Source of the DNA: Modestobacter sp. VKM Ac-2984
GTDB taxonomy: Bacteria; Actinomycetota; Actinomycetes; Mycobacteriales; Geodermatophilaceae
NCBI RefSeq assembly: GCF_026967985.1
Contig: NZ_JAPVBJ010000002.1
Coordinates: 352,349-416,348, forward strand
Length of the DNA stretch: 64,000 nucleotides
Direction of reading: 5' to 3'
A model generated the notes under the pieces. That model searched no databases, was not told the DNA's origin, and worked only from the letters and a program-made list of their open reading frames with translations. This document shows positions 1-64,000 of this stretch, piece by piece. Position numbers and translations under genes: made by a program. Every line of letters starts with the position of its first letter. Position 1 is the stretch's first letter.

Positions 1-30
1 GGGTCGGCCAGGACCGTCGGTGGGGTGCGG

Positions 31-1242
31 CTACCCGGCGAAGGGGCGCTCGCGGGCCAGTTCCTCCTTGGCGACCCCGCGGATGTGCACCGCGTCCGGG
101 CCGTCGACGATCCGCAGCGTGCGGGCGCTGGCGTAGAACCGGGCCAGCACGGTGTCGCCGCTGACCCCGGCACCACCGTGGATCTGGATCGCCCGGTCGA
201 TGACGTCCAGGGCCACCCGCGGTGCGGCGACCTTGATCGCGGAGATCTCGGTGCGGGCGCCCTTGGCCCCGAACCGGTCGATCAGGTCGGCGGTCTGCAG
301 CACGTAGAGCCGGGCCTGGTCGATCTCGATCCGGGAGAGCGCGATCGACTCCCGCACGGTGCCCTGCTCGGCCAGCGGCCGGCCGAAGGCGACCCGGGAC
401 TTCGCCCGTTCCACCATCAGCGCCAGCGCCCGCTCGGCCATGCCGATGGCGCGCATGCAGTGGTGGATGCGGCCGGGGCCGAGCCGGGCCTGGGCGATCA
501 TGAAGCCGTCGCCCTCGCCGGAGAGGATGTTGCCCACCGGCACCCGGACGTCGGTGAACCGCAGCTCCGAGTGTCCGTGCTGGTCCTGGTAGCCGAACAC
601 CGGCAGGTGCCGGACGATCTCCAGGCCCGGGGTGTCGCGCGGCACCAGCACCATCGACTGCTGGCGATGCGGCGGGCCGTCCGGGTCGGTCTTGCCCATC
701 AGGATGAAGATCTCGCAGCGCTCGTCCGCGGCGCCGCTGGTCCACCACTTGCGGCCGTTGATGACGTACTCGTCGCCGTCCCGGACGATCGAGGTCTGGA
801 TGTTGCGGGCGTCGGAGCTGGCGACGTCCGGCTCGGTCATGGCGAAGCCGGAGCGGATCTCGCCCTCCAGCAGCGGGGTGAGCCAGCGGGCCTTCTGCTC
901 CTCGGTGCCGAAGAGCATCAGGGTCTCCATGTTCCCGGTGTCCGGGGCCCCGCAGTTGGTCGCCTCCGGCGCGATCACCGGCGACCAGCCCATGATCTCG
1001 GCGATCGAGGCGTACTCGAGGTTGGTCATGCCCCCGAGTTCGTGGTGGAAGAGGTTCCACAGGCCGCGCGTGCGCGCCTCGGCCTTGAGGTCCTCCAGGA
1101 CGGGTGGATGGGCGTGGTCGTCGTGGCCGCGCGCAGCGCGCCACTCCTCGTACACGGGCTCAGCGGGGAAGACCTGCTCCCGCATGAAGTCCCACATCCG
1201 GCCACTGACGTCCTCGGCCTTGGCGGAGAGGGTGAAGTCCAT
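31..1242 (-). CDS. Acyl-CoA dehydrogenase, ACAD10/11 (FadE2)-like
   Basis: Predicted flavoenzyme that introduces the alpha-beta double bond into an acyl-CoA; cytosolic, with electrons passing to ETF. The 403 residues have the usual family length: an N-terminal helical domain, a middle beta domain with [12 protein letters not shown] near residue 135, and a C-terminal helical domain with [10 protein letters not shown] and the late motif VDGPDAVH. The DGPD-type motif, in place of the short-chain YEGT/S motif, is characteristic of the ACAD10/11 branch (family knowledge). The ATG follows a start region free of upstream coding. Substrate chain length cannot be read from the sequence. The gene stands alone, with its stop 30 bases from the window edge. 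Confidence 0.9.
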
Positions 1243-1283
1243 GGACGGACGTTAGCGCCGGACGTGACGCAGGACGCACCGGG

Positions 1284-1304
1284 GTCTGGCACCCGGTGCC
1301 AGAC
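1284..1304. other. 10-bp-arm inverted repeat upstream of the acyl-CoA dehydrogenase
   Basis: Two perfect 10-base arms (GTCTGGCACC and its complement) are separated by one base and lie 42 bases upstream of the acyl-CoA dehydrogenase start. The near-zero loop suits a dimeric-regulator operator better than a hairpin. No regulator gene is adjacent, so the role is inferred. Confidence 0.35.
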
Positions 1305-1311
1305 GCACGAC

Positions 1312-1339
1312 CGCCCGGACACCGGGTGGTGTCCGGGCG
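1312..1339 (-). terminator. Probable terminator of the DUF4383 gene
   Basis: A perfect 12-bp stem (CGCCCGGACACC with its complement) and a 4-base loop begin 34 bases past the stop of the minus-strand DUF4383 gene. There is no long U-run, as is common in GC-rich actinobacteria. Confidence 0.6.
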
Positions 1340-1373
1340 GCCGTGGTCACGAGGTGTGCGGGCTCGACCGCCG

Positions 1374-1835
1374 TCAGCGACGCAGGGACTCGTCCGGTCC
1401 GCGCGCGGTGTCCACGGTCTTCACCGGGCCCAGGGCGATGGCCAGGCCGGCGATGACGCTGGCCAGGTGCAGCCAGTTGTCGGCCCAGTTGATGCTCAGG
1501 AAGTTCAGCGAGTCGTCCCCGCCCGCGGCGAAGAGGCCGTAGACGAAGGCGGCGCCGTAACCGACGGCCAGCAGCCAGCCGTACACGCGGGCGGTGCTCA
1601 GCTTGCTGGCCAGCGCGATGCCGGCCAGCCCGATGACCAGGTGGACGATGTTGTGCAGCGGGTTGATGCCGAACCCGAGGATCGTCTCGTCGGTGTGCTC
1701 GGCGAAGTCGTCGAAGCCGGTGATGAAGAAGCCGACGATGCCGACGATCGTGTAGACGACACCGATCGCCAGGGCGAGCATCTGCGGCCAGGTCATGCCT
1801 CGACGGCCGGCGCCGGGCAGGTCTGCAGTGGACAT
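1374..1835 (-). CDS. DUF4383 integral membrane protein
   Basis: Small membrane protein of 153 residues with four predicted hydrophobic segments (about residues 15-40, 58-78, 85-108 and 118-138). The FGINPLHNIVHLVIG stretch, with its Asn-Pro-x-His-Asn-x-x-His pattern, is the hallmark of the DUF4383 family. The function of the family is unknown. The ATG is preceded by a GGAGG-like sequence on the minus strand. Neighbours are unrelated metabolic genes and the gene has its own hairpin downstream, so it is probably monocistronic. Confidence 0.85.
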   Translation of the reverse strand: MSTADLPGAGRRGMTWPQMLALAIGVVYTIVGIVGFFITGFDDFAEHTDETILGFGINPLHNIVHLVIGLAGIALASKLSTARVYGWLLAVGYGAAFVYGLFAAGGDDSLNFLSINWADNWLHLASVIAGLAIALGPVKTVDTARGPDESLRR

Positions 1836-1911
1836 GGGTGCCTCCGTGTTGTCACTGCCCGCCAGGTGCTCGGCGGGCCTGCACAGCCAGTTCCCAGACT
1901 CCAGGTACGAA

Positions 1912-1943
1912 AACGGCCGCCACCCGATCGGGTGGCGGCCGTT
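1912..1943 (-). terminator. Strong hairpin after the carbamoyltransferase gene
   Basis: A 32-base perfect palindrome with arms AACGGCCGCCACCCGA and complement starts 15 bases beyond the carbamoyltransferase stop. It also lies upstream of the DUF4383 gene on the same strand and so would separate the two transcripts. Confidence 0.75.
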
Positions 1944-1957
1944 GCCGAACCGTCATC

Positions 1958-3607
1958 TCAGGCCGGGCGGGGTGTCGCCTTCGGCCGCCGGACGACGAAC
2001 GGGCCGATCGCGAGCAGGTCGACCGGCGCCGAGCCGAAGCACTCCAGCGCGTCCCGGGGGTCGTCGACCATCGGCCGGCCGGCGGTGTTCAGGCTCGTGT
2101 TCACCACCACCGGCAGCCCGGTACGCCGCTCGAACGCCGAGATCATCCGGTGCACCAGCGGGGACTCCGCCGGGTCGATCGTCTGGATCCGCGCCGTCCC
2201 GTCGACGTGGGTGACCGTGGGGATGCGTTCCCGCCACTCGGGGGCCACGTCGTGCACGAAGAGCATGTACGGCGAGGGGATCGGCCCGCGGCTGAAGATC
2301 TCCGGCGCCCGCTCCAGCAGCACCATGGGGGCCACCGGGCGGAACTGCTCCCGGCCCTTGACGTCGTTCATCCGCTCCAGGTTGGCCTCGAAGCCGGGGT
2401 GGGCGATCAGCGAGCGGTGGCCCAGTGCCCGGGGGCCGTACTCGCTGCGGCCCTGGAACCAGGCGACGATGCCGTTGTCGGCCAGCACCTCGGCCACGGC
2501 CTCGGCCACGTCGTCCGGACGCTCGTAGTCGATCGCCGCGGTGATCAGCACCTGCTCGATCTCGTCGTCGGACCAGCCCCGGCCGAGTGCGGCGCCGGGC
2601 ATCGGCTGGGTCTCCTCACCGAGCTCGCGGGCCACGTGCAGGGCGGCACCCAGCGCCGTCCCGGAGTCCCCGGCGGCCGGCTGCACCCAGACCTGCTCGA
2701 ACGGGCTCTCGGCCAGGATCCGGGTGTTGGCCACGCAGTTGAGCGCGGTCCCGCCGGCCAGGGTGAGGGTCGTCTCGCCGGTCTGCTCGTGCACCCAGCG
2801 GGCCAGGTCGATCAGCACCTCCTCCAGCCGCTGCTGGACGCTGGCGGCCAGGTCGGCGTGGTCGGAGGTCCACTGGTCGCCCTTGCCCAGGCGCGGGGCG
2901 AACTCGGTGTAGTCGATGGGCTCGGTGCGGAAGCCGCCGTCGTCGGTGGCCCGGATCAGCTCGGTCAGGTCGCCGACGAACCGCGGCTTGCCGTAGCTGG
3001 CCATCGCCATGACCTTGAACTCGTCGGAGCTGCGCAGGAAGCCCAGGTGGTCGGTGAGGTCCTCGTACATGAGGCCCAGGGAGTGCGGCAGCGCCTGACC
3101 GGCGAGCACCTCGAGCTGGCCGTCGACGTAGCGGCCCGCCAGGTGGCTGTGCGCCTCACCGCGACCGTCGAGCACCAGGACCGCGTTGTCCCGCTGCGGG
3201 GCACCCAGGCCGGCCGAGGCCGCGTGCGCCACGTGGTGCTTGACGAAGCGGACCTTCGCCGGGTCGAGCCCGGGCAGGGCGTGCGCCAGGAAGTCCGGGG
3301 CCATCTCCGCGTACTTCTTGCGCATCACGTCGCCGTCGTCGAACAGCCCCGAGTCCTCCGGGGTGCCCATCAGCGCGGGATCGAAGGAGTAGGCGACCGC
3401 GTCCAGCTCCTCGGGGCGGATGCCGGCCTCGCGCAGGCACCACGCCGCGGCCAGCTCGGGCAGCTCCCAAGCGCTCCAGGGGAGCGGGCGCTTGCCGTGC
3501 TTGCGCCGGCTGAACCGCTCCTCCTCCGCCGCGGCGACGACCTTCCCGTCGACGACCAGCGCCGCCGACGGGTCGTGGTAGATCGCGTTGATGCCCAGGA
3601 CCTTCAC
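1958..3607 (-). CDS. Carbamoyltransferase, NodU/CmcH/TobZ family
   Basis: Two-domain O-carbamoyltransferase of 549 residues. The N-terminal ASKHA/Kae1-like domain forms carbamoyl-adenylate from carbamoyl phosphate and ATP; the C-terminal domain helps transfer the carbamoyl group to a hydroxyl. Visible signatures are the start KVLGINAIYHDPSAALV, the metal-binding HHVAHAASA near residue 125, GGTALNC and the SEYGPRALGHRS loop. The start is GTG at 3607 with GGGAGGAG 7 bases upstream. Relatives usually sit in nodulation, antibiotic or lipid-decorating clusters, but no such cluster is visible here. The acceptor is therefore unknown. Confidence 0.9.
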   Translation of the reverse strand: MKVLGINAIYHDPSAALVVDGKVVAAAEEERFSRRKHGKRPLPWSAWELPELAAAWCLREAGIRPEELDAVAYSFDPALMGTPEDSGLFDDGDVMRKKYAEMAPDFLAHALPGLDPAKVRFVKHHVAHAASAGLGAPQRDNAVLVLDGRGEAHSHLAGRYVDGQLEVLAGQALPHSLGLMYEDLTDHLGFLRSSDEFKVMAMASYGKPRFVGDLTELIRATDDGGFRTEPIDYTEFAPRLGKGDQWTSDHADLAASVQQRLEEVLIDLARWVHEQTGETTLTLAGGTALNCVANTRILAESPFEQVWVQPAAGDSGTALGAALHVARELGEETQPMPGAALGRGWSDDEIEQVLITAAIDYERPDDVAEAVAEVLADNGIVAWFQGRSEYGPRALGHRSLIAHPGFEANLERMNDVKGREQFRPVAPMVLLERAPEIFSRGPIPSPYMLFVHDVAPEWRERIPTVTHVDGTARIQTIDPAESPLVHRMISAFERRTGLPVVVNTSLNTAGRPMVDDPRDALECFGSAPVDLLAIGPFVVRRPKATPRPA

Positions 3608-3787
3608 GCGTGCACTCCTCCCGGCCGGGCTCCAGCGGCCCGGTCCCCGTTCATGATCACGCCGGAGGCCGGTCGCCGCACGGTGAGCCGCCCGGATCAC
3701 GTCCCCGGTGGTCGAGGTGGGGCGGCGACCTGCCGATGTGCTGTCCGAGGCCTGAGCGGACGGCCTCCGGAGCACGGGGGAGAGGCG

Positions 3788-4435
3788 ATGACGGCAGCCG
3801 GCTCGGGGAGCGACCTCCCGGAGGTCAACACGGTCGTGGACCTGGAGGTGGCGCACGCCGCCCCCCTCATCAGCTGGGTCCGGGAGAGCAGCTCGGAGCA
3901 GCTGGTGCTGGTCGCCGGGCAGGACGACGAACGGCGACCGGTGCGGCCGGCCGCGAACGAGGCGCTGACCGTCGTCTGGAAGGGGCCGGACGGGCTCCGG
4001 GCGCTGCCGGGGGAGTTCCTGGCGGTCCGCCTGGGCGGTCCCGAACCGCTGTGGGAGGTCCGGCCGACGGGGCCCACCGTGCGGGCCCAGCGCCGCGATG
4101 CCGTGCGGAGCCCGCTGGTCCTCCCGGTGTGCGTGACCCTCCCCGGGGGCGAGCTCACCGGTGCGACGCTCGACCTCAGCGAGGGCGGGTGCCGCTGCGC
4201 CGTCGAGGCGCGCGCCGGTGTGCGGATCGGGGTGGGCACCATCGTGACGGTGGGCCTGGAGCTGGGCGGGGAGCTGGTCCGGACCGAGGCCGAGGTCGTG
4301 CGCACGCTGCCGCTGGCCGGTGAGCGCACCCAGCTGTCCCTGCGGTTCATCGGGCTCGGCGAGCGGCACGAGGACCGCATCCGAGCGCTGGTCTTCGCCG
4401 AGCTGCGCGAGCGCCGCCGCCGCGGCCTCCCCTGA
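3788..4435 (+). CDS. PilZ-domain c-di-GMP receptor protein
   Basis: Cytosolic protein of 215 residues with a YcgR-like N-terminal beta domain (about 15-95) and a C-terminal PilZ domain (about 100-205). Both c-di-GMP-binding motifs are intact: RDAVR fits RxxxR at the linker, and DLSEGG fits D/NxSxxG about 40 residues later. The ATG follows a GGGGGAGAGGCG ribosome site. In other bacteria the two-domain architecture links second-messenger level to motility or polysaccharide output. No flagellar, pilus or cyclase gene is close, so the effector target is unknown. Confidence 0.85.
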   Translation: MTAAGSGSDLPEVNTVVDLEVAHAAPLISWVRESSSEQLVLVAGQDDERRPVRPAANEALTVVWKGPDGLRALPGEFLAVRLGGPEPLWEVRPTGPTVRAQRRDAVRSPLVLPVCVTLPGGELTGATLDLSEGGCRCAVEARAGVRIGVGTIVTVGLELGGELVRTEAEVVRTLPLAGERTQLSLRFIGLGERHEDRIRALVFAELRERRRRGLP

Positions 4436-4445
4436 GCACGGCCGG

Positions 4446-6167
4446 TCAGCCGCCGGGGCGGCCCCGCAGCAGGTCGTGGTCGAGCACGGCCCGGAGCGCC
4501 AGCGTCTTGTAACCGACCTCCTCGAACAGGACGACGACGCGGTCGTCCTCGTGCCGCATGACGACGCCGGGGCCCCACTCGGTGTGCTCGACGGGCAGGT
4601 CGACCGGGAACGGGTGGTCGGCGTCGGCGGTGTGCTGCTCCTGGGAGAGCCCCGCGCTGCAGTTGTCGCAGTTGCCGCACGGGGAGTCCAGCTGCTCGCC
4701 GAAGTAACCGAGCAGGAACTGCCGCCGGCAGCCGGTGGTCTCGGCGTAGCCGCGCATCATCTCCACCCGGCTCTCGTCCACCCGGACGTGGTGCTCGGCG
4801 AGCTCCCGGGCAGCAGCGGCGGCCTCCCCGGCGGGCGGGGCGTCCGGGGCCGGTGACGCGGTCCCCTCCTCGTCCACGACGACGGCGCCCGCCTGCTCCA
4901 GCAGGTTCAGGTCGCGCACCAGCGGGGTCGCGGCGCGGCCGGTCTCCTCCCGCAGGTCGCGGACGTCGACGCCGTCCATCCCCGCCGCGGCCCCCGCCTG
5001 CACCAGTCCGGCGACCTGCTGCAGCTCCTCCTCGGCCGGGGCGCCGGCCGCGAAGAACCGGCGCAGCCCCAGGTCCTCCTGGCGGTGGACCAGCACGGCC
5101 ACCGCCGGCTCGCCGTCTCGGCCGGCCCGGCCGATCTCCTGGTAGTAGCTGTCGACCGAGTCGGCCGGTTCGGCGTGCACGACGAACCGGGTCTGCGGCT
5201 TGTCGATGCCCATGCCGAAGGCGGTGGTCGCGACGACGACGTCCAGCTCGTCGGCCATGAACTGCCGCTGCACCTCCTCGCGGTCGCTCTTCTTCAACCC
5301 GGCGTGGTAGGCCCGGGCGCGGATCCCGCGCTCGGCGAGGGCGTCGGCGAGCTCCTCGGTGCTGCGGCGGGTGGCGCTGTAGACGATCCCGCTCCCGCGT
5401 TCGGTCAGCTCGGCCACCCGGTCCAGGACGGCGGTGTGCTTGGCGTGCGCGTCGGCCCGCTGCTCGACCTCCAACCGGATCTCCGGCCGGTCGAAGCCGG
5501 CGACGACGACCTCCGGGTCGGTCATCTCCAGCCGTTCGACGATCTCGGCCCGCACGGGTGGCGCGGCGGTCGCGGTCAGGGCCAGCACGGTCGGGTGCCC
5601 CAGCTGCTGGACGACCCCGCCCAGTCGCAGGTAGTCGGGGCGGAAGTCGTGCCCCCAGGCGGAGACGCAGTGCGCCTCGTCGACGACGAACAGCGCCGGG
5701 GCCGCCGTCCGCAGCGCCGCCACGACCTCCGGCTTGGCCAGCTGTTCCGGGGCGAGGAAGCAGTAGCGGACCGTTCCGTCACGCACGCCGTCCAGCACCG
5801 CCTGGTGCTCCAGTGCAGGCAGGCTGGAGTTGAGCACCGCCGCCCGGCCGACCCGCTCCTCGCCCAGCTCCTCCAGGCGCTGGACCTGGTCGCGCTGTAG
5901 CGCGATGAGCGGCGAGACGATCACGACCGGGCCGTCGAGCAGCAGCCCGGTGACGGTGTAGACCGCGGACTTGCCGGCCCCCGAGGGCAGCACGGCGAGG
6001 GTGTCGCGGCCGGCCGCGACCGCCTTCATCGCCTCCTCCTGGCCGGCCCGGAACTCCTCGAACCCGAGCACCTCCCGGGCGGTCTCCCGGATCCGCCGGG
6101 TGCGGACGGAGGCGGAGCCCCCGGCGGTGGTCTTCGGGTCGGCGGCGCGCTGGGCGGTCTGGGTCAC
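4446..6167 (-). CDS. recQ: RecQ-family ATP-dependent DNA helicase with a variant C-terminus
   Basis: Superfamily 2 3'-5' helicase of 573 residues acting in recombination and repair. Seen: the phosphate-binding loop PSGAGKSAV, the DEAH box in [14 protein letters not shown], the RecQ aromatic-rich loop, the motif [12 protein letters not shown] and a four-cysteine zinc site ([12 protein letters not shown]...CGNCDNC). There is no HRDC domain. A distinctive tail of about 60 residues ([20 protein letters not shown]) looks like a small beta barrel. The GTG at 6167 is chosen because it fits the family start; an in-frame TTG lies 11 codons upstream. The gene follows pmt on the same strand after a 103-base gap with a hairpin. 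Confidence 0.88.
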
Positions 6168-6215
6168 CGACCGCGACTTCCCGAGCCCCGAGATCGACAA
6201 ACGACCCGCAGGCCG

Positions 6216-6239
6216 GGCCCCGGACCGGTCGTCGGGGCC
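6216..6239 (-). terminator. Possible terminator after pmt
   Basis: A GGCCCCG / CGGGGCC stem with a 10-base loop that itself contains GACCGGTC, located 32 bases past the pmt stop and ahead of recQ on the same strand. The stem is short and has no U-run. Confidence 0.35.
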
Positions 6240-6270
6240 AGCTCGGTGCCGTCGGCTGCCGGAGCCGAGG

Positions 6271-7722
6271 TCAGTCCCAGGAGTCGAGCCAGAAGCGCAG
6301 GTCCAGGCTGTCGGACCCCAGCGGGATCCCCAGCCAGACCGGGGCGAAGAAGGCGAACCCGGCGACGGAGAGGGCGAGCACCACGCCGCCGGCCAGCCGC
6401 GGTCGGCGGGTCGCCTGCACCGCGCGGACCAGGCCCAGGGCGATGAACGGCACCACCGGGACCATGTAGAAGAAGTAGCCGGGCTTGTTCGCGGCCAGCC
6501 AGGGAGCCCACAGCAGCACCAGCGGGACCAGGACGGTGGCTGCGACGCCGTCCCGGCGGGCGACCGCGCGCCAGATGAGCACCGGGTAGGCCAGCAGCGC
6601 CGGCCACCACAGGCCGGGGTTCCCGAGCATGACGATGCGCGCCCGGGTGTCCGGTGGCACCTCGCACTCCCCGGCCTCCTGCTGCGCGGTGGTGCAGCTC
6701 TCGGCGTAGACCAGCACCGGCCGCTCCAGCCAGGGCCAGCCGACCGGGCTCGACCGGTACGGGTGGCTGGCCTCCAGGCCGAGGTGGTAGTCGACCAGGT
6801 CGACCTGGCTCTGCCCCCACGTCTCCAGCCGATCACCCGGTGAGGTGCCGCAGTCCCCGGCCTCGCAGGCCTGCTGGGCGGCGTAGCTCTCGGGGTAGTT
6901 GGCGAACCAGCCCGCGAAGCTGGCGACGTAGACGGCGGCGGGGACCATCAGCAGGCTCAGCACCGCACCGCCGGTGACCGCACCGGCGCGGCGGGCGGCC
7001 GCGCGGAACGTCTCGCCCCTTCCGCTGAGCTCGGTGCCGAGCACCAGCAGCCCGGCGACGCCGACGGCGATCAGGCCGGACCACTTGGTGGCCACCGCGA
7101 GCCCCAGGGTGACCCCGGCCAGCCAGCGGTGGCGGGAGCCGAGGAAGGACCGCCACAGCGTCTCGCCGGCCACGCGGGTCCGGGTGCGCGCGTCCCGGTC
7201 CAGGAGCACCAGCCAGAACGTCGCGACGACGAACAGGCCGAGGGCCGCGTCGAGCATGGCGATCCGGCTCGACGTCACGGCGAGGCCGTCCAGGGCGACG
7301 AGCACGGCGGCGAGCGCGGCCGGGGCGGTGCGGCGGAGCAGCCGGAGACCGCTGAGGTAGGTCAACAGCACCGTCAGCGAGCCGGCGGCGGCCATGCCGA
7401 CCCGCCAGCCGAAGGGGGTGGAGCCGAACAGCTCCATGCCGGCGGCGATCACCCACTTGCCGACGGGGGGATGGGCCGGGCGGCCCTCCTCGACACCTCG
7501 GACCAGGTAGTCGGAGGCGTCGACGGCGTAGTACTTCTCGTCGAAGTAGAGGCGGTCCGGGTCGCCGAGATCCCAGAACCGGATGACGGCGGCCAGGCCC
7601 AGCAGCGTCAGCGGCACGCCCCACCGCACGACCCCCGGTGGCATGCGTCGGACCGACGACGGGCGGCGCCTGGTGGCGCCGCCCGTCTCGTGCTGCGCGA
7701 CCGGTGGTGCGGTGGCGCTCAC
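6271..7722 (-). CDS. pmt: Dolichyl/polyprenyl-phosphate-mannose protein mannosyltransferase (GT39)
   Basis: Membrane glycosyltransferase of 483 residues that transfers mannose from polyprenyl-phosphate-mannose to Ser/Thr of proteins being exported. It has about ten hydrophobic segments. The first extracytoplasmic loop carries the acidic motif [15 protein letters not shown] near residue 58, equivalent to the catalytic DE of GT39. PAHPPVGKW follows at about 82, as in Pmt enzymes. The length matches actinobacterial Pmt. The synthase that makes its lipid-linked donor lies 0.5 kb away on the other strand. Between them is a Thr-rich lipoprotein gene, a plausible acceptor (inference). Confidence 0.92.
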
Positions 7723-7741
7723 TGGTCAGATGACCTGGTGA

Positions 7742-8044
7742 TCAGTCGTCGATGAGGCCCTCGTCCTCGTCGGCCGGGACGTCGACGTCGAACTCGGTCT
7801 CGGTCTCGACCTCGAGCTCGGTCTCGGTCTCGACGACGACCTCCTCGGTCTCGGTCTCGGTCTCGGTCGGCTCCAGGGTCTCGGTGACCTCGGTCTCGAC
7901 CTCCTCGGTCTCGGTGAGCTCCTCGGTCACCTCCACCTCGACGGTGCCGTCGTCGTCGGTGTTCTCGCCGGAACAGCCGGCGGCGCCGAAGATGAGGAGG
8001 CTGGAGAAGGTGGCGGCAGAGACGCCGCGGACGAGCTTGTTCAT
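7742..8044 (-). CDS. Small Thr/Glu/Val-rich acidic lipoprotein
   Basis: Predicted secreted lipoprotein of 100 residues. It has a signal peptide with Lys3 and Arg6, the hydrophobic core FSSLLIFGAAG and a lipidation cysteine at position 24. The mature part consists of irregular TE/VE/TETE repeats with about 16 threonines and no Lys, Arg or His, ending in an Asp/Glu-rich tail. The ATG has AGGAG six bases upstream. I recognise no domain. It starts 19 bases after the pmt start region on the same strand and may share a transcript with pmt. A surface-exposed, O-mannosylated or cation-binding polymer is the reasonable guess; this is inference from composition and context. Confidence 0.75.
   Translation of the reverse strand: MNKLVRGVSAATFSSLLIFGAAGCSGENTDDDGTVEVEVTEELTETEEVETEVTETLEPTETETETEEVVVETETELEVETETEFDVDVPADEDEGLIDD
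7793..7928. repeat. Imperfect tandem CTCGGT hexamers inside the lipoprotein gene
   Basis: CTCGGT/CTCGAC hexamers recur through most of the mature lipoprotein coding sequence and read as Thr-Glu and Val-Glu on the minus strand. Such tracts can change length by slippage in multiples of two residues. Confidence 0.7.
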
Positions 8045-8189
8045 GGGAGCTCCTGTGTTCGGGGTGAACGGTCGCCGAAGGGCATGACCGGATATCACCG
8101 CCCTCACACACCCGAGACGCATAACGATCGGGTCACAGCACGTGAACCCTCTTCCCGTGCAACGATCCGACAACGGTGGAGCAGCCGAA

Positions 8190-8246
8190 ATGATGTTGAT
8201 GAATGGCGTGTCCGCCGGCTCGGCATTGGTAATGGCGGGAAGGTGA
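8190..8246 (+). CDS. Possible 18-codon leader peptide coupled to the Ppm1 start
   Basis: An open frame MMLMNGVSAGSALVMAGR begins at an ATG with GGTGGAG about 9 bases upstream. It ends in a TGA at 8244-8246 that overlaps the GTG start of the mannose synthase (GTGA). This arrangement allows translational coupling or a regulatory leader. The stretch is noticeably less GC-rich than its surroundings. No homologue is recognised and the frame may be fortuitous. Confidence 0.35.
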   Translation: MMLMNGVSAGSALVMAGR

Positions 8247-9022
8247 ACCCTCGGTCCGTGTGCGTCTGCATCCCCACCTACCAGGAGCGGGAGAGCCTGC
8301 CGCGCACGCTGGACGGCGTGCTGCGCGCCGTTCCGCACGCGCACGTGCTGGTGATCGACGACAACAGCCCCGACGGCACCGGGGAGCTCGCCGACCGGCT
8401 GGCCGCCGACGACCCGCGGGTGCACGTGCTGCACCGCGCGGGGAAGGAGGGGCTGGGGCCGGCCTACATCGCCGGCTTCCGCTGGGCCCTGGCCGAGGGC
8501 TTCGACGTGGTGGCGCAGATGGACGCCGACGGGTCGCACCGACCCGAGGACCTGCCCCGGCTGCTGGCGGCGCTGAGCGGAGCCGACGCCGTGCTCGGCT
8601 CCCGGTGGGTGCCCGGCGGCGCCGTCGCCGACTGGCCGCACAGCCGGGAGCTGCTGAGCCGCACCGCCAACCGCTACGTGCGCGCCGCCCTGCGACTGCC
8701 GGTGGGCGACGCGACCGGGGGCTTCCGGGCGTTCCGCCGGCGCACCCTGGAGCGCCTGGACCTCGACGCCGTGCAGAGCCAGGGCTACTGCTTCCAGATC
8801 GACATGACCCGCCAGGTCTGGGCTCGCGGCCTGCGCCTGGTCGAGGTGCCGATCCTGTTCGTGAACCGGGAGTTCGGCGAGAGCAAGATGAGCTCGCGGA
8901 TCATCCGCGAGGCGCTGGTCCGCGTCACCGCCTGGTCGCTGACCTCCCGCCGGCCCGTGTCCGCACCGCCGCGGCCGGCGACCAGCCGTGGTGAGCAGCT
9001 GATCCACCGAATCGCCACCTGA
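8243..9022 (+). CDS. Polyprenol-phosphate mannosyltransferase (GT2, DPM1/Ppm1-like)
   Basis: Uses GDP-mannose and polyprenyl phosphate to make the lipid-linked mannose donor for Pmt and for later mannolipid steps, at the inner membrane face. The 259 residues form a single GT2 catalytic domain with VIDDNSPDGTG near residue 33, the metal-binding QMDADGSHRPEDL near residue 90, GSRWVPGG and GGFRAF. The N-terminal acyltransferase domain fused to Ppm1 in mycobacteria is absent, as is a C-terminal membrane domain. The GTG at 8243 is chosen by alignment of VCVCIPTYQE with family starts. The adjacent pmt gene completes the pathway. Confidence 0.88.
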   Translation: MNPRSVCVCIPTYQERESLPRTLDGVLRAVPHAHVLVIDDNSPDGTGELADRLAADDPRVHVLHRAGKEGLGPAYIAGFRWALAEGFDVVAQMDADGSHRPEDLPRLLAALSGADAVLGSRWVPGGAVADWPHSRELLSRTANRYVRAALRLPVGDATGGFRAFRRRTLERLDLDAVQSQGYCFQIDMTRQVWARGLRLVEVPILFVNREFGESKMSSRIIREALVRVTAWSLTSRRPVSAPPRPATSRGEQLIHRIAT

Positions 9023-9089
9023 CCCGCGGTCCGCGGATGCGGACATACGCCTGTTGTCCGCCCGCAGATGCGGAACTAGGGTGCTCGGC

Positions 9090-9482
9090 GTGCCCACCTC
9101 CTACCGGATCGCCGAGGCCGCTGCGCTGCTCGGCGTCAGTGACGACACGGTCCGGCGCTGGATCGACAGCGACCGGCTGCCCGCCACCCGGGGTGGGGGC
9201 CCGGCGCAGGTCGACGGCGTCGCGCTGGCCCGGGTGGCGGCCGAGTTGCACGAAGCGCCCCAGCCGGGCGCCACCCGCTCGTCCTCGGCCCGTAACCGGC
9301 TCACCGGGATCGTGACCCGGGTGGTCCGGGACACCGTGATGGCGCAGGTGGAGATCCAGGCCGGGCCGTTCCGGGTGGTGTCGCTCATGTCGCGGGAGGC
9401 TGCCGACGAGCTGGGCCTGGCGCCCGGCGTCCGGGCGGTGGCCACGGTGAAGGCGACCCAGGTCAGCGTGGACGTGCCGTGA
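9090..9482 (+). CDS. HTH-TOBE molybdate-responsive protein
   Basis: Protein of 130 residues with an N-terminal MerR/excisionase-like helix-turn-helix (YRIAEAAALLGVSDDTVRRW, about residues 4-23) and one C-terminal TOBE/mop domain (NRLTGIVTRVVRDTVMAQVE onward, about 66-128) of the kind that binds molybdate. The GTG at 9090 has AGGG 8 bases upstream. It overlaps or abuts modA and probably heads the mod operon as a molybdate-sensing regulator. An intracellular molybdate store is the alternative, although the HTH argues for DNA binding. Confidence 0.8.
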   Translation: MPTSYRIAEAAALLGVSDDTVRRWIDSDRLPATRGGGPAQVDGVALARVAAELHEAPQPGATRSSSARNRLTGIVTRVVRDTVMAQVEIQAGPFRVVSLMSREAADELGLAPGVRAVATVKATQVSVDVP

Positions 9483-9530
9483 GTGAGCATCGCAGCGAGC
9501 GCCAGCGAGTGAGGAGCGGAGCGAGCGTGC
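9482..9530. repeat. GAGCG-type low-complexity stretch at the modA 5' end
   Basis: The stretch is built of near repeats such as CAGCGAGCGCCAGCGAGTG and GAGCGGAGCGAGCG. It lies between the regulator stop and the chosen modA start and is open in the modA frame, so a longer ModA would carry an Arg/Ser-rich extension. It has the look of an inserted intergenic repeat. Confidence 0.45.
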
Positions 9531-9550
9531 ACCGCCGAGGACCTGGTGCC

Positions 9551-10312
9551 GTGAGGCGGTCGGCGGCCGGTGCGCTGCTGCTGGTCCTCGCTGGGTGCGG
9601 GGTCGACGACGGCGGGCGGTCGATCGAGACGGACGGCGAGCTGGGCGGCACCCTCACCGTCCTCGCGGCGGCCTCGCTGACCGACGTCTTCACCGACCTC
9701 GGCGACCAGCTCGAGTCCGACCACCCGGGCCTGGACGTGCAGTTCACCTTCGCCGGCAGCTCCGCGCTGGCGACCCAGGTGGCCCAGGGTGCGCCGGCCG
9801 ACGTCCTCGCCTCCGCCGACGAGGAGCAGCTGGCCGCCGTCGCCGACCCCGGTGCCGGGGCCCCGGCCGTCTTCGCGGAGAACACGCTGGTCATCGCCGT
9901 CCCGGCGGGCAACCCGGCCGACGTGACCGGCCTGGCCGACCTCGCCGACCCGGGGCTGACCATCGCCCTGTGCGCCGCCGAGGTGCCGTGCGGCGCGGCC
10001 GCCGGCCGGGTGTTCGACGCCGCCGGCCTCACCCCCGCGCCGGACACCCTGGAGCAGGACGTGCGCGCGGCGCTGACGAAGGTGCAGCTCGGCGAGGTGG
10101 ACGCGGCGCTGGTCTACGCGACCGACGTCGCTGCGGCCGGTTCCGCGGTGGAGGGCATCGACGTCCCGGAGGCCGCCGACGTGGTCAACCGCTACCCACT
10201 GATGGTGCTCGAGGCCGCCCCGAACCCGCAGGCGGCGGAGGCGTTCGTCGACCTGGTGCGCTCCGACGCCGGCCGCCAGGCCCTCGCCGACGCCGGCTTC
10301 CGCCTCCCGTGA
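9551..10312 (+). CDS. modA: Molybdate ABC transporter substrate-binding lipoprotein ModA
   Basis: Extracytoplasmic binding protein of 253 residues that captures molybdate for ModBC. It has a short lipoprotein signal with lipobox LVLAGC (Cys near residue 17) and the ModA opening LTVLAAASLTDVFTDLG. FAGSSALATQVAQGAPADV and a C-terminal LMVLEAAPNP also follow the family. The GTG at 9551 is preferred because GAGGA lies 9 bases upstream and it gives a compact signal peptide. The frame is open back to a GTG at 9479 overlapping the preceding stop. The 3' end overlaps modB by 4 bases. Confidence 0.93.
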   Translation: MRRSAAGALLLVLAGCGVDDGGRSIETDGELGGTLTVLAAASLTDVFTDLGDQLESDHPGLDVQFTFAGSSALATQVAQGAPADVLASADEEQLAAVADPGAGAPAVFAENTLVIAVPAGNPADVTGLADLADPGLTIALCAAEVPCGAAAGRVFDAAGLTPAPDTLEQDVRAALTKVQLGEVDAALVYATDVAAAGSAVEGIDVPEAADVVNRYPLMVLEAAPNPQAAEAFVDLVRSDAGRQALADAGFRLP

Positions 10313-11148
10313 CCCACCCGGTTCCACCAAAATGGCCATTTTGGTGGCGGCGGCCGGGGGACGGCGGGGTGCCGGCGCCGTTGCTGGTGCCGGCGCTGCT
10401 CGGGGTGGCGTTCCTGGTGCTGCCGCTGCTCGGGCTGCTGGTGCGCGCGCCGTGGTCGGAGATCGGTCCGCAGCTGGCCCGCCCGGGCGTCGGCGAGGCG
10501 CTGCGGCTGTCGCTGGTCTCCGCGACGCTGGCCACCGCCGTCTCGCTGGTCCTCGGCGTCCCGCTGGCCTGGGTGCTGGCCCGCTCGCAGCTGCGCGGGC
10601 GGTCGGTGCTGCGGGCGCTGGTGACCGTGCCGCTGGTGCTGCCGCCGGTGGTCGGCGGGGTCGCGCTGTTCCTGGTGCTGGGCCGGCAGGGGATCCTGGG
10701 CCGGTGGCTGTTCGAGGCCACCGGCTTCTCGCTGCCGTTCACCACCGCGGCGGTCGTCATCGCCGAGGCGTTCGTGGCGATGCCGTTCCTGGTGATCAGC
10801 GTGGAGGGCGCGCTGCGGGCCGCCGACGCCCGGTTCGAGGACGCCGCCGCCACGCTCGGCGCCGACCGGTGGACGACGTTCCGCCGGGTCACCCTCCCCC
10901 TGGTCGCACCGGGGGTCGCCGCCGGGGCGGTGCTCTGCTGGGCGCGGGCGCTGGGGGAGTTCGGCGCCACGATCACCTTCGCCGGCAACTTCCCGGGGAC
11001 GACGCAGACCATGCCGCTGGCGGTGTACCTGACCCTGCAGCGCGAGCCGGAGGCGGCGATCGTGCTGAGCCTGGTGCTGCTCGGCGTCTCGCTGGCCACC
11101 CTGCTGCTGCTGCGCGACCGGTGGCTGGGGCGGGGGGCGGTCACGTGA
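10309..11148 (+). CDS. modB: Molybdate ABC transporter permease ModB
   Basis: Inner-membrane permease of 279 residues with about six transmembrane segments. It carries the EAA loop that contacts ModC (EDAAATLGADRWTTFRRVTLP near residue 180) and GEFGATITFAGN typical of ModB. The GTG at 10309 overlaps the modA stop (GTGA), suggesting coupling. Its first codons are written by a 24-bp palindrome reading PPKWPFWW. The GTG at 10369 with GGGGGAC upstream is a credible alternative start that would place that element outside the protein. The 3' end overlaps modC by 4 bases. Confidence 0.93.
   Translation: MTHPVPPKWPFWWRRPGDGGVPAPLLVPALLGVAFLVLPLLGLLVRAPWSEIGPQLARPGVGEALRLSLVSATLATAVSLVLGVPLAWVLARSQLRGRSVLRALVTVPLVLPPVVGGVALFLVLGRQGILGRWLFEATGFSLPFTTAAVVIAEAFVAMPFLVISVEGALRAADARFEDAAATLGADRWTTFRRVTLPLVAPGVAAGAVLCWARALGEFGATITFAGNFPGTTQTMPLAVYLTLQREPEAAIVLSLVLLGVSLATLLLLRDRWLGRGAVT
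10324..10347. repeat. 24-bp perfect palindrome at the start of modB
   Basis: The arms are CCACCAAAATGG and its exact complement with no spacer. The element is AT-richer than its surroundings and sits on the modA/modB junction. Its core resembles a longer inverted repeat at 50863-50908, with GGCCAT at or near the centre and CCACCA/TGGTGG flanks. Confidence 0.7.
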
Positions 11149-12194
11149 GCCTGGCCGCCCACGTCGTCGTCCGGCGCGGGTCGCTCGAGCTGGACGTGCA
11201 GCTGGCCGTGGCCGACGGCGAGGTGCTCGCCGTCCTGGGTCCGAACGGGGCCGGGAAGTCCACCGTCCTGCGGGTGCTCGCCGGGCTGCTGCCTCCCGAC
11301 GGGGGGCGGGTCGTCGTCGACGGCGACCAGGTCTGGGACTCCCCCGAGGACCACCGGCCCGCGCACGAGCGGTCGCTGGGCATGGTGTTCCAGGACCACC
11401 TGCTGTTCCCGCACCTCTCCGTCACCGACAACGTCGCCTTCGGGCTGCGCACCCGCGGTGTCCGCCGGGCCGATGCCCGGACGACCGCCGGGGACTGGCT
11501 GGCCCGGGTCGGCCTCACCGGGCTCGGGGACCGCCGTCCCGGGCAGCTGTCCGGCGGGCAGGCTCAGCGGGCGGCGCTGGCCCGGGCGCTGGTGGGGGAG
11601 CCGCGGGTGCTGCTGCTGGACGAGCCGCTGTCGGCACTGGACGCCCGCACCCGGCTCACCGTGCGGGCCGAGCTGCACCGGCACCTCACCGACTACGCCG
11701 GCAGCGCCGTCCTGGTCACCCACGACCCGGTCGACGCGATGGCGCTGGCCACCCGGGTCGTGGTGGTCGAGGACGGCCGGGTGGTGCAGGCCGGCACCCC
11801 GGCGGAGGTCGCCCGGCGTCCGCGCACCGACTACGTGGCCCGGCTGGTCGGTCTGGTCCTGCTGGCCGGCACGGCTGCGGGGACGACGGTCGAGCTGGAC
11901 GGCGGCGGCACGGTCGCGGTGGCCGCCGAGGCGCACGGGCCGGTGTTCGTCGCCGTCCGGCCCGAGTCGGTGGCGCTCTACCTGTCCCGGCCCGCCGGCA
12001 GCCCGCGCAACGTGTGGCCGCTGCGGCTGGTCACGGCCACCCCGCACGGTTCGGTGGTGCGCTGCGACCTGACCGGGGAGGTGGCGCTGACCGCCGACGT
12101 CACCGCCACCTCCTTCGCCGAGCTCGGGCTGGCTCCCGGCGCCGAGGTCTGGGCCTCGGTCAAGGCCTCCGAGGTCGCCGTCTACCCCCGCTGA
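11145..12194 (+). CDS. modC: Molybdate ABC transporter ATP-binding protein ModC
   Basis: ATPase of 349 residues that powers molybdate import. The ABC domain occupies about residues 1-225: Walker A GPNGAGKST, Q-loop VFQDHLLFPHLS, signature LSGGQAQR, Walker B LLLDEPLSALD and H-loop VTHD. A C-terminal TOBE-like region (about 285-349) would sense molybdate. The GTG overlaps the modB stop by 4 bases, which keeps modA-modB-modC as one coupled transcript. It is followed after 12 bases by the MobA-like gene. Confidence 0.94.
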   Translation: MSLAAHVVVRRGSLELDVQLAVADGEVLAVLGPNGAGKSTVLRVLAGLLPPDGGRVVVDGDQVWDSPEDHRPAHERSLGMVFQDHLLFPHLSVTDNVAFGLRTRGVRRADARTTAGDWLARVGLTGLGDRRPGQLSGGQAQRAALARALVGEPRVLLLDEPLSALDARTRLTVRAELHRHLTDYAGSAVLVTHDPVDAMALATRVVVVEDGRVVQAGTPAEVARRPRTDYVARLVGLVLLAGTAAGTTVELDGGGTVAVAAEAHGPVFVAVRPESVALYLSRPAGSPRNVWPLRLVTATPHGSVVRCDLTGEVALTADVTATSFAELGLAPGAEVWASVKASEVAVYPR

Positions 12195-12206
12195 GAGAGT
12201 GGTGGG

Positions 12207-12782
12207 ATGACGTCGGATGCACCCGTGGCCGGGCTCGTGCTCGCCGCCGGCGGCGGCCGCCGGTACGGCATGCCGAAGGCGCTGGTCGAGTACGAGGGCA
12301 GCCTGCTGGTCGAGCGGGCGGTCCGGACGGCGGCCGCGGTCTGCGACCCGGTGCTCGTCGTGCTGGGCGCCGCGGCGGTCGAGGTCTGGCAGCGCGCCGA
12401 CCTGGCCGGGGCCACGGTGCTGGCCAACCGCGACTGGGAGAGCGGCATGGCCTCGAGCCTGCGGACCGGGCTGGACGGGCTGCGCGGCTGGCCCGGTCGG
12501 GTCGACGCGGTCCTGGTGCAGCTGGTCGACATGCCGGGGATGACGCCGGCCGCGCTGGCCCGGCTGGCCACGCACGCAGCACCCGACGCCCTGGCGGTGG
12601 CGACCTACGACGGCGTCCGCGGTCACCCGGTACTGCTCGGCCGCGAGCACTGGGCCGGAGTGGCCGGGACGGCGACGGGGGACGAGGGGGCCCGGGCCTA
12701 CCTGGCCGCCCACGAGGTCACCGAGGTCGACTGCACCGGGCTGGCCGACCCCACCGACCTGGACCACCCGCCGACGGCGTGA
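12207..12782 (+). CDS. MobA/MocA-like molybdopterin nucleotidyltransferase
   Basis: NTP-transferase of 191 residues in the MobA/MocA family, which attaches CMP or GMP to molybdopterin. Seen: the nucleotide-binding signature LVLAAGGGRRYGMPKALVEY at the N-terminus, LANRDWESGMASSLRTGL near residue 73, and the acidic QLVDMPGM near residue 107. The MASSLR pattern is closer to MocA, which makes the CMP form used by CO-dehydrogenase/xanthine-oxidase type enzymes, than to MobA. That choice agrees with the XdhC/CoxI-type gene at 49.7 kb and is inference. The ATG has a GGTGGG site upstream. Confidence 0.82.
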   Translation: MTSDAPVAGLVLAAGGGRRYGMPKALVEYEGSLLVERAVRTAAAVCDPVLVVLGAAAVEVWQRADLAGATVLANRDWESGMASSLRTGLDGLRGWPGRVDAVLVQLVDMPGMTPAALARLATHAAPDALAVATYDGVRGHPVLLGREHWAGVAGTATGDEGARAYLAAHEVTEVDCTGLADPTDLDHPPTA

Positions 12783-12803
12783 TGCGCGAGTACCTTCGCC
12801 GCC

Positions 12804-13223
12804 GTGGAGACGATCCTGGCCCGGGTGACAGAGGAGCCGCTGTCGGTCGCCGAGCACGAGGCGGCGGTGGCGGACGAGAGGGCCGGTGCGGTGGTCTCGT
12901 TCGCCGGTGTGGTCCGCGACCACGACGGTGGCCGCTCGGTCACCGAACTGGAGTACACCGGGCACCCGACCGCTGCTGAGCTCATCGCCGAGATCGCCGC
13001 CGAGTTCGCCGCCCGCCCCGAGGTGCAGGCCGTCGCCGTCTCCCACCGGATCGGGCTGCTCGGCATCGGCGACGTCGCGCTGGCCTGCGCGGTCAGTGCC
13101 GCCCACCGGGGCCAGGCGTTCACCGCGTGCGCGGAGCTCGTCGACGAGGTGAAGGCCCGGCTGCCGATCTGGAAGCGGCAGGTCTTCTCCGACGGCGCGG
13201 AGGAGTGGGTCGCCTGCCCGTGA
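12804..13223 (+). CDS. moaE: Molybdopterin synthase catalytic subunit MoaE
   Basis: Catalytic subunit of 139 residues that, with thiocarboxylated MoaD, turns cyclic pyranopterin into molybdopterin. Visible are GAVVSFAGVVRDHDGG near residue 28, LEYTGHPTAAE, and the active-site lysines in KARLPIWKRQVFSDG near residue 118. Length and motif order are those of MoaE. The GTG at 12804 is 21 bases after the MobA-like stop. The cognate moaD is 2 kb away on the opposite strand rather than adjacent. Confidence 0.93.
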   Translation: METILARVTEEPLSVAEHEAAVADERAGAVVSFAGVVRDHDGGRSVTELEYTGHPTAAELIAEIAAEFAARPEVQAVAVSHRIGLLGIGDVALACAVSAAHRGQAFTACAELVDEVKARLPIWKRQVFSDGAEEWVACP

Positions 13224-13356
13224 CGGGTGGGCTGCCTGGGACGGCGCCTTGCCTGCGGGGCCGTCTGCATGGCATAAACGCACCGACTCGACTCCAGCCC
13301 CGGGGCGAGTGCTCCTCCGGTGTACCGCAGGTGGCGGAATGACCGGGAGGTCCCAC

Positions 13357-14946
13357 ATGCCCTGGCGGGCTGGCGAACTGATCGTCGAGGCGATGCCCTC
13401 GGGCTTCCTGGCCCTGGACGGGGACTGGCGGATCACCTACGTGAACCAGGCCGGCGTCACGATCCTCGGTCTCCCCCGCGACGAGCTGGTCGGCGCCGAC
13501 TTCTGGGAGACGTTCCCGGCCAACCGGGACAACGAGTTCGGCCGGGCCTACCGGCGCGCGTTCGACACTCGTGAACCGGTCAGCGTGGAGGGCTTCTACC
13601 CGCAGCCGCTGAACCGCTGGTTCGAGGTGCAGGTGATCCCGGCCGAGGACGGCCTGCTCTGCTACTTCTCCGACATCACCGACCGTCGCGCCAGCCGGGA
13701 GCGGCTGGCGATGCTCGCCCGGGTGAGCGCCGAGCTGGCCGGCACCCTGGACGTCGACTCCGCGGCCAGCCGCATCCCGCGGCTGATCGTCCCGGTGCTG
13801 GGCGACTGGTGCGTGCTGACCGTGCTGGACGACGACGGCCGCCCTCGGGACGTCGGCTGGTGGCACGTCGACCCCGCCCGCCGTCCGTTGGTGGAGCGGT
13901 ACGCCGCCGTGCGGCTGAGCTCGATGCCGGTCACCTCCCCCGTGGTGCGGGCGTTGCTCGGCGAGACCGTGATCGCCGCCGCCGGTGACGTCGCCGCCCT
14001 GATGCCCGAGGGCCAGGCACGGGACCTGCTGGGGTTGCTCGGGCCGCACTCCGGGGTGACGCTGCCGCTGCGCGGCCGGGGGCGGACGCTGGGTGCGCTG
14101 ACGCTGTACTTCGACGGCGACCGGGTGATGGACGAGTCCGACCTGGCCACCGCGCAGGAGGTCGCCGACCGGGCCGGCCTCGCGCTGGACAACGTGCGGC
14201 TCTTCTCCCAGCAGCGCCAGCTGGCCGAGGAGCTGCAGCGCAGCCTGCTCACCGGGGCCTTCACCCACGACCAGGCCGAGGTGGTCGTCCGGTACACCCC
14301 GGCGGCCGAGGCGGCCCGGGTGGGCGGGGACTGGTACGACGCCTTCCTGCAGCCCTGCGGGGCGACCATGCTGGTCATCGGCGACGTCGTCGGCCACGAC
14401 ACCGCGGCGGCCGCGGCGATGGGCCAGCTCCGTTCGCTGCTGCGCGGCATCGCGACCTACAGCGACGCCGGCCCGGGTGAGGTGCTGCGCGGCCTGGACG
14501 CGTCGATGGCCCAGCTGGAGGTCGGCACCTACGCCACCGCGGCGGTGGCGCGGTTCGAGCAGACCCCCGACGAGCTGGTCCGCGGCGTCACCCGGATGCG
14601 GTGGAGCAACGCCGGTCACCTGCCGCCGCTGGTGATCAACCCCGACGGCACCCTGGCCGCCCTGGCCGACTGGCGGGGCGAGCTGCTGCTCGGCGTCGAC
14701 GCCGAGACCGCCCGCGGGGAGTCGGTGGTCACGCTGGACGGCGGGACGACGGTGCTGCTGTTCACCGACGGGCTCATCGAGAGCCGCGGCGGCGACCTGG
14801 ACCAGGGGATGGCCCGGCTGCGCACGGCCGCCGCGGAGCTCGCCGGGCGGTCACTGGACGAACTCTGCGACGAACTGCTGGACCGGCTCGTGCACGGTCA
14901 GCCCGAGGACGACGTCGCCCTGGTCGCCATCCGCCTGCGCGGATAG
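13357..14946 (+). CDS. PAS-GAF-PP2C (SpoIIE-type) phosphatase
   Basis: Signalling phosphatase of 529 residues with no transmembrane segment. Order: PAS domain (about 8-115, with YVNQAGVTILGLPRDELVG), GAF domain (about 125-275) and a PP2C/SpoIIE phosphatase domain (about 290-525) with GGDWYDAF, GDVVGHD, WSNAGHLPP and LLFTDGLIE supplying the metal-binding aspartates. Such proteins dephosphorylate anti-anti-sigma factors in stress-sigma pathways (family knowledge). The ATG at 13357 is chosen because GGGAGG lies 6 bases upstream; an ATG six codons earlier has a weaker site. No partner anti-sigma gene is nearby. Confidence 0.9.
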   Translation: MPWRAGELIVEAMPSGFLALDGDWRITYVNQAGVTILGLPRDELVGADFWETFPANRDNEFGRAYRRAFDTREPVSVEGFYPQPLNRWFEVQVIPAEDGLLCYFSDITDRRASRERLAMLARVSAELAGTLDVDSAASRIPRLIVPVLGDWCVLTVLDDDGRPRDVGWWHVDPARRPLVERYAAVRLSSMPVTSPVVRALLGETVIAAAGDVAALMPEGQARDLLGLLGPHSGVTLPLRGRGRTLGALTLYFDGDRVMDESDLATAQEVADRAGLALDNVRLFSQQRQLAEELQRSLLTGAFTHDQAEVVVRYTPAAEAARVGGDWYDAFLQPCGATMLVIGDVVGHDTAAAAAMGQLRSLLRGIATYSDAGPGEVLRGLDASMAQLEVGTYATAAVARFEQTPDELVRGVTRMRWSNAGHLPPLVINPDGTLAALADWRGELLLGVDAETARGESVVTLDGGTTVLLFTDGLIESRGGDLDQGMARLRTAAAELAGRSLDELCDELLDRLVHGQPEDDVALVAIRLRG

Positions 14947-14970
14947 CGACCGGCTGGCCGGCCGGGCGCG

Positions 14971-15174
14971 TCAGTGCGCGCCGGCGCCGGCCAGTCCGTC
15001 GTCGTCCCGGCCGTGGCGGTCGCGGTCGGCGCGCTCCTCCTCGGCCTCGGCCTCCAGGCGGCGGGCCTCGCCGTCGATGGTGGCCGCGGCGTCGCCGTGG
15101 GACTCGCCGTAGACCTGCTCGGCGCGGCCCAGCAGCTCCTCTGCCTTCGCCTTGGCCTTGTCGAACACGCTCAT
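14971..15174 (-). CDS. Small charged CsbD-like stress protein
   Basis: Hydrophilic protein of 67 residues, mostly predicted helix (DKAKAKAEELLGRAEQVYGE, then an Ala/Glu/Arg-rich stretch). Composition and the repeating KA-E pattern resemble CsbD/microaggregate-binding-like stress proteins, but the match is by eye only. The ATG has GGAG 7 bases upstream and begins 10 bases after the moaD stop, so it may be co-transcribed with moaA-moaD. No specific role can be assigned. Confidence 0.6.
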   Translation of the reverse strand: MSVFDKAKAKAEELLGRAEQVYGESHGDAAATIDGEARRLEAEAEEERADRDRHGRDDDGLAGAGAH

Positions 15175-15184
15175 CGGGTACTCC

Positions 15185-15436
15185 TCATCCGCCGGCGAAC
15201 GGGGGCAGGACGTCCACCACCGTGCCGGGCGTGAGCACCAACGCGCGGTCCCGGGTGGAGGTTCCGTCGACCAGGAAGGAGCAGGCGGTCAGCACCCGCT
15301 CCAGCCGCTCGCCGTGCGCGTCGGCGAGCTGGCCGACGAGCTCGGCCAACGTGCCGGCGTGCCGGGTCTCGGTGTCGACGCCGACCGCGGCGCGGGCGCC
15401 GGCGAAGTAGCGGACGGTGACGGTGGGTGCGGTCAT
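15185..15436 (-). CDS. moaD: Molybdopterin synthase sulfur carrier subunit MoaD
   Basis: Ubiquitin-fold sulfur carrier of 83 residues. It ends in the required Gly-Gly (DVLPPFAGG), which is adenylated and thiocarboxylated before donating sulfur to the pterin in MoaE. The opening VTVRYFAGARAAVGV is typical. The ATG at 15436 begins one base after the moaA stop, indicating a tightly coupled moaA-moaD pair. Confidence 0.92.
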   Translation of the reverse strand: MTAPTVTVRYFAGARAAVGVDTETRHAGTLAELVGQLADAHGERLERVLTACSFLVDGTSTRDRALVLTPGTVVDVLPPFAGG

Positions 15437-15437
15437 C

Positions 15438-16487
15438 TCAGCCCCCGATCGCGGACATGGGACGGGACGGCTGCAGGAAGCTCGGGTCGTCGATGCCGTG
15501 CCCGGGGAGCTTGGACAGCGTCGCGATCCGCCAGCGATCGGCGATCTCGGTGTCGTCGGCGCCGCTGCGCAGGGCGCTGCGCAGGTCGGACTCCTCGCGG
15601 GCGAACAGGCAGTTGCGGATCTGCCCGTCCGCGGTGAGCCGGGTCCGGTCGCAGGCACCGCAGAACGAGCGGGTCACCGAGGCGATGACGCCGACGGTCA
15701 GCCCCGTGTCGTCGACCAGCCACCGCTCGGCCGGGGCGGCACCGCGCTCCTCGACGTCCGGGGTCAGGGTGTGCGCAGCGGTGAGCCGGGCGAGGATGTC
15801 CTCGGCGGTCACCATCTCCGCGCGGGTCCAGGCGTGGTGGGCGTCCAGCGGCATCTGCTCGATGAAGCGCAGCTCGTAGCCGTGCTCCAGGCAGTACTCC
15901 AGCAGCGGGACGGCGTCGTCCTCGTTGATGCCGCGCATCAGGACGGCGTTGACCTTCACCGGCGTCAAGCCGGCGTCCCGGGCCGCCTGCATCCCGGCGA
16001 GGACGTCGGGCAGCCGGTCGCGGTGGGTGATCTGCTTGAAGCGTTCGCGGTCCAGGGTGTCCAGGCTGACGTTGATCCGGTCCAGGCCGGCCGCTGCGAG
16101 GGCCGGCGCCATCCGGGACAGCCCGATCGCGTTGGTGGTCAGGCTGACCTCCGGGCGCGGGCGCAGGGCCGTGGTCGCCGCGACGATGCCCGGCAGGCCG
16201 GGGCGCAGCAACGGCTCGCCGCCGGTGAAGCGGACCTCCTGGATGCCCAGGTGCTCCACCCCGATCCGGACCAGCCGGACGACCTCGTCGTCGGTCAGCT
16301 GCTCGACCTTGGGCAGCCACTGGAGCCCCTCGGGCGGCATGCAGTAGCTGCAGCGCAGGTTGCACCGGTCGGTCAGCGAGACCCGCAGGTCGGTGGCGGT
16401 GCGCCCGTGCCGGTCGACGAGCCCGCCGCTGCCCGGGGTCACCGTCGGGCGCACCCGCGGGTCGGGGAGGGGGCTGGGAGTCGTCAC
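15438..16487 (-). CDS. moaA: GTP 3',8-cyclase MoaA (radical SAM)
   Basis: First enzyme of molybdopterin synthesis. The 349 residues carry the radical SAM cluster site RCNLRCSYCMPPEG near residue 42, the SAM-binding EVRFTGGEPLLR, and a C-terminal second cluster region with CGACDRTRLT and NCLF. The C-terminal Gly-Gly (SAIGG) needed for activity is present. The GTG at 16487 is chosen by family length. The gene is divergent from an MFS transporter, with about 150 bases between the starts. The usual partner moaC is not in the window. Confidence 0.95.
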   Translation of the reverse strand: MTTPSPLPDPRVRPTVTPGSGGLVDRHGRTATDLRVSLTDRCNLRCSYCMPPEGLQWLPKVEQLTDDEVVRLVRIGVEHLGIQEVRFTGGEPLLRPGLPGIVAATTALRPRPEVSLTTNAIGLSRMAPALAAAGLDRINVSLDTLDRERFKQITHRDRLPDVLAGMQAARDAGLTPVKVNAVLMRGINEDDAVPLLEYCLEHGYELRFIEQMPLDAHHAWTRAEMVTAEDILARLTAAHTLTPDVEERGAAPAERWLVDDTGLTVGVIASVTRSFCGACDRTRLTADGQIRNCLFAREESDLRSALRSGADDTEIADRWRIATLSKLPGHGIDDPSFLQPSRPMSAIGG

Positions 16488-16637
16488 GGCCCGAATGTAG
16501 TGCGGGAACGGCACGCGGGCGCGGTCGCGGTGAACGCCGTCGAAGCCCGGCGGCCGGCTGCTACGTTCGCGGGGCCACCCGAGGGTCCGGCGGGCATCCC
16601 CGCACTCGCCTGTGGCCAGGAAGCGCGAGAAGCAGCT

Positions 16638-17897
16638 GTGTCTCCCCGCACCGTCTTCAGTCCCCGCACCGTCTTCAGCCCTTATGCCCGGCTGTTCACC
16701 GTCCCCGGCGCCCGGGCCTTCTCCCTCGCCGGCTGGTTCGCCCGCGTGCCGATGGCCACCGTGGGCCTCGGCTCGGTGCTGCTCGTCCAGGCGGAGTCGG
16801 GCAGCTACGCCCTCGCCGGGGCCATCGCCGGCACGCTGTCGCTCGCCTTCGCCGTCGCCAGCCCGCAGTGGGCCCGGGTGATGGACCGCTACGGGCAGAG
16901 CCAGGTGCTGCGCTGGACGGCGCTGGCCTACCTCGTGCTGGGGCTGTCGTTCGTCGCGGTGGTGCTGGCCGGCGCCCCGGTCTGGACGTGGTTCGCACTC
17001 GCCGTGCTGAGCGGGGCGAGCGGCACCAGCATCGGCTCGGTGGTGCGCAGCCGCTGGGCGCACGCGCTGGACGACCCCGCCCAGCGGCAGACCGCCTTCG
17101 CCTTCGAGTCGGTCGCCGACGAGGTCGTCTTCGTCACCGCACCGCCGCTGGTCACCTTCCTGGCCGCGCTGGTCTCCCCGCCCGCCGGCTTCCTGACCGG
17201 GTTGCTGGTCGGCGTCGTCGGCGGCCTGGTGATGTCCCGGCTGGAGGCGACCGCGCCGCCGGTGACCCCCCGGGTGGCCGGGCAGCGGCACGTGCGGATC
17301 CGGGTGCTCACCTCCGGGCTCGTCGCCGTCGCCGTCACCTACCTGGCCATGGGCACGGTCTTCGGCGCGATGGACGTCGTCGTCGTCGGCTTCGCCGACG
17401 CGGAGGGCCGGCCGGCCATGGCCGGGGTGGCGCTGTCGGCGTACGCCGCGGGCAGCCTGGTCGCCGGGCTTGTCTACGGCGTGGTCCGGCTGCCGGGCGC
17501 GCTGGTCACCCGGTTCCTCGGCTGCGCGCTGCTGTTCGCCGTGGCCGCGCAGACCCTCTACCTGGTCAGCTCTCTGACGCTGCTGATCGGGCTGGCGTTC
17601 CTGGCCGGACTCACGATCGCCCCGGTGCTGGTCGCCGGGATGTCGCTGGTGGAGTCCCGGGTGCCGCGGGCTGCGCTCACCGAGAGCCTGACCTGGACCT
17701 CCACCGGCCTCACCGTGGGGGTCACCGCCGGCTCGGCGCTGGCCGGCACGGCGGTCGACCGGTGGGGGGCCGAGGCGGCCTTCGCCGTCCCGGCCCTGGG
17801 CGCCGCGCTCACCGGGGTGCTCGGGGTGGCCGCGTGGGCAGTGCTCCGCCGTCCGGACCAGGTGGTCGCCGAGGTGGCTCCGGCCACCTCGCACTGA
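16638..17897 (+). CDS. MFS transporter of unknown substrate
   Basis: Membrane transporter of 419 residues with about twelve hydrophobic segments. The RVMDRYGQSQVLR loop between segments 2 and 3 fits the major facilitator signature region. The GTG at 16638 opens a short N-terminus in which an 18-base unit is exactly duplicated (SPRTVF repeated), so the true start could lie a little downstream. Substrate cannot be inferred. Divergence from moaA does not by itself imply a molybdenum role. Confidence 0.8.
   Translation: MSPRTVFSPRTVFSPYARLFTVPGARAFSLAGWFARVPMATVGLGSVLLVQAESGSYALAGAIAGTLSLAFAVASPQWARVMDRYGQSQVLRWTALAYLVLGLSFVAVVLAGAPVWTWFALAVLSGASGTSIGSVVRSRWAHALDDPAQRQTAFAFESVADEVVFVTAPPLVTFLAALVSPPAGFLTGLLVGVVGGLVMSRLEATAPPVTPRVAGQRHVRIRVLTSGLVAVAVTYLAMGTVFGAMDVVVVGFADAEGRPAMAGVALSAYAAGSLVAGLVYGVVRLPGALVTRFLGCALLFAVAAQTLYLVSSLTLLIGLAFLAGLTIAPVLVAGMSLVESRVPRAALTESLTWTSTGLTVGVTAGSALAGTAVDRWGAEAAFAVPALGAALTGVLGVAAWAVLRRPDQVVAEVAPATSH
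16644..16679. repeat. 18-bp tandem duplication in the MFS N-terminus
   Basis: CCCCGCACCGTCTTCAGT is followed directly by the same 18 bases with one final change. It adds six residues in frame and looks like a recent slippage duplication. Confidence 0.75.
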
Positions 17898-17969
17898 CCA
17901 CACCGGCCCTGGCCGGCCGCCGTACATTGGACAGACCGTCCGCGCCACCTGAGGAGACCCGGCACCACG

Positions 17970-19607
17970 ATGAGCACCGTCCCGAGCACGGAGCTCCGTC
18001 CCGACGCCAGCAACCCCGACGCCGCGACCGGTGCGGTGCTGGCGCAGGCCGCCCGGCGGCGGACGTTCGCGGTGATCAGCCACCCCGACGCCGGGAAGTC
18101 GACGTTGACCGAGGCGCTGGCGCTGCACGCGCGGGTGATCGGGCAGGCCGGTGCGGTGCACGGCAAGGCCGGGCGGCGGGGCACGGTGTCGGACTGGATG
18201 GACATGGAGAAGGCCCGCGGCATCTCCATCACCTCCGCGGCGCTGCAGTTCGAGTACCGCGACGCGGTGGTCAACCTGCTGGACACCCCCGGGCACGCGG
18301 ACTTCTCCGAGGACACCTACCGGGTGCTGACCGCGGTGGACGCCGCGGTGATGCTCATCGACGCCGCCAAGGGGCTGGAGGCGCAGACGATGAAGCTGTT
18401 CGCCGTCTGCCGGCACCGCGGCATCCCGGTGATCACCGTGGTGAACAAGTGGGACCGGCCGGGCAAGGACGCCCTGGAGCTGATGGACGAGGTCGCCCAG
18501 CGCACCGGCCTGGAGCCCACCCCGCTGACCTGGCCGGTGGGCATCTCCGGTGACTTCCGCGGCGTACTGGACCGCCGCGACGGCACCTACCGCCGGTTCA
18601 CCCGCACGGCCGGCGGGGCCACCATCGCCCCCGAGGAGACGCTGACCGCCGCGGCCGCCGAGGCCCGCGAGGGCATCGACTGGACCAGGGCGGTCGAGGA
18701 GAACGAACTGCTGGACGCCACCGAGGCCGACCACGACCAGCAGCGGTTCCTGGCCGGGGAGACGACGCCGGTCATCTTCGCCTCGGCGGTCTCCAACTTC
18801 GGCGTCGGCGCGCTGCTGGACGTCCTGGTCGACCTGGCTCCCCCGCCGCCCGCACGGCCGGACGCCGACGGTGTGCCGCGGCCGCTGGAGGCGTCGTTCA
18901 GCGCCTTCGTGTTCAAGGTCCAGTCGGGCATGGACGCCGCGCACCGCGACCGGCTGGCCTACATCCGGATCGCCTCCGGGGTCTTCGAGCGCGGCATGGT
19001 CGTCACCCACGCCACCACCGGCCGGCCGTTCGCCACCAAGTACGCCCAGCACGTGTTCGGCCGGGAGCGGGAGAGCGTCGACACCGCCTACCCCGGCGAC
19101 GTCGTCGGCCTGGTCAACGCCAACGCCCTGCACGTCGGCGACACCCTCTACGCCGGCACGAAGGTCACCTTCCCGCCGCTGACCACCTTCGCGCCCGAGC
19201 ACTTCGCGGTGATGCGCGGCAAGGACACCGCCAAGTTCAAGCAGTTCCGCCGCGGCGTCGGCCAGCTGGGCTCCGAGGGCGTGGCCCAGGTGCTGCGCTC
19301 GGACCGCCGCGGCGATCAGGCACCCGTGCTCGCCGTCGTCGGCCCCATGCAGTTCGAGGTGGCCGCGCACCGGATGGCACAGGAGTTCGGCGCGCCGGTC
19401 GAGCTGGACCACCTGCCGTACCAGATCGCGGTGCGCACCGACGCCGCCTCCGCCCCGGCGGTCGCGGCGGCCCGCGGGGTCGAGGTCTTCGAGCGCGAGG
19501 ACGGCGAGCTGCTCGCGCTGTTCATGGACAAGTGGGACCTGCGCTCGCTCCAGCAGCGCAGCCCCGAGCTGACCCTGGAGCCGATGGTGGCCGCACAGCT
19601 GAGTTGA
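17970..19607 (+). CDS. prfC: Peptide chain release factor 3
   Basis: Translational GTPase of 545 residues that recycles RF1/RF2 from the ribosome after termination. G motifs: SHPDAGKST (G1, near residue 37), GISITSAALQF (G2), DTPGHADFSEDTYR (G3, where EDTYR is typical of RF3) and NKWDRP (G4). Domain II and the RF3-specific C-terminal domain follow, ending near EPMVAAQL. The ATG has GGAG upstream. An N-terminal extension of about 25 residues before the G domain is slightly longer than in E. coli. Confidence 0.95.
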   Translation: MSTVPSTELRPDASNPDAATGAVLAQAARRRTFAVISHPDAGKSTLTEALALHARVIGQAGAVHGKAGRRGTVSDWMDMEKARGISITSAALQFEYRDAVVNLLDTPGHADFSEDTYRVLTAVDAAVMLIDAAKGLEAQTMKLFAVCRHRGIPVITVVNKWDRPGKDALELMDEVAQRTGLEPTPLTWPVGISGDFRGVLDRRDGTYRRFTRTAGGATIAPEETLTAAAAEAREGIDWTRAVEENELLDATEADHDQQRFLAGETTPVIFASAVSNFGVGALLDVLVDLAPPPPARPDADGVPRPLEASFSAFVFKVQSGMDAAHRDRLAYIRIASGVFERGMVVTHATTGRPFATKYAQHVFGRERESVDTAYPGDVVGLVNANALHVGDTLYAGTKVTFPPLTTFAPEHFAVMRGKDTAKFKQFRRGVGQLGSEGVAQVLRSDRRGDQAPVLAVVGPMQFEVAAHRMAQEFGAPVELDHLPYQIAVRTDAASAPAVAAARGVEVFEREDGELLALFMDKWDLRSLQQRSPELTLEPMVAAQLS

Positions 19608-19640
19608 TCGACGGCAGGGCCGAGGCGAGACACTGTCGCG

Positions 19641-20528
19641 GTGACCACGCGACAGTCCCCCAGCGCCCCGGCTCCGCTGGACGCCGGCACCCGGGCCGCC
19701 CGGGCCGCCGGCAACGCCGGCCAGCCCACCGTCGAGTTCGCCGAGGCGACCCCGTACGAGCAGTACGTGGGCGTGCGCCAGCTGCAGGCGCTGGTCCGGC
19801 CGGTGACCGAGCACCCGGCCGAGCCCGCCTTCCTGGTGGTCACCCAGGTGATGGAGCTGTGGTTCACGCTGCTGCGCCGGGAGTGGGAGCTGGCCCAGCA
19901 GCAGCTGCGGGCCGACGACCTGGACGCCGCGATCGGCTCGATCCGCCGGTCGGTGCACCACCTGCGGTCCCTGGACGCCAGCTGGGGCTCGCTGCTCTGG
20001 CTCACCCCGGCGGAGTTCAACGGCTTCCGCGACCAGCTGGGGGAGGCGTCGGGCTTCCAGTCCTACGAGTACCGGCACGTGGAGTTCCTGCTCGGGCTGA
20101 AGGCGGAGTCCGTCGTCCGGCCGCACCGCGGGCTGCCGGTGGTGCACGCGGACCTGCAGCGCGCGCTGGCCGCGCCGTCCCTGGAGGACGACGTCCTGGC
20201 GTACCTGGCCCGCCGCGGCCTGCCGGTGCCGGCCACCGTGCTCGAGCGGGACCGCACGGTGACCCACGAGCCCGATCCCGCCGTCACGGCGCTGTGGGCG
20301 GAGGTCTACACCGACCCGCGGCCGGGCAATGAGCTGTTCACCTTGGGGGAGGCGCTCACCGACGTCGCCGAGGTGTTCACCACCTGGCGGCAGCGGCACG
20401 TCACCGCCGTCCGCCGGGCGATGGGCGCCAAGCCCGGCAGTGGCGGTTCGGCCGGGCTGGCGTGGCTGGAGCGGAGCGCCGCGCGGGTGGTCTTCCCGGA
20501 CCTGTGGGCGGCGCGCACCGTCGTCTGA
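19641..20528 (+). CDS. Tryptophan 2,3-dioxygenase-family heme protein
   Basis: All-helical protein of 295 residues matching the TDO family: YEQYVGVRQLQAL near the start, TQVMELWFTLLRREWEL near residue 72, FNGFRDQLGEASGFQSYEYR and the C-terminal RHVTAVRRAMGAKPGSGGSA. The proximal heme histidine (in WRQRH) and the substrate-pocket SGFQS loop are kept. The position equal to the distal histidine of bacterial TDO (the His of IQHQ) appears to be Thr in VVTQ. It would oxidise tryptophan or a related indole to the N-formylkynurenine type product. The GTG lies 33 bases after prfC; no kynurenine-pathway neighbour is seen. Confidence 0.82.
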   Translation: MTTRQSPSAPAPLDAGTRAARAAGNAGQPTVEFAEATPYEQYVGVRQLQALVRPVTEHPAEPAFLVVTQVMELWFTLLRREWELAQQQLRADDLDAAIGSIRRSVHHLRSLDASWGSLLWLTPAEFNGFRDQLGEASGFQSYEYRHVEFLLGLKAESVVRPHRGLPVVHADLQRALAAPSLEDDVLAYLARRGLPVPATVLERDRTVTHEPDPAVTALWAEVYTDPRPGNELFTLGEALTDVAEVFTTWRQRHVTAVRRAMGAKPGSGGSAGLAWLERSAARVVFPDLWAARTVV

Positions 20529-20665
20529 GCCGCATTCCCGCACCCGCCGGTGAGATCTGTCGCGGGTAGGGCGCGGGAAGCCCGGGTAGGTGGGGGGTCG
20601 GCCGGTCGCGCACCACGGTGTCGCGCGCCGCCATCCAGCCCCGTTCGACGCTTGGAGGATCCCCC

Positions 20666-21508
20666 ATGGCCACCGTGCCCACGATCACCCTGAACAACGG
20701 CGTGCAGATCCCGCAGCTGGGCTTCGGCGTCTTCCAGATCAAGCCCGAGGACACCGTCGAGGCCACCCGCACCGCGCTCGAGGTCGGCTACCGGCACATC
20801 GACACCGCCGAGATGTACGGCAACGAGGCCGAGGTCGGCGAGGCCGTGCGGCAGTCCGGCATCCCGCGCGAGGAGGTCTTCGTGACCTCGAAGCTCAACA
20901 ACGGCTTCCACGCCCGCGAGGACGCGCTCAAGGCGTTCGACCAGACGCTGGCGGAGCTGCAGTTCGACTACCTGGACCTGTTCCTGATCCACTGGCCGCT
21001 GCCGGGCATCGAGGTCGACTACGTCGAGACCTGGAAGGCCATGGAGGAGATCTACCGCTCCGGCCGGGCCAAGTCGATCGGCGTCTCGAACTTCAACCCG
21101 CACCACCTGCGCAAGCTCTTCGCCGACAGCGAGGTGCGCCCGGTGGTGAACCAGATCGAGGTGCACCCGTACTTCGCGCAGAACGACGTGCGGGCGTTCA
21201 ACGGCGACCACGAGATCCACACCGAGGCGTGGGCCCCGATCGCGCAGGGCAAGGTGCTCGACGACGAGGTCCTCACCCGGATCGGCGAGAACCACGGCAA
21301 GACCGCGGCCCAGGCCACCCTGCGGTGGCACGTCCAGCGCGGCGACATCATCTTCCCCAAGTCGGTCACCCGCAGCCGGGTCGAGCAGAACTTCGACCTC
21401 TTCGACTTCGAGCTCTCCCAGGCCGAGATGGCGGAGATCGACGGCCTCGACCGCGCGGACGGCCGTAACGGCCCGAACCCGGACGAGTTCAACTACATCC
21501 CCAGCTGA
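20666..21508 (+). CDS. Aldo/keto reductase (AKR5-like)
   Basis: NADPH-dependent carbonyl reductase of 280 residues with a TIM barrel. The catalytic tetrad is visible: Asp and Tyr in HIDTAEMYGNE near residue 45, Lys in VTSKLNN near residue 75 and His in LFLIHWPLP near residue 108. The nucleotide-binding part FPKSVTRSRVEQN lies near residue 230. Relatives reduce 2,5-diketo-gluconate, methylglyoxal and other small aldehydes. The ATG has TTGGAGGAT 6 bases upstream. It is followed by a strong terminator. Confidence 0.93.
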   Translation: MATVPTITLNNGVQIPQLGFGVFQIKPEDTVEATRTALEVGYRHIDTAEMYGNEAEVGEAVRQSGIPREEVFVTSKLNNGFHAREDALKAFDQTLAELQFDYLDLFLIHWPLPGIEVDYVETWKAMEEIYRSGRAKSIGVSNFNPHHLRKLFADSEVRPVVNQIEVHPYFAQNDVRAFNGDHEIHTEAWAPIAQGKVLDDEVLTRIGENHGKTAAQATLRWHVQRGDIIFPKSVTRSRVEQNFDLFDFELSQAEMAEIDGLDRADGRNGPNPDEFNYIPS

Positions 21509-21527
21509 CCCCGCTGGACCGTTCGCC

Positions 21528-21556
21528 GGCCGCCGTCCCCACCGGGGACGGCGGCC
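21528..21556 (+). terminator. Terminator of the aldo/keto reductase gene
   Basis: A perfect 13-bp stem (GGCCGCCGTCCCC with its complement) and a 3-base loop lie 20 bases past the stop. There is no U-run. Confidence 0.75.
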
Positions 21557-21567
21557 GCCGTCGTCCT

Positions 21568-21629
21568 GGAGCACTGTGCGCTGAGGGCCCACGCCGCCGC
21601 GGGAACAGGCCCCCAGCGCACAGTGCTCC
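21568..21629. other. Long-armed inverted repeat between convergent genes
   Basis: Perfect 16-base arms (GGAGCACTGTGCGCTG and its complement) flank a 30-base spacer containing GGGCCC and GGCCCC. It follows the aldo/keto reductase terminator and precedes the end of the minus-strand GntR gene. It could be a second bidirectional terminator or a dispersed repeat. Confidence 0.6.
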
Positions 21630-21650
21630 GCAGTCGGAGCGGCGCCGGAT

Positions 21651-22031
21651 TCAGCGGGGGGCGGCGGTGAGGAGTGCGGCCCGGACGACGGCGAGCACGG
21701 TCTCCGCTGGCACACCGTCCTCGCGGGCGACCTGGGCCAGGGCCGCGGCGGCCACGCGCACCCGGTCCTCTGCGGCGGGTGGTCCGGCCTGGCCGAGTAC
21801 GACGGTGCCGACCCGCCGCCGGCTGACGACCAGGCCGGCCGCCTCCAGCTCCGTGTAGGCCCGCGCCACCGTCCCCGGGGCCACCCCCAGGTCGGCGGCC
21901 AGCGCCCGGATCGTGGGCAGCCGGTCGCCGGCGGCGAGCACCCCGGCCCGCACGTAACCGGCGATCTGAGCCCGGATCTGCTCGTACGGCGGCGTCGGAC
22001 TGCCGACGTCGACCGTGACGTCCAGCGCCAC
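21651..22031 (-). CDS. GntR-family regulator, YtrA-like
   Basis: Short regulator of 126 residues with a winged helix near the N-terminus (PPYEQIRAQIAGYVRAGVLA, then LPTIRALAADLGVAPGTVAR) and only a short C-terminal helical tail. This is the architecture of the YtrA subfamily, whose members repress adjacent transporter or membrane-protein genes. The GTG at 22031 begins two bases after the stop of the membrane protein gene upstream, so the two form one operon. A 26-bp palindrome before the operon start (22978-23003) is the probable binding site, giving autorepression. Confidence 0.85.
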   Translation of the reverse strand: MALDVTVDVGSPTPPYEQIRAQIAGYVRAGVLAAGDRLPTIRALAADLGVAPGTVARAYTELEAAGLVVSRRRVGTVVLGQAGPPAAEDRVRVAAAALAQVAREDGVPAETVLAVVRAALLTAAPR

Positions 22032-22033
22032 GA

Positions 22034-22972
22034 TCAGGCGGCGATCGGCTCGTCGGCCGGCACCCCGGGCGCCCGGGCCGCGAGGACGACGACGCCCGCG
22101 AGCGCCGTGACCAGCCCCAGCACCGCGAGGATCCCGCCGACCCACGGCAGGGCGGCGACCGTCGTCCCCGCGTCGAGGCCGTTGGCCGAGGCGGTGGCGA
22201 TGACGCCGGAGGAGGCCGAGCGCACCGCGTTCCCGCTGACCGCCAGCAGCCCCCCGGTGACGACGAGGGCCGTCGCGGCGGTTCCGCGCAGCACCCGGTG
22301 CGCTGACGCGCGGCGCAGCGCGGCCTCGATCCGGTCGTCGGCGGTGACGACGGCCGGCCGCTGGGCGACCACCCGGAGCGCCGCTCCGGTGAGCAGGGCC
22401 AGCGCGAGCAGCCCGAGCGCGGCGGGGCCGCCGTAGGCGAGTCCGGCAAAGGGGGAGGCAGCACCGCGGATCGTGCCGCCGGCGGCGGACACGCCGAAGG
22501 ACCGCCCGTCCGGCGCGGCGAGCAGCGCTCCCAGCAGCACGACGACACCGCCGCCCACCAGCGCTCCGGTGGTCAGGGCGACCAGTGACCGCGGGGCGGC
22601 GTCGAACAGGCCCCGGTGCACCAGGCGAGCCCGCCGCAGGTCGCCCTCCGGACGGGGCCAGGTCAGCTCGCCGAGGAGCAGGACGGCGGTGTACGCGATG
22701 CCGAAGGCCAGCGGGACCGAGAGCGCGGCGACCCCGTTCCTGCTGGCTCCCTGCAGTGTCCCCGGCAGCGTCGCGACGACGCCGGTACCGAGAGCCGCGG
22801 TCACGCCCAGGGCGACCGCGGCCACCGAGCTGACGGAGGCGTGTCGACGCGCGGCCGCGACGGTCGTCTCCCGGCTGGGTGGGGATCGCCGGACGAACCC
22901 GGTCCCGCTGGCAGCGGCGACGGCGACGAGCAACACGACGAGCAGCGGCAGCAGCGCCACGACGTCCTCCAC
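22034..22972 (-). CDS. Multi-pass membrane protein paired with the GntR regulator
   Basis: Protein of 312 residues with about seven or eight hydrophobic segments (first at 5-25; others near 50, 80, 130, 180, 235 and 280) and no recognised domain. It is predicted to be integral in the cytoplasmic membrane. The GTG start lies six bases from the edge of a palindrome that is probably the operator for the regulator encoded immediately downstream. Family and function are unknown; the operon layout suggests an envelope or transport role. Confidence 0.75.
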   Translation of the reverse strand: MEDVVALLPLLVVLLVAVAAASGTGFVRRSPPSRETTVAAARRHASVSSVAAVALGVTAALGTGVVATLPGTLQGASRNGVAALSVPLAFGIAYTAVLLLGELTWPRPEGDLRRARLVHRGLFDAAPRSLVALTTGALVGGGVVVLLGALLAAPDGRSFGVSAAGGTIRGAASPFAGLAYGGPAALGLLALALLTGAALRVVAQRPAVVTADDRIEAALRRASAHRVLRGTAATALVVTGGLLAVSGNAVRSASSGVIATASANGLDAGTTVAALPWVGGILAVLGLVTALAGVVVLAARAPGVPADEPIAA

Positions 22973-22977
22973 TGAAT

Positions 22978-23003
22978 CATTGAGTCAAGTGATTGACACA
23001 ATG
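22978..23003 (-). promoter_or_regulatory. 26-bp palindromic operator of the GntR operon
   Basis: On the minus strand the site reads CATTG-x-GTCAA-TCAC-TTGAC-x-CAATG: two nested inverted repeats that match except at the centre and one base each side. It is markedly AT-rich against its background and ends five bases before the membrane-protein GTG. It therefore covers the expected core promoter. GntR/YtrA binding and repression is inferred from position and symmetry. Confidence 0.7.
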
Positions 23004-23076
23004 ACCTGCCGTCGGCCCACACGCAAGCACCGCGGTCGGGGGTCGTCCTCGGGCGCAGTGCTGGCGTGGGCGGCTC

Positions 23077-23886
23077 TCAGTCGGTGGTGACGAAGTCGAT
23101 GAGCTCCTCGACCCGGCCGATCAGCGTCGGTTCCAGGTCGGTCCACACCTTCACCCGGGCGAGGATGCGCTGCGCCCAGACGTAGCCGGTGTCGTCCTCC
23201 CAGCCCAGCCGCCGGCAGACGCCGGTCTTCCAGTCCTCGCCCCGGGGCACCGTCGGCCAGGCCTCGATCCCGACGACGGAGGGCTTGACCGCCTGCCAGA
23301 TGTCGATGAACGGATGGCCCACCACCAGGGCGTGCGAGCCGGTGATCTGGGCGGCGATCCGGGACTCCTTGGAGCCGGTCACCAGGTGGTCGACGAGCAC
23401 GCCCAGCCGCCGCCCCGACGACGGGCGGAACTCCTTGACGATCCCCGGCAGGTCGTCGACGCCGTGCAGCGGCTCGACGACGACGCCCTCGATCCGGAGG
23501 TCGTGGCCCCAGACCTTCTCCACCAGCTCGGCGTCGTGCTTGCCCTCGACGTAGATCCGCCCCTCCCGGGCGACCCGCGCCCGAGCGCCGACCACGTAGG
23601 TCGAGCCCGACGCGCTCCGCTGCGGGCCGGAGGGTGCGTTCTGCTTCGGCCGCACCAGCACGACCGGGCGCCCGTCGACCCAGAAGCCGGGGCCGAGGGG
23701 GTAGGCGCGGACGCGGCCGTTGCGGTCCTCGAGGTGGACGACGTCCTTCTCGCACCGCACGACGGCGCCGACGAACCCGCTGCTGGGGTCCTCGACGACG
23801 ACGTCCTTGAGCGCCTCGACCTGGGGCGAGGGCTTCTTCTGGGTGCGCGGGTGGACCAGGTTGTCGTAGGGCGAACGAGGAGGCAC
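23077..23886 (-). CDS. DUF3097 protein with a TOPRIM-like region
   Basis: Protein of 269 residues typical of the actinobacterial DUF3097 family. The segment RIYVEGKHDAELVEKVWG (near residue 105), followed by EPLHGVDDLPGIV and later LVDHLVTGSKE, has the spacing of acidic motifs of a TOPRIM fold, so a nucleic-acid role is possible (inference). The GTG at 23886, with a GGGCGG site, fits family starts better than the frame that extends upstream. It is divergent from the PRC-barrel gene at 24156. Confidence 0.82.
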   Translation of the reverse strand: MPPRSPYDNLVHPRTQKKPSPQVEALKDVVVEDPSSGFVGAVVRCEKDVVHLEDRNGRVRAYPLGPGFWVDGRPVVLVRPKQNAPSGPQRSASGSTYVVGARARVAREGRIYVEGKHDAELVEKVWGHDLRIEGVVVEPLHGVDDLPGIVKEFRPSSGRRLGVLVDHLVTGSKESRIAAQITGSHALVVGHPFIDIWQAVKPSVVGIEAWPTVPRGEDWKTGVCRRLGWEDDTGYVWAQRILARVKVWTDLEPTLIGRVEELIDFVTTD

Positions 23887-24084
23887 CCGCCCATGCTCGG
23901 CGCGCTCGCCGCCCGATCCGGGCGCGACACGCCCGGTGCGTACGGTTCCTGCAGGTCTCCGGCGTGTCGGATCCGTGGTGCGTCCCTCGCAGGAACCCAC
24001 GTCGACCTGCGAAGACGGGGCTCGTGGTCGGCGGTGGGCCGGCGACACGCACTACCACGTCGCTGAATCGATCGGGTGATCGCT

Positions 24085-24109
24085 GTTTTGCCGCGCTCCT
24101 GGCGGGCAG
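24085..24109 (+). promoter_or_regulatory. Candidate stress-sigma (SigB/F type) promoter
   Basis: GTTT, a 15-base spacer and GGGCAG resemble the actinobacterial stress-sigma pattern GTTT-N14-16-GGGTAT, with two departures in the -10 part. It lies 47 bases before the PRC-barrel/DUF2382 gene. Confidence 0.4.
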
Positions 24110-24155
24110 TTCAGAGAGCGAGACAGTACGACCCCCGAACGAAGGAGCGGAACAC

Positions 24156-24941
24156 ATGATCGGCACCGACACCCTCGACCGCGTGATCGGCGCAGACGTC
24201 ATCGACGCCGACGGCAACAAGATCGGTACGGCTTCCGAGGTGTTCCTCGACGACCAGTCGGGTGCCCCCGAGTGGGTGACCGTGAAGACCGGCATGTTCG
24301 GCACCAAGGAGTCCTTCGTGCCGATCCGGGACGCGGACCTGACCGGCGATGGCCTGCGTGTCCCGGTGAGCAAGGACGCGGTGAAGGACGCCCCGCGCAT
24401 CGACTCGGACGGGCACCTCTCCCCGGCCGAGGAGACCGAGCTGTACCGGCACTACAACATGACCGAGACCGCCGTGGTCACCGAGGCGCCGGTCGCCACC
24501 GAGACCGCCGCACCGGTCGCCACCGAGACCGCAGCGCCGGTCGGCCACGACACCTCGGGCCCGAACACCGACGACGCGATGACCCTCTCCGAGGAGCGGC
24601 TCCGCGTCGGCACCCGTAGCGAGGGCGAGCGCAAGGCTCGTCTGCGCAAGTACGTGGTGACCGAGAACGTCTCCGAGACCGTGCCCGTGACCCACGAAGA
24701 GGTCCGGGTCTCCCGGGAGCCGATCACCGACGGCAACGTGGGCAAGGCCATGGACGGCCCCGCCATCAGCGAAGAGGAGCACGAGGTCACCCTCACCTCC
24801 ACGACCCCCGTCGTGGAGAAGGAGGCCGTGCCGGTGGAGCGCGTCCGCCTGGAGAAGGACACCGTGACCGAGAACGTCCAGGTCGACGAGTCCCTCCGCA
24901 AGGAGGAGATCGAGACCGAGGGCGTCGACAAGAAGCGCTGA
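24156..24941 (+). CDS. PRC-barrel and DUF2382 protein
   Basis: Protein of 261 residues with a PRC-barrel at the N-terminus (IGADVIDADGNKIGTASEVF, about 11-85), a linker of ATETAAPV repeats near residues 105-130 and a DUF2382 domain at about 145-255. The latter shows the recurring pattern LRKYVVTENVSETVPVTHEE and VEKEAVPVERVRLEKDTVTE. The family is common in desert and stress-resistant actinobacteria; its biochemical function is unknown. The ATG has GAAGGAG 8 bases upstream. The candidate stress promoter upstream would fit a general-stress role. Confidence 0.88.
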   Translation: MIGTDTLDRVIGADVIDADGNKIGTASEVFLDDQSGAPEWVTVKTGMFGTKESFVPIRDADLTGDGLRVPVSKDAVKDAPRIDSDGHLSPAEETELYRHYNMTETAVVTEAPVATETAAPVATETAAPVGHDTSGPNTDDAMTLSEERLRVGTRSEGERKARLRKYVVTENVSETVPVTHEEVRVSREPITDGNVGKAMDGPAISEEEHEVTLTSTTPVVEKEAVPVERVRLEKDTVTENVQVDESLRKEEIETEGVDKKR

Positions 24942-24994
24942 CCAAGCGCTTCCAGGCGTGGGCCCCGCCCGCGCCACCGCACGACCCAGGACCA

Positions 24995-25034
24995 GCACGA
25001 CGCCCGCTCCGATCCATCGGGGCGGGCGTCGTGC
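24995..25034. terminator. Bidirectional terminator between convergent genes
   Basis: A 19-bp stem with one G-T pair (GCACGACGCCCGC... arms) and a two-base spacer lies between the PRC-barrel gene and the convergent PPK2 gene, so it can serve both. Confidence 0.75.
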
Positions 25035-25082
25035 CGTTCTGTGGAGGGCGCCCGTGCGCCGTGCCGGCCGGAGCCGCCGCGG

Positions 25083-26072
25083 TCAGCCGTGCTCGGGCGG
25101 CAGGGTCTCCCCGGGTCGCGGCATGACCGGTGCGCCGGCCTCCTCCTCGAGGACCTCGGCGGCCGAGCCCACGATCAGCGGGTCCGGCGTGCCGACGGCG
25201 GCCGGGTCCTTGCCCGTGTAGTCGAACCGGGCCAGCACGTGACGCATCGCCTCCAGGCGGGCCCGCTTCTTGTCGTTGCTCTTGATCACCGTCCACGGGG
25301 CGTGCCCGGTGTCGGTGTGCAGGAACATCGCCTCCTTGGCCTCGGTGTATGCCTCCCACTTGTCCAGCGAGGCCAGGTCGGTGGGGGAGAGCTTCCACTG
25401 CCGCACCGGGTCGATCTGCCGCACGATGAACCGGCTGCGCTGCTCGCCCCGGGTCACCGAGAACCAGAACTTGACCAGGTGGATGCCGCTCTCCACGAGC
25501 ATCTGCTCGAACTCCGGGGCCTGGCGCATGAAGCGCAGGTACTCGTCGGCGGTGCAGTAGCCCATCACCCGTTCCACGCCGGCGCGGTTGTACCAGGAGC
25601 GGTCGAACATCACGATCTCGCCGGCCGCGGGCAGGTGCTGCACGTAGCGCTGGAAGTACCACTGCGTCTTCTCGCGCTCCGAGGGCTTGTCCAGGGCGAT
25701 CACCGTCGACCCGCGCGGGTTGAGGTGCTCGGTGAACCGCTTGATGGTGCCGCCCTTGCCGGCGGCGTCGCGGCCCTCGAACACCAGGACCAGCTTCTGG
25801 CCGGTGTCCTTCACCCATCCCTGCAGCTTGAGCAGCTCGATCTGCAGCTGCCGCTTCACGATCTCGTACTCCCGGCGCTCCATGCGCTCGCTGTACGGGT
25901 AGCCCTCGCGCCAGGTGTCGACCCGGTTGCCCTCGGGGTCGAAGAGCTCGCGGTCGTCGTCCCAGTCCTCGTCGGAGTGGGTGTCCGGCAGGGCGTTGAG
26001 CCGCCACCGGGACAGGTCGAGGACGGGCGAGCTCGTGCCCTCGGGGGCGCGGTCGCGGATCTGGTGGGTCAC
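25083..26072 (-). CDS. ppk2: Polyphosphate kinase 2
   Basis: Phosphotransferase of 329 residues that moves phosphate between polyphosphate and nucleoside di/triphosphates. It has Walker A FEGRDAAGKGGTIKR near residue 98, Walker B and lid signatures MFDRSWYNRAGVERVMG near residue 155, and SVTRGEQRSRF near residue 205. The spacing fits a single-domain PPK2 enzyme. The start is GTG. An N-terminal stretch of about 60 residues with WDDDRELFDPEGNRVDTW precedes the kinase core, as in many actinobacterial members. Its preferred direction cannot be read from sequence. Confidence 0.93.
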   Translation of the reverse strand: MTHQIRDRAPEGTSSPVLDLSRWRLNALPDTHSDEDWDDDRELFDPEGNRVDTWREGYPYSERMERREYEIVKRQLQIELLKLQGWVKDTGQKLVLVFEGRDAAGKGGTIKRFTEHLNPRGSTVIALDKPSEREKTQWYFQRYVQHLPAAGEIVMFDRSWYNRAGVERVMGYCTADEYLRFMRQAPEFEQMLVESGIHLVKFWFSVTRGEQRSRFIVRQIDPVRQWKLSPTDLASLDKWEAYTEAKEAMFLHTDTGHAPWTVIKSNDKKRARLEAMRHVLARFDYTGKDPAAVGTPDPLIVGSAAEVLEEEAGAPVMPRPGETLPPEHG

Positions 26073-26160
26073 GTCGTCTCCGGTCTCCGGGTGCAGGTGC
26101 CACGTACCAGGTGCTGGCCCGATCCTGCCCGGCTGCGGCTCGGCCTGCCCGCCCCGGGGG

Positions 26161-27279
26161 TCAGTGGGCGCGGACCATGGTGCGTACGTGCTGGAGGTGA
26201 CCGATCAGCTGGTCGCCGATCCGGCCCCAGGTCCTGGCCTCCACCGAGGGTCGGGCCCGCGCGGCGGCGGCGTGCAACGCAGTGCGGTCGTCCCGCAGCC
26301 CGGCGACCATCGCGGCCAGCAGGTGGGGGTCGTCCCCGGCCCAGAGCCAGCCGTTCTGCCCGTGCCGCACCAGGTCCAGCGGACCGCCGGAGGCGGCGAC
26401 GAGGGCGGGGACGCCTGCGGCCAGCGCTTCCTGGACCGCCTGGCAGAACGTCTCGTCGGCCCCGGGGTGCACGAAGAGGTCCAGGGAGGCGACGAGGGCG
26501 CCGAGCCCTGCCCCGCCGAGCTGGCCGAGGAAGTGGGCGCGCGGCAGCCGGCGGGCCAGCTGGCGGCGCTGCGGGCCGTCGCCGGCCACGACGAGCCGGA
26601 CCCCGGGCAGCTCGCTGAGCGGCGCGAGCAGCTCCAGCCGCTTCTCCACCGCCAGCCGGGCGACCACGCCCACGAGCAGCTCCCCGTTCGGCGCGAGCTC
26701 CTGGCGGAGGTGGGGGTCGCAGTGCCAGGGGGCGAACTGGTCGAGGTCGACGCCCCGCGGCCACAGCGTGACCGGCCCGATCCCGTGCCGGGCCAGCATC
26801 GCCAGGGTCGCCGTGGAGGGAGCCAGCGTCAGGTCGGCGGTCTCGTGCACCGAGCGCAGGTACCGCCAGGCCGCCGCCGGGCCACCGGGCAGCCGGTGGT
26901 GCTCGGCGTAGGCGGCCAGGTCGGTCTGGAAGACGGCGACCGACGGCACCCCCAGCGTGCGCGCGGCCCGGGCAGCGGCCAGGCCGAGCACGGCAGGCGA
27001 GGCCAGGTGGACGACGTCGGGGGCCAGCCGGCCCAGCACCTGGGTCAGGTCGCCGGCCGGGCGTGCGACGGAGAGCTGCCAGTAGCCGGGCAGGCGCATC
27101 GACGGGACGGTCGCGACCTCCACCCAGGCGCCGCAGCGGGACTCGTAGCCCGAGCCGGAGGGGGCGACCACCACCGGGTCGTGGCCGCGGACGGCGAGGT
27201 GGTCGACCAGCCGCAGCACCGAGTTCACCACCCCGTTGACCGCAGGCAGGAACGTCTCGGCGACCACGGCGACCCGCAT
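26161..27279 (-). CDS. GT4 glycosyltransferase, MgtA/PimB-like mannosyltransferase
   Basis: GT-B fold enzyme of 372 residues. The opening MRVAVVAETFLPAVNGVVNS is the signature of actinobacterial GDP-mannose-dependent alpha-mannosyltransferases of the MgtA type. GVVARLAVEKRLELL, VVAGDGPQRRQL and the nucleotide-sugar motif HPGADETFCQAVQEALA are also present. It probably adds mannose to a glycolipid anchor at the inner membrane face. The ATG at 27279 matches family starts; the frame stays open to a TTG at 27369, which would overlap the acyltransferase gene. The two genes probably form an operon for a membrane lipid. Confidence 0.85.
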   Translation of the reverse strand: MRVAVVAETFLPAVNGVVNSVLRLVDHLAVRGHDPVVVAPSGSGYESRCGAWVEVATVPSMRLPGYWQLSVARPAGDLTQVLGRLAPDVVHLASPAVLGLAAARAARTLGVPSVAVFQTDLAAYAEHHRLPGGPAAAWRYLRSVHETADLTLAPSTATLAMLARHGIGPVTLWPRGVDLDQFAPWHCDPHLRQELAPNGELLVGVVARLAVEKRLELLAPLSELPGVRLVVAGDGPQRRQLARRLPRAHFLGQLGGAGLGALVASLDLFVHPGADETFCQAVQEALAAGVPALVAASGGPLDLVRHGQNGWLWAGDDPHLLAAMVAGLRDDRTALHAAAARARPSVEARTWGRIGDQLIGHLQHVRTMVRAH

Positions 27280-27361
27280 GCCCACGCCGGCGGGCGGCAG
27301 TCGCGCCACGACCGGCTCCGGCCGGACGACGTCCTCCAGCGCGTTCCCGTGCAGCGCGTCG

Positions 27362-28288
27362 TCAGGCAATGCGCGCTGCTCCCGGGTGGGTCGGGATGAC
27401 GGAGGGCCGGCGGACCGGCCTCCGGCGGGCGGGCACCCGGGGCCGGCGGGGATGGGCGGCCACCACGGGGGGCTGGGCCTCGGTGACGGCGGCGACGGCG
27501 TACTCGGCGAGCGCGGCCAGCTCCCGGCGGTCGGCGCCGGCCGGGTCGAGCGCCGGCAGCAGGTGCACCTCCACCACCAGGCCGCGGACGGTGACCACCC
27601 GGGCGATGCTGCGCCACAGCGGTTCGTCGCCCAGGAAGCCGGCGACCGCGGTGGAGGCCTGCCCGTGGACCCGGTACCGGACGGCGACCGGGCAGACCGG
27701 GGCAGCGGCGTCCACGGCGGCCTGGAAGAACGCCGGGCGGAAGCGGCCGAGCTCGACCCCGCACGCCGTCGTCCCCTCGGGGTGGACGGTCACCGGTGTG
27801 CCCGACCGCAGCAGGCCGGCGACCTGCGCCACCGTGCCGGGGAGTGCCCGGATGCGTGCCCGGTCGACCAGCACGGCGCCGGCCCGCCGGGCCAGGCCGC
27901 CGAGGACCGGCCAGTCGCCCACCTCGCGCCGGGCGACGGGCACCCCCGGCACCACGGTCAGCATCGCCAGGTCGTCGATCCAGGAGACGTGGTTACCGAC
28001 CACCAGGTGTCCCGGGCCGCGCCCGACACCGGCCCGCGGCCAGGCCACCGCCGGTGTGGTGACCTCGACCCGCACCCCGGCGGCGGTGAGCAGTCTCGCC
28101 GCGGCGCACACGACCAGCCGTCGCCGTCCCCGCGCACCGGTCCACGGCGCGCGCAGGGCGGCGACGCCGGTGCCGGCCAGCGCACCGCTGAGCCGGAGCC
28201 AGCGGCGCCGCCGGGTGGCGGCGTCCACGGTCGGCACCGGGTCGGCCGTGCAGGCGGTCGTGCAGCCGGAGACCGGCACCCAGCTCAT
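27362..28288 (-). CDS. PlsC-type lysophospholipid acyltransferase
   Basis: Acyltransferase of 308 residues with the catalytic NHVSWID (HX4D) near residue 99 and the acyl-acceptor motif VHPEGTT near residue 168. One or two hydrophobic segments precede the active site. It would acylate a lysophospholipid or glycolipid at the membrane. The C-terminal 30 residues are Arg/Pro-rich. It lies directly before the GT4 mannosyltransferase on the same strand, so joint assembly of an acylated mannolipid is plausible (inference). Confidence 0.88.
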   Translation of the reverse strand: MSWVPVSGCTTACTADPVPTVDAATRRRRWLRLSGALAGTGVAALRAPWTGARGRRRLVVCAAARLLTAAGVRVEVTTPAVAWPRAGVGRGPGHLVVGNHVSWIDDLAMLTVVPGVPVARREVGDWPVLGGLARRAGAVLVDRARIRALPGTVAQVAGLLRSGTPVTVHPEGTTACGVELGRFRPAFFQAAVDAAAPVCPVAVRYRVHGQASTAVAGFLGDEPLWRSIARVVTVRGLVVEVHLLPALDPAGADRRELAALAEYAVAAVTEAQPPVVAAHPRRPRVPARRRPVRRPSVIPTHPGAARIA

Positions 28289-28541
28289 CGGTCGCCCCCG
28301 GCCTCGCGGGCGCGGTGGGTGGTCGGGTTCGTGGTGCAGCTGCGGCGGGATGCCGGCAGGGGGGTGGTCGACGCGGTGGTCCCAGCTGCGGTCACGGCGA
28401 CACCTCGGGTGTCGGGAGGCCCCTGGACGAGGCCCGGACGCTGCCAGCGTCAGCGGCGGAGGTGTCCGGTGGGTGGCCGCTCCCTGGCGTGCCCCCGTCG
28501 GTCGGGCGAATCCCGGCCCGGCCGACGGGCGGGGCGGCCGC

Positions 28542-29189
28542 TCAGGTGGTGAGGCGCTCGGCCAGTTCCTGGGCGAAGCTGCGGGCGGCATCGGCCTCGG
28601 CGGCGGCGCGGTCGCGGAGGTCGGCCATCGCCGGCACCCGGTCGGCCAGGGTCAGCTGCAGGGTGATGACCGAGACGGTCATCCCGAACGAGCGCCCGAG
28701 CACGAGCTCCAGGGGCGGCACGGTGTGGTCCCAGCTGGCCTGCTCGCCGCCGGCGTCGTAGCTCGCCCCCCGGCTGGAGACGATCACGGCGTTCCGCCCG
28801 GCCAGTGGGCGCGCCTCGAAGTCGCCGAACGGCACGGTCACGCCGAGCACGTGCACGTGGTCGACCCAGGCCTTGAGGGTGGAGGGCAGCGACCAGTTGT
28901 ACATCGGGGCGCCGACCAGCAGGACGTCGGCGGCCAGCAGCTCGTCCAGGTAGACCTGCTGCTGCGCCTCGGCGGCCGGGTCGACCACCTCCTCGGCCGT
29001 GCGCAACCGGGGGGCCCAGTGCAGGGCGGCGTCGGGCAGGTGCGGCGGCGGGTCCGCCTGCAGGTCCCGGGACGTCACGGTGAACTCCGCGCCACGGGCC
29101 TGCCAGCCCTGGACGAAGGCGGCGGTCACCCCACGCGAGGCGGAGCTGCGCGGATCGGCGGACGAGTCGAGGTGCAGCAGGTGCGGCAT
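28542..29189 (-). CDS. azoR: FMN-dependent NADH-azoreductase (AzoR-like)
   Basis: Flavodoxin-fold quinone/azo reductase of 215 residues. FMN contacts are visible in HLDSSADPRSSASRG near residue 6 and in APMYNWSLPSTLKAWVDHV near residue 94, the most characteristic AzoR stretch. SSRGASYD follows at about 140. It reduces quinones and azo compounds by two-electron transfer. The ATG has GGGAGA upstream. A near-palindrome lies about 80 bases upstream of the start. Confidence 0.92.
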   Translation of the reverse strand: MPHLLHLDSSADPRSSASRGVTAAFVQGWQARGAEFTVTSRDLQADPPPHLPDAALHWAPRLRTAEEVVDPAAEAQQQVYLDELLAADVLLVGAPMYNWSLPSTLKAWVDHVHVLGVTVPFGDFEARPLAGRNAVIVSSRGASYDAGGEQASWDHTVPPLELVLGRSFGMTVSVITLQLTLADRVPAMADLRDRAAAEADAARSFAQELAERLTT

Positions 29190-29267
29190 CGGGGTCTCCC
29201 GGGGCTGGGGATGGGCGGGGTCTCCGGGGCCCACCCAAGCAGGGCCGGCCACCGGGGCGCCGGTCGG

Positions 29268-29295
29268 GGCGGATGTTCCACGTGGAGCATCCGCC
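29268..29295. promoter_or_regulatory. 28-bp near-palindrome containing a parS-like core
   Basis: The arms GGCGGATG and CATCCGCC flank TTCCACGTGGAG. The inner 16 bases, TGTTCCACGTGGAGCA at 29274-29289, differ in one defined position from the degenerate parS pattern TGTTNCACGTGNAACA. It sits 3 bases past the stop of the YchJ-like gene, so a terminator is the other reading. Confidence 0.4.
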
Positions 29296-29298
29296 GGC

Positions 29299-29685
29299 TC
29301 AGTCCAGCGACACCCCGTCGACGTACCGCCACTGCCCGTTCTCGCGGGCGAACCGGCTGAGCTCGTGCTGCACCCCCGGCACCCCGCCGGTGCGGTGGTG
29401 GGCCCGGAACTCCACCGTGCCATCCGGTGCCAGCAGGGCGCCGCCGCTCGCGGCCAGCACCTCCAGCCCGGTCCAGCGCACCGCCGGGTCGAGCTCGAGG
29501 CCGTCGGGCCGGGTGGTGGAGTGCCAGGTGCTCAGCAGGTAGCCGGCGTCGCCGACGGCGAAGGCGCTGTAGCGGGAGCGCATCAGCTGCGCGGGCGTCG
29601 CCGCGGTCGCCGCTCCCGCGTGCAGCCGGCCGCAGCACTCGTCGTAGGGCAGGCCGGTGCTGCACGGGCAGCGGTGGGAGGGCAC
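29299..29685 (-). CDS. YchJ-like (UPF0225) SEC-C motif protein
   Basis: Protein of 128 residues with an N-terminal zinc-type SEC-C motif (CPCSTGLPYDECCG, residues about 6-19) followed by the YchJ domain: SRYSAFAVGDAGYLLSTWH near residue 37, then VEFRAHHR and ELSRFARENGQWRYVDG. The GTG at 29685 places the SEC-C cysteines at the very N-terminus, as in the family. Function is unknown. It is close downstream of argG on the same strand, with about 80 bases between. Confidence 0.87.
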   Translation of the reverse strand: MPSHRCPCSTGLPYDECCGRLHAGAATAATPAQLMRSRYSAFAVGDAGYLLSTWHSTTRPDGLELDPAVRWTGLEVLAASGGALLAPDGTVEFRAHHRTGGVPGVQHELSRFARENGQWRYVDGVSLD

Positions 29686-29764
29686 GGCCCGAGTCTCCCA
29701 GGTGCCGGACCGGCCCGTCCCTGACGCGGTGCCGGGACGGCGCCCGGGACCGGCCGCTGCCGGG

Positions 29765-31670
<1,906 letters not shown>

Positions 31671-31671
31671 C

Positions 31672-33153
31672 TCAGTGCCCCCCGGCGAGCTGGCCGGTGT
31701 GCCGCGCGAAGCGGTCGGCCGAGTGCTCGTTCAGGCCCACGATCTGCACGCTCTTGCCACGCGTCTCGTACTTGTGGGTGATCGCGTCCAGGGTGGCGAC
31801 GGTCGAGGCGTCCCAGACCTGCGCGCCGGACAGGTCGATGACCACGTCCGTGGGGTCGTCGGCGTAGTCGAACTGCTGGTACAGGTCGTTGCTGGAGGCG
31901 AAGAACAGGGCGCCGTGGACGGCGTAGTGGCGCGTCGTCCCGTCCGGGCTGGTCGTGCTGGTGACCTCGACGAGGTGGGCGACCCGGCGGGCGAACAGCA
32001 CGCAGGCGACCAGCACGCCGGTGCCGACCCCGATGGCGAGGTTGTGGGTCCACAGGGTGACCGCGATGGTGGAGAGCATCACGATCGTCTCGCTGCGGGG
32101 CATCCGGTGGATGGTCCGCAGGCTGTGCCAGTCGAAGGTGGCGATGGCCACGAAGATCATCACGGCCACCAGCGCAGCCATCGGGATGATCGCGACGATG
32201 TCGCCGAGGGCGACGACCAGGATCAGCAGGAACACCCCGGAGAGGAAGGTCGACAGCCGGGTCCGCGCACCGGACCGGATGTTGATCATCGTCTGGCCGA
32301 TCATGGCGCAGCCGCCCATGCCGCCGAAGAAGCCGGTGACGATGTTGGCCACGCCCTGCCCCCAGGACTCCCGGGTCTTGTCCGAGTGGGTGTCGGTCAG
32401 GTCGTCGACCAGCTTGGCCGTCAGCAGGGACTCCATCAACCCGACGAACGCCACGCCCAGGGCGTAGGGGGCGATGATGCTCAGCGTCTCCCAGGTGAGG
32501 GGCAGGTCGGGGATGCCGAAGAACGGCAGGCTGTCGGGCAGCTCGCCCTGGTCGCCCACGTTCGGCACGGTGAGGCCGACCGCGACGGTGAGCCCGGTGA
32601 GCACCACGATCGAGACGAGCGGAGCCGGGACGGCGGAGCTCAGCCGCGGGAGCAGGAAGATGATCGCCAGGCCGGCGGCCACCATCGGGTAGACCAGCCA
32701 GGACACGTCGACCAGGTACGGCAGCTGCGCGGTGAAGATCAGGATGGCCAGCGCGTTGACGAAGCCGATCATCACGCTGCGCGGGACGAAGCGCATCAAC
32801 CGGGCGAAGCCGGCCAGTCCCAGCAGGACCTGGAACACCCCGCCGAGGACGACCGCGGCCAGCAGGTACTCCAGGCCGTGGTCGCGCACCAGCGGGGCGA
32901 CGACCAGCGCGATCGCCCCGGTGGCGGCGCTGATCATCGCCGGACGGCCACCCGTGAAGGCGATCACCACCGCCATCGTGAACGAGGCGAAGAGACCGAC
33001 CCGGGGGTCGACGCCGGCGATGATGGAGAAGCTGATCGCCTCGGGGATCAGCGCGAGGGCCACCACGAGGCCGGCGAGCACCTCGGTGCGGGCCACCTTC
33101 GGCGCGAGCCAGGCGGGTCGGCGGGGCGCGGACAGTGCGGTAGAGGAGGACAT
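31672..33153 (-). CDS. SulP-family anion transporter with STAS domain
   Basis: Transporter of 493 residues with about ten to twelve membrane segments (residues 20-380). It has SulP motifs such as [19 protein letters not shown] near residue 29, [20 protein letters not shown] near residue 290 and a C-terminal STAS domain (about 395-485, [20 protein letters not shown]). Substrates in the family include sulfate, bicarbonate and dicarboxylates; which one applies here cannot be told. The ATG has only a weak site. The coupled MerR gene downstream is the likely regulator. Confidence 0.9.
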
Positions 33154-33247
33154 GCCACCGTGTTCGGGTCGTGCGCCGGGCAGGCGCGGGCGTGGATGCC
33201 CGGAACAGCGGTGGTCCGGATCAGGACGGCAGCGAAGCAGCTCCCGC

Positions 33248-33292
33248 CGCCGACACCCTACCCTCACGCAAGGGGAGAGTGGGGTGTCGGCG
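33248..33292 (-). terminator. Terminator after the RNase J gene
   Basis: A CGCCGACACCC / GGGTGTCGGCG stem of 11 bp with further imperfect pairing (CTACCCTC against GAGAGTGGG) inside starts about 23 bases past the rnj stop. It precedes the SulP gene on the same strand. Confidence 0.7.
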
Positions 33293-33314
33293 CACTGTGA
33301 TCCGGGCGACCCGG

Positions 33315-35000
33315 TCAGGCGTCGATGACCACCGGGATGATCATCGGCGTGCGGCGGTGGGACCGGTTCGCCCAGTTGCTGACGGCCTTGGCGATCAGCT
33401 GCTCCAGCTGGGTGGCGTCCTTGACGCCGTCGGCCGCCGCCCGGGCCAGTTCCCGCTCGATCAGCGGCACCGCCGCATCGAAGGACTCCGCCTCGTGGAC
33501 GAACCCGCGGGCCAGGAAGTCGGGGGCCTCGACGAGCTGGCCGGTGTTGGCGTCGACGATCGCCACGACCGTGATGACGCCCTCCTCGGCCAGGGTGCGC
33601 CGGTCCTTGAGCGAGGCCTCGGTCGCCCCGCCGACGGTCGAGCCGTCGACGTAGACGTTGCCCGCGGGCACCTTGCCGGTGATGGAGACCCGACCGTCGA
33701 CCAGGTCGACCACGGAGCCGTCCTCGGCGATGACCACCCCGTTCGGGTGGACCCCGGTGCGGATCGCCAGGTCGGCGTTGGCCCGCAGGTGCCGCCACTC
33801 CCCGTGCACCGGCATGACGTTGCGCGGCTTGACGAGGTTGTAGCAGTACACGAGTTCGCCGGCGCTGGCGTGCCCGGAGACGTGCACCTTGGCGTTGCCC
33901 TTGTGGACGACGTTGGCGCCGATCTTGGTGAACTCGTTGATGATCCGGTAGATCGCGTTCTCGTTGCCCGGGATCAGCGAGCTGGCCAGCAGCACGGTGT
34001 CGCCCTCGGAGATCCGGATGACGTGGTCCCGGTTGGCCATCCGGGACAGCGCCGCCATCGGCTCGCCCTGGGAGCCGGTGCAGATCAGGCACACCTGGTC
34101 GGCGGGCAGCTTCTCCAGCACCTTCATGTCCACGACCAGTCCCTTGGGCACCCGCAGGTAGCCCAGGTCGCGGGCGATCCCCATGTTCCGGACCATCGAC
34201 CGGCCGACGAAGGCGACCTTGCGGCCGTGCTGGTGCGCGGCGTCGAGCACCTGCTGGATCCGGTGCACGTGGCTGGCGAAGCTGGAGACGATGACCCGCT
34301 TGGGCGCGGTCCGGAAGACCGTGTCGATCGCCGGGGTGAGCTCACCCTCGGACGTGGTGAAGCCGGGCACGTCGGCGTTGGTGGAGTCGGTGAGGAAGAG
34401 GTCGACCCCCTCCTCGCCGAGCCGGGCGAAGCCGCGCAGGTCGGTGATCCGCTGGTCCAGGGGGAACTGGTCCATCTTGAAGTCGCCGGTGTGCAGCACC
34501 AGGCCGGCCGCGGTGCGGATCGCCACGGCGAGCGCGTCGGGGATGGAGTGGTTGACCGCCAGGAACTCCAGGTCGAAGGGGCCGAGCCGCAGCTCGTCGC
34601 CCTCCGCGACCTGCTCGGTCACCGGGGTGATCTTGTGTTCCTTGAGCTTGGCCTCGATGAAGGCCAGCGTCAGCTTCGACCCGATGACGGGGATGTCCCG
34701 CCGCTCCCGCAGCAGGTAGGGGACGCCGCCGATGTGGTCCTCGTGCCCGTGGGTCAGCACGACCGCCACCACGTCGTCCAGCCGGTCCCGGATGGAGGTG
34801 AAGTCGGGGAGGATCACGTCGATCCCCGGCTGGTGCTCCTCGGGGAAGAGCACGCCGCAGTCGACGATCAGCAGCTTGCCGGCGTGCTCGAAGACGGTCA
34901 TGTTGCGGCCGATCTCACCCAGCCCACCCAGGGCGACGATCCGCAGGCCAGTGGGCGCCAGTGCGGGGAGCGTGCCGGGGTCTCGGCGGGAACGGCTCAT
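33315..35000 (-). CDS. rnj: Ribonuclease J
   Basis: Metallo-beta-lactamase/beta-CASP ribonuclease of 561 residues, with endonuclease and 5'-3' exonuclease roles in RNA decay and rRNA maturation. The metal-binding HGHEDHIGG is near residue 85, with LHTGDFKMD near 173, [10 protein letters not shown] near 245 and the beta-[15 protein letters not shown] near 370. The C-terminal domain ends in [19 protein letters not shown], typical of actinobacterial RNase J. ATG start. It is divergent from a small gene of unknown function. Confidence 0.95.
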
Positions 35001-35103
35001 GCCCTCACGCTACGTGCGCGCGACCGGGGACCTGCCGCCGGTCCCGTCGTGACTGCATCCGGCCGTCTGCATCCGAGTCGGCCTTTCGCGGAGAACGTCT
35101 GGT

Positions 35104-35340
35104 GTGGAGTCGCTCGCGAGGGACCAACACCAGTGGGTCGTCCAGCCGTTGATCGATGCCGGTCTGCAGCTCGAGGAGATCCGGTCGCTGGTGTTCGGCC
35201 TGGCCTTCCAGGGCGTCGTCGGCGAGGGGCGCGGGGTGCTGGCCTGCATCCGGGACCTCGTGGCGGACCGGCCCGCGGAGGTGCGGAGCGCCTGGGTGGA
35301 GGTGGTCCACCGGCTGTTCCAGCTGGAGCCCCCGACGTAG
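35104..35340 (+). CDS. Hypothetical protein of 78 residues
   Basis: Soluble, mostly helical protein (QHQWVVQPLIDAGLQLEEIR, then LVFGLAFQGVVGEG). I do not recognise a family. The GTG has GGAGA about 9 bases upstream. The frame has the third-position GC pattern of a real gene and ends 5 bases before the convergent G6PDH stop. The start is about 100 bases from the divergent rnj start. Confidence 0.55.
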   Translation: MESLARDQHQWVVQPLIDAGLQLEEIRSLVFGLAFQGVVGEGRGVLACIRDLVADRPAEVRSAWVEVVHRLFQLEPPT

Positions 35341-35345
35341 GCGCC

Positions 35346-36704
35346 TCAGCCCGCGGCGGGGCCGGACGACCCGGCCGGGTACTCCTGCAGGGGCACCTCG
35401 CCCTTCGCCCAGGCGGCCAGGACCGGTTCGACGATCCGCCAGGACTGCTCGGCCTCCACGTCGCTGATCGACAGCGTGGCGTCCCCGGCCAGCACCTCCC
35501 GGAGCAGCAGGCCGTAGGCCGACAGGTCGTTCGGGGCCAGGTCGATGTCCAGGGCGCGGCGCTCGAGGTCGAACGGCTCGCCCGCCCCGTTGAGGTTGAG
35601 CTCCAGGGTGACGTGGTCCGGGTCGAGCCCCAGCCGCAGCACGTCGGACTCGAGCTGTTGGTCGCCGAAGGCCAGGTGCGGCACCGGCTTGAACCAGACG
35701 GCGATCTCCCGCCGGCCCGCGCCGAGCGCCTTGCCGCTGCGCAGCCGGAACGGGACGCCCGCCCAGCGCCAGTTGTCGATCGTCACCGTGAACTCGGCGT
35801 GGGTCTCGGTCTCCCGCGCCGGGTCGACCCCCTCCTCGCTGGTGTAGTCGGGCAGCTCCCGGCCCTCCACCGTCCCGGCGGTGTACCGCCCGCGGACGGT
35901 GTCCCGGGCCATGTCGGCCGGGGGGCGGACCGCGCGCAGCACGTCGGCCTTGCGTGCGGCCAGGCTCGGGCCGTCGACCGCGTTCGGCGGCTCCATCGCG
36001 ACGATGGACAGCTGCTGGAGCAGGTGGTTCTGCAGCATGTCGCGCAGCGCACCCGCCCCGTCGTAGTACCCGGCGCGCCCCTCCAGGCCCAGCGTCTCGT
36101 CGAAGACGATCTCCACCCGGTCGATGTGGGAGGCGTTCCAGACCGGCTCGAACAGCCGGTTGGCGAAGCGCAGCCCGAGCACGTTGAGCACGGTCTGCTT
36201 GGCCAGGAAGTGGTCGGTGCGGAACGCCTGCGCCTCCGGGACCAGCCGGTGCAGGACGGCGTTGAGCTGCCGGGCGTCGGCCTCGTCGCGACCGAAGGGC
36301 TTCTCGACGGCGATCGTCGTCCCCTCGGGGAGCTCGACCTCGGTGAGCGCCTCGAGGGTGGGGAGGAAGACGGTGTTCGGCAGGGCCAGGTAGAGCACCG
36401 GGCGGCCCCGCACCCGGGCCAGCACCTGCCGGAGGTCGTCGGGGGAGGTGACGTCACCGCGCTGGTAGCCGAGCCGGCCGACCAGCTGGTCGCGGGCCTG
36501 CTCGGGCACCTGTGCGCCGTGCTCGGCGAGTCGGTCGCCCGCCCACTCCCGGTACTGCTGCTCCGACCAGTCGTCCCGGCCCACCGCCAGCACGTCGACG
36601 CCGCCGTCGAGCGCGTCGGCCTGGACCAGCTGGGCCAGCCCCGGGAGAAGCAGGCGCCCGGTGAGGTCGCCCGTCCCGCCGAGCACCACGAAGGTCGCCT
36701 GCAT
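35346..36704 (-). CDS. zwf: Glucose-6-phosphate dehydrogenase, divergent form
   Basis: NADP-linked enzyme of the oxidative pentose phosphate path; 452 residues, shorter than the usual 480-515. It has a GGTGDLTGR nucleotide-binding loop near residue 9, EKPFGRD near 140 and RTDHFLAKQTVLNVLGLRF near 163. That last stretch is where the canonical active-site motif is RIDHYLGKE; the His and Lys are kept, while Tyr-Leu-Gly is Phe-Leu-Ala. IDNWRWAGVPFRLRSGK follows near 310. The ATG at 36704 is preferred to the GTG two codons earlier. It lies downstream of the ABC operon but is probably separate from it. Confidence 0.85.
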   Translation of the reverse strand: MQATFVVLGGTGDLTGRLLLPGLAQLVQADALDGGVDVLAVGRDDWSEQQYREWAGDRLAEHGAQVPEQARDQLVGRLGYQRGDVTSPDDLRQVLARVRGRPVLYLALPNTVFLPTLEALTEVELPEGTTIAVEKPFGRDEADARQLNAVLHRLVPEAQAFRTDHFLAKQTVLNVLGLRFANRLFEPVWNASHIDRVEIVFDETLGLEGRAGYYDGAGALRDMLQNHLLQQLSIVAMEPPNAVDGPSLAARKADVLRAVRPPADMARDTVRGRYTAGTVEGRELPDYTSEEGVDPARETETHAEFTVTIDNWRWAGVPFRLRSGKALGAGRREIAVWFKPVPHLAFGDQQLESDVLRLGLDPDHVTLELNLNGAGEPFDLERRALDIDLAPNDLSAYGLLLREVLAGDATLSISDVEAEQSWRIVEPVLAAWAKGEVPLQEYPAGSSGPAAG

Positions 36705-36798
36705 CGTCACCCCATCCGTCGTCGAGCCGGGCCGCCGTCCGCGGCCCCACCCTCGCGCCCTGCCCAGGGCGTGCCGAGCTGAACCCCCGGGCCGCGGA

Positions 36799-37485
36799 TC
36801 AGGCCGGTCCCGCGACTGCCGCCCCCAGGGCGACGACGCGGTCGGCCCAGACGTCGAGCAGGGCGTCGTCGTGGCTGATGGCGAGCACGCCGAGCCGTCC
36901 GGCGCGCACCTCGGCGCCGACCACGCCGACCAGCGCGGCCGTCGTCGAGGCGTCGAGCATCGCGGTCATCTCGTCGCAGACCAGGTACCGCGGCCCGGAC
37001 GCCAGGCTGCGGGCCAGACAGGCGCGCTGCAGCTGCCCGTCGCTCACCTCGTGCGGCCGCCGGTCGAGCAGGTCGGCGGTGAGCCCCACCCGGCCGGCGA
37101 GCTCGGCGACGCGCTCGGTCCGCGCCGTCGCGCCGGCCCGCGCCGCGGTGGCCAGCCCGCGCAGCCGCAGCGGCTCGGCGATCACGTCGCGCAGCCGCAG
37201 CCGGGCGTCGACCGAGCGGCGGGGCGACTGGAAGACCATCCCGACGGCGGTGCGCAGCCGCGGGTCCCGGGCGTAGCGGACGCCGGAGGCACCGACGCCG
37301 TCGATCTCGACCGTGCCCCGCTGCGGCGCCAGCAGCAGGGCGGCGACCCGGGCGAGGGTGGTCTTGCCCGTGCCGCTGGGCCCGGACAGGCCGACCACCT
37401 CCCCGGGGGCCACCCGCAGGTCGACGCCGCGCAGCACCGGGCGGCCCGGCTCGTACCCGGCGTCGACGCCGGTCAGGGTCAGCAC
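36799..37485 (-). CDS. Peptide/nickel-type ABC transporter ATPase, second subunit (DppF-like)
   Basis: ABC ATPase of 228 residues: Walker A GPSGTGKTTLAR near residue 36, Q-loop VFQSPRRSVDARLRL (the SPR-x-S stretch is typical of DppF/OppF), signature VSDGQLQRACLARSLA (VSDGQ instead of LSGGQ), Walker B LVCDEMTAMLD and H-loop ISHD. It lacks the C-terminal oligopeptide extension. The GTG at 37485 overlaps the preceding ATPase gene by 7 bases. It is the last gene of the five-gene importer operon. Confidence 0.88.
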   Translation of the reverse strand: MLTLTGVDAGYEPGRPVLRGVDLRVAPGEVVGLSGPSGTGKTTLARVAALLLAPQRGTVEIDGVGASGVRYARDPRLRTAVGMVFQSPRRSVDARLRLRDVIAEPLRLRGLATAARAGATARTERVAELAGRVGLTADLLDRRPHEVSDGQLQRACLARSLASGPRYLVCDEMTAMLDASTTAALVGVVGAEVRAGRLGVLAISHDDALLDVWADRVVALGAAVAGPA

Positions 37486-38459
37486 GGGGCGCCTCCCGGC
37501 GGTCGGCAGCGGGTGGCCCGGAGGCCGTCGACGTGCACGGTCCCGCCGCCGTCGCACGGCCCGCTGTCCGGACGGCGGGCGTGCCAGGCGCACCCCGGCG
37601 GCAGGTCGGTCAGCGCGGGCGGGGACCCGGGGATCGGGACCAGCCCACCGGCGGGCAGCGCGCCCAGCAGGGCGCGGGTGTAGTCGTGCGCCGGGGCGGC
37701 GAGCACGGCGCCGGCCGGGCCGGTCTCGACCAGTCGGCTGGCGTACATGACCGCCAGGTCGTCGACGAGCCCGGGCGAGCGCTGCAGGGCGCCCAGGTCG
37801 TGGGTGATCAGCAGGACGGCGCACCCGGCGTCGGCCACCTCGCGCAGCAGTCGCAGGGTCCGGTCGACCAGCGGGCGGTCCAGCCCCGCGGTCGGCTCGT
37901 CGGCCAGCACCACCTCGGGGTCGCCGGCCAGTGCGAGGGCGGTGACCACCCGCTGCGCCATGCCGCCGGAGAGCTCGTGCGGGTGGCGGTCCAGGTCGGC
38001 CGGGGCCAGCCCGACCCGGATCGCCAGCTCGTCGGCGCGCTGCCGGCGGTCCACGCCCGGGGTGAGCTCGCCGACCGTCTCCTCCAGCTGGGCCCGCACG
38101 GTCCGCACCGGCGTGAGCGCGGTCGCCGCCGACTGCGGGACGAGCGCGACCCGCCGGCCGCGGACCGTCCGGCGGAGCACCCGGCCGGGCGCGGTCAGCA
38201 GGTCGACGGCCGGACCGTCCGTGCTGAGCAGTGCCCGCCCGGTGACGACGGCGTCGGCGGGCAGCAGCCGCAGCAGCGCGGCGGCCAGCACCGACTTCCC
38301 GCAGCCGCTCTCCCCGACCAGCGCGAGCACCCGGCCCGGGCGCAGCGCGAAGGAGACGTCGGTGGCGGCGTGCACGGCGCTGCCGGCGCCCCGACTGGCC
38401 CTCTGGCCGGTCGGGAAGCGCACGGAGAGGTCGGAGACGGTCAGCGCGGGGGCGGTCAC
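37479..38459 (-). CDS. Peptide/nickel-type ABC transporter ATPase, first subunit (DppD-like)
   Basis: ABC ATPase of 326 residues with Walker A GESGCGKSVLAAAL near residue 50, signature LSGGMAQRVVTALALA near 165, Walker B VVLADEPTAGLD and H-loop ITHD. The oligopeptide-transporter C-terminal extension is present, with LTDLPPGCAWHARRPDSGPC and later CRPP supplying cysteines that in homologues bind an Fe-S cluster. The GTG overlaps the permease gene by 4 bases. Confidence 0.9.
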   Translation of the reverse strand: MTAPALTVSDLSVRFPTGQRASRGAGSAVHAATDVSFALRPGRVLALVGESGCGKSVLAAALLRLLPADAVVTGRALLSTDGPAVDLLTAPGRVLRRTVRGRRVALVPQSAATALTPVRTVRAQLEETVGELTPGVDRRQRADELAIRVGLAPADLDRHPHELSGGMAQRVVTALALAGDPEVVLADEPTAGLDRPLVDRTLRLLREVADAGCAVLLITHDLGALQRSPGLVDDLAVMYASRLVETGPAGAVLAAPAHDYTRALLGALPAGGLVPIPGSPPALTDLPPGCAWHARRPDSGPCDGGGTVHVDGLRATRCRPPGGAPC

Positions 38460-39277
38460 AGCTGGGCTCCGGCGCGCTCGGGGAGGGCGGCGCGGTCGCG
38501 CAGGGCGGCACCGATCGCGGCCACGGCCAGGGTGGCCAGCACCAGGCCGAGCGCGGGGAAGACCAGCGTCCACCAGCCGCCGAGCAGCAGCGAGCTGCGG
38601 GCCTCCTGCAGCAGCGTGCCCAGGCTGGCCGCGTGCGGGGGCAGTCCGAGCCCCAGGAAGCTCAGCGTCGACTCGTGCCAGACCGCGTGCGGCAGCAGCA
38701 GCACGGCGGCGACCAGCGCCTGCGGCAGGGCGGCGGGCAGCAGGTGCCGGCGGACCACCCGCCAGCGGGTCGCCCCGCCGAGCAGGGCGGCGTCCACGTG
38801 CTCGCGGTCGCGCAACGACAGCACCTCCGCCCGGACGATCCGGGCCACCTGCGTCCAGTGGGTCAGCGCGATCGAGGCGATGATCGCGACCAGGCTGCCG
38901 CGGAACAGCGCGACCAGCACGATGCCCAGCAGCAGGTGCGGCACGGCGTTCACCCCGTCGACCACCCGCATCGTCAGCCGGTCGACCCAGCCGCCGGCGG
39001 CCGCGGACAGCGCCCCGACCAGGGCGCCGATCAGCACCGACAGCAGCGCACAGACCACGGCGATGAACAGGGAGACCCGCAGCCCGGCGGCGGTGCGGAC
39101 GAACAGGTCCCGTCCGGCGGAGTCGGTGCCGAACAGGTGCGCCCAGCTGGGGCCCTGCCGGGCGGCGGCGAAGTCGGTGACCCGGTCGTCGACCCCGGCC
39201 AGCCAGGGCACCAGCAGCGCGTAGCCGGCCAGCAGCACCAGCAGGACGACGCCGGCGCGCAGGCGGCGGTCAGCCAT
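38456..39277 (-). CDS. Peptide/nickel-type ABC permease (DppC-like)
   Basis: Permease of 273 residues with about six membrane segments. It has HLFGTDSAGRDLFVRTAAGL near residue 47, a DppC hallmark, and the EAA-type loop VDAALLGGATRWRVVRRHLL near 160. LSFLGLGLPPHAASLG follows near 205. The ATG overlaps the first permease gene by 8 bases. It forms the channel with the DppB-like subunit. Confidence 0.92.
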   Translation of the reverse strand: MADRRLRAGVVLLVLLAGYALLVPWLAGVDDRVTDFAAARQGPSWAHLFGTDSAGRDLFVRTAAGLRVSLFIAVVCALLSVLIGALVGALSAAAGGWVDRLTMRVVDGVNAVPHLLLGIVLVALFRGSLVAIIASIALTHWTQVARIVRAEVLSLRDREHVDAALLGGATRWRVVRRHLLPAALPQALVAAVLLLPHAVWHESTLSFLGLGLPPHAASLGTLLQEARSSLLLGGWWTLVFPALGLVLATLAVAAIGAALRDRAALPERAGAQL

Positions 39278-40316
39278 CTGCGGCCACCCGGGGGTCCAGC
39301 AGCACGTAGGCCACGTCGGCCAGCAGCGAGCCGAGCAGGACGGCGGCGGTGGTCAGCAGGGTCAGCACCGCCAGCAGCGGGAAGTCCAGTTCGACGGCGG
39401 AGGTGACCACGGCCTGGGCGAGCCCCGGCCAGCTGAACACCTCCTCGACCAGCACCGCGCCGACGACCAGCTCGGGCAGCCGGGCGCCCAGCAGGGTCAC
39501 GAACGGCAGCAGCGCGGTGGGCAGGGCGTGCCGCAACACGACCGTCGACTCCGCCAGCCCCCGCGCGCGGGCGGCGAGCACCGCGTCGTCGGCGAGCGCG
39601 GCCAGCAGCGACTGGCGCACGTTGAGCAGCAGCCAGGGCAGCTGCGAGGCGGCGAGGACGGCGGCCGGCAGCACCAGGTGCCGGGCCACCTGGCCGACGG
39701 TGAGCTCGGCGCCGGCGTCGGTGAGCCCGGCGACCGGCAGCCAGGCCAGCCCGAGGGCGAACAGCGCCACCGCGCCGAGGGCGATGACGAACGGCGGCAC
39801 GGCCTGCAGCAGCAGGCAGGTCGAGGTGACCACCCGGTCGACCCAGCCGCCGCGGCGGGCGGCGCTCCAGGTGCCGAGCAGCAGCGCGGTGAGGACGGCG
39901 AGGCCCAGCGACACGCCGGTCAGCAGCAGCGTCCACGGCAGCCGCTCGGCCAGCACCTGGGCCACCGGCTGCCCGAAGGAGCGGGACACCCCCAGGTCGC
40001 CGGTGAGCAGCCCGCCCAGCCAGTCGCCGTACTGCTGCCACCAGGGGCGCCCGGTGCCCAGTTCGTCGGCGATCCGGGCCTGGGCCTGCTCGCTGGCGGT
40101 CAGGTACCGGTCGCCCAGGTACCCGGCGAGCGGGTCGAACGGCGAGGCGTCCGCGACGGCGAACACGCCGCCGGAGACGACGACCAGCACCGGGACGACG
40201 AACAGCAGCCGGCGCCGGGCCAGCCGCCCGGCCGCCCGCCACCGCACCCGCGGGGGCCGGGGTGCGGCAGGCGCGGCGTCGTCCACGCGGGGGGCGGGGA
40301 GCTCGGTGAGGGTCAC
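39270..40316 (-). CDS. Peptide/nickel-type ABC permease (DppB-like)
   Basis: Permease of 348 residues with about six membrane segments after an unusually long N-terminal tail of about 30 residues (Pro/Arg-rich, cytosolic). DppB features: DPLAGYLGDRYLTASEQAQ, a periplasmic loop with WWQQYGDWLGGLLTGDLGVS near residue 105, and the coupling loop ARARGLAESTVVLRHALPTA near 245. The GTG overlaps the binding-protein stop by 4 bases. Confidence 0.92.
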   Translation of the reverse strand: MTLTELPAPRVDDAAPAAPRPPRVRWRAAGRLARRRLLFVVPVLVVVSGGVFAVADASPFDPLAGYLGDRYLTASEQAQARIADELGTGRPWWQQYGDWLGGLLTGDLGVSRSFGQPVAQVLAERLPWTLLLTGVSLGLAVLTALLLGTWSAARRGGWVDRVVTSTCLLLQAVPPFVIALGAVALFALGLAWLPVAGLTDAGAELTVGQVARHLVLPAAVLAASQLPWLLLNVRQSLLAALADDAVLAARARGLAESTVVLRHALPTALLPFVTLLGARLPELVVGAVLVEEVFSWPGLAQAVVTSAVELDFPLLAVLTLLTTAAVLLGSLLADVAYVLLDPRVAADG

Positions 40317-41938
40317 CCGTCGCGCCGCCAGTCACGCAGGTTCCACCACGGGCCCCAGCTGACCCCGTGCGAGTGCGGCTCCAGCACCGGCTCGGTGCCG
40401 GTCCAGCCGTCGTCCTTCATCACGTAGACGTGCTCGAGGAAGACGAGCACCACCGCCGGCGGGTCGGCGACGAGCTGCCGCTGGACCTCGCGGTAGTCGG
40501 CGACCCGTTCGGCCTGGTCGGTGCTGCGGCGGGCCCGGTCCAGGGCGGCGTCCACGGTCGGGTTGCGGTAGTCGCTCGGGTTGTCGAACGGGCCGCCCAC
40601 GCCGTCGGCGGTGAACGAGGAGTGCAGGGCGGCGTACAGCTGGGTGTCGGGGTCGTACGGGACGTCACCGCCGCCGAGCAGCGACCCGTCGACCGGGATC
40701 CGGGGGCGGAACTGCGGCCGGTCCACCGCCTCCAGGTCCACCTCGACGCCGACCGCGAGGGCGTCGGAGGCGAAGGCCTGGGCGAGGTCGCGGCGCAGGG
40801 TGTCCTCCGGGAAGTACATGACGGTGAACTCCGCCCGCTGCCCGTCACGAACCCGGACGCCGTCCGGGCCGGGCACCCAGCCGGCCTCGTCCAGCAGCCG
40901 CCGGGCCTCGTCCGGGTCGTGGGTGAAGACGGCCGACGGGTCGGTGAACTCGCCGAACACCGCCGGCACGAACGTGGATGCCGCCTCGCCGTGGCCGCCG
41001 AGCACCGACTCGACGATCGCGTCGCGGTCGACGGCGGCGTTCAGCGCCAGCCGCACGGCCGGGTCGCCGGTGACCGGGTCGCCGGCGGGGAGGGCGACCC
41101 CGCGCCAGTCGGCCGACGGGTGGCCGACCACGGTCAGCCCCTCGTCGTCGGCGAGGGTCTCGGCCAGCAGTGGCGGCAGCGTCGTCCCGTCGAACTCGCC
41201 GCTGGCCATCCGCTGCGCACGGGTGTTGTCGTCGGGGACGTACACCACCACCAGCTCCTCGACCTCCGGGGCGCCGTCCCAGTGGTCCGGGTTGGCCCGG
41301 AAGACGGTCTGGTCGCCCTGGCGCTCGGCCAGCACGTACGGGCCGGTGCCGATCGGGGCGGTGTTCAGCGGGGAGGCCTCCGCCGGGCCCGGGGTGGCCA
41401 GCGCCTCGGCGGGCGCGATGCCGAGCAGCAGCTTGCTCGGGAAGGGCACGTAGGGGTACGCCAGCCGGAAGACGACGGTCTGCGGGTCGACGGCCTCGAC
41501 GCTGTCGACCATCGCGTAGCTGCCGGCGATGGGGGAGGCCGACGCCGGGTCGAGCACCGCCGCGTAGGTGGCCGCGACGTCCGCGGCGTCGAACGTGGTC
41601 CCGTCGCTGAAGGTGACGCCCTCGCGCAGCGGGACGGTCCACTCGGTGGCGTCGGCGTTCCCGCGCGGCAGCTCGGTGGCCAGCGACGGCTCCAGCTCGG
41701 GGATGCCCGCGCTGCCGCCCGTGAGGCGGACCAGGCCGTCGTAGACCCGGGAGTACCCGGTCTCGCCGTGGCCGGTGACCGGGTTGAACAGCTCGGGCTC
41801 GTAGGCGTCGGCCAGCACCAAGCGGTCGGAGTCGGCCTCGTCGCCGCCGGTGCTGCCGCCCGTGCCGGGCGCGGTGCAGGCGGTGAGCGCTGCCGTGGTC
41901 ACGGTGAGGGCCACCAGGGATCGGGCGCGGGAGGACAA
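40313..41938 (-). CDS. ABC transporter solute-binding lipoprotein, family 5 (peptide/nickel type)
   Basis: Extracytoplasmic binding protein of 541 residues. It has a signal peptide with lipobox LTAC (Cys near residue 21), SBP_bac_5 features EWTVPLREGVTFSDGTTFDAA near 95 and PIGTGPYVLAERQGDQTV near 190, and RLALNAAVDRDAIV near 290. The start is TTG at 41938 with CGGAG upstream; it gives a compact signal peptide. It is the first gene of the operon binding protein-permease-permease-ATPase-ATPase. Ligand unknown: peptides, opines or nickel chelates are all possible. Confidence 0.9.
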   Translation of the reverse strand: MSSRARSLVALTVTTAALTACTAPGTGGSTGGDEADSDRLVLADAYEPELFNPVTGHGETGYSRVYDGLVRLTGGSAGIPELEPSLATELPRGNADATEWTVPLREGVTFSDGTTFDAADVAATYAAVLDPASASPIAGSYAMVDSVEAVDPQTVVFRLAYPYVPFPSKLLLGIAPAEALATPGPAEASPLNTAPIGTGPYVLAERQGDQTVFRANPDHWDGAPEVEELVVVYVPDDNTRAQRMASGEFDGTTLPPLLAETLADDEGLTVVGHPSADWRGVALPAGDPVTGDPAVRLALNAAVDRDAIVESVLGGHGEAASTFVPAVFGEFTDPSAVFTHDPDEARRLLDEAGWVPGPDGVRVRDGQRAEFTVMYFPEDTLRRDLAQAFASDALAVGVEVDLEAVDRPQFRPRIPVDGSLLGGGDVPYDPDTQLYAALHSSFTADGVGGPFDNPSDYRNPTVDAALDRARRSTDQAERVADYREVQRQLVADPPAVVLVFLEHVYVMKDDGWTGTEPVLEPHSHGVSWGPWWNLRDWRRDG

Positions 41939-41969
41939 CGGGGCTCCGTTCGGACGGCGGCGGACCCCG

Positions 41970-42022
41970 CTTGTTGCGAAGACCTCGCAGGACCGTAGTC
42001 GTTGCGAGTCGGTTGCAACAAG
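41970..42022. promoter_or_regulatory. Inverted repeat in the divergent ABC/aidB-like promoter region
   Basis: CTTGTTGC at 41970-41977 and GCAACAAG at 42015-42022 are exact complements. Two extra GTTGCGA copies occur at or between the arms (41973 and 42001). It may be an operator shared by the divergent ABC operon and the acyl-CoA dehydrogenase gene; no regulator is adjacent. Confidence 0.35.
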
Positions 42023-42118
42023 TCGCCACCTGACGGTTGCTACCCGTTCACCCGGCGGGCCGTGGTCCACTCCTGGGGAAGCGGGACGGGGGTCGGACCA
42101 GGTCGGCGAGGAGGCGCA

Positions 42119-43744
42119 GTGGGCAGCACGCACGAGGTCCTCAACCAGGCGCCGCCGCGGGTCGGCCTGGACGAGTACTCGACCAACCCGGCGCTGACCG
42201 AGGCCGTCGCGCGCTACGACGCCGGGTGGGCGGACGGCCACCTCGCCGAGGTCGGGTCGCTCGTCGGGCAGGCCGACTTCCAGCGGGACGCCGAGCTGGC
42301 GAACACCCACCCGCCGGTGTTCGCCGGCCACGACCGCTGGGGCAACCGGGTCGACGCGGTCGACTTCCACCCCGCCTACCACCGGATCAGCAGCGCGGCG
42401 GTCGCGCACGGCGCGCACACCAGTTGCTGGTCCGACCCGCGGCCCGGTGCGCACGTCGCCCGTGCGGCGGTGTTCATGCTCTTTGCCCAGGTCGAGCCCG
42501 GGCACGCCTGCCCGGTGAGCATGACCCACGCCGTCGTCCCCTCGCTGCGGACGACGCCGGAGCTGGCCGACGAGTGGCTGCCCCGGGTGTTCTCCCGGGA
42601 CTACGACCCCGAGCTGCGCGACCCGGCCACCAAGACCTCGGCGGTCTTCGGCATGGCGATGACCGAGAAGCAGGGCGGCTCGGACGTGCGGGCCAACACC
42701 ACCCGGGCGGTCGACGCCGGCGACGGCACCTGGCGGCTGACCGGGCACAAGTGGTTCTGCTCGGCCCCGCAGTCCGACGCCTTCCTGGTGCTCGCCCAGA
42801 CCGCCGCCGGCCTCTCCTGCTTCCTGGTGCCCCGGGTGCTGCCGGGCGGTGACCGCAACGTGTTCCGCATCCAGCGGCTCAAGGACAAGCTGGGCAACCG
42901 GTCGAACGCCTCCTCGGAGATCGAGCTCGAGGACACCGTCGCGTGGCTCGTCGGCGAGGAGGGGCGCGGCGTCCGCGCCATCATCGAGATGGTCGGCCAG
43001 ACCCGGCTGGACTGCGTGCTGGGGAGCGCGGCCGGCATGCGGCAGGCCGTCGCCGAGGCGGCCTGGCACACCCGGCACCGCAGCGCCTTCGGCGCCACCC
43101 TGATCGACCAGCCGGCGATGACCGCCGTCGTCGCCGACCTGCAGCTGGAGGCCGAGGCCGCCACCTGGACCGCGCTCCGGGTGGCCGCGGCCTACGACCA
43201 CGAGGACGCCGAGTCGGTCGCGTTCCGCCGGCTGGCCACCGCGGTGGCCAAGTACTGGGTCTGCAAGCGCGGGCCGCACCACGCCTACGAGGCGCTGGAG
43301 TGCCTGGGCGGCAACGGCTACACCGAGGCGTTCCCGCTGGCCCGCCGCTACCGGGAGCAGCCGGTGATGGCGGTCTGGGAGGGCTCGGGGAACGTGATCG
43401 CTCTCGACGTCCTCCGGGCGATGGCCCGTGAGCCGGGGTCGGTGGCCGCCGTCGACCGGGAGGTCTCCTCGGCGCTGGGGCAGCACCGGGTCTTCGACGC
43501 CCATGTGCAGGCGACCCGGGCCCTGATCGGCCGGGTGCAGGCGGACCCGGGGAGCGCGCCGCAGCACGCCCGCCGGGTCGTGGAGGCGCTGGCGCTCGCC
43601 CTGCAGGGCGCCGTGCTGATCCGTGAGGCACCGGCCGCCGTCGCCGACGCCTTCGTCTCTGCCCGGCTCGGGCCCGACCGCAGCCTGGGGTACGGCGCCC
43701 TCGACCCCGGCCTGGACCTCGCCGCGATCGCGGCGCGCGCCTGA
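42119..43744 (+). CDS. AidB-like acyl-CoA dehydrogenase
   Basis: Flavoprotein of 541 residues with the longer architecture of AidB rather than catabolic dehydrogenases. Seen: CPVSMTHAVVPSLR near residue 138, MAMTEKQGGSDVRANTTRA near 180, the FAD/substrate loop RLKDKLGNRSNASSEIEL, ALECLGGNGYTEAFPLARRY near 390 and AVWEGSGNVIALDVLRAM. In E. coli AidB belongs to the alkylation-damage response and binds DNA. Here no ada/alk gene is adjacent, so DNA protection and plain acyl-CoA oxidation are both open. The GTG has GAGGAGGCG upstream. Confidence 0.9.
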   Translation: MGSTHEVLNQAPPRVGLDEYSTNPALTEAVARYDAGWADGHLAEVGSLVGQADFQRDAELANTHPPVFAGHDRWGNRVDAVDFHPAYHRISSAAVAHGAHTSCWSDPRPGAHVARAAVFMLFAQVEPGHACPVSMTHAVVPSLRTTPELADEWLPRVFSRDYDPELRDPATKTSAVFGMAMTEKQGGSDVRANTTRAVDAGDGTWRLTGHKWFCSAPQSDAFLVLAQTAAGLSCFLVPRVLPGGDRNVFRIQRLKDKLGNRSNASSEIELEDTVAWLVGEEGRGVRAIIEMVGQTRLDCVLGSAAGMRQAVAEAAWHTRHRSAFGATLIDQPAMTAVVADLQLEAEAATWTALRVAAAYDHEDAESVAFRRLATAVAKYWVCKRGPHHAYEALECLGGNGYTEAFPLARRYREQPVMAVWEGSGNVIALDVLRAMAREPGSVAAVDREVSSALGQHRVFDAHVQATRALIGRVQADPGSAPQHARRVVEALALALQGAVLIREAPAAVADAFVSARLGPDRSLGYGALDPGLDLAAIAARA

Positions 43745-43774
43745 TCGGGCTCGATCGGCCCTATCCTGCGGCGC

Positions 43775-44164
43775 ATGACCGGACGTCGAACCGCCCTGAC
43801 CGCCGGCGCGGCCGGGCTCAGCGTGCTCGCCTGGGTCGCGTGGCTGGCCTGGGACCGGGAGTACCAGTTCGACCCGGAGACCAGCACGACCTCGGGCCCC
43901 TACGAGACGTGGCAGGTGGTCGGCTGCGTGCTGACGCTGCTGGCCGCCGCGGTGCTGGCCGGGTGGGTGCGGCGGCCACTGGTCGCGGCGCTGATGGTGA
44001 CCGTGCCGTTCACCCTCTGCTGGACGGTCGACGCAGCCCTCCAGGACGAGACCGGGCTCTTCATGGTGGGCGCCCTGCTGATCGCCGTGGGCCTGTTCCT
44101 CGGCTCGCTCCTCGTCGCGATCGGGGTCGGCCGGGCCCCGGGCCGCCGGCGCATCGACGCCTGA
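43775..44164 (+). CDS. Small integral membrane protein of unknown function
   Basis: Protein of 129 residues with four hydrophobic stretches (about 8-26, 46-64, 69-88 and 95-118) separated by an acidic loop (DREYQFDPETSTTSG). No family is recognised. The ATG is 30 bases after the AidB-like gene on the same strand, so co-transcription is possible. It is convergent with the M18 aminopeptidase gene. Confidence 0.7.
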   Translation: MTGRRTALTAGAAGLSVLAWVAWLAWDREYQFDPETSTTSGPYETWQVVGCVLTLLAAAVLAGWVRRPLVAALMVTVPFTLCWTVDAALQDETGLFMVGALLIAVGLFLGSLLVAIGVGRAPGRRRIDA

Positions 44165-44182
44165 CCCTCCCCTGGGGACCGG

Positions 44183-45454
44183 TCAGTCGGTGAAGCAGGC
44201 GGTCAGCGCGCCGACCATCAGCGGGACGTCGAGGGCCGAGGCCAGCTCCCGGGCCGAGTGCATGGCCAGCATCGGCGCGCCGACGTCGACCGTCGCGACG
44301 CCCAGCCGGGTCGCCGTCAGCGGGCCGATCGTGCTCCCGCAGGGCAGGTCGGCCCGGGTGACGAACCACTGCACCGGCACCGATGCCTCCGCGCAGCGAT
44401 CGGCGAACCAGCCGCTGGTGACGGCGTCGGTGGCGTAGGCCTGGTTCGCGTTCACCTTCAGCACCGGCCCGCCGCCCAGCTGCGGCTGGTGGCCCGGCTC
44501 GTGCCGGTCGGCCCGGGTGGGGTGCAGCGCGTGGGCCATGTCCGCCGAGACCAGCCGGGACTGCGCCAGGGCCCGGGGGAGCGCCTGCGGGTCATCGGCG
44601 TCCAGGACCGCCACCAGCCGACGGACGACGTCCTCCAGGAAGCTGCCGCGGGCCCCGGACATCGAGCCGCTGCCCACCTCCTCGTGGTCGTTGGCGACCA
44701 GCAGCTGGGTGCGGCGGGTGGCCGCCGCGGCGACCAGCGCCGTCACCCCGGCGTGGCAGCTGGCCAGGTTGTCCAGCCGTGGTGCGGCGACCCAGCTGCC
44801 GTCGGCGCCGGTGCGGGCGGCCGGCTGGGTGTCGGCGAGCACCAGGTCGTGCCCGACGACGTCCTGCACGGCCGCGCCCACCGCGGCGGCCAGCGCCTCC
44901 CGCAGGCCCGGCTCGGTGCCCACGTCCTGGGACCACACCGGCACCAGCTCGCGCTGCGGGTCCAGCTTCAGACCGTCGCGGACGCCGCGGTCCAGGTGGA
45001 TCGCCAGGGACGGCAGTCGCAGGGGCGCACCCGGCAGCCGGACCAGGGCGGTGCCGCCGCCACGCAATGCGACCCGCCCGGCCACGGTGAGCTCCCGGTC
45101 CAGCCAGGTGTGCCAGAGCCCGCCGCCGTAGGGCTCGACGCCGACCAGCCGGTACCCGGCCTGCCGGACGTCGTCCCGCGGCCGCACCTTGAACGTGGGG
45201 GAGTCGGTGTGTGCGCCGACCAGCCGCAGCCCCGCCTCGGCCGGCGACGCGCTGCCCACCCGGAAGGCGATCAGGCTGCCGTGCCGGACGACGAAGTGCT
45301 GCCCGCCGGGGGCCAGCTCCCACCGGTCGGCCTCGGTCAGCTCGGTGAAGCCGGCCGCACCCAGCCGCCGGGCCAGCTCCGCGACAGCGTGCGACGGGGA
45401 CGGGGAGGCGTCGACGAAGGCCCGCAGGTCGTCACCGAGGGAGAGGTCCGGCAT
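44183..45454 (-). CDS. M18 family aminopeptidase
   Basis: Dinuclear zinc aminopeptidase of 423 residues that removes N-terminal, often acidic, residues from peptides in the cytosol. Metal ligands: His in VGAHTDSPTFKVRP near residue 80, Asp in APRLDNLASC near 225, the Glu pair in VANDHEEVGSGSMSGARG near 258, and a late His in MHSARELASALD. LPCGSTIGPLTATRLG is also typical of M18. The ATG at 45454 is chosen over a Met three codons upstream. Divergent from the DUF222-HNH gene. Confidence 0.94.
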   Translation of the reverse strand: MPDLSLGDDLRAFVDASPSPSHAVAELARRLGAAGFTELTEADRWELAPGGQHFVVRHGSLIAFRVGSASPAEAGLRLVGAHTDSPTFKVRPRDDVRQAGYRLVGVEPYGGGLWHTWLDRELTVAGRVALRGGGTALVRLPGAPLRLPSLAIHLDRGVRDGLKLDPQRELVPVWSQDVGTEPGLREALAAAVGAAVQDVVGHDLVLADTQPAARTGADGSWVAAPRLDNLASCHAGVTALVAAAATRRTQLLVANDHEEVGSGSMSGARGSFLEDVVRRLVAVLDADDPQALPRALAQSRLVSADMAHALHPTRADRHEPGHQPQLGGGPVLKVNANQAYATDAVTSGWFADRCAEASVPVQWFVTRADLPCGSTIGPLTATRLGVATVDVGAPMLAMHSARELASALDVPLMVGALTACFTD

Positions 45455-45598
45455 GGGCCCCATCTTGCTCGACGGCCTCGGGCCCGGCCGACCTTGAGCC
45501 GCCGGACCGACCGTGGGGCCGGGCCCCGACACGGCTCAACAGTCGGCGAAGCGGCTCGACCCGCCGGTGACCCCGTTCCTCCCCGAAACCGTCGGACC

Positions 45599-45614
45599 TC
45601 GAACGTATGTTCGA
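45599..45614 (+). promoter_or_regulatory. LexA (SOS) box
   Basis: TCGAACGTATGTTCGA is a perfect 16-base palindrome fitting the mycobacterial/actinobacterial SOS consensus TCGAAC-N4-GTTCGA. It ends three bases before the GTG of the DUF222-HNH gene, so LexA would block transcription start. Confidence 0.8.
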
Positions 45615-45617
45615 TGC

Positions 45618-47174
45618 GTGACGACGACGGCTCCCTTCTCCGGCCCGCTGGGCGCGGTGGTCGACGTCTTCTTCACCGGCGAGTCGCACCGCGACCTGGC
45701 GGGGCTGTCCTCTGATGAGCGGGTGGCGGCCCGGTTGCAGGGCGTGCAGCGGCGGCGGGCGATGGAGGCCGCAGAGGAGGCAGAGCTGATCCTGGAGCTG
45801 GCCGGTCGGCGGCCTGCCACCCCGGACCCGGATGGGCCGGGTGCCCGACGGCCGGGCTGGGCCAGTGAGTCCGGTGGCGCCGAGATCAGCGAGTTCTTCC
45901 TCGCCGAGCTGTCCGCGGTGCTGAACCTGGGTCGCGGGACCGCGGCGGTGCGGTTGCGGCGGGCACTGACCTGGTCGCAGAAGCTCCCGGGCACCGTCAC
46001 CGCTCTGGCGGCCGGGGAGCTGGATGAGCGGCGGGCCCATGTGCTGGCCGACGTCCTGGAACACACCCCGGCGCAGATCGCCGGGCAGGTCGAGGACGCG
46101 CTGCTCGGTGAGGCGGCCGGTCTGTCGGTGGCCCGGCTGGAGAGGCGCGCCACCGAGGAGCTGCTCCGGCTGGACGCCGCCGCCGCCGAGGAGCGTCGGG
46201 CAGAGGCGGAGAAGACCGCCGACGTACGGGTGCACCCCTCGCCCACCGACGGGCGGTCGATGCTGGCCGCGGACCTGCCCACCGATGAGGCCGTGGAGTG
46301 CCACGACCTGCTCGACCAACTGGCCCGAATGCTCAAGGCCGATGGCGATCCTCGCCCGATCGGGGCGCTGCGGGCGCACGTGTTGTCGCTGTTGATCCGC
46401 CGCCCTGCCGACTCCGGGCTGCCCGCGGTGGCCGTGAACCTCACGGTCATCGCCGAGCTGGCAGCGCTGGCCGGGGCGAGCAGTGCCCCGGGTGAGGTGA
46501 ACGGGCTGTCGATCACCGCCACCCACCTCCGCGAACTCCTGGCCCGAGTCGGCGCCCTCGGCCTCACCGCCCCCGACGGCGGGACCCTCACCTACGCCCT
46601 CACGGGGCCGGACGGGCAGCTGCTGGCCACGGTGACGCCCGCCGAGCTGGCCCGGCTGGCCCGCCGCGGCTGTCCCCAGCACCCCGACAGTGGCAGCACC
46701 GGCGCCGCCGAGTGGACCGTGGACACCGCCGGCCGGGATGTCAGCGAGGCCTGTGACTGTGTGGTCCTCGGGCCGCCGCCGGTGACCGCTGCCTACCGGC
46801 CCACCGACCGGCAACGGGCCTTCGTCACCACCCGCGACCGGCGCTGCCGGTTCCCCAACTGCGGGCAACGGGTCGGCTGGACAGATCTGGACCACGTCAC
46901 CGCCCACGCCTGCGGCGGGGCGACCGACTGCGCCAACCTCTGCTGCCTGTGTCGTAGCCACCACCGACTCAAGACCTTCGCCCCCGGCTGGCAGTACCGG
47001 ATGGACAGAGACGGCGCCCTGCACGTCACGACACCTTCCGGGGTCACGCGCATCACTCGCCCGCCAGGCCAGCGATCACCCGGCTCCCGATCACACCCCC
47101 CGAACCCGGAGCCCGGACCACCACCCGGCGCGCCACCACCGCTGGACCCGCTCGACGAGCCGCCGCCGTTCTGA
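45618..47174 (+). CDS. DUF222 and HNH endonuclease protein (13E12 repeat family)
   Basis: Protein of 518 residues with a long helical DUF222 domain (about 40-360) and a C-terminal HNH nuclease fold (about 395-455). The latter includes CRFPNCGQRVGWTDLDHVTA, then NLCCLCRSHHRLK, supplying the zinc cysteines and catalytic DH and HH. The last 35 residues are Pro/Gly-rich. Several M. tuberculosis 13E12 family genes are known LexA targets. The perfect SOS box directly before this GTG predicts DNA-damage induction. The target and biological role of the nuclease are unknown; members are often multicopy in a genome. Confidence 0.88.
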   Translation: MTTTAPFSGPLGAVVDVFFTGESHRDLAGLSSDERVAARLQGVQRRRAMEAAEEAELILELAGRRPATPDPDGPGARRPGWASESGGAEISEFFLAELSAVLNLGRGTAAVRLRRALTWSQKLPGTVTALAAGELDERRAHVLADVLEHTPAQIAGQVEDALLGEAAGLSVARLERRATEELLRLDAAAAEERRAEAEKTADVRVHPSPTDGRSMLAADLPTDEAVECHDLLDQLARMLKADGDPRPIGALRAHVLSLLIRRPADSGLPAVAVNLTVIAELAALAGASSAPGEVNGLSITATHLRELLARVGALGLTAPDGGTLTYALTGPDGQLLATVTPAELARLARRGCPQHPDSGSTGAAEWTVDTAGRDVSEACDCVVLGPPPVTAAYRPTDRQRAFVTTRDRRCRFPNCGQRVGWTDLDHVTAHACGGATDCANLCCLCRSHHRLKTFAPGWQYRMDRDGALHVTTPSGVTRITRPPGQRSPGSRSHPPNPEPGPPPGAPPPLDPLDEPPPF

Positions 47175-47242
47175 GCCTTCGTTCCTCGTGCCTGCCTGCC
47201 GTCTCGGCCTGTGTCGGCGCCCGCGCTGACCGCAGTCCGGGC

Positions 47243-47266
47243 GTTTCGTCGCCGACGCGCGGGTAG
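47243..47266 (+). promoter_or_regulatory. Candidate stress-sigma promoter before the 88-residue protein
   Basis: GTTT, a 14-base spacer and GGGTAG match the GTTT-N14-16-GGGTAT pattern of actinobacterial stress sigma factors in all but the last base. The ATG follows 10 bases later, so the leader would be very short. Confidence 0.4.
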
Positions 47267-47276
47267 GTCGGAGTGC

Positions 47277-47543
47277 ATGGCCGACGACATCGAGATCGAT
47301 GCCCAGGGTGAGCACGGCTACCTCGTGACCCAGCTGAGCGAGCTGGAGGACGTGCGCACCTGGTTCACGGTGACGCCCGAGGTGATGGACCAGCTGGGCT
47401 CCGACGACGAGGAGGACGTGGTGCTGCGCACCGTGCAGTTCCTGCGCAAGCACCAGGACGTCGCCGACTTCCCGGAGACCCTGGACCTGGAAGACGTCAT
47501 CGCCAGCTACGACGACTACCTGACGGTGATGACGGCGGACTGA
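47277..47543 (+). CDS. Small acidic hypothetical protein (88 residues)
   Basis: Soluble, acidic protein with a distinctive middle part, VRTWFTVTPEVMDQLGSDDE, and a C-terminal FPETLDLEDVIASYDDYLTV. It looks like a conserved actinobacterial small protein, but I cannot name the family. The ATG has GGAG 4 bases upstream. It precedes the MoxR gene by 22 bases and may be co-transcribed with it. Confidence 0.7.
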   Translation: MADDIEIDAQGEHGYLVTQLSELEDVRTWFTVTPEVMDQLGSDDEEDVVLRTVQFLRKHQDVADFPETLDLEDVIASYDDYLTVMTAD

Positions 47544-47565
47544 TCACGGCCGGGGCGCGGGTGGG

Positions 47566-48468
47566 ATGCTGCGACCTGTGACCGAGCCCACCTTGCCCGC
47601 CGACCCCGCTGCGCTGGCCGCGTCGCTCGAGGCCACCGGCTACCTGCCCGACGAGGGCCTGGCGACGGCGGCCTACCTGGCGCTGGTGATGCACCGGCCG
47701 CTGTTCCTCGAGGGGGAGGCCGGGGTCGGCAAGACGGCGCTGGCCCGCGCGCTCGCCGACGTCACCGGCCGGCCGATCTACCGGCTGCAGTGCTACGAGG
47801 GGCTGGAGGCCAGCCACGCCCTCTACGACTGGGACTTCGGCCGTCAGCTGCTGCACCTGCGCGCCGCCGAGGCCGCCGGTGCCGCCGAGCGCGCCGAGGA
47901 GCTGGAGGCCTCTCTCTACGACCGGCGGTTCCTGCTGGCCCGCCCGCTGCTGCAGGCGCTGGAGGACTCCCCCTCGGTGCTGCTGATCGACGAGGTCGAC
48001 CGGGCCGACGACGAGTTCGAGGCGTTCCTGCTCGAGGTGCTCAGCGACTTCACCATCTCCATCCCGGAGCTGGGGACGATCCGCGCGGAGACCCCGCCGC
48101 TCGTCGTCCTCACCTCCAACCGCACCCGCGAGGTGCACGACGCGCTCAAGCGCCGCTGCCTCTACCACTGGCTGGAGCACCCCGACTTCGATCGCGAGGT
48201 GGCGATCCTGCGCCGCCGGCTGCCCGACGTCACCGAGGAGCTGGCCCGCCAGGTCGCCCGCGCCACGGCCCGGCTCCGCGAGCTCGACCTGCTCAAGCCG
48301 CCCGGCGTGGCCGAGGCGATGGACTGGGCCACCGCACTGCACGCCCTCGGCGCCCGCGAGCTCGACCCGGACACCGCGGCCCGCACGCTGGGCGCGGTGC
48401 TGAAGTACCGGGAGGACACCGACCGCGTGCACGCACTCGCCCGGGGAGCGCTCTTCGGTGGCGGCTGA
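47566..48468 (+). CDS. MoxR-type AAA+ ATPase (CoxD-like)
   Basis: AAA+ ATPase of 300 residues with Walker A LEGEAGVGKTALARAL near residue 48, Walker B VLLIDEVDRADDEFE near 140 and sensor VVLTSNRTREVHDALKRRC near 180. The YEGLEASHALYDWDFGRQLL stretch is characteristic of the CoxD/MoxR group, which helps insert the sulfido/copper-type metal centre of CO-dehydrogenase-like molybdenum hydroxylases. Neighbours encode a VWA protein (11-base overlap) and an XdhC/CoxI protein. ATG chosen; a GTG four codons on is possible. Confidence 0.88.
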   Translation: MLRPVTEPTLPADPAALAASLEATGYLPDEGLATAAYLALVMHRPLFLEGEAGVGKTALARALADVTGRPIYRLQCYEGLEASHALYDWDFGRQLLHLRAAEAAGAAERAEELEASLYDRRFLLARPLLQALEDSPSVLLIDEVDRADDEFEAFLLEVLSDFTISIPELGTIRAETPPLVVLTSNRTREVHDALKRRCLYHWLEHPDFDREVAILRRRLPDVTEELARQVARATARLRELDLLKPPGVAEAMDWATALHALGARELDPDTAARTLGAVLKYREDTDRVHALARGALFGGG

Positions 48469-49642
48469 CCAGCGGCGGGACGTCGTCACCACGGTGCTCG
48501 GGTTCGCCCGCACGCTGCGGCACTCCGGCGTCGACGCCTCCCCCGACCGGGTCGAGGCGATGCTGGCCGCCGTCGCCCACCTCGACGTGCTGGACCCCAC
48601 CGCCGTCTACTGGTCCGGTCGGCTGACGCTCTGCGCGAGCCCCGACGACCTGGAGCGCTACGACGCCGGGTTCGCCGCGTACTTCGGGGGCGAGGCGCCG
48701 CGGGCGCGGCGGCCGTCGGGGGCGGAGGAGCAGCGGGTGGCCCAGTCCGCGCCGCTGCAGACCGGCGAGGGCAGTCAGGAGGGCGGGGAGCCCACCGAGC
48801 TCGCCACCCAGGCCAGCGGCGAGGAGGTGCTCCGGCACCGGGACGTCGCCGAGCTGACCGTCGCCGAACGCGACCAGCTGCGCCGGCTGTTCGCCCTGCT
48901 CGCCCCGGCCACCCCGATGCGTGCGTCGCGGCGCCGCAGCCCCTCGGCGCACGGCTCCATCCACCAGGCGCGCACGGTCCGGCGGGCGCTCCGCGACGGC
49001 GGGGAGATCACCCGGCTGGTGCACCACCGGGCCCGCCCGCGCCCGCGCCGGGTGGTGCTGCTGATCGACGTCTCCGGGTCGATGAGCCCCTACGCCGACG
49101 CGCTCCTGCGGTTCGCGCACGCCGCCGTCCGGGCCCGGCCGGCCAGCACCGAGGTGTTCACCATCGGCACCCGGCTGACCCGGGTGACCCGCGAGCTGCG
49201 GCTGCGGGACCCGGACAAGGCGCTGGCCGCCAGCGGTTCGGCGATCCCCGACTGGTCCGGCGGCACCCGGATCGGCGAGGTGCTCAAGGCCTTCCTGGAC
49301 CGCTGGGGCCAGCGCGGCACCGCCCGCGGCGCGATCGTGGTGGTCTGCAGCGACGGCTGGGAGCGCGGGGGGCCGGAGCTGCTGGGCGAGCAGATGACCC
49401 GGCTGGCCCGGCTGGCGCACGCCGTCGTCTGGGTGAACCCGCACAAGGGCCGGGCCGGCTACGAGCCGCTGACCGGCGGGATGGTGGCGGCGCTGCCGTC
49501 GATCGACTGCTTCGTCGCCGGGCACAGCCTTGCCGCCTTCGAGGAACTGGCGAGGGTCATCGAGAGGATCCCGGGCTCCTCACCACTCGCACGCTCACGG
49601 CGAGCCTCTGCCCGAGGCCGACAGGAGGAGTCTCATGCCTGA
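48458..49642 (+). CDS. VWA-domain protein (CoxE-like)
   Basis: Protein of 394 residues with an N-terminal helical region and a C-terminal von Willebrand A domain (about 195-370) whose metal site DVSGSMS is intact (near residue 208). It is the usual partner of MoxR ATPases, serving as a substrate adaptor in enzyme maturation. It overlaps the MoxR gene by 11 bases. The final 20 residues (SPLARSRRASARGR...) are encoded by a copy of a local 45-bp direct repeat. The natural C-terminus may therefore have been replaced by repeat sequence. Confidence 0.88.
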   Translation: MAADQRRDVVTTVLGFARTLRHSGVDASPDRVEAMLAAVAHLDVLDPTAVYWSGRLTLCASPDDLERYDAGFAAYFGGEAPRARRPSGAEEQRVAQSAPLQTGEGSQEGGEPTELATQASGEEVLRHRDVAELTVAERDQLRRLFALLAPATPMRASRRRSPSAHGSIHQARTVRRALRDGGEITRLVHHRARPRPRRVVLLIDVSGSMSPYADALLRFAHAAVRARPASTEVFTIGTRLTRVTRELRLRDPDKALAASGSAIPDWSGGTRIGEVLKAFLDRWGQRGTARGAIVVVCSDGWERGGPELLGEQMTRLARLAHAVVWVNPHKGRAGYEPLTGGMVAALPSIDCFVAGHSLAAFEELARVIERIPGSSPLARSRRASARGRQEESHA

Positions 49643-49700
49643 AGGACCTCGGTCCCCTCACCACTCGCAAGCTCGCGGCGAGCCTCTGCCCGAGGCCGAC
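49578..49700. repeat. Pair of 45-bp direct repeats around the VWA gene end
   Basis: Copies at 49578-49622 and 49656-49700 share CCTCACCACTCGCA and CGGCGAGCCTCTGCCCGAGG with two mismatches in total, spaced 78 bases start to start. The first copy lies in the VWA coding end, the second before the XdhC gene. Confidence 0.75.
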
Positions 49701-49716
49701 CGACAGGAGGACGCAG

Positions 49717-50838
49717 ATGCGCGATGTACTCGATGACCTGGTCGGGTGGTGGCAGGCGGGGGAGACCGTCGGCGTGGGCACCGTGGTGGCCACCTGGCGT
49801 TCCGCGCCGCGACCGGCGGGGGCGTCGATGCTGGTCGGTCCGGACGGGACGGCGGTCGGCAGCGTCTCCGGCGGCTGCGTCGAGGGCGCGGTCTACGCCG
49901 AGGCGCAGGACGTCCTCACCAGCGGCGAACCCACCCTGGAGCGGTACGGGGTGAGCGACGACGACGCCTTCGCCGTCGGCCTGACCTGCGGCGGGATCCT
50001 CGACGTCTACGTGGAGGCGATCTCCCGGGAGTCCTTCCCCGAGCTCGGCGACGTCGCCGCGTCGGTGGGTGCGCACGAGCCGGTCGCCGTCGTCACCTGC
50101 GTCAAGGGCCCGGCCGACCGGCTGGGCAAGCGGCTGGTGCTCTGGCCGGACCGTGCCTCGGGCACGCTCGGCCTCCAGCGGCTGGACGACGCCGTCGCCG
50201 ACGACGCCCGCGGCATGCTCGCCGCCGGCCGGACGGCGACCCTCACCTACGGCCACGACGGCGAGCGGCGCGGCGACGAGCTGACGCTGTTCGTCTCCTC
50301 CTTCGCCCCACCGGCCCGGATGGTCGTCTTCGGCGCGATCGACTTCGCCGCCGCCGTCGCCCGGGTGGGGTCCTTCCTCGGCTACCGGGTCACCGTCTGC
50401 GACGCCCGGCCGGTGTTCGCCACCGCCCGCCGCTTCCCCGACGCCGACGAGGTCGTCGTGGAGTGGCCGCACAAGTACCTGCAGGCCCAGGTGGACGCCG
50501 GGGCGCTCGACGAGCGCACGGTGCTGTGCGTGCTCACCCACGACCCGAAGTTCGACGTCCCGCTGCTGGAGGTCGCGCTCCGGCTGCCGGTGGCCTACGT
50601 CGGTGCGATGGGCTCCCGGCGCACCCACGACGAGCGGCTGGCGCGGCTGCGCGAGGCCGGGCTGGCCGAGGACGAACTGGTCCGTCTCGCCTCCCCGATC
50701 GGGCTGGACCTGGGCGCCCGCACCCCGGAGGAGACCGCCGTCTCGATCGCCGCGGAGATCATCGCGGGCCGCTGGGGCGGCACCGGTGAGCGGCTGGCCG
50801 AGGTCGCCGGCCCCATCCACCGCACCGCTGACCGCTGA
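49717..50838 (+). CDS. XdhC/CoxI-family molybdenum hydroxylase maturation protein
   Basis: Protein of 373 residues that in homologues binds sulfurated molybdenum cofactor and delivers it to xanthine-oxidase/CO-dehydrogenase-type apoenzymes. The N-terminal XdhC domain has [18 protein letters not shown] near residue 22, GSVSGGCVEGAVY near 48 and FAVGLTCGGILDVYVE near 88. The C-terminal Rossmann domain (about 200-340) has VVFGAIDFAAAVARVG and AYVGAMGSRRTH. The GAIDFAAA version is closer to CoxF/CoxI than XdhC (family impression). The ATG has ACAGGAGG upstream. Confidence 0.9.
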   Translation: MRDVLDDLVGWWQAGETVGVGTVVATWRSAPRPAGASMLVGPDGTAVGSVSGGCVEGAVYAEAQDVLTSGEPTLERYGVSDDDAFAVGLTCGGILDVYVEAISRESFPELGDVAASVGAHEPVAVVTCVKGPADRLGKRLVLWPDRASGTLGLQRLDDAVADDARGMLAAGRTATLTYGHDGERRGDELTLFVSSFAPPARMVVFGAIDFAAAVARVGSFLGYRVTVCDARPVFATARRFPDADEVVVEWPHKYLQAQVDAGALDERTVLCVLTHDPKFDVPLLEVALRLPVAYVGAMGSRRTHDERLARLREAGLAEDELVRLASPIGLDLGARTPEETAVSIAAEIIAGRWGGTGERLAEVAGPIHRTADR

Positions 50839-50908
50839 GAGGGGCCGATATCGCGACTTCGGCCCCTCCTCGACCACCAGAACGGCCATCCTGGTGGTCG
50901 AGGAGGGG
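50839..50908. other. Two overlapping, mutually exclusive hairpins between xdhC-like and MOSC genes
   Basis: Hairpin 1 pairs GAGGGGCCGA (50839-50848) with TCGGCCCCTC (50859-50868). Hairpin 2 has perfect 18-base arms, CCCCTCCTCGACCACCAG (50863-50880) with its complement at 50891-50908. They share CCCCTC, so only one can form. This could be a terminator plus an anti-terminator-like element, or a mobile REP-type repeat; its core resembles 10324-10347. Confidence 0.55.
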
Positions 50909-50920
50909 GACGATCGGCGG

Positions 50921-51535
50921 GTGACGGACGACGACCTGCCGTACCGCTGCGACGTCGAGGTCGTCGGGCTGCTCGCCTCGCCGGCGCACCGCTACGACGG
51001 GCGGCCGGACGCCGAGGTCGCGGCCCGCCCCGTGGAGTCACAGGACCGGATCGAGGTGCGCGCCGGCCTGGGGGTCGTCGGTGACCGCTACTTCGGCCGG
51101 CCCGCCCACCGGGACGCCTCGGTGACCGTGCTGGCGGTCGAGGCGCTGGAGGCCCTGGCGCAGGAGCTGGGCAACCAACCGTTCGACCCGCTCGCGGCCC
51201 GCCGCAACGTCGTGCTTCGGGGTGCGGAGGTCGAGGCGCTGCGCGGGCAGCTGTTCAGCCTGGACTGCGGCGAGGGGGTCGTCGTCCTCGCCGGTGGGCG
51301 GCCGGCCCACCCGTGCGCCTGGATGGACCTGGTGCTCGCGCCCGGTGCCCACCGCGGCCTGCGGGGGCGCGGCGGGGTGCGGTGCGCGCCGCGGACGGAC
51401 GGCATCCTGCGTCTGGGGGCGGCGGTGTTGCGCTCCGCTGTCCCGCTGGACCCGGCGCAGGCGGGTGCCGCCGTGCGGCCCGCGCCCCGTCCACCGACGG
51501 GGCGCGGGCTCGGTCAGCGGTCGGCGTCGGTGTAG
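50921..51535 (+). CDS. MOSC-domain protein
   Basis: Protein of 204 residues whose core (about 45-165) shows the MOSC pattern: GLGVVGDRYFGRPAHRDA near residue 48, then RRNVVLRGAEVEALRG near 92, and HPCAWMDLVLAPGAHRGLRG around the conserved cysteine that binds the molybdenum cofactor sulfur. MOSC proteins carry or use sulfurated molybdenum cofactor, in keeping with the XdhC-type gene upstream. The GTG has GAGGAGGGGGA about 12 bases upstream. The 3' end overlaps the convergent alcohol dehydrogenase gene by 22 bases. Confidence 0.82.
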   Translation: MTDDDLPYRCDVEVVGLLASPAHRYDGRPDAEVAARPVESQDRIEVRAGLGVVGDRYFGRPAHRDASVTVLAVEALEALAQELGNQPFDPLAARRNVVLRGAEVEALRGQLFSLDCGEGVVVLAGGRPAHPCAWMDLVLAPGAHRGLRGRGGVRCAPRTDGILRLGAAVLRSAVPLDPAQAGAAVRPAPRPPTGRGLGQRSASV

Positions 51536-52641
51536 ACGACCATCCCGCGGATGTTCTTGCCCTCGCGCATGTCCTGGTACCCCTGGTTGATCTCCGCCAG
51601 GGAGTACTTCTGGGTCACCAGCCCGTCCAGCTTGAGCTGACCTGCCTGGTAGAGGGCGAGCAGGGCGGGGATCTCCGCGCGCGGGTTCGCACCGCCGAAG
51701 ATCGCGCCCTGCAGGTCCTTCTGCAGCAGGGTGAACTCGAACAGGTTGAGCTTCACGTCCATGTTGGCTGCGTTGCCCATGCCGGTGACGACGACCCGGC
51801 CGCCCTTGCCGATCATCGAGACCGCGGCCTGGACGTCCTCCCCCTGGATGTCGCCGACGGTGATGATCGCCTTCTCCGCCATCCGGCCCCAGGTCATCTC
51901 GTTGACCACCGGGGTGGCCTCCTCGACGCTGGAGAAAACGTGGGTGGCGCCGAAGTCCTTGGCCCACTGGTGCTTCCCGGCGACCGGCTCGATCACCACC
52001 ACCCGCAGCGCCCCGGCGGCCGCGGCGCCCTGGATGGCGTTCATGCCCACGCCGCCGGCGCCCATGATCACGACCGTCTCACCCGGCCGGACGTCGGCCA
52101 CCTTGGTCGCCGAGCCCCAGCCCGTGGTCACGCCGCAGCCGACCAGTGCGGCCACCTCCAGCGGGATGCTCGGGTCGATCTTGACCACCGACGCCTGGTG
52201 CACGGTGATGTAGGGCGCGAACGTGCCGAGCAGGCACATCGGGACGACGTCCTTGCCGCCGGCCTGGACCCGGTAGGAGCCGTCGGAGATCGACGTCCCG
52301 GCCAGCAGGCTGGCGCCGAGGTCGCACAGGTTCTGGTGGCCGTTGGAACACGGCGGGCACTGCCCGCAGGCCGGGATGAACGCGGTGACGACGTGGTCGC
52401 CGACGGCCAGCCCGGTGACGCCCGGGCCCACCTCGGTGATGACGCCGGCGCCCTCGTGCCCGCCGAGCACCGGGTAGGAGCCGACCGGGGTGCCCCCGGT
52501 GACCAGGTGCTCGTCGGAGTGGCACAGCCCGGAGGCCGCCAGTTCCACGGTGACCTCGTTGGCGCGGGGGTCCCCGATCTCGATCTCCTCGATCGACCAC
52601 TCCTGGCCGACTCCCCACAGGATGGCGCCCTTGGTCTTCAA
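51514..52641 (-). CDS. NDMA-dependent (mycofactocin-linked) zinc alcohol dehydrogenase
   Basis: Medium-chain zinc alcohol dehydrogenase of 375 residues. Catalytic zinc ligands lie in SGLCHSDEH near residue 38 and LGGHEGAGVI near 60; the structural zinc site is CGQCPPCSNGHQNLC near 92; the nucleotide fold is IMGAGGVGMNAIQGA near 192. The start KGAILWGVGQEWSIEEIEIG is typical of the nicotinoprotein group whose tightly bound NAD is recycled through mycofactocin (NDMA in vitro). It begins with TTG behind a perfect GGAGG. The mycofactocin locus is about 7 kb away. Divergent from lldP. Confidence 0.9.
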   Translation of the reverse strand: MKTKGAILWGVGQEWSIEEIEIGDPRANEVTVELAASGLCHSDEHLVTGGTPVGSYPVLGGHEGAGVITEVGPGVTGLAVGDHVVTAFIPACGQCPPCSNGHQNLCDLGASLLAGTSISDGSYRVQAGGKDVVPMCLLGTFAPYITVHQASVVKIDPSIPLEVAALVGCGVTTGWGSATKVADVRPGETVVIMGAGGVGMNAIQGAAAAGALRVVVIEPVAGKHQWAKDFGATHVFSSVEEATPVVNEMTWGRMAEKAIITVGDIQGEDVQAAVSMIGKGGRVVVTGMGNAANMDVKLNLFEFTLLQKDLQGAIFGGANPRAEIPALLALYQAGQLKLDGLVTQKYSLAEINQGYQDMREGKNIRGMVVYTDADR

Positions 52642-52817
52642 CTGATGTCCTCCAGGTCTGCTGCGACCACGTCGTCGTTGATGTGGTCTCGCTCACAGAC
52701 TGCGGAGGGAGGAGGGCGACGTCAAGGCGGGATGGCGGGGAGGCCGCGTCACCGGCCGCCCACGCGTCCGGAGAGAGGGCTGGCGGACGGCGGTGTGGTG
52801 AGTCACAGTGCACCAGC

Positions 52818-52838
52818 ATCCGCGCGAGAGACGCGGAT
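52818..52838. promoter_or_regulatory. Short inverted repeat in the lldP leader
   Basis: ATCCGCG and CGCGGAT flank a 7-base spacer 24 bases before the chosen lactate permease start. It is either an operator or a small leader hairpin; no regulator lies beside it. Confidence 0.3.
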
Positions 52839-52861
52839 CTCTGCCGACGAGAGGCGTCAAC

Positions 52862-54760
52862 GTGGACAACCTCGCTGTGCTGAGCCTGCTGGCTCTGCTC
52901 CCCATCATCGTGGTGGGGGTGCTGCTGGCCGGGCTGAGATGGCCGGCAAAACGCGCCATGCCCATCGGCTTCGTGGTGGTGGTCGTCATCGCCCTGTTCG
53001 TGTGGGAGATGAGCCCGACCGCGGTCGCCGCGTCAGCGGTCCAGGGGCTGCTGCTGGCCCTGACGCTGCTCTACATCGTCTTCGGCGCGCTGCTGCTGCT
53101 CGAGACCCTCACCAAGAGCGGTGCGATGGCGACCATCCGCGCCGGGTTCACCAGCATCAGCCCCGACCGCCGGGTGCAGGCGATCATCATCGGCTGGCTG
53201 TTCGGCAGCTTCATCGAGGGCGCGTCCGGCTTCGGGACCCCGGCCGCCGTCGTCGCCCCGCTGCTGCTGGCGCTGGGCTTCCCGGCCATGGCCGCGGTCA
53301 TGGTGGGCCTGATCATCCAGAGCACGCCGGTGAGCTTCGGCGCCGTCGGCACGCCCATCCTGGTCGGCGTCAGCGGCGGGCTGACCGGTGCGGACGCCGT
53401 CGAGGAGCGGACGGTGTTCCTCGGCATCGAGTTCCCCGAGTTCCTGGAGCGGATCGGCTTCCAGGTGGCCGCCATCCACGCCACCATCGGCACGCTCATC
53501 CCACTGATCCTCGCCTGCATGCTCTGCGGCTTCTTCGGTGAGCGGAAGCGGTTCGCCGACGGCCTGGCGATCTGGCCGTTCGCGCTGTTCGCCGCCTTCG
53601 CGATGACCGTGCCGTACGTGACCGTCGCCGCGGTGCTCGGGCCGGAGTTCCCGTCGCTGCTCGGCGGCCTGATCGGCCTGGTCATCGTGATGTTCGCGTC
53701 CAGCCGCGGCTTCCTGATGCCGAAGGAGATCTGGGACTTCCCGGCCCGGCAGCGGTGGGCGACCAACTGGATGGGCAACCTCTCCCCGGAGGACGAGAAG
53801 GACGTCGCGGGCAAGAAGATGAGCATCTGGCTGGCCTGGACGCCGTACGTCATCGTCGCCGTCCTGCTGGTGCTGAGCCGGACCATCGACCCGATCACCG
53901 AGTTCCTGACCACCGGCTGGCGGGTCGTCACCGTCGACGACATCTTCGGCACCGGCATCGCCCAGGCGCTGCAGATGGTCTACCTGCCCGGCTTCCTGTT
54001 CATCCTCACCTGCCTGATCACCTACGCCATCCACCGGATGCGGCCGGCCGACATCGCCGCGTCGTGGAAGGTGGCCGGGAGCCAGCTGGCCGGCGCGGCG
54101 GTGGCGCTGCTCTTCGCGCTGCCGCTGGTCCGGGTGTTCATCAACTCCGGGGCCGACTTCAACGAGTCCGGCCTGGCGTCGATGCCGCTGGTCCTGGCCG
54201 AGGGCGCCGCGTCCATCGCGGGCGACACCTGGCCGGCGTTCGCCCCGTGGATCGGCGCGCTCGGGGCGTTCGTCGCCGGCAGCAACACGGTGAGCAACCT
54301 GATGTTCTCGCTCTTCCAGTTCTCCACCGCGGTGGAGATCGGGGTGACCCCGGAGACCGTCGTCGCCACGCAGGCGGTCGGCGGCGCGGCCGGGAACATG
54401 ATCACGGTGCACAACATCGTGGCGGCGTCGGCCACCGTCGGCCTGATCGGGCGGGAGGGCGACCTGATCCGCAAGACCGTCCTGCCGACGATCTACTACT
54501 GCCTGATGGCCGGTGGCATCTCGCTGGTGCTGATCTACGGGTTCGGGGCCAACCTGAGCACGCTGTGGCTGGCCGTCCTGCTGGTCGCGGTCGCCGCGCT
54601 GATCATCGCGATGCGGCGGTCGCCCGGGAAGCCCAACAACGAGCTCGTCGACACGGCCGGGTCGCCCGCGGACAGCGCCACGACCGGCCGGGCACCCAGC
54701 GACGGCCGGGAGCACACGGACATGGTTCCCGACCCGAACCGGACCCCCGACAACCCCTGA
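52862..54760 (+). CDS. lldP: L-lactate permease
   Basis: Lactate:proton symporter of the LctP family, 632 residues with about thirteen membrane segments. Family signatures are [20 protein letters not shown] near residue 110, [16 protein letters not shown] near 157 and [20 protein letters not shown] near 475. [17 protein letters not shown] follows near 515. The GTG at 52862 has GAGAGG upstream; an in-frame GTG 18 codons earlier would add a hydrophilic, Arg-rich tail. The cytosolic C-terminal 50 residues are hydrophilic. No lactate dehydrogenase gene is adjacent. Followed by a strong terminator. Confidence 0.93.
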
Positions 54761-54769
54761 CCCGGCCGG

Positions 54770-54796
54770 CACCCCGCCCCCTGCCGGGGCGGGGTG
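54770..54796. terminator. Bidirectional terminator between lldP and the DUF3224 gene
   Basis: CACCCCGCCCC and its complement form an 11-bp stem with a 5-base loop. It starts 10 bases past the lldP stop and abuts the convergent DUF3224 stop. Confidence 0.75.
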
Positions 54797-55201
54797 TCAG
54801 TCGGGCAGGACGACGTCCAGGGTGAGCAGCTCGTGGGCGACCGTCCCCGTACCGATCAGACCGGCCAGCGCGGCGGTGCCGGAACCGGCGACCACCCGGG
54901 CCCACTGGGTGGTCTCCACGCCCTCGCCCATGGCGGCGCCGTGCTCCAGCACGAAGCTGCCCCGCCGTCCGGCCAGGGCGCCGGTGATCCGCTCCTGCGC
55001 CACGTAGGACGCGCCGCGCTCGCCCTGGGTGGTGAGCGCATGTCCGGTGGCCGAGCCGGTCAGGTCCTCGCCCTCGTAGGTCTTCGCGAGCACCACCCGC
55101 CCGGTGGCCGGCGCACCGGGCTCGGCGGACTCCGGGTCACCGACCGCGTCCCAGGTGTCGATGGTGAACGGCGCGGTCAGGTGCAGGTCCATGCCCGGCA
55201 T
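54797..55201 (-). CDS. DUF3224 family protein
   Basis: Small beta-barrel-type protein of about 134 residues. LTAPFTIDTWDAVGDPE, the middle VVLAKTYEGEDLTGSATGHAL and YVAQERITGALAGRRGSFVLEH are characteristic of DUF3224, an allene-oxide-cyclase-like fold of unknown role. The start is uncertain: ATG 55201 has GGGGG 5 bases upstream, but ATG 55192 and ATG 55213 are in the same frame. It is divergent from a flavin monooxygenase gene. Confidence 0.83.
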   Translation of the reverse strand: MPGMDLHLTAPFTIDTWDAVGDPESAEPGAPATGRVVLAKTYEGEDLTGSATGHALTTQGERGASYVAQERITGALAGRRGSFVLEHGAAMGEGVETTQWARVVAGSGTAALAGLIGTGTVAHELLTLDVVLPD

Positions 55202-55257
55202 CCTGGCCCCCATCCCGCCGACTGTCCCGGGATCAGGCCACGGGCAGACTCATCGCC

Positions 55258-56661
55258 GTGACGGTGGTGGTGGTCGGTGCCGGGCCGGTCGGGGTGACGG
55301 CGGCGCTGCTGCTGGCCCGCCGGGGCGTCGACGTCCTGGTGCTGGACCGGCACCCGGCCGCCTATCCGCAGCCGCGGGCGGTGCACCTGGACGACGAGTC
55401 GCTGCGGGTGCTGCAGGCCGCCGGTGTGGCCGAGGCGTTCGCCGCGGTCAGCCGGCCGATGGCCGGGCTCCGCCTGCTGGACGGGGAGCACCGCACGCTC
55501 GTGGAGTTCGGGCGCGGGGACGGCGAGCACGGCTGGCCGCAGGCGTCGATGTTCAGCCAGCCGGACCTGGAGGCGGTCCTGCGCGACGCACTGGCCGCCG
55601 AGCCCCGGGCCGAGCTGCGCGGCGGGGTCGAGGTGTTGCACGTGGAACAAGCCGGACCTGTGCGTCTCACCGTCCGCGACCGGGCCACCGGCGTCGAGGA
55701 GGAGCTGGTCGCCGACGCCGTGCTGGGCTGCGACGGGGCGAACAGCACGGTGCGCCGGCTGATCGGGTCGTGGATGCACGACCTCGGTCCCGCCGAGCGC
55801 TGGCTGGTGGTCGACCTGGCCGCCGATGCCCCGCTGGACGTCTGGCCCGGCGTGCAGCAGGTCTGCGACGCGGTGCGCCCGGCCACGTTCATGCCGATCG
55901 CCGGCGACCGCTACCGCGCCGAGTTCCGGCTGGCGGCGGGGGAGTCCGCCGCCGAGTTCGACCTCCCGGCGCAGCTCGGCCGGTTCGGCGCGCAGGGGTG
56001 CACCGTCGTCCGCACCGCGGAGTACACCTACGCCGCTCAGGTGACCGACCGCTGGCGGGACCGGCGGGTGCTGCTCTGCGGCGACGCCGCCCACCTGACC
56101 CCGCCGTTCATCGGCCAGGGTCTCGGCCTGGGCCTGCGCGACGTGCACCAGCTCGCCTGGAAGCTGGCGGCGGTGCTCGACGGCGCGGACGACGCGCTGC
56201 TGGAGACCCACCAGGCCGAGCGGGCACCGCACGCGCGGGCGCTGATCCGGGTCGCGGTGCTGCTCGGCCGGCTGATGACCGGCGGGGGCGACCGGGCGGC
56301 ACTGGTGCGCCGGGCGGTGCTGACCGGGGTGCGCCGGCTGCCGCGGCTGGCCGCCTTCGCCGCCGCCAGCCGGACGCCGCCGCTGCGTCGCGGCCCGCTG
56401 GTGCGTCGGCCTCTCCTCGCGCCCGGCTCGCCGGTCGGGTCGCTCCTGCCGCAGCCCCCGGTCGCGGGCGCCCAGCGGCTGGACGAGCTGCTCGGGGACG
56501 GCTGGGCAGTGCTCAGCACCGGCGGGCCGGTGCCCGCGGACTGGCCGGGTCCCGTGGTGCGGGCCGACCAGCTCGGCTCGCCGGAGCTGGTCGGCTGGCT
56601 CGGCGGCCGTTCGGTGCTGGTGCGCCCGGACCGGATCGTGGCCGCCGCCGCCCGCGGCTAG
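55258..56661 (+). CDS. FAD-dependent aromatic monooxygenase (MhpA/PheA-type)
   Basis: Class A flavoprotein hydroxylase of 467 residues. It has the dinucleotide fold VVVGAGPVGVTAALLLARRG at the N-terminus, DGANSTVRRLIG near residue 160, and the second FAD motif LLCGDAAHLTPPFIGQGLGL near 275. The closest look is to 3-(3-hydroxyphenyl)propionate hydroxylases, but no ring-cleavage genes adjoin, so the substrate is open. GTG start. It precedes the class V aminotransferase gene by 9 bases, suggesting an operon. A perfect parS-pattern 16-mer lies inside the gene at 55634. Confidence 0.9.
   Translation: MTVVVVGAGPVGVTAALLLARRGVDVLVLDRHPAAYPQPRAVHLDDESLRVLQAAGVAEAFAAVSRPMAGLRLLDGEHRTLVEFGRGDGEHGWPQASMFSQPDLEAVLRDALAAEPRAELRGGVEVLHVEQAGPVRLTVRDRATGVEEELVADAVLGCDGANSTVRRLIGSWMHDLGPAERWLVVDLAADAPLDVWPGVQQVCDAVRPATFMPIAGDRYRAEFRLAAGESAAEFDLPAQLGRFGAQGCTVVRTAEYTYAAQVTDRWRDRRVLLCGDAAHLTPPFIGQGLGLGLRDVHQLAWKLAAVLDGADDALLETHQAERAPHARALIRVAVLLGRLMTGGGDRAALVRRAVLTGVRRLPRLAAFAAASRTPPLRRGPLVRRPLLAPGSPVGSLLPQPPVAGAQRLDELLGDGWAVLSTGGPVPADWPGPVVRADQLGSPELVGWLGGRSVLVRPDRIVAAAARG
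55634..55649. promoter_or_regulatory. parS-pattern site within the monooxygenase gene
   Basis: TGTTGCACGTGGAACA fits the degenerate bacterial parS pattern TGTTNCACGTGNAACA at every defined position. It is intragenic, as many chromosomal parS sites are. ParB binding is inferred from sequence alone. Confidence 0.5.
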
Positions 56662-56670
56662 CGTGACCGG

Positions 56671-57873
56671 GTGAGCTTCGACGTCGCAGCACTCCGCGCC
56701 CACTTCCCCGCCCTCACCGACGGGGCCGCGCACTTCGACGGCCCGGGCGGCTCGCAGACGCCGGACGTCGTCGCGCAGGCGGTCGCGGCCGCCATGACCC
56801 AGCCGATGGCCAACCGCGGCTCGGTCACCCAGGCCGAGCGCAACGCCGACGCGGTGGTGCGGGAGGCCCGCCAGGCGGTGGCCGACCTGACTGGTGGCGA
56901 TCCCGGCGGCGTCGTCTTCGGGCGCAGCGCCACCGCGCTGACCTACGACCTGTCCCGGGTGCTGTCCGCCGGCTGGGGGCCCGGTGACGAGGTGGTGGTG
57001 ACCCGGCTGGACCACGACGCGAACATCCGCCCTTGGGTGCAGGCCGCCGAGGCCCGCGGCGCCACCGTGCGCTGGGCCGACTTCGACCCCGCCACCGGAG
57101 AGCTCGACCCCGCGACCGTCGGGGCGCTGCTGTCCGACCGCACCCGGCTGGTCGCCGTCACCGGCGCCTCCAACCTGATCGGCACCCGGCCCGACGTCGC
57201 CGCGATCGCCGCGCTGGCGCACGAGGTCGGGGCGCTGACCTGGGTGGACGGCGTGCACCTGACCGCGCACGCGCCGGTCGACGTCACCGCGCTGGGTGCG
57301 GACTTCCTCGTCTGCTCGCCCTACAAGTTCCTCGGCCCGCACTGCGGCTGCCTGGTCGCCGCGCCGGAGCTGCTGGAGACGCTGCACCCGGACAAGCTGC
57401 TGCCCTCCAGCAACGCCGTCCCGGAGCGGTTCGAGCTGGGCACGCTGCCCTACGAGCTGCTGGCCGGCACGACGGCGGCGATCGACCTGCTCGCCGCCCA
57501 GGCCGGCCCCGAGGGCGACCGCCGCAGCCGGCTGGTCGCCGCGATGGCCGCCGTCGAGCAGCACGAGGACGTGCTGCGGGAGCGGATCGAGGACGGCGTC
57601 CGGGCGCTGCCCGGGGTGACGCTGTGGTCCCGGGCGGCCCGGCGCACCCCGACCCTGCTGCTGACCTTCGCCGGCCGCGAGGCGGCCGAGGCCTACCGCT
57701 TCCTGGCCGAACGCGGCGTCAACGCCCCGGCCGGCTCGTTCTACGCGCTCGAGGCCAGCCGCCACCTGGGGCTGGGCGACACCGGTGGTCTGCGGGTCGG
57801 GCTCGCCCCGTACAGCGACGACGCCGACATCGACCGGCTGCTCGCCGCGCTGCAGGAGTTCACCGCGGGCTGA
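56671..57873 (+). CDS. Cysteine desulfurase-like class V PLP enzyme
   Basis: PLP enzyme of 400 residues in the cysteine-desulfurase-like branch of class V aminotransferases. The cofactor lysine is in CSPYKFLGPHCG near residue 213, the PLP-contact segment GVVFGRSATALTYDLSRVLS near 80 and the Asp/His region WVDGVHLTAHAPVDVTALGA near 192. The catalytic Cys loop of true SufS/IscS enzymes is not evident in the C-terminal third. Desulfurase, selenocysteine lyase or another lyase activity are all possible. It is probably co-transcribed with the monooxygenase. Confidence 0.87.
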   Translation: MSFDVAALRAHFPALTDGAAHFDGPGGSQTPDVVAQAVAAAMTQPMANRGSVTQAERNADAVVREARQAVADLTGGDPGGVVFGRSATALTYDLSRVLSAGWGPGDEVVVTRLDHDANIRPWVQAAEARGATVRWADFDPATGELDPATVGALLSDRTRLVAVTGASNLIGTRPDVAAIAALAHEVGALTWVDGVHLTAHAPVDVTALGADFLVCSPYKFLGPHCGCLVAAPELLETLHPDKLLPSSNAVPERFELGTLPYELLAGTTAAIDLLAAQAGPEGDRRSRLVAAMAAVEQHEDVLRERIEDGVRALPGVTLWSRAARRTPTLLLTFAGREAAEAYRFLAERGVNAPAGSFYALEASRHLGLGDTGGLRVGLAPYSDDADIDRLLAALQEFTAG

Positions 57874-57880
57874 CGCCCGT

Positions 57881-58345
57881 TCAGCCGGCTTCGGCGATCC
57901 GCTTGATCGCGGCCAACGTCGCCGGGATGCTCTCGTGGGCCGAGCGGGTGCGGTCCTCGATCTGCGCCTGCGCGTCGGCGCCGTACCGCTCGGCGAAGAA
58001 GTGCTGGCCGGCGGGGAGGAACTCCCAGGACTCGGTCAGCCGGGTGCCGCCCTCGACCGGCTCCATGGTGAAGCCCCACCGGACCAGCTTCCCGCCGACC
58101 AGGAACGCGAACTCCTGACCCGGCTCGGCGGCGACCACCTGGCTGCGGGTCTCCCAGGTGCGCCCAGGCACCTCGTTGCGCCCGGTGAACCAGGCGCCCA
58201 CCTGCGCCGAGTGCCCCTCGTCCCACCAGCAGGACGTGCAGATGGGGCTCCACTCGCCGGTCCGGGTCACGTCGGACACGAGGTCGTAGACCACCTCCGG
58301 GGACGAGCGGACGACGACGGAGTCGGCATGGGTGAGGCTGTCCAT
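57881..58345 (-). CDS. SRPBCC (START/polyketide cyclase-like) protein
   Basis: Helix-grip protein of 154 residues with DSVVVRSSPEVVYDLVSDVT at the N-terminus, GEWSPICTSCWWDEG near residue 33 and a C-terminal helix HESIPATLAAIKRIAE. Such proteins bind hydrophobic ligands or act as polyketide cyclase-like enzymes; the ligand is unknown. The ATG at 58345 aligns with family starts. It is convergent with the PLP enzyme gene, with seven bases between the stops. Confidence 0.87.
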   Translation of the reverse strand: MDSLTHADSVVVRSSPEVVYDLVSDVTRTGEWSPICTSCWWDEGHSAQVGAWFTGRNEVPGRTWETRSQVVAAEPGQEFAFLVGGKLVRWGFTMEPVEGGTRLTESWEFLPAGQHFFAERYGADAQAQIEDRTRSAHESIPATLAAIKRIAEAG

Positions 58346-58529
58346 CCGGGCATCCTCGCAGCGGCCGGCCAGTGGGCCGACGCGGGTCGGCGGACGAGGC
58401 GCAGACCCGTCGGCGAACGGACGGGTGCATCCGAGACCGGCGGGTACCGGGATGACCACGCAGACCGGGGTGGTCGCCCTCCTCGGTCACCGACCGCGTC
58501 CGCACGCTGCCGATCCGAGGAGCCCCACG

Positions 58530-59081
58530 ATGGCCCGCAACACCCTGTCCCGTTCCCTGCACGACGTCGGCCTCGCCGCCTGGTTCGGCGGCACGCTCGC
58601 CAACGCCGTGGCGCTGAACCCGGCCTCCGGCGAGGCGGGCAGCGCCCGCGGCACCGGCGCCGTGGCCAACGCCGGCTGGGACCGGTGGACGCCGGTCAAC
58701 GCCGCCGCCATCGGGGCGCACCTGATCGGCAGCATCGGCCAGCTGCAGGCCAACAAGCGGCGGGTCGCCGAGCAGCAGGGCGTGCGCGCCATGTCGACGG
58801 CGAAGACCGTGCTCACGGCGGCCGCGCTGGGCGTCACCGCCTACAGCCGGCTGCTCGGCAAGGTCGTCGACCAGGGCGGCGCCACCCCGTCCCGGCGCGC
58901 CACCAAGCCCTCCAAGCGGGCCCGGGGCGAGATCGCGGCCGCCCAGGAGCGGCTCGACCAGCTGCAGTGGGTCGTGCCGGCGCTCACCGGCGCCCTCGTC
59001 GTCGTCAGCTCCTACGCGGGTGAGCAGCAGCGCCCGTCGGAGGTGCTGCGCGGCATCACCGCGACCAGCTCCACCGTCTGA
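58530..59081 (+). CDS. Conserved hypothetical membrane-associated protein
   Basis: Protein of 183 residues. The first two thirds contain three moderately hydrophobic stretches (about 12-32, 56-72 and 90-110); then comes a basic linker (TPSRRATKPSKRARGE) and a hydrophobic C-terminal segment LQWVVPALTGALVVVSSYAG near residue 152. It looks like an actinobacterial membrane protein; I do not recognise the family. The ATG has GAGGAG 7 bases upstream. A hairpin follows. Confidence 0.7.
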   Translation: MARNTLSRSLHDVGLAAWFGGTLANAVALNPASGEAGSARGTGAVANAGWDRWTPVNAAAIGAHLIGSIGQLQANKRRVAEQQGVRAMSTAKTVLTAAALGVTAYSRLLGKVVDQGGATPSRRATKPSKRARGEIAAAQERLDQLQWVVPALTGALVVVSSYAGEQQRPSEVLRGITATSSTV

Positions 59082-59096
59082 GCCGACCGGCCCGTG

Positions 59097-59132
59097 ACCG
59101 ACCCGGCCCCGCAGGTCGCGGGACGGGTCGGT
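59097..59132. terminator. Possible terminator between the hypothetical gene and mftR
   Basis: ACCGACCCG and CGGGTCGGT form a 9-bp stem with an 18-base loop between the converging genes. Confidence 0.45.
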
Positions 59133-59141
59133 GGCGGCCGG

Positions 59142-59744
59142 TCAGCGCAGGCTGGGGAAGCCGGCGGCCAGCTCGTCGAAGGCCTGGTGCAGTGCGGCGC
59201 CCAGGGTGATCCGGCCGTCGGCCAGCCACAGCTCGAACGCCGTCGTCGCCGCGGCCCGGGTGCTGGTCGCGACCAGCCGCGGCACCAGTGCGTCCGGCGC
59301 CACGCCGGTCCGCCGCGCCACGTGTGCGGCGACGACCCGGTCGACGTCGGCGTAGCGCACCTGGGAGTGCGCCAGCAGCGCCGGTTCGGTCAGGATCAGC
59401 CGCATCCGCTGGCGCAGCATCGGCAGGTCGGCCTCGGCGTAGTCGTTGACCTCGACGTAGGCGGCGGAGACCGAGGCGAGCACCGGCTGGTCGGCCGCAG
59501 CGGCGGCGAGCATCCCCTCCAGCCGGACGACGTGGCCGTCGAACTGGCCCCAGACCGCGTCGGCCTTGGTGCCGCAGTGGCGGAAGAAGGTGCGCCGGCT
59601 GATCCCGGCGGCGTCGGCCACCTCGTCGATGGTCACCGCCTCGAACCCCTGCGCGGTGAACAGGTCGAGGGCAGCCTGCTCGATCCGGGCGCGGGTCTCC
59701 TCGCGGGCGTCGGCCGCGACCATCGTCTCGGTCACGGTCCCCAT
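59142..59744 (-). CDS. mftR: Mycofactocin system TetR regulator MftR
   Basis: TetR-type regulator of 200 residues. The N-terminal helix-turn-helix lies at about 14-55 (RARIEQAALDLFTAQGFEAV, then ISRRTFFRHCGTKADAVWG). The FRHCGTKAD turn and the divergent position next to mftA identify it as MftR. The C-terminal ligand domain in known MftR proteins responds to acyl-CoAs. The ATG at 59744 has GGGGCAGG upstream and fits family length. The 125-base divergent region holds a palindrome that may be its operator. Confidence 0.88.
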   Translation of the reverse strand: MGTVTETMVAADAREETRARIEQAALDLFTAQGFEAVTIDEVADAAGISRRTFFRHCGTKADAVWGQFDGHVVRLEGMLAAAAADQPVLASVSAAYVEVNDYAEADLPMLRQRMRLILTEPALLAHSQVRYADVDRVVAAHVARRTGVAPDALVPRLVATSTRAAATTAFELWLADGRITLGAALHQAFDELAAGFPSLR

Positions 59745-59798
59745 CCTGCCCCCAGGTGGAGCGGTGACCGCCCGGCGCCGCGCTCCCGGTCGCAGCGC

Positions 59799-59828
59799 TT
59801 GCTCGTGGCACTGGGTGTCACCTACGGT
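59799..59828 (+). promoter_or_regulatory. Candidate mftA promoter
   Basis: TTGCTC, an 18-base spacer and TACGGT form a plausible sigma-70-type promoter about 40 bases before the mftA GTG. The spacer contains GTGTCAC-type symmetry. Confidence 0.4.
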
Positions 59829-59833
59829 CTGCC

Positions 59834-59851
59834 GGGTCAGGTCCGTGACCC
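59834..59851 (+). promoter_or_regulatory. Candidate MftR operator
   Basis: GGGTCA-GGTCCG-TGACCC is an inverted repeat placed just downstream of the predicted mftA start point. A TetR-type repressor bound there would block transcription. Binding by MftR is inference. Confidence 0.4.
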
Positions 59852-59869
59852 AGTTCACCCGGAGGCACC

Positions 59870-59989
59870 GTGCCCGAGACGACGCAGGACGAGCTCACCG
59901 TCGAGACCCCCGCAGCCGCCGAGGAGGTGCTCGTCGAGGAGTCCCTCGTGGAGGAGGTCTCCATCGACGGCATGTGCGGCGTCTACTGA
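59870..59989 (+). CDS. mftA: Mycofactocin precursor peptide MftA
   Basis: Precursor peptide of 39 residues. The N-terminal part is acidic (several Glu-Glu-Val repeats) and is followed by the invariant C-terminus IDGMCGVY. The last Val-Tyr is decarboxylated and cross-linked by MftC, then released and converted to the redox cofactor mycofactocin (established for the family). The GTG has GGAGG 4 bases upstream. The peptide falls below usual gene-calling lengths. mftB starts 10 bases after the stop. Confidence 0.93.
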   Translation: MPETTQDELTVETPAAAEEVLVEESLVEEVSIDGMCGVY

Positions 59990-59999
59990 TCCCCGCCCG

Positions 60000-60311
60000 A
60001 TGACCTCACCGGCTCCGGCCCCAGTGGCGATCGACCCAGCGGTGTTCGACCCGGAGCTGCCCTGGCAGCGCGCGCGGTCGGTGGCGCTGCGGCCGGAGCC
60101 CTTCGGGGCGCTGGTCTACCACTTCGGCACCCGGAAGCTGTCCTTCCTGAAGTCGAAGACGCTGGTCCGGGTCGTGGAGACCCTCGCCGACCACCCCACC
60201 GCCACGGCCGCCCTCCTCGCGTTCGAGGTGCCGGAGCCCCAGCGCGCCAGCTACGTCAAGGCGCTGGCCGACCTGGCCCGTTCCCAGATGATCGAGAGGC
60301 GTTCAGCATGA
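60000..60311 (+). CDS. mftB: Mycofactocin precursor chaperone MftB
   Basis: PqqD-like peptide-binding protein of 103 residues that presents MftA to MftC. RSVALRPEPFGALVYHFGTRK near residue 26 and LSFLKSKTLVRVVETLADHP are characteristic of MftB. It ends with YVKALADLARSQMIERR. The ATG is ten bases after mftA, and the stop overlaps the mftC start (ATGA), so the three genes are translationally linked. Confidence 0.92.
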   Translation: MTSPAPAPVAIDPAVFDPELPWQRARSVALRPEPFGALVYHFGTRKLSFLKSKTLVRVVETLADHPTATAALLAFEVPEPQRASYVKALADLARSQMIERRSA

Positions 60312-61537
60312 CCGCCGTCCTCCCCTCCCGCCCCGCCGAGCGCCCCACCGGCGGGCGGCTCATCGACCAGTTCGAGTACGGCCTGGACGCCCCGATCTGC
60401 CTCACCTGGGAGCTCACCTACGCCTGCAACCTGGCGTGCGTGCACTGCCTGTCCTCCTCGGGACGGCGCGACCCGCGCGAGCTGTCCACCGCCGAGGCGG
60501 AGGCGGTGATCGACGAGCTGCAGCGGATGCAGGTCTTCTACGTCAACGTCGGCGGCGGCGAGCCCACGGTGCGGCCGGACTTCTGGCACCTGCTGGACTA
60601 CGCCATCGGGCACGACGTCGGGGTGAAGTTCTCCACCAACGGCGTCAAGCTGGACAAGGCCCGGGCCGCGCAGCTGGCCCGCACCGACTACGTCGACGTG
60701 CAGATCTCCCTGGACGGCGCCACCGCCGAGGTCAACGACCGGGTCCGCGGCACCGGCTCGTTCGCCACCGCCACGAAGGCGCTGGAGAACCTGGCCGAGG
60801 CGGGGATGAAGGACTTCAAGGTCTCCGTCGTCGTCACCCGGGAGAACGCCGGGCAACTGGACGAGTTCAAGGCGCTCACCGACTCCTACGGCGCCCAGCT
60901 GCGGATCACCCGGTTGCGGCCCTCGGGCCGCGGGGCCGACGTCTGGGAGCAGCTGCACCCCACGATGGCCCAGCAGAAGGACCTCTACTCCTGGCTGCTG
61001 GCCAACGGCGACAACGTGCTCACCGGCGACTCGTTCTTCCACCTGTCCGCGTTCGGCGAGGCCCTGCCGGGGCTGAACCTGTGCGGCGCGGGCCGGGTCG
61101 TCTGCCTGATCGACCCGGTCGGGGACGTCTACGCCTGCCCGTTCGCCATCCACGAGAACTTCCTGGCCGGCAACGTGCGCTCCCCCGGCGGTTTCCAGCA
61201 GGTGTGGCAGAACAGCGAGCTCTTCGCCGACCTGCGCAACCCGCAGACCGGCGGCGCCTGCACCAAGTGCCAGCACTTCGACTCCTGCCGCGGCGGGTGC
61301 ATGGCGGCGAAGTTCTTCACCGGCCTCCCGCTGGACGGGCCCGACCCCGAGTGCGTGCAGGGCTACGGGGAGAGCGCGCTGGCCGCCCGCGACACCGAGC
61401 TGGTCACGCCCCGCAGCCACCTCGACCACTCGCACACCGGCCCGGTGCGCGGTCAGCCCACGCTGCTGGGCATGCCCGCGATCCCGCCCGCCAAGATCTG
61501 CGACGAGTCGCCGCTGGCCGGGCTGCAGCTCGGCTGA
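60308..61537 (+). CDS. mftC: Mycofactocin radical SAM maturase MftC
   Basis: Radical SAM/SPASM enzyme of 409 residues that oxidatively decarboxylates the MftA C-terminal Tyr and forms the Val-Tyr cross-link. The SAM-cluster site is YACNLACVHC near residue 37, followed by VNVGGGEPTVRPDF near 78. The C-terminal SPASM domain has CGAGRVVCLIDPVGDVYACP near 258, then CTKCQHFDSCRGGC, holding two auxiliary Fe-S clusters. Overlap with mftB ensures coupling. mftD is not found next to it, unlike in canonical loci. Confidence 0.94.
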   Translation: MTAVLPSRPAERPTGGRLIDQFEYGLDAPICLTWELTYACNLACVHCLSSSGRRDPRELSTAEAEAVIDELQRMQVFYVNVGGGEPTVRPDFWHLLDYAIGHDVGVKFSTNGVKLDKARAAQLARTDYVDVQISLDGATAEVNDRVRGTGSFATATKALENLAEAGMKDFKVSVVVTRENAGQLDEFKALTDSYGAQLRITRLRPSGRGADVWEQLHPTMAQQKDLYSWLLANGDNVLTGDSFFHLSAFGEALPGLNLCGAGRVVCLIDPVGDVYACPFAIHENFLAGNVRSPGGFQQVWQNSELFADLRNPQTGGACTKCQHFDSCRGGCMAAKFFTGLPLDGPDPECVQGYGESALAARDTELVTPRSHLDHSHTGPVRGQPTLLGMPAIPPAKICDESPLAGLQLG

Positions 61538-61543
61538 CCGCAC

Positions 61544-61559
61544 CGCCCCGGCCGGGGCG
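61544..61559. terminator. Palindrome at the mftC 3' end
   Basis: CGCCCCGG and its complement abut with no spacer seven bases past the mftC stop. As a hairpin it would end both mftC and the convergent small gene. Confidence 0.5.
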
Positions 61560-61565
61560 CCGAGC

Positions 61566-61670
61566 TCAGCGGAGCGGGGCGACCAGGCCGGGGGCGTCGG
61601 CCTGGTGGGGCAGCAGGTCGGCGACGGTCAGCAGGGCGAAGAACGCGGCGAGGACGGCGACGGTGACCAT
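61566..61670 (-). CDS. Very small membrane protein (34 residues) in the mycofactocin locus
   Basis: Open frame on the strand opposite mftC with a near-ideal ribosome site (GGAGG, 5-base spacing, ATG). The product opens with MVTVAVLAAFFALLTVADLL, a single strong membrane segment. A short polar tail with HQADAPG and a final Arg follow. No homologue is recognised. It lies about 90 bases beyond the PPOX-family stop on the same strand. Real translation is likely from the signals but unproven. Confidence 0.5.
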   Translation of the reverse strand: MVTVAVLAAFFALLTVADLLPHQADAPGLVAPLR

Positions 61671-61760
61671 CAGGACCTCCAGGGGTGGGTGGACCTCCAC
61701 GGTCCCCCCACCCGCTGGACGTCGGCGGGGTGTTCCCTGTGCCCCTGCTGGGAGGGCCGG

Positions 61761-62270
61761 TCAGAGCGCGACGGTCTCGTTCTCCCCGCCGGAGTACGGC
61801 TGCCCGGTGACCTTGGCCTTGGCGAAGCTGAAGACGCTGGCCAGCCGTCCGCCGGGGGAGTCCCAGTACTCGGCGGAGGCGGCGTCCACCCGGAGCAGCA
61901 CCACGTCGGTGTCCTCCGGGCCGTTCGGGAACCAGGCCTCGACCACGGGGTTCCACAGCTGCTGCTTCCTCGCCAGGTCGTCGAACACCACGGCGTGCCC
62001 GGTCAGCGAGACCCAGCTGTCGCTGCCGGAGGTGGCCACGTTGACCTGTGGGTTGGCGGTGACCTGGGCGACCTTGCGGGAGCTCCGGCTGGCGAAGAAC
62101 CACAGGTCGCCGTCGAACTCGACCTGCTGCATCGACATCGGCCGGCTCATCAGCGTGCCGTCGGGGGTGATCGTGGTGAACACGGCGATCCGCTCGTCCT
62201 TCAGCAGCTCCGCGACCTTGCGGGTGTCGGCAGCGCGCGTGTCCTCAGCGCGGGTGTCCTCAGTGGTCAT
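61761..62270 (-). CDS. Pyridoxamine 5'-phosphate oxidase-family (general stress protein 26-like) flavoprotein
   Basis: Split-barrel flavin/F420-binding protein of 169 residues. AVFTTITPDGTLMSRPMSMQ near residue 29, then DLWFFASRSSRKVAQVTANP and VVEAWFPNGPEDTDVVLLRV, match the stress-protein-26 branch. The N-terminus has a short repeat TRAEDTRAADTR from near-duplicated 14-base units. It lies inverted between mftC and mftE, and the divergent gap of 60 bases to mftE suggests shared control. A redox link to mycofactocin is possible but only from position. Confidence 0.85.
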   Translation of the reverse strand: MTTEDTRAEDTRAADTRKVAELLKDERIAVFTTITPDGTLMSRPMSMQQVEFDGDLWFFASRSSRKVAQVTANPQVNVATSGSDSWVSLTGHAVVFDDLARKQQLWNPVVEAWFPNGPEDTDVVLLRVDAASAEYWDSPGGRLASVFSFAKAKVTGQPYSGGENETVAL

Positions 62271-62330
62271 GCAGCTGCCCTGCCCGCAACGGCGGCCGGT
62301 GACACCCCTGCTCTGGCAGGGTGCCCGGCC

Positions 62331-63035
62331 GTGGGCGACGGCGTGCGGCTGACCGGGGCGACCTGGCCCGACATGGCGGGTCGTCCGCTGCTCGTCGTCC
62401 CGCTCGGGTCGGTCGAGCAGCACGGCCGGCACCTGCCGCTGACCACCGACACCGTGGTCGCGCAGGCGGTGGCGGAGGCCGCCGTCGCGGAGCTGGACGG
62501 CGCGGTGCTCGCCCCGGCGCTCGCGTACGGCGCCAGCGGTGAACACGAGGGGTTCCCCGGCACGATCTCGCTCGGCACCGCGGCGCTGACCACCGTGCTG
62601 GTCGAGTACGGCCGCTCGGCCGGACGCTGGGCGGGCCGGCTGCTCGTGGTCAATGGGCACGGCGGCAACCTCGACGCCCTGCGGGCAGCGGTGCCGCAGC
62701 TGCGGGCCGAGGGCCGGGACGTCGTCTGGTTCCCCTGTGGCGTGGCCGGGGGCGATGCGCACGCCGGGCGCACCGAGACGTCACTGATGTTGCACGTGGA
62801 ACCTGCTGGGGTCCGCCCGGAGTTCGCCGCCGCGGGGGAGACCGCGCCGATCGCGGAGCTGCTGCCCCGGCTGCGGGCCGAGGGTGTGCGCGCGGTGAGC
62901 CCGGACGGCGTGCTCGGCGATCCCGCCGGTGCGTCGGCGGCCGAGGGGGCGCAGCTGGTGCGCTCGCTCGCCGGGCGGCTGGTGGCCGCGGTCGGGGCCT
63001 GGGACGCCGACGCCGCCGGGCGGCTCCTGGGCTGA
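62331..63035 (+). CDS. mftE: Mycofactocin peptidase MftE (creatininase family)
   Basis: Metal-dependent amidohydrolase of 234 residues that frees the cross-linked Val-Tyr from modified MftA. Creatininase-fold metal ligands: Glu/His in LGSVEQHGRHLPLTTDT near residue 26, GASGEHEGFPGTISLGT near 66 and VVNGHGGNLDALR near 107. HAGRTETSLMLHVEP near 145 completes the pattern. The GTG at 62331 fits family length. Unlike typical loci, mftE is not directly downstream of mftC and would need its own promoter in the 60-base divergent gap. Confidence 0.9.
   Translation: MGDGVRLTGATWPDMAGRPLLVVPLGSVEQHGRHLPLTTDTVVAQAVAEAAVAELDGAVLAPALAYGASGEHEGFPGTISLGTAALTTVLVEYGRSAGRWAGRLLVVNGHGGNLDALRAAVPQLRAEGRDVVWFPCGVAGGDAHAGRTETSLMLHVEPAGVRPEFAAAGETAPIAELLPRLRAEGVRAVSPDGVLGDPAGASAAEGAQLVRSLAGRLVAAVGAWDADAAGRLLG
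62788..62803. promoter_or_regulatory. parS-like site inside mftE
   Basis: TGTTGCACGTGGAACC matches TGTTNCACGTGNAACA in all but the last base. It is almost identical to the site at 55634. Encoded residues are LHVEP of a conserved MftE motif, so chance is possible. Confidence 0.35.
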
Positions 63036-63099
63036 GCCAGGTGCTGCCCGGCGGCGCCGGTGCGGACAGGTGGTGGTGCTGAGCTCAGGTGGTGCGGGA

Positions 63100-64000
63100 T
63101 CAGCCGAGGGCGTCGGCGAACTGCGGGACGGCGTTCTCCAGGGCGTACTGGATGCCCAGCGGGGTGCCGCTGGAGAAGGCGTTGGTCAGCGTTGCGTCGT
63201 CGAGCACCACTGCGTTGCCGGACTGCACGGACGGGATCGCCTGCCACAGCGGGTTGTCAGTGATCTCGCTGGGCTCGACGAAGATCGGGAAGGCGACGGT
63301 CAGGCCGGCGTCCAGCAGGGGGAGCTGCTCCTCGCTCACCGGCACGTAGAAGCTGTCGGTCGCCAGCTCCTCGATCGCCGGCTTGTTCACGAAGCCGAGT
63401 TGCTCCATGAAGTCGACCCGTGAATCACCGCTGACGTAGGCGCCGAAGCCCTCGGAGGTGTAGGCGGCCACGGCGACCTCGGTGCCGTCGAACTCGGGGT
63501 TCGCCTCAGCGGCGTCGGCGAAGTCCTGGTCGACCTCGGCCTCGAGCTCGTCGGCCGCCTCGTCCCGGCCCAGCGCCTGGCCGACCAGCTCGAGCTGCTG
63601 CCGCCAGCTGGTCTGGTACTGCTCGACGCCCTCGGGCTGGCCGATGGTCGGCGCGATCTGGCTGAGCGCGTCGTAGCGCTCCTGCGTGGCGTCGGACCGG
63701 GTGTCCAGGATCAGGTCGGGGTCCAGCGCGGCGATCGCCTCGATGCTGGGCTCCAGCGTCTCGATGATCTCCGGGGCCTCGTCGTACAGCCCCTCGGCCC
63801 ACGGGCCCACGCCCTCGCCGCCGAAGCCGAGCCAGTCGCTCGCGCCGACCGGCTGGACGCCGAGGGCCAGCGCCGTCTCGGCGTCGCCCCAGCCGAGGGC
63901 GACGACCCGGGTCGGCTCCTCCTCGACCGTCACGTCACCGAAGGCGGTCTCGACCGTGACCGGGAAGGCGTCCGACGAGCCGGTGGTCGGGTCGGCGCCC
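63100..64000 (-). CDS. Iron-siderophore ABC transporter binding protein (5' part outside window)
   Basis: Periplasmic-binding-protein fold of the FecB/FhuD class, with at least 300 residues visible. TRVVALGWGDAETALALGVQ, then EPSIEAIAALDPDLILDTRS (the conserved 'based on where you look' region), and a C-terminal LPLLDAGLTVAFPIFVEPSE. The frame stays open to the window edge (GSSDAFPVTVETAFGDVTVE), so the start and the lipoprotein signal are missing. It would deliver ferric siderophores to a permease encoded elsewhere. It is convergent with mftE, with 64 bases between stops. Confidence 0.88.
   Translation of the reverse strand, partial: GADPTTGSSDAFPVTVETAFGDVTVEEEPTRVVALGWGDAETALALGVQPVGASDWLGFGGEGVGPWAEGLYDEAPEIIETLEPSIEAIAALDPDLILDTRSDATQERYDALSQIAPTIGQPEGVEQYQTSWRQQLELVGQALGRDEAADELEAEVDQDFADAAEANPEFDGTEVAVAAYTSEGFGAYVSGDSRVDFMEQLGFVNKPAIEELATDSFYVPVSEEQLPLLDAGLTVAFPIFVEPSEITDNPLWQAIPSVQSGNAVVLDDATLTNAFSSGTPLGIQYALENAVPQFADALG

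Follow-up and report, generated by a model that had tools for sequence, protein, structure and literature searches.

Here we report that Modestobacter sp. VKM Ac-2984 very probably encodes an ordinary mycofactocin pathway from genes scattered around the genome, a dispersal shared with most Geodermatophilaceae examined, with a flavoprotein gene and a microprotein gene in the core locus standing outside that pathway. A preliminary description of the 64,000-nucleotide window, the whole stretch of DNA analysed, had read the locus as a variant without mftD and mftF that might make a different end product, and had proposed the flavoprotein as a recruited partner. Since mftA to mftG and mftR are all present in the genome above curated cut-offs, the different end product has no gene-level support.

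Results

The core locus

Profile calls were judged against curated NCBIfam cut-offs and Pfam gathering scores and are given as bits/cut-off. Judged in this way, the gene order and orientation are those of the preliminary description:

59142-59744, minus strand: mftR, TetR-type regulator (TIGR03968 232.2/224.9, and PF17754 MftR C-terminal domain)
59870-59989, plus strand: mftA, mycofactocin precursor peptide, 39 aa (TIGR03969 45.9/25; PF23709 50.1/27)
60000-60311, plus strand: mftB, peptide chaperone (TIGR03967 110.3/33)
60308-61537, plus strand: mftC, radical SAM/SPASM maturase (TIGR03962 653/265)
61566-61670, minus strand: unnamed 34-aa microprotein with one hydrophobic stretch (best reading; GGAGG precedes the ATG)
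61761-62270, minus strand: general stress protein 26 type, flavin split-barrel family (PF16242 171.4/28.8)
62331-63035, plus strand: mftE, creatininase-type peptidase (TIGR03964 330.8/172)

The mftR start at 59744 is the choice of a home-made gene finder, the profile scan having used a longer start at 59858; the same finder prefers an alternative mftB start at 60024. Divergent from mftR, the genes mftA, mftB and mftC are contiguous, and mftE starts 0.8 kb beyond mftC on the same strand, with the two reverse-strand genes between them. The alignments of MftA to TIGR03969 and PF23709 both run through to the final residue of the peptide, which has the conserved C-terminal core, and mftC is single-copy above the TIGR03962 cut-off in a whole-genome profile search. 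The locus does not carry mftA to mftF as one contiguous run, the mycobacterial order. Such contiguity does not define the pathway, and most family genomes examined lack it too.

mftD, mftF and mftG elsewhere in the genome

The preliminary description was correct that mftD and mftF are missing from the core: a profile search of the window gave no above-cut-off match to either. Their absence there is what favours a different end product arising through loss of both genes, a reading that is extremely unlikely and is refuted at gene level, as the whole-genome search that the same description had proposed places both above curated cut-offs elsewhere. The mftF gene (C12:426416-427765, 505.2/280 bits) lies outside the window, 11 kb past mftE, and mftD (TIGR03966) is present in two copies on another contig (688.9 and 687.7 bits against 470.85). 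A gene for MftG is found at C12:649455, 236 kb downstream (TIGR03970, 460.4 joined bits against 387.45).

The two mftD copies are 97.9% identical. The second adjoins a TIGR03971 SDR (340.8/300 bits), an aldehyde dehydrogenase and a GMC oxidoreductase, and sits in a mycofactocin-coupled dehydrogenase cassette. This GMC oxidoreductase (L019:3600-5201) was considered as MftG and rejected, its 304.3 bits falling below the TIGR03970 cut-off of 387.45. Two above-cut-off mftD matches are found in 6 of 56 Geodermatophilaceae genomes. The native mftD may conceivably have been replaced through conversion by foreign DNA; in a sliding comparison with two relatives, identity falls only a little at this gene. 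Ungapped identities of two genomes, G047 and G053 (~64%), were left out, being apparently spoiled by a one-codon length difference; the tree beside them was built from a MAFFT alignment.

Gene layout across Geodermatophilaceae

The family sample comprised 56 genomes, 52 of them mftC-positive and four mftC-negative, with layout distances taken hit-to-hit. mftC and mftD occur in the same 52 genomes, and mftF in 51 of the 56, every one mftC-positive. Of the 52 mftC-positive genomes, 46 have mftG above its cut-off; none of the four mftC-negative genomes does. Where mftC and mftE share a contig, the gap between them exceeds 300 bp in 45 of 46 genomes. Only 22 of 52 genomes have mftD within 2.5 kb, the other 30 having it farther away or on another contig, and mftF lies 1.9-15.9 kb downstream in all 45 same-contig cases. 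The nearest of 22 same-contig mftG genes is 150 kb away, with 24 more, like some mftD genes, on contigs other than that of mftC; the distances given are those of the same-contig cases. A YceI-like gene (our label) is directly upstream of mftD in all six other mftC-positive Modestobacter sampled. 'Variant' is an apt word for this locus relative to the mycobacterial order; within Geodermatophilaceae, dispersal of the mft genes is the usual layout.

The preliminary description had also allowed that close relatives might show the ordinary order, the genes between mftC and mftE being an assembly artefact. This is almost certainly wrong: the order mftC, reverse-strand small gene, reverse-strand flavoprotein gene, mftE recurs in three relatives with MftC 97-98% identical (L081, L083 and L160, the last with about 3 kb extra between mftC and the small gene), and 36 of 41 judgeable family genomes have the flavoprotein gene in the interval from mftC to mftE. 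The same order in the assemblies of relatives makes an assembly fault unlikely, and nothing was found that speaks for one.

The inverted flavoprotein

By sequence, the inverted protein is of the general stress protein 26 type, a putative flavoprotein. Its closest solved relative is PDB 2i02, a general stress protein of COG3871 (E 3e-24), and it misses the cut-offs of the F420-dependent PPOX oxidoreductase families TIGR03618 (45.3/79.05), TIGR03667 (29.9/125.3) and TIGR03666 (24.8/84.9). Its gene is upstream of the microprotein gene on the same strand.

The flavoprotein, with or without the microprotein, might have a partner role in mycofactocin biology, as an electron acceptor, for instance, or as a stress-linked oxidoreductase using the cofactor. 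Its position speaks for this reading: besides its frequent place between mftC and mftE, its gene faces the other way from mftC in every single-contig family case, and in this genome it diverges from mftE, their chosen starts lying 60 bp apart. However, the gene is not exclusive to genomes with mycofactocin genes: a homolog is present in all four mftC-negative family genomes as well as in 44 of the 52 mftC-positive ones, and none was found in the remaining 8 of 52. In two mft-less genomes, G032 and G037, the flavoprotein is still accompanied by the microprotein, and the genes on either side are also the same; no copy was found in the 20-21 kb examined around each of 12 mft loci outside the family. 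Moreover, MftG, the known re-oxidising enzyme, is itself present above its cut-off, and a flavoprotein replacing it is unneeded. A partner role is therefore very unlikely; with homologs in relatives without the pathway, the flavoprotein is probably a neighbour. Its constant inversion, and its place between mftC and mftE in genomes where the gap ranges from 0.8 to 11.4 kb, speak against the neighbour reading; shared ancestry would be the simplest reason for them, though selection may also play a part.

The 34-residue microprotein

Start, GGAGG and stop are kept in all nine microprotein copies compared, with a mean pN/pS of 0.37. A profile match was obtained in 26 family genomes, and in 23 of these it is at an mft or flavoprotein locus. 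Among 200 genomes of the order, 12 matches were obtained (E 1e-5), all of them in Geodermatophilaceae; the first look in this search was limited to 39 scored candidates from each genome, and 168 genomes lacking a match are given as a total, not one by one. Flavoprotein and microprotein do not form a strict pair: G042, G046 and G047 have the microprotein without a flavoprotein match, and the converse, a flavoprotein with no microprotein match, holds for many genomes. One might imagine the two as a small unit, able to work without mycofactocin as well, that is retained at the locus in Geodermatophilaceae for linking the mycofactocin redox pool with the membrane during oxidative stress; we consider this highly improbable.

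Proposed pathway

The analysis bears directly on gene presence, family membership, positions and family-wide layout, from which we infer that the mft genes are expressed jointly; standard mycofactocin would be the expected product, as far as gene content can tell. In this ordinary pathway MftB would bind MftA and MftC would cyclise it, after which MftE would free the dipeptide AHDP. MftD, encoded in trans by the two copies on the other contig, would oxidise AHDP to premycofactocin, and MftF, encoded downstream of mftE, would add sugars. The roles of MftC, MftE, MftD and MftF follow excerpts of PMC11778925. The used cofactor could be re-oxidised by the distantly encoded MftG, described in a published abstract as the enzyme for this step. 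The flavoprotein and microprotein would be neighbours with roles of their own, probably related to stress or to the membrane.

Discussion

Mycobacterial gene-order rules do not show pathway completeness, and in Geodermatophilaceae mftD, mftF and mftG should be sought elsewhere in the genome. This analysis disposes of a proposed variant cofactor and makes a proposed partner protein less likely; it also brings to light a conserved microprotein that has no name and a naturally occurring duplication of mftD. In the literature searched, mycofactocin and Geodermatophil* gave a single mention, a table row for G. obscurus, and mycofactocin together with Modestobacter was not found.

Like known neighbourhoods of mycofactocin-coupled SDRs (TIGR03971), that of the second mftD has such an SDR adjoining; unlike them, it carries its own mftD, and the GMC protein there does not reach the cut-off for MftG. 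The inverted protein resembles general stress protein 26 of COG3871 (PF16242; PDB 2i02 and others) in that it matches the Pfam model over nearly the full length and has, by sequence, seven relatives of solved structure, but its gene is inverted inside a mycofactocin locus and, in some genomes, beside a microprotein gene. According to the eLife paper, mftG often lies no more than 5 kb from mft genes; in Geodermatophilaceae the nearest same-contig mftG is far beyond that (n=22). Compared with the mycobacterial cluster of mftR, mftA-F and mftG, as outlined in excerpts of PMC11778925 and PMC3023750, the genome described here differs in having mftD doubled on another contig, mftE and mftF spaced out and mftG remote, whereas all eight gene families are present and mftR is likewise divergent from mftABC.

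Pathway genes of the genome

The mycofactocin pathway of this genome is ordinary, with mftA to mftG and mftR all present in a dispersed layout typical of Geodermatophilaceae; what remains of interest is a microprotein and a duplicated mftD. Genes mftR, mftA, mftB, mftC and mftE lie where the preliminary description had placed them, all above NCBIfam cut-offs, and mftC is the only copy above cut-off in the genome, its product being 98% identical to MftC of Modestobacter sp. VKM Ac-2982 and VKM Ac-2985. The interval between mftC and mftE holds, on the reverse strand, a PF16242 protein (hereafter the flavoprotein) and a small gene downstream of it. That description had found mftD and mftF missing from the core and proposed that they lie elsewhere or that the locus makes a different product. 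A genome search bore out the first proposal, finding mftF on the same contig past the window and mftD twice on a second contig. Since mftG is also located outside the window, the set from mftA to mftG with mftR is complete.

Features of the locus and pathway genes outside the window (C12, contig of the window, which occupies C12:352349-416348; C15, second contig; L017 and L019, fetched stretches of the same genome)
61566..61670 of the window, reverse strand: microprotein, 34 aa
61761..62270 of the window, reverse strand: flavoprotein
C12:426416-427765: mftF, profile match, 505.2 bits against a cut-off of 280
L017:12366-13799: mftF, gene finder
C12:649455: mftG (TIGR03970), 460.4 bits joined against a cut-off of 387.45
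C15:5084: mftD, 688.9 bits against a cut-off of 470.85
C15:470014-471252 (L019:10015-11253): extra mftD, profile match at 470020 with 687.7 bits against the same cut-off, in a cassette with a mycofactocin-coupled SDR

mftF lies about 10 kb beyond the window end and 11 kb beyond mftE, and mftG is 236 kb downstream of mftC. Between mftE and mftF are genes for a Hen1-type methyltransferase and a Pnkp-type RNA repair ligase (L017:2579-6582). The 5' end of mftF shares 4 nt with an isochorismatase-type gene (L017:11821-13799), a pairing seen again in many Geodermatophilaceae loci. In the literature searched, a single paper combines mycofactocin with a word beginning Geodermatophil, and none combines it with Modestobacter.

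Layout within Geodermatophilaceae

Among 56 Geodermatophilaceae genomes drawn with a filter of at least 90% completeness, mftC was found in 52, mftD in the identical 52, and mftE and mftF in 51 each; within the 52, mftE had no match in G009 and G023, nor mftF in G023. Genome G048, in which mftC, mftD and mftF have no match, retains a solitary mftE that is transcribed divergently from the flavoprotein (L170, G048:C1:3374000-3393900).

Layout was counted from match coordinates in the 52 mftC-positive genomes (for G028, with two mftC, the copy near mftE was taken), and match-to-match distances exceed true gene gaps by about 0.2 kb (974 against 793 bp in the window). mftE shares the contig of mftC in 46 of the 52, at a median of 3.8 kb and less than 300 bp away in only one, and mftF lies 1.9-15.9 kb downstream in all 45 same-contig genomes. 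For mftD, the distance to mftC is at most 2.5 kb in 22/52; in 30/52 the gene is farther away or on another contig. None of the seven mftC-positive Modestobacter of the draw has mftD near mftC, in five the flavoprotein lies in the mftC-mftE interval, and the six other than the window's genome all carry a YceI-like gene (our label) directly ahead of mftD. By these counts the window's layout is common in genus and family; the label variant applies by comparison with the mycobacterial gene order.

Two Modestobacter loci, L082 and L084, encode an MftD-like protein 2.5 kb after mftC, perhaps a paralog; its identity of 61-63% is below the 72-75% in Rhodococcus and allied genera.

The inverted flavoprotein

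The flavoprotein is similar to COG3871 proteins of the general stress protein 26 type, has PDB 2i02 as closest structure (E 3e-24) and scores under the cut-offs of F420-dependent PPOX families. At E 1e-25 a homolog is present in 48/56 family genomes (44/52 mftC-positive, 4/4 mftC-negative), and the copies in mftC-less genomes are 64-67% identical, as are many at mft loci. It lies between mftC and mftE in 36 of the 41 genomes with both on one contig and a homolog present. In four of the 44 (G003, G013, G030 and G040) the best copy lies outside the mftC-mftE interval and has an identity of only 52-53%, so that it may be a paralog.

The suggestion that the flavoprotein is a recruited partner fails its strongest test. 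In the mft-less Modestobacter genomes G032 and G037 it still sits between the same neighbours, with an aminotransferase-like gene (our label) and a 183-aa gene on one side, a periplasmic binding protein and a Hen1-type methyltransferase on the other, and the microprotein adjoining.

The microprotein

An ORF tool read the small gene as 44 aa from GTG; nine copies share a common ATG or GTG after GGAGG and an identical stop, giving the 34-aa reading. These nine are the closest copies, more distant matches being left out (35 rows, some one genome fetched twice), and over 33 codons they show a mean pN of 0.10 and a mean pS of 0.26. By eye, the sequence has a single hydrophobic stretch that may form a membrane helix.

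Of 25 rows with placed neighbours, 12 sit 11-56 bp beyond the mftC match, five further rows 84-97 bp from the flavoprotein, three about 60 bp from mftR, and five (L090, L102, L108, L111, L138) in none of these positions. At E 0.01 the microprotein has a single match in each of 26/56 family genomes, 23 of them at the mft or flavoprotein locus; those elsewhere, in G002, G017 and G038, have weak E-values and are likely chance. Weak locus matches in G003 and G040 contain a stop. Because it is present in two of the four mftC-less genomes (G032, G037) and has no match in mftC-positive G022, the microprotein does not track the pathway. Across 200 genomes of the order, all 12 matches were in Geodermatophilaceae. 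The 44-aa reading retrieved 32 entries from 5.8 billion proteins, the window's own included; the names shown were hypothetical protein, and most of the entries lie on short contigs from metagenomes, with no host assigned.

A second copy of mftD

The coding sequences of the two mftD copies show 97.9% identity across 1,179 nt; the copies have unrelated flanks and are mutual closest relatives (100/100) in a tree with six relatives. A recent duplication, in either direction and perhaps followed by homogenisation, explains the pair. The native copy lies in a conserved neighbourhood. The extra copy adjoins a TIGR03971 mycofactocin-coupled SDR, above cut-off, and its other neighbours are an aldehyde dehydrogenase, a carboxymuconolactone decarboxylase-like protein and an FAD protein; a GMC oxidoreductase in the cassette is under the MftG cut-off. 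Two mftD matches above cut-off occur in 6/56 family genomes (the window's genome, G014, G026, G028, G040 and G051), and among the seven mftC-positive Modestobacter of the draw only in the window's. A close SDR relative (E 1e-90) is found in 2/23 Modestobacter genomes, the window's own counted; in the second, G069, the SDR relative is at the mft locus, adjoining mftR.

Comparison with other mycofactocin loci

mftG is above cut-off in 46/56 family genomes (46/52 mftC-positive, 0/4 mftC-negative). In each of the 22 genomes where mftC and mftG share a contig, mftG sits 150-397 kb downstream, in the same orientation; in 24 the two are on different contigs. The eLife paper on MftG reports that candidates often lie no more than 5 kb from mft genes and that about 25% of genomes with mftC have no candidate.

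Among the best 80 of 578 relatives, 12 belong by title to other groups (Pseudonocardia, a Nanopelagicales MAG, Rhodococcus, Aldersonia, Prescottella); L142 carries a Bacillus label, flagged unverified, and was counted with Geodermatophilaceae. No flavoprotein match was found in the fetched stretches of these 12 loci. In 11 of the 12, mftD comes after mftC in the same orientation; no remote mftD was seen among these 11, a small sample. mftE was found in nine, and in eight of these it starts 6.5-9.4 kb past the mftC start, so the split between mftC and mftE is not peculiar to Geodermatophilaceae.
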